Of a stretch of 6,451 nucleotides of DNA, positions 1 to 6,451 are shown in pieces. The DNA comes from Actinomycetota bacterium (lineage in GTDB: Bacteria; Actinomycetota; Thermoleophilia; Solirubrobacterales; Solirubrobacteraceae): the NCBI GenBank assembly GCA_005888335.1, contig VAWY01000213.1, forward strand, positions 1 through 6,451. The letters run 5' to 3'. Position 1 is the stretch's first letter. Every line of letters begins with the position of its first letter. The translations under genes and the position numbers were made by a program. A model generated the notes under the pieces. That model saw only the letters and a program-made list of their open reading frames with translations. It had not been told where the DNA came from and searched no databases.

Positions 1-184
1 CGAACGTGCGCCGTCCGCCGGCGTTGCGCGTCTGCCCGCCGGCGTCGAAGCCGTGCAGCCGCACGACCAGCGGGTGCAGGAGCGTGACGATGTCCACGCG
101 CCGGTACGGCACCCGCTTGTGCTCGAGCATCAGCATCGCCGCGCGGCAGGCGTGCGAACCCGGGATCACGTAGAGCGTGTACAT
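1..184 (-). CDS. Glutathione S-transferase N-terminal (thioredoxin-fold) domain protein, partial
   Basis: The minus strand from the ATG at 184-182 reads 61 codons without a stop to the window edge, so only the N-terminus is present. It begins MYTLYVIPGSHACRAAML and continues with VPYRRVDIVTLLHP. This beta-alpha-beta pattern, with a Ser10/Cys13 pocket (P-G-S-H-A-C), is typical of the glutathione S-transferase N-terminal domain. In that family this half binds the thiol cofactor; the helical substrate domain and the cis-Pro would lie outside the window, so the substrate cannot be inferred. The gene is divergent from a tetR gene with 29 bp between start codons, and the gap holds a perfect palindrome touching this start codon. 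That arrangement suggests it is a target of the neighbouring repressor. No Shine-Dalgarno sequence is visible. A TAnnnT box (TAGCGT, 208-203) would give a very short leader. The fold assignment is fairly sure; the function is open. Confidence 0.75.
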   Translation of the reverse strand, partial: MYTLYVIPGSHACRAAMLMLEHKRVPYRRVDIVTLLHPLVVRLHGFDAGGQTRNAGGRRTF

Positions 185-203
185 ACCGACGGGTCAGTCG
201 GTA
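184..203. promoter_or_regulatory. Probable TetR operator between divergent genes
   Basis: A perfect inverted repeat, TACCGAC (184-190), six-base spacer GGGTCA, GTCGGTA (197-203), fills most of the 29-bp gap between the GST-fold gene and tetR. Its left end overlaps the GST-fold start codon. Its right end overlaps a TAnnnT box (TACGCT, 202-207) placed six bases before the tetR ATG, the spacing expected of a leaderless transcript. A 20-bp palindrome with 7-bp arms is the usual size for a TetR-family operator. Binding here would block both genes, so autoregulation plus control of the GST-fold gene is the natural inference. I did not find the same arms elsewhere in the window. Confidence 0.7.
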
Positions 204-213
204 CGCTATCACG

Positions 214-915
214 ATGGCCGCAACCAGGACGCGCAGACCCCGCGCCGCTCGCCACTCGGGTGAGGAGGCGGACGCGCGTCTGGATCGGCGCACCCGCGCC
301 GCTCGCGCACAACGGCGCGAGGCTCGCGACGAGCTTCTGGCGGCGGCGCTGCGGGTCTTCGCACGCCGGGGGTACCGCGAGGCCGGCGTCGACGAGATCG
401 CCGCCGAGGCCGGCTACTCCAAGGGCGCGCTCTACTGGCACTTCTCCAGCAAGGAGGAGCTGCTCACCGCGCTCCTCGACGAGCGCATCGACGCACCGAT
501 GCGCGACAGGGTCGCCCTGCTCGCCTCGGCGCCGCCGGAGCGCGACATGTCGGTCGAGGCAACCCGGGAGTTCGCTCGGCAGCTCGGCGGGCAGCGCGAG
601 GCCGTGCTGCTCGAGCGCGAGTACTGGACCCTCGCAATCCGCGACCGCGAGCTCCGCGCCCGCTACGCCGAGCGCCAGACGGAGCTTCGCGATGCCCTCG
701 CCGCCGCGATCGAGGCCCGCGCGCGCCACCTCGGGACGCCCGAGCTCACGATGCCGCCGGAGGACGTCGCTCGCATCGTCATGAGCATCATCGGCGGCCT
801 CGCGGTCGATGAGCTGATCGAGCCGGGATCGGTTCGCCCGGCACTCCTCGGCGAGGCCCTCGCCGTCGTCTACGCCGGCTTGGCGGCACGCGCGCAGGGG
901 CACGCAGCCTCCTGA
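214..915 (+). CDS. TetR/AcrR-family transcriptional repressor
   Basis: This is a 233-residue protein, of usual or slightly long TetR length. After a basic, Arg-rich tail (residues 1-36) comes the TetR DNA-binding domain at about residues 37-90: ELLAAALRVFARRGY, then DEIAAEAGYSKGALYWHF (about 60-77), where YSKGALYWHF is the recognition helix with the family's Y-W-H-F signature. The rest is an all-helical ligand-binding and dimerisation domain (about 100-228). It carries no motif that identifies the ligand, although its style resembles the BetI-like C-terminal class. The ATG at 214 lacks a ribosome binding site, but a TAnnnT box sits six bases upstream, consistent with a leaderless mRNA. The palindrome at 184-203 is its likely operator. 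The closest partner is the divergent GST-fold gene; the convergent flavoprotein gene ends 112 bp downstream and need not be a target. The family call is secure; ligand and regulon are unknown. Confidence 0.93.
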   Translation: MAATRTRRPRAARHSGEEADARLDRRTRAARAQRREARDELLAAALRVFARRGYREAGVDEIAAEAGYSKGALYWHFSSKEELLTALLDERIDAPMRDRVALLASAPPERDMSVEATREFARQLGGQREAVLLEREYWTLAIRDRELRARYAERQTELRDALAAAIEARARHLGTPELTMPPEDVARIVMSIIGGLAVDELIEPGSVRPALLGEALAVVYAGLAARAQGHAAS

Positions 916-999
916 ACTCGTCATCGTCGACGGTCGGCCCGCTCAATGCGCGAGGAGCAGCCCTATGAGCAGCACCTTTACGGCGCCGAGCCGACGTCC

Positions 1000-1013
1000 C
1001 CGAACTGGTTCGG
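1000..1013. terminator. Short hairpin between convergent genes, possible terminator
   Basis: CCGAAC (1000-1005) and GTTCGG (1008-1013) form a perfect 14-base palindrome in the 112-bp gap between the convergent tetR and flavoprotein/hydrolase genes. As RNA it would make a 5-bp stem with a CUGG loop. There is no T-tract on either side, so it is at best a weak or factor-assisted bidirectional terminator. The rest of the gap shows no convincing gene. Confidence 0.3.
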
Positions 1014-1027
1014 CAGGCGCGGCCGCG

Positions 1028-3184
1028 CTAAGCGACGGCCACGTCGGCGGTGGCGCCGACCGTGTGCCGCAGGAACGGCTCGACGAGTCTCCCGACTCCG
1101 TCGGGGTCGTCGGCGAACGGCCAGTGGCCGCTGTCGTCGAGTATCGCCACGTCGGCGCTGGGGAAGGCCTCGCGCTGGCGTTCGGCCTGGGCGACCGGGA
1201 TGTACGGGTCGTGCGCGCCCCAGACGACCAGCGCGGGCCGATCGAACGGGCGTAACGCATCGGCGTGGCGGCGCCCGACCGCGGCGGGGTCGCCGGTCGC
1301 GCGGTACAGCCGCAGGATGGCGCGCTTGGTTCCGGCATCCGTGTCGTCGTACATCCGGTCCACGAAGGCCCGCGGCAGTCCGCGCGGGTTGCCATGGCGC
1401 AGCGCGAAGCGCAGGCCGCTTCGTGTCGTGGTGGCCTGGAAGAGCTCGCCGGCGATCGGCGTGCGCCAGATCCGGGCGAGGTAGTGCCAGTGGTAGTCGA
1501 TCAGCGCCCCGGTGTTGATCAGCACCGCGCTGGCGAGGCGGTCGGGGTTGCGCGTCGCCCACTCCAGTCCCCAGGGGCCGCCGAAGTCGTGCAGGACCAG
1601 GTGCGCCCGTTGCACGCCGAGCTGCTCGAGGGCGGTCGCCAGGAAGCGGGCGTACCCTTGCACCGTGTAGTCGAAGTCCGCCGGCTTGCTCGCCTTGCCG
1701 AAGCCGGGCATGTCGAGCGCGAGCGCCCGCGCGAACGGGCCGACGCGCGAGAGCAGGTCGTCCCAGTCGCGCGACGAGCCAGGATTGCCGTGTACGAAGA
1801 CGACGGCCTCGGTCGCGTCGTGCGGGCCGGTGGAAGACAGCGGCACGGTCACCTCGCCGACCGTCACGCGGCTGCGCGCGACGGCGGCCGGCGGTGGCGG
1901 ACCGGCGGCGTGGGGGCCCGTCGGGCGCTCGACGTCGGCGCCGTCTCGGCGCGTCGCCGTCACCTTGATCGCCCGGGCGATCGTGCGCGCGAACTCGGGA
2001 TCCGTCGCCCTGATCGAGCGCGAGCCGAACGCGTGAAAGCCCTCGCCGACCGTCTTGTCCTTCACGCCGGCCGAGAAGAGCAGCTTCTCGAACCCGTTCA
2101 GACGGCGCCCGGTCGCGTAGTCCGAGGTCAGCAGGTAGTGCCCCAGCAGCGCGCGACGATGCCGCTTGCGGTAGCGCTCCAGGGCCGCGTCGACGACGGT
2201 CTCGGACCCGTCGGCCAGCGCCCCGCCAAGCTCTTCTGCGAGCCACTCGCCGGACTGGAACGCGAAGCCGCAGCCCACGCCCCAGAGTGGATCGGCGGCC
2301 ATCGCCGCGTCGCCGACGAAGGCCAGCCCCGGCCCGGCCGCGGGGCGCATCGTGTTAGGCATCTCGAGCTTGCCGAGGATCTTCGACGTGCGCGTACCGC
2401 GCGCCAGATCCGGCGCGTTGGGCAGCCCCCGGAAATAGGCCTCGAAGTTGGCTTCCAGGTCACGCTTGAACCACGAGGCCCGGTCCTTGGTCTGAAACGT
2501 GGCCAGCAGCGTGAGCCCGTCGTCCTGGGGGAACGCGTAGGCGATGTCCGGGTCGAGGAACCAGAAGAGCGTGCGGTCACCCGACACGAGCGGCAGATCC
2601 CGGTAGTAGGCGTAGTAGCCGAAGCGGTCGTGGCGCTTCACGCGCGCCCGGACGCCGGCCATCCGCGCGACGTGGGAGTCGCGGCCGTCAGCGGCGACCA
2701 CCGCGCGCGCGGCGATCTCGCGCTCGGAGCGGTCGCGGCTGCTCAGGCGGACGCCGCTGGGGCGACCGGGGTAGCCGAGCAGGCCCGTGGCCGTATGCCC
2801 GAGCAGGAGGTCCACGCCCGGCGTGGCCGCGGCGAGATCGCGCAGCATCGGGTCGAGCTTCTCGCGGCGGATGTCGTAGCCGTATTTCGGGTGTGGGTAG
2901 TCGGGGCCGGGCACCGGGCGCAGCCAGCCGTACCGGCTCCAGACCTCTAGGCCGTTGCGGACGCCGCCGGCGGCCTCGATCTTCTCGGCGACGCCGAGCC
3001 GCTCGATCGTCGGCGTGGCGCTGGCCTGGATGAAATGGGTGCACATCGTCTTGTAGAAGCCCGGCTCGCCACGGCGCTCAACGAGCGCCACCCGCGCACC
3101 CTGGCGGGCCAACAGCACGGCCGCGGTGCATCCCGCCAGGCTCGCTCCCACCACGGCCACGTCGTACCGCGCCCCGTCGTCCAT
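1028..3184 (-). CDS. FAD-dependent monooxygenase-like / alpha-beta hydrolase fusion protein
   Basis: This 718-residue protein has two enzyme domains in one frame. Residues 1 to about 408 are a flavoprotein-hydroxylase-type FAD domain. It has a Rossmann glycine motif (VVGASLAG, G13/S15/G18) ending in an acidic residue (E36), a DG motif (VVAADGRDS, D166-G167), and the C-terminal GD motif (FVGDAAMAADPLWGVGCG, G291-D292) used for FAD ribityl contact. About 30 Pro/Ala/Arg-rich residues (408-438) link it to an alpha/beta hydrolase (about 438-706). That domain has an oxyanion-hole motif HGNPG (465-469), nucleophile Asp533 in HDFGG, acid Asp659 in GAHDP, and His687 in SGHW. An Asp nucleophile points to the epoxide hydrolase/haloalkane dehalogenase branch, not to esterases. 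A channelled oxidise-then-hydrolyse reaction is plausible but inferred. Both domains look intact. The ATG at 3184 is set by AAGGGAG (3198-3192) seven bases upstream. No signal peptide is seen, so it is probably cytoplasmic. Confidence 0.9.
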   Translation of the reverse strand: MDDGARYDVAVVGASLAGCTAAVLLARQGARVALVERRGEPGFYKTMCTHFIQASATPTIERLGVAEKIEAAGGVRNGLEVWSRYGWLRPVPGPDYPHPKYGYDIRREKLDPMLRDLAAATPGVDLLLGHTATGLLGYPGRPSGVRLSSRDRSEREIAARAVVAADGRDSHVARMAGVRARVKRHDRFGYYAYYRDLPLVSGDRTLFWFLDPDIAYAFPQDDGLTLLATFQTKDRASWFKRDLEANFEAYFRGLPNAPDLARGTRTSKILGKLEMPNTMRPAAGPGLAFVGDAAMAADPLWGVGCGFAFQSGEWLAEELGGALADGSETVVDAALERYRKRHRRALLGHYLLTSDYATGRRLNGFEKLLFSAGVKDKTVGEGFHAFGSRSIRATDPEFARTIARAIKVTATRRDGADVERPTGPHAAGPPPPAAVARSRVTVGEVTVPLSSTGPHDATEAVVFVHGNPGSSRDWDDLLSRVGPFARALALDMPGFGKASKPADFDYTVQGYARFLATALEQLGVQRAHLVLHDFGGPWGLEWATRNPDRLASAVLINTGALIDYHWHYLARIWRTPIAGELFQATTTRSGLRFALRHGNPRGLPRAFVDRMYDDTDAGTKRAILRLYRATGDPAAVGRRHADALRPFDRPALVVWGAHDPYIPVAQAERQREAFPSADVAILDDSGHWPFADDPDGVGRLVEPFLRHTVGATADVAVA

Positions 3185-3191
3185 CGATCGG

Positions 3192-3216
3192 CTCCCTTCG
3201 GGTCAAGGCGACTCTA
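3192..3216 (-). promoter_or_regulatory. Ribosome binding site and candidate -10 box of the fusion gene
   Basis: On the minus strand, AAGGGAG (3198-3192) lies seven bases before the ATG at 3184 and is the clearest ribosome binding site in the window, supporting that start. A TAnnnT box, TAGAGT (3216-3211), lies just upstream and could be the -10 element of a transcript with a leader of about 20 bases. No good -35 hexamer is seen at the matching distance. Confidence 0.45.
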
Positions 3217-3269
3217 TGTCGGGCGATCTCCACACGCCAGCGTCTGGACTCACGACACGTCCTTGGCAC

Positions 3270-3292
3270 CGCGGCACGGCTGACGTGCCGCG
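3270..3292. repeat. Perfect 9-bp inverted repeat upstream of the fusion gene
   Basis: CGCGGCACG (3270-3278) and CGTGCCGCG (3284-3292) are perfect inverted copies separated by GCTGA. The repeat lies 86-108 bases upstream of the minus-strand ATG at 3184, in a gap where no neighbouring gene ends. It is therefore better explained as a regulator-binding site, or an element left from an earlier arrangement, than as a terminator. No T-tract follows on either strand. Confidence 0.45.
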
Positions 3293-3294
3293 AT

Positions 3295-3331
3295 CTTCCG
3301 CGGCGGTTGATCTTGCGAAGATGCCCGGAAG
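3295..3331. repeat. Nested inverted repeat next to the 9-bp palindrome
   Basis: Outer arms CTTCCG (3295-3300) and CGGAAG (3326-3331) enclose a tight inner hairpin, ATCTT (3310-3314), GCG, AAGAT (3318-3322). The structure starts two bases after the preceding palindrome, so the two form one block of dyad symmetry from 3270 to 3331. It precedes both the minus-strand fusion gene and the plus-strand secreted-protein remnant. A role in regulating either is possible but not shown. Confidence 0.3.
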
Positions 3332-3370
3332 GCGCCGTCAAAGGGCTAGGGCGGGGCCGATCATCCAGAC

Positions 3371-3814
3371 GTGTGGTCGCTCATACCCCTCGCTGTCGTG
3401 CTCGTCGCGCTCCCGGGGCCCGGCGGTGCACCGACAGGCTGCACGAACACATGGACCGGGGCCGTCGGAAGCAACGCGTGGTTCACGCCAGGGAACTGGT
3501 CGTCGGGCCGGGCGCCGGTCGCAGGCGATCGTGCGTGTGTCCCGGGCGACGGCACGGTCGACCTGCGCGGCCGCGCCGCGGAAGTCCGTTCACTCGACGT
3601 CCAGGGCGCGCTTCGCATCACCCACGGCTCGTTGCAGATCGACGACGCGGCGAGCCTGTCGTCGATCGCGCGCCTGACGGCGTCGCGCTCCGCGGGGCCT
3701 GCGAGCGCGGCGGCCGATAAGTCGCGTCAGTGGCTTTGCGCATCGCCTCCTGAGCCGGCAGGCCATCGACGAGTCGACGCCGGTCGAGTCTGGCGCGCTC
3801 GCCCTGGGGCCTGA
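3371..3814 (+). pseudogene. Remnant of a large secreted beta-rich surface protein (N-terminus only)
   Basis: The reading frame from the GTG at 3371 begins with a hydrophobic signal-like segment (SLIPLAVVLVAL, ending near Ala20). It then has NTWTGAVGSNAW, GNWSSGRAPVAGD (N42-W43, P49, G52-D53) and short beta-strand runs such as SLDVQGALRITHGSLQI (74-90). 'W..G...W...NW..G..P..GD' is the opening of many long secreted, repeat-built beta-solenoid or adhesin-like proteins, which usually run to many hundreds of residues. Here the pattern ends after about residue 103, and the rest, to the stop at 3812-3814, is low-complexity Arg/Ala/Pro sequence with no such character. The signal segment also lacks basic residues at its start. 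An ATG at 3321 in another frame encodes MPGRRRQRAR, so a frameshift may have separated the real start. I read this as a truncated, probably dead gene; a short secreted protein is the alternative. Confidence 0.45.
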
Positions 3815-3844
3815 CCGCCACCGCTCGACCCGCGCTCCACCGCC

Positions 3845-3970
3845 ATGCCGCCGGGCCCCAAGACCAAGTGCTGCCGGTCAACGCCGCGCTACCGGCGCGG
3901 CCCGGTCGTCCTGGCGGCTGAGCGACGGGGGATCACCGATTTCGTGGCGTCTCCCCAGGACGGCGGCTAA
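3845..3970 (+). CDS. Small ORF resembling a Cys-rich mini-protein, probably degenerate
   Basis: This is a 41-codon frame: MPPGPKTKCCRSTPRYRRG, then PVVLAAERRGITDFVASPQ, ending DGG and TAA. From memory, actinobacteria carry small proteins with a similar opening, of the form K-T-K-C-C-[KR]-x-K-P-R-C-K-R-C-P-V-V, whose four cysteines suggest a metal site. Here the first pair (C9, C10) is kept, but the two cysteines of the second motif are Tyr16 and Gly19, and the frame stops early. No ribosome binding site is seen. It lies in a stretch that also holds a truncated gene, so a decayed copy is the best reading. It could equally be a chance frame, since 41 open codons are common at this G+C content. 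Confidence 0.3.
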   Translation: MPPGPKTKCCRSTPRYRRGPVVLAAERRGITDFVASPQDGG

Positions 3971-4043
3971 CTGCCGCCGCACCTGGAGGGCGTCCCCGAG
4001 TGCCTGCGCCGGTTCGAGCCGCGCTCCTGCGGCGAGTGGTTTG

Positions 4044-5063
4044 ATGCAGCCGATGACCCAGCAGCAGCGGGAGAAGGCGCAGCGGCTCCTCGACGCCCAG
4101 GTCGAGTTCCTCGAGGCGGAGATCGCCGACGAGCGCTTCGCCGAGCTCGTCGAGGAGGAGATCGATCGGGTCCTGAGAGATGCAAGCCAGCTGACCTTGA
4201 GCCAGGTGGTCAGCCGCGACCAGATCAGCGCGGTCGCGCGCAAGTACGCGACGGCAATAGAGATCCACGGCTCCATCCCCGAGCTCATGGGTGAGATCAC
4301 GGAGCGGGTGTACAGCCACCGGGCCCACGATCAGAGCCGCATCGGCGACGTCATCGCCCAGCGGCACGTCGCGGCTCTCGCCGGCAAGCTGCTCACGATG
4401 CGGACGCTGCGCCAGCGCTTGTTCGAGCGGCTGGCCGAGAACCCGCTGGCCGTCACGTGGCTCTCGTGGCTGCTGTATCGCCTGGTGGCAGAGGTCCGCG
4501 AGCGTGCCGAGCACGTGCCGGGCGTGTCGTCGCTGGTGGCCGGCGGCCGGCGGGCGGTGGGAACCGTGGCGCCCGGCGCGGGACGCGACCTCGACCTGCG
4601 ACTGCACGAGCTTGCCGAGCGCGCGGCCCAGCTCGTGCTGCGCAAGGCGGAGCAGTCGAGCGCCGGGGCAACCGATCAGGCGCCGCTGTTCGATGCAGTG
4701 ATGGACCTGTACGCCGATCTCGCCACGGAGCCCGTCAGCCTCTTCCGGCAGGTCGTCTCCCGGGACGACCTCGAGGACCTGCTGGTGATCGGCTACGAAT
4801 TCTGGCTGGACTTTCGGGACACTGACTACCTACGGTCGCTCGTCGATGAGGGCATCGTCTTCTTCTTTGACAAGTACGGAGACTTCACGCTGCGTGACCT
4901 GCTGGCGGAGATGGGGGTGGGGCGGGAGGATCTGGTAGAGGAAGCGCTGCGCTTCGGGCCGCCGGTGATCGCCGTGCTCGCGGAGAACGGGATGCTCGCC
5001 GCCTTCCTTCGCCGCCGCCTCGAGCCGTTCTTCTTCTCGGAAGCCGTGCTGGCGCTTCTGTGA
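4044..5063 (+). CDS. Conserved-looking helical protein of unknown function
   Basis: This is a 339-residue protein with no domain I can name. It is almost entirely alpha-helical, rich in Glu, Arg and Leu, with no signal peptide and no clear membrane span; the segment NPLAVTWLSWLLYRLV (about 133-148) is the most hydrophobic. Distinctive stretches are VVSRDQISAVARKYA (55-69), IHGSIPELMGEI (74-85), the linker HVPGVSSLVAGGRRAVGTVAPG (157-178) and VIGYEFWLDFRDTDYL (248-263). The 'VVSRD' phrase occurs twice (55-59 and 238-242), hinting at an internal duplication. Similar hypothetical proteins seem familiar to me from proteobacteria, but I cannot name a family. Two in-frame codons compete as start: TTG 4041 and ATG 4044. 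A weak GGCGAG (4031-4036) favours ATG 4044; ATG 4053 has no such site. It stands alone, with decayed sequence upstream and the MerB-like gene about 300 bases downstream on the same strand. Confidence 0.85.
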   Translation: MQPMTQQQREKAQRLLDAQVEFLEAEIADERFAELVEEEIDRVLRDASQLTLSQVVSRDQISAVARKYATAIEIHGSIPELMGEITERVYSHRAHDQSRIGDVIAQRHVAALAGKLLTMRTLRQRLFERLAENPLAVTWLSWLLYRLVAEVRERAEHVPGVSSLVAGGRRAVGTVAPGAGRDLDLRLHELAERAAQLVLRKAEQSSAGATDQAPLFDAVMDLYADLATEPVSLFRQVVSRDDLEDLLVIGYEFWLDFRDTDYLRSLVDEGIVFFFDKYGDFTLRDLLAEMGVGREDLVEEALRFGPPVIAVLAENGMLAAFLRRRLEPFFFSEAVLALL

Positions 5064-5088
5064 GCACGCGACGGCGGTGCTAGCCACC

Positions 5089-5220
5089 ATGCGCGGCCAG
5101 GTGGTGACGATGAGCGTGCAGGCCGACAGCGCCGCCGAACGCCAGCTGTCCGAGCAGGCGCGCGACCTCGCCGAGCAGGTCGCCGCGTCCGCGCAGGCGA
5201 TGGCCGAGCTCGCCCACTGA
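5089..5220 (+). CDS. Doubtful 43-codon ORF with coiled-coil composition
   Basis: The ATG at 5089 opens a 43-codon frame beginning MRGQVVTMSVQADSAAERQL and ending AQAMAELAH, with stop TGA at 5218-5220. The pattern of small hydrophobics in RQLSEQARDLAEQVAASAQA gives heptads, suggesting one helix or a short coiled coil, like the tail of a signalling or chemoreceptor-type protein. It starts 25 bases after the stop of the 339-residue gene and has no ribosome binding site. An upstream GTG at 5077 could extend it by four residues. It may be a real small protein, the relic of a longer gene, or chance. Confidence 0.25.
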   Translation: MRGQVVTMSVQADSAAERQLSEQARDLAEQVAASAQAMAELAH

Positions 5221-5227
5221 CGCCGGA

Positions 5228-5243
5228 GCGCCGACGTTGGCGC
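5228..5243 (+). terminator. Hairpin after the plus-strand gene block, possible terminator
   Basis: GCGCCG (5228-5233) and TTGGCGC (5237-5243) can fold into a 6-bp GC-rich stem, one pair being G-U, with an ACGU loop. It lies eight bases after the stop of the small ORF and before the MerB-like gene. There is no T-tract, so intrinsic termination would be weak. It may separate the transcription of the 339-residue gene from that of the MerB-like gene. Confidence 0.3.
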
Positions 5244-5262
5244 CGGGGCGGCCCGCGCGCTG

Positions 5263-5278
5263 ACCGGCCGACCGGCCG
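5263..5278. repeat. 8-bp tandem duplication ACCGGCCG x2 upstream of the MerB-like gene
   Basis: ACCGGCCG occurs twice in direct succession (5263-5270 and 5271-5278), each copy holding the palindrome CGGCCG. It is followed by TAGGGT (5280-5285), which has the TAnnnT form of an actinobacterial -10 box. The pair could be a regulator site for the MerB-like gene, whose start is about 80 bases downstream. It could also be ordinary GC-rich slippage. Confidence 0.25.
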
Positions 5279-5360
5279 ATAGGGTCACATCAGCGATCGA
5301 GGAGGCGCAGGGCGCCGCCCGTGATACCTCTCGTTCTGCCGCGGATGCGACACTCCGTCG

Positions 5361-6020
5361 GTGGACGCGCGCGATCTCGAGCTCCGCAACTCGACGTACG
5401 CGATGTTCGCGAAGCTCGGTCGCGCCCCTACGGTTGGCGAGGCCGGACGCGCGGCGGGACTGACGAGCGACGAGGTCGAAGCGGGATGGCGGCGCCTGCA
5501 CGACGGTCACGCACTCGTGCTCGATCTGGGCACAGTCGAGCTTCGGATGGCGAACCCGTTCTCCGCGGTGCCGACCGCCTACCGGGTACAGGCGGCCGGC
5601 CGTTGGTGGTACGCGAACTGCGCGTGGGACGCATTCGGGATCTGCGCGGCGCTGCACGTCGACGGCCGCATCGAGACGTCGTGCCCGGATTGCGGCGATC
5701 CGCTCACGATCGAGGTCCTCGATCAGCGCCCCGGCGACGAAACCCTGCTGTTCCACAGCCTTGTGCCGGCCGCCCACTGGTGGGAGGACATCGTCTTCAC
5801 CTGAAGCACGATGAACCTCTTCCGGTCGGAGGAGCACATCGAGCGCTGGCTCGCCGGGCGCCCACCGGGGACGATGATCCCGGTGACCAAGCTGTGCGAG
5901 CTCGCGCATGACTGGTGGGGCGACCGGCTGTCACCCGACTGGCGGCCCCACACCCGCGACCAGAACCAGGCGATCCTCGACAACCTCGGGCTCACCGGGG
6001 AGTTCTGGCGGCTTCCCTGA
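5361..6020 (+). CDS. MerB-like (alkylmercury lyase family) protein with in-frame UGA at the third catalytic Cys position; candidate selenoprotein
   Basis: Read through one in-frame TGA (codon 148), this gives 219 residues, close to the 212 of classical MerB. MerB cleaves the carbon-mercury bond using Cys96, Asp99 and Cys159. Residues 1 to about 70 resemble the MerB winged-helix half (PTVGEAGRAAGLTSDEVEAG). YANCAWDAF (84-92) matches MerB's 'AWCALD', giving Cys87 and Asp90. ETSCPDCGDPLTIEV matches 'SHCAATG', giving Cys108; the 21-residue spacing equals Cys96-Cys117. WWEDIVFT-TGA-STMNLFRSEEHIERW matches the 'FC..HFF.S....W' block, placing the TGA at Cys159. The downstream part, to GEFWRLP and the stop at 6018-6020, is intact. 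GTG 5361 is the only start codon after the in-frame stop at 5322, and no ribosome binding site is seen. Without readthrough, a 147-residue protein lacking that ligand would result. Family: confident. Selenocysteine: likely, unproven. Organomercurial activity: untested; no other mer gene is present. Confidence 0.85.
5802..5804 (+). other. In-frame UGA, candidate selenocysteine codon (position 148)
   Basis: TGA interrupts the MerB-like frame exactly where homologues, as I recall them, read F-T-C-S-T followed by LFRSEEH. Other genes here (tetR, the 339-residue gene, and this gene's own end) use TGA as a true stop, so general reassignment is excluded and any readthrough must depend on local context. 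A nonsense change from TGC or TGT is the competing explanation. Confidence 0.6.
5817..5834 (+). promoter_or_regulatory. Candidate bacterial SECIS hairpin
   Basis: CTCTTCC (5817-5823), loop GGTC (5824-5827) and GGAGGAG (5828-5834) fold into a 7-bp stem with one G-U pair (5820-5831). Bacterial SECIS elements are stem-loops just after the UGA, with a small apical loop, a G among its first two bases, and a UGA-to-loop distance of about 16-37 nt. Here the loop begins with GG and starts 20 nt after the last base of the UGA (19 nt between). E. coli fdhF also has GGUC in its SelB-binding loop, counted from the UGA within one base of the position here. The fdhF-type bulged U is not obvious. Part of the pairing is forced by the FRSEE codons, so the fold alone is not proof. 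Confidence 0.55.
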
Positions 6021-6143
6021 GAAGCCGGGCGTTCCGGGTGCTCGTACGGACCCGCATCAGACCGCATGATGTGGCGTGCAGCCCGGTCGAAGCGAAAGCT
6101 CGCTGCGCTCCCGATGCTCGTCCAAAGCAGCAGGCGGCCCGTC

Positions 6144-6185
6144 GCCGGGCTCGGTGTTGCTGTCACGCGGAAGCGAGAGCCCGGC
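6144..6185. repeat. 9-bp perfect inverted repeat with 24-nt loop, in the convergent gap
   Basis: GCCGGGCTC (6144-6152) and GAGCCCGGC (6177-6185) are perfect inverted copies with 24 bases between them. The RNA hairpin would be strong, and inside the loop GTG and CAC can pair further. It lies about 125 bases after the MerB-like stop, in a gap between convergent genes. It could be a terminator without a T-tract, a structured 3' end, or a binding site. Confidence 0.35.
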
Positions 6186-6233
6186 TCGTATTGGCCTGGG
6201 TCCGCGTCGCCCAGCTTGGTTAGCAATTCGTCT

Positions 6234-6243
6234 CGGTTAACCG
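6234..6243. repeat. 10-bp perfect palindrome CGGTTAACCG
   Basis: This exact 10-base palindrome lies 11 bases beyond the stop codon of the right-edge minus-strand gene. Its TTAA centre is unusual in such GC-rich surroundings. A GGTTA half-copy occurs about 15 bases to its left (6218-6222). It may be a protein-binding site or part of a 3'-end structure; its role is unknown. Confidence 0.25.
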
Positions 6244-6253
6244 GAACGCGTAA

Positions 6254-6451
6254 TCACCGACGTCGGCGCCCGCGGTTGGACTGATGATCTCTTCGCTTCG
6301 GCGCTTCGCCGGCAGGCGAAGGAGTGGTCACTGGCTGTACAACGGTGAACGTCGCAGACGTGATGGTCACCCGAGGCGCGGGTTCGTCGCGAACCAGCGG
6401 AACCACGACGCTCGCTCCCGCGAGGAGGACAGCGACGACTGTGAGGAAGAA
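6254..6451 (-). CDS. C-terminal end of a membrane-anchored protein, partial
   Basis: From the right edge, the minus strand is open for 65 codons before a TGA (6256-6254). It starts with a hydrophobic run, FFLTVVAVLLAGASVVVPLV, long enough for one membrane helix. An acidic/Pro turn (RDEPAPRV), a Thr/Val/Pro segment (TFTVVQPVTTPSPAGEAP) and a very basic end (KRRDHQSNRGRRRR) follow. Such an arrangement fits a single-pass protein with a short tail. The basic end would normally lie in the cytoplasm, but the Thr/Pro linker is more typical of an outside segment, so topology is unclear. The start lies outside the window and no family is recognised. It could be a chance frame, but the helix-like segment argues for a gene. 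Two tight hairpins lie inside it, at 6304-6321 and 6381-6395. Confidence 0.45.
   Translation of the reverse strand, partial: FFLTVVAVLLAGASVVVPLVRDEPAPRVTITSATFTVVQPVTTPSPAGEAPKRRDHQSNRGRRRR
6304..6321. repeat. Hairpin CTTCGCC-GGCA-GGCGAAG
   Basis: Perfect 7-bp arms (6304-6310 and 6315-6321) with a four-base loop lie in the 3' part of the right-edge partial gene. A second tight hairpin, GGTTCG-TCG-CGAACC (6381-6395), lies further inside the same frame. Strong hairpins within a coding frame are unusual enough to leave the coding call in some doubt. Confidence 0.35.

Follow-up and report, generated by a model that had tools for sequence, protein, structure and literature searches.

A MerB-family gene with an in-frame TGA at a metal-site column: a predicted selenoprotein and its relatives in Actinomycetota and Chloroflexota

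MerB, SaoL and UAG-coded selenoproteins

In the organomercurial lyase MerB, mercury is held by Cys96, Asp99 and Cys159, and thiols displace the cysteines with the assistance of Asp99 (as described in PMC4525700). Small selones are reported to outpace their sulfur counterparts in the cleavage of Hg-C bonds (PMC11639659), and one MerB-like protein has been listed as a selenoprotein. This protein, SaoL (NF040728; Haft and Gwadz 2023 as cited in PMC13188914), is presented as a MerB-like organometallic lyase with the motif CU, and the same accession appears in PMC9312934 as an alkylmercury lyase MerB-like protein and a selenoprotein. Selenium in a relative of MerB is not new as an idea, since SaoL is so listed. 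The initial annotation of the locus reported here knew of no characterised selenoprotein MerB, a hint of novelty that has to be limited, SaoL having been published (PMC9312934, PMC13188914). In the open-licence papers searched, SaoL was the one MerB-like selenoprotein encountered, and this large family, its UAG-coded members and the two-TGA genes were not encountered.

The gene lies at 5361..6020 on the forward strand of the window, i.e., the whole stretch of 6,451 nt that was analysed. Like SaoL, its product is MerB-like and a predicted selenoprotein, and SaoL is its top NCBIfam match. However, this match reaches 41.1 bits, far under the SaoL cut-off of 140 bits, and the motif is TU in the window protein as opposed to CU in SaoL (the latter as given in a table). 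A further difference is that the window family was found mainly in Actinomycetota and Chloroflexota in the genomes drawn, with UAG-coded members in Geodermatophilaceae-type genomes. Regarding MerB and MerB2 (PDB 3f0o and 5c17), the identity in the structure matches is 15-20%, no mer operon was seen at the window gene, and the third metal ligand is predicted to be Sec instead of Cys. The models of classical MerB, NF033555 and NF009710, give scores under their cut-offs (34.2 vs 200 and 36.9 vs 193 bits). With the UAG-coded selenoproteins of Geodermatophilaceae, some members of the family share the UAG codon, a tRNA-Sec with the anticodon CUA and a downstream hairpin; they differ in kind, since those named in PMC5330540 are formate dehydrogenases, UGSC-motif proteins and AhpC, MerB not being among them.

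The window gene, its active-site columns and its predicted chemistry

The reading frame opens with GTG and comprises 219 codons followed by a terminal TGA. With the internal TGA taken as a residue, 219 residues are obtained, and the sole internal TGA is codon 148 (5802..5804, + strand), a predicted Sec codon in the column of MerB Cys159. The Pfam MerB model (PF03243, gathering cut-off 27 bits) gives 98.8 bits for the joined reading, 59.4 for the part before the TGA and 20.6 for the part after it. The 69-residue ORF downstream of the TGA (5811..6020, + strand) forms the C-terminal part of the MerB-family protein and is not counted as a separate gene. The modelled protein takes the MerB fold, in keeping with the PF03243 superfamily, and its best fold match is MerB2, the portion beyond residue 191-201 of 219 being outside the coverage of the MerB structures.

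Codons for the other site residues are found at 5619..5621 (Cys87, MerB Cys96 column), 5628..5630 (Asp90, MerB Asp99 column) and 5682..5684 (Cys108, MerB Cys117 column, nearly invariant), all on the + strand; the E. coli MerB numbering follows the initial annotation. In a phmmer alignment to MerB2 (5c17), Cys87, Cys108 and codon 148 stand opposite MerB2 cysteines, and MerB2 has a Ser at the place of Asp90. In a 54-row alignment with Sec shown as C, residue 87 never varies, and conservation reaches 90% or more in columns 90, 108 and 148. The classical Cys96/Asp99/Cys159 triad is not found as such, the third column being a TGA that is predicted to encode Sec; this in-frame codon aligns with the Cys of homologues, as in bacterial selenoproteins. 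The initial annotation had described a MerB-family frame broken by a single TGA at codon 148, and this observation is confirmed, as are its statements that the second half continues the family, that the key residues Cys87, Asp90 and Cys108 are kept and that the TGA falls in the Cys159 column. Its interpretation as a selenocysteine-containing MerB is supported by the sequence comparisons.

Under the proposed mechanism, SelB and tRNA-Sec would decode the UGA of codon 148 as Sec with the downstream hairpin as their site. The selenolate of Sec148, ionised at neutral pH, would take the organometal together with Cys87, a proton from Asp90 would release the hydrocarbon, and the metal would stay on selenium, sulfur and carboxylate until it is removed by exchange with small thiols. 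The reaction would be cleavage of a carbon-mercury, or similar carbon-metal, bond at a Cys87/Asp90/Sec148 site. As acceptor of the metal, a diffusible thiol would be likelier than MerA because the surroundings of the gene showed no mer operon. While the sequence tests make it almost certain that this is a real selenoprotein gene, MerB-type lyase chemistry is predicted with fair confidence, and the whole reading, a MerB-family gene with Sec at codon 148 and a C-Hg or C-metal lyase site made of Cys87, Asp90 and Sec148, can be called probable. The handling of mercury by the window protein is presumed from this likeness.

A selenoprotein with another job, such as action on another organometal, trapping of a metal or transfer of a metal, is a possible but less favoured reading. 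The scores of the window protein are far under the MerB equivalog cut-offs, as given above. Besides merB and its antisense frames, the only recurrent neighbours are two ORF clusters, each in 3 of 25 loci, and a Pfam search of neighbouring ORFs, 53 being selected at 16 loci, returned no family in more than 2 of the 53 among the families listed (25 of 77). Only 4 of 25 genomes have a MerA match over the cut-off, and no neighbour recurs in more than 3 of the 25 loci, which argues against an ordinary mer pathway. Selenium binds mercury very tightly, and this could slow the release of product. Against another job, the three catalytic columns of MerB are occupied by Cys, Asp and a predicted Sec, and MerB2 is the best fold.

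Several observations concern gene surroundings. In one Chloroflexota genome (G018, contig C3, 17210-19191 and 45005-45364), merA is found beside a Cys-type merB, with a Sec-type merB-like gene about 27 kb off; the presence of both types in a single genome suggests that they do different work. In the window itself, a 718-residue ORF (1028-3184, - strand) combines a FAD-binding domain with an alpha/beta hydrolase domain, and ORFs near merB at two other loci (L004:5706-6518, - strand, and L008:1-738) are similar to part of it. A 340-residue ORF at 4041-5063 has no Pfam match, and the 6,451-nt window gave no match in Rfam or ARAGORN searches.

That the window gene is simply SaoL in a new host is improbable. 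SaoL is the top NCBIfam match and a listed selenoprotein with a CU motif, and its 159-position model, extended without gaps, ends at about the codon-148 column. However, the window score is less than a third of the cut-off, eight of nine other members or relatives score 22-52 bits, the ninth (L139) gives no match, and no recurrent neighbours were found, either as ORF clusters or as Pfam families.

Conserved stop codon, hairpin and tRNA-Sec

A search of 5.8 billion proteins returned 5708 matches, of which 120 were listed. Among those listed, 115 end one residue before codon 148; a strict end motif identifies 112 of them, the others being P0028, P0042 and P0095. Four carry Cys at codon 148 (P0002, P0003, P0005 and P0029) and P0110 is frameshifted. 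The conserved stop is taken as beyond chance, and a chance frame was rejected. One match from JGI data, P0004, is 99% identical over 147 residues.

Genome surveys gave the same picture in DNA. A genome scan yielded 24 loci in 22 assemblies, with codon 148 being TGA in 19, TAG in 5 and a sense codon in none; one of these loci loses the frame soon past the hairpin, near a contig end (L022), and another has no start (L023). Of 396 Actinomycetota genomes drawn, 20 had a match at 1e-30, 18 with TGA or TAG at codon 148 (among them L074, frameshifted upstream, and L071, with an insertion and a second stop) and 2 with TGC. The class of G002, sampled with 249 genomes, gave 15 with a match, all having TGA at codon 148 and five of them repeating earlier genomes, and 76 genomes of the family of G003 gave 4 matches, 3 with TAG and 1 without a stop (G848, 36% identity). 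With the Pfam MerB model, 201 Chloroflexota genomes gave 34 matches in 25 genomes, 10 of which have one or more copies with an in-frame TGA. Over all surveys, the stop-bearing gene is present in 59 genomes: the genome scan contributes 22 of these, the phylum draw a further 17, the class draw 10 and the Chloroflexota 9, and the remaining one is G877. The initial annotation had looked to Cys-bearing homologues and to other genomes with TGA at the same codon, and both are found, the second in many lineages with the downstream half conserved. A merB-like gene on a Paraburkholderia plasmid (NZ_AP023181.1; L229:3001-3648), for which no annotation is listed, has Cys instead of Sec and CMWC where others have CAWD.

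Downstream of the window TGA, a bSECIS-type hairpin can be drawn at 5817..5834 on the + strand (CUCUUCC-GGUC-GGAGGAG), with its apical GGUC loop at 5824-5827, 19 nt after the TGA; a 45-nt stretch of the window folds at -18.1 kcal/mol (z -2.9). The constraints given for bacterial SECIS elements in PMC13188914 are a loop of 3-9 nt with G in the first two places, a stem of 4-16 bp, a distance of 16-37 nt from the codon and a folding energy of at most -7.5 kcal/mol. The window hairpin lies within them (loop GGUC, 7 bp, 19 nt, -18.1 kcal/mol). Among 44 stop-bearing sites, GGTC stands 19 nt past the codon in 42, on a stem 5 to 9 base pairs long; the exceptions are L021, with GATC (GAUC) on the same stem, and L071, with none. 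In 25 further loci, one of which repeats an earlier one (L145, of L018), GGTC is in place in 24, and L139 has a different hairpin. As a separate observation, the post-TGA insertion in L071 (G385) removes the GGUC hairpin, and a second stop is present.

Pairing was assessed on 40 sites, i.e., 46 minus two repeats (L024 and L056, of L020 and L003), two Cys homologues (L064 and L066), L071, which has the insert and no GGUC hairpin, and L074, which is frameshifted upstream. In these sites, 96.8% of the hairpin cells are paired, a value reached by 20 of 500 shuffles, vs 49-65% in slid versions. Both-sided changes occur in 3 of 7 pairs (4 of 500 shuffles reach this) and two pairs are invariant; the covariation score, reached by 40 of 500 shuffles, and the number of further pair types, reached by 178 of 500, are not striking. 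Codon choice inside the hairpin is nearly fixed across 22 sequences (Leu CTC in 21/21, Arg CGG in 21/22, Ser TCG in 22/22), while the 57 other four- to six-fold codons have a maximum of 0.94 and a mean of 0.54, none reaching 0.95. The Glu at +9 alternates between GAG and GAA, both of which pair. Some two- and three-fold codons just 5' of the TGA (Asp GAC, Ile ATC and Phe TTC) do not vary either. The hairpin motif is not kept in L064 and L066, both Cys homologues, L066 still folding well in a different way, and folds are weak in single relatives such as L001 (z -1.2) and L073 (z +0.5).

For tRNA-Sec, Rfam model RF01852 was used, and the anticodon was read with ARAGORN. Two components of the selenocysteine machinery that the initial annotation had proposed to look for are widespread in the relatives: tRNA-Sec (selC) was found in 43 of the 59 genomes with the stop-bearing gene, the other 16 including several small bins, and SelB is over its cut-off in 18 of the 22 scan genomes. 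In G020, a 228-bit SelB match under the cut-off lies about 1.4 kb from tRNA-Sec; in G005, G007 and G014, no SelB match could be distinguished from other elongation factors. Hits to RF01852 that ARAGORN reads as tRNA-Ser were not counted (G433, G556 and G618, at 49-52 bits, and likewise those in G005, G006 and G021), and tRNA-Ser genes pass the Rfam gathering score for tRNA-Sec in some genomes (L178, L179, L180). In the Actinomycetota draw, 206 of 396 genomes have a tRNA-Sec hit by RF01852 model score, mostly without ARAGORN, with 15 of 18 stop-bearing genomes against 191 of 378 others (Fisher p 0.007). The mere presence of tRNA-Sec says little since it is common anyway. In the cell from which the window derives, the Sec machinery and the insertion of Sec would be expected by analogy with these relatives.

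Unlike such presence, the match between codon and anticodon says much for the predicted Sec. In all 43 genomes with a tRNA-Sec the two agree, 37 having TGA with UCA and 6 having TAG with CUA (G003, G011, G013, G016, G019 and G877), with no mismatch. The CUA tRNAs are printed as tRNA-Pyl by ARAGORN, yet they score 64-67 bits with the tRNA-Sec model, and a SelB gene lies about 1.5 kb from the CUA tRNA-Sec in G003, G011, G013, G016 and G019. The use of UAG for Sec with a CUA tRNA-Sec in Geodermatophilaceae is already known, having reportedly been described by Mukai in 2016 (cited in PMC5330540). The chance of six TAG/CUA agreements out of six would be 1.6e-7 if the genomes were independent, which they are not, all being of one family; as all six cases are of Geodermatophilaceae type, they represent one evolutionary event or a few. 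Five TAG genes could be followed to their end and all terminate with TGA, so that TGA is a stop in those genomes. Twelve tRNA-Sec loci from the family of G003 (L194-L198, L200-L203, L211, L215 and L217) have UCA in 7 and CUA in 5, and since both occur within the family, the switch of the Sec codon may be dated inside it. Neither the hairpin nor the TAG variants had been noticed in the initial annotation, and together they are the strongest evidence for the predicted reading as Sec. The sequence itself shows the frame, the position of the codon and the hairpin, and the relatives show the agreement of codon and anticodon.

A true stop at the TGA, giving a 147-residue protein and leaving the 69-residue ORF from 5811 as a separate or untranslated one, is very unlikely. 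The predicted proteins of databases do end there, and an ATG lies three codons past the TGA; on the other side, TAG is found exactly where tRNA-Sec reads UAG, the hairpin is kept, and a 147-residue product would have neither the third site residue nor the end of the fold. Reading of the TGA as Cys or Trp by a suppressor or reassigned tRNA, with no selenium involved, was rejected as exceedingly unlikely: homologues do carry Cys in the codon-148 column, but the SECIS-type hairpin and the tRNA-Sec anticodon match, including UAG with CUA, argue for Sec, and many of these genes still end with TGA.

Selection was compared on the two sides of the codon, leaving out L009, L019 and pairs with a dS of 4 or more. 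The median pairwise dN/dS is 0.27 downstream of the TGA vs 0.17 upstream, and for the window against the other sequences 0.32 vs 0.16. One stop interrupting a frame that is good elsewhere could come from a pseudogene or a sequencing error, but this has a negligible probability and is contradicted for the family by the same-codon stop in 59 genomes and in 115 of the 120 listed homologues and by purifying selection downstream; a pseudogene was rejected accordingly.

Sulfur and selenium across the family

A tree was built from 47 of the 54 rows (at least 180 residues), with no TAG row among them; 22 of its 44 inner forks have support under 80%, and several branches are long. The merB rows nearest to the window are from Actinomycetota, including a Thermoleophilia bin. 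Three Cys rows, P0002, P0003 and P0005, group in a starred clade among Sec rows, the surrounding forks being unstarred, and the Cys row L064 is placed in another Sec group. By parsimony, the Cys/Sec label changes five times, two of the changes being forced by starred branches. This would fit one or more losses of Sec within this MerB branch, with the direction unproven.

Some Chloroflexota genes contain two in-frame TGAs, one in the Cys96 column and one in the Cys159 column. Five MerB-like genes of this kind were found, at L150:794-1495 (G018), at L143:239-952 (- strand), L151:839-1555 (- strand) and L152:803-1504, all three in G762, and at L142:1300-1944 (G636), the last being apart from the L150 type. 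A GGUC hairpin lies 3' of the second TGA in all five. After the first TGA, a possible stem with GCUGGC/GCUGGC arms and a five-base loop can be drawn in L150, L143, L151 and L152, but it is weak evidence because it is not always chosen in folding and its arms also occur in the Cys homologue L149. A query made of the 90 residues upstream of the first TGA returned 67 database proteins, of which 64 end just there; P0187 and P0188 carry Cys and stop at the second site, and one ends a few residues earlier. A tRNA-Sec with UCA is present in G018, G636 and G762. The L150 type occurs in 3 of 400 Chloroflexota genomes, namely G018, G762 (three copies) and G722 (a copy with one TGA). A further gene, L139:1306-1899 (G691), is closer to classical MerB (128 bits to NF009710) and has TGA followed by Cys at the Cys159/Cys160 place with its different hairpin, perhaps reflecting a separate origin of Sec.

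On balance, it seems rather likely that a widespread stand-alone branch of MerB has moved its metal site from sulfur to selenium, with Cys and Sec in Actinomycetota, UAG-coded where the anticodon changed, and two Sec residues, as a bis-selenolate, in some Chloroflexota. If so, annotation would have truncated no fewer than 115 of the 120 listed relatives, and probably many others among the 5708 matches, leaving them short of a catalytic residue, and surveys of mer genes keyed on Cys159 could miss them. The difference between TGA and TAG, matching the anticodon of tRNA-Sec, would constitute a clean natural control for the prediction of selenoproteins. The family would also provide natural enzymes with which to test the old idea of faster Hg-C cleavage by selenium ligands than by sulfur ones, and sulfur could be compared with selenium directly across its Cys/Cys, Cys/Sec and Sec/Sec forms.
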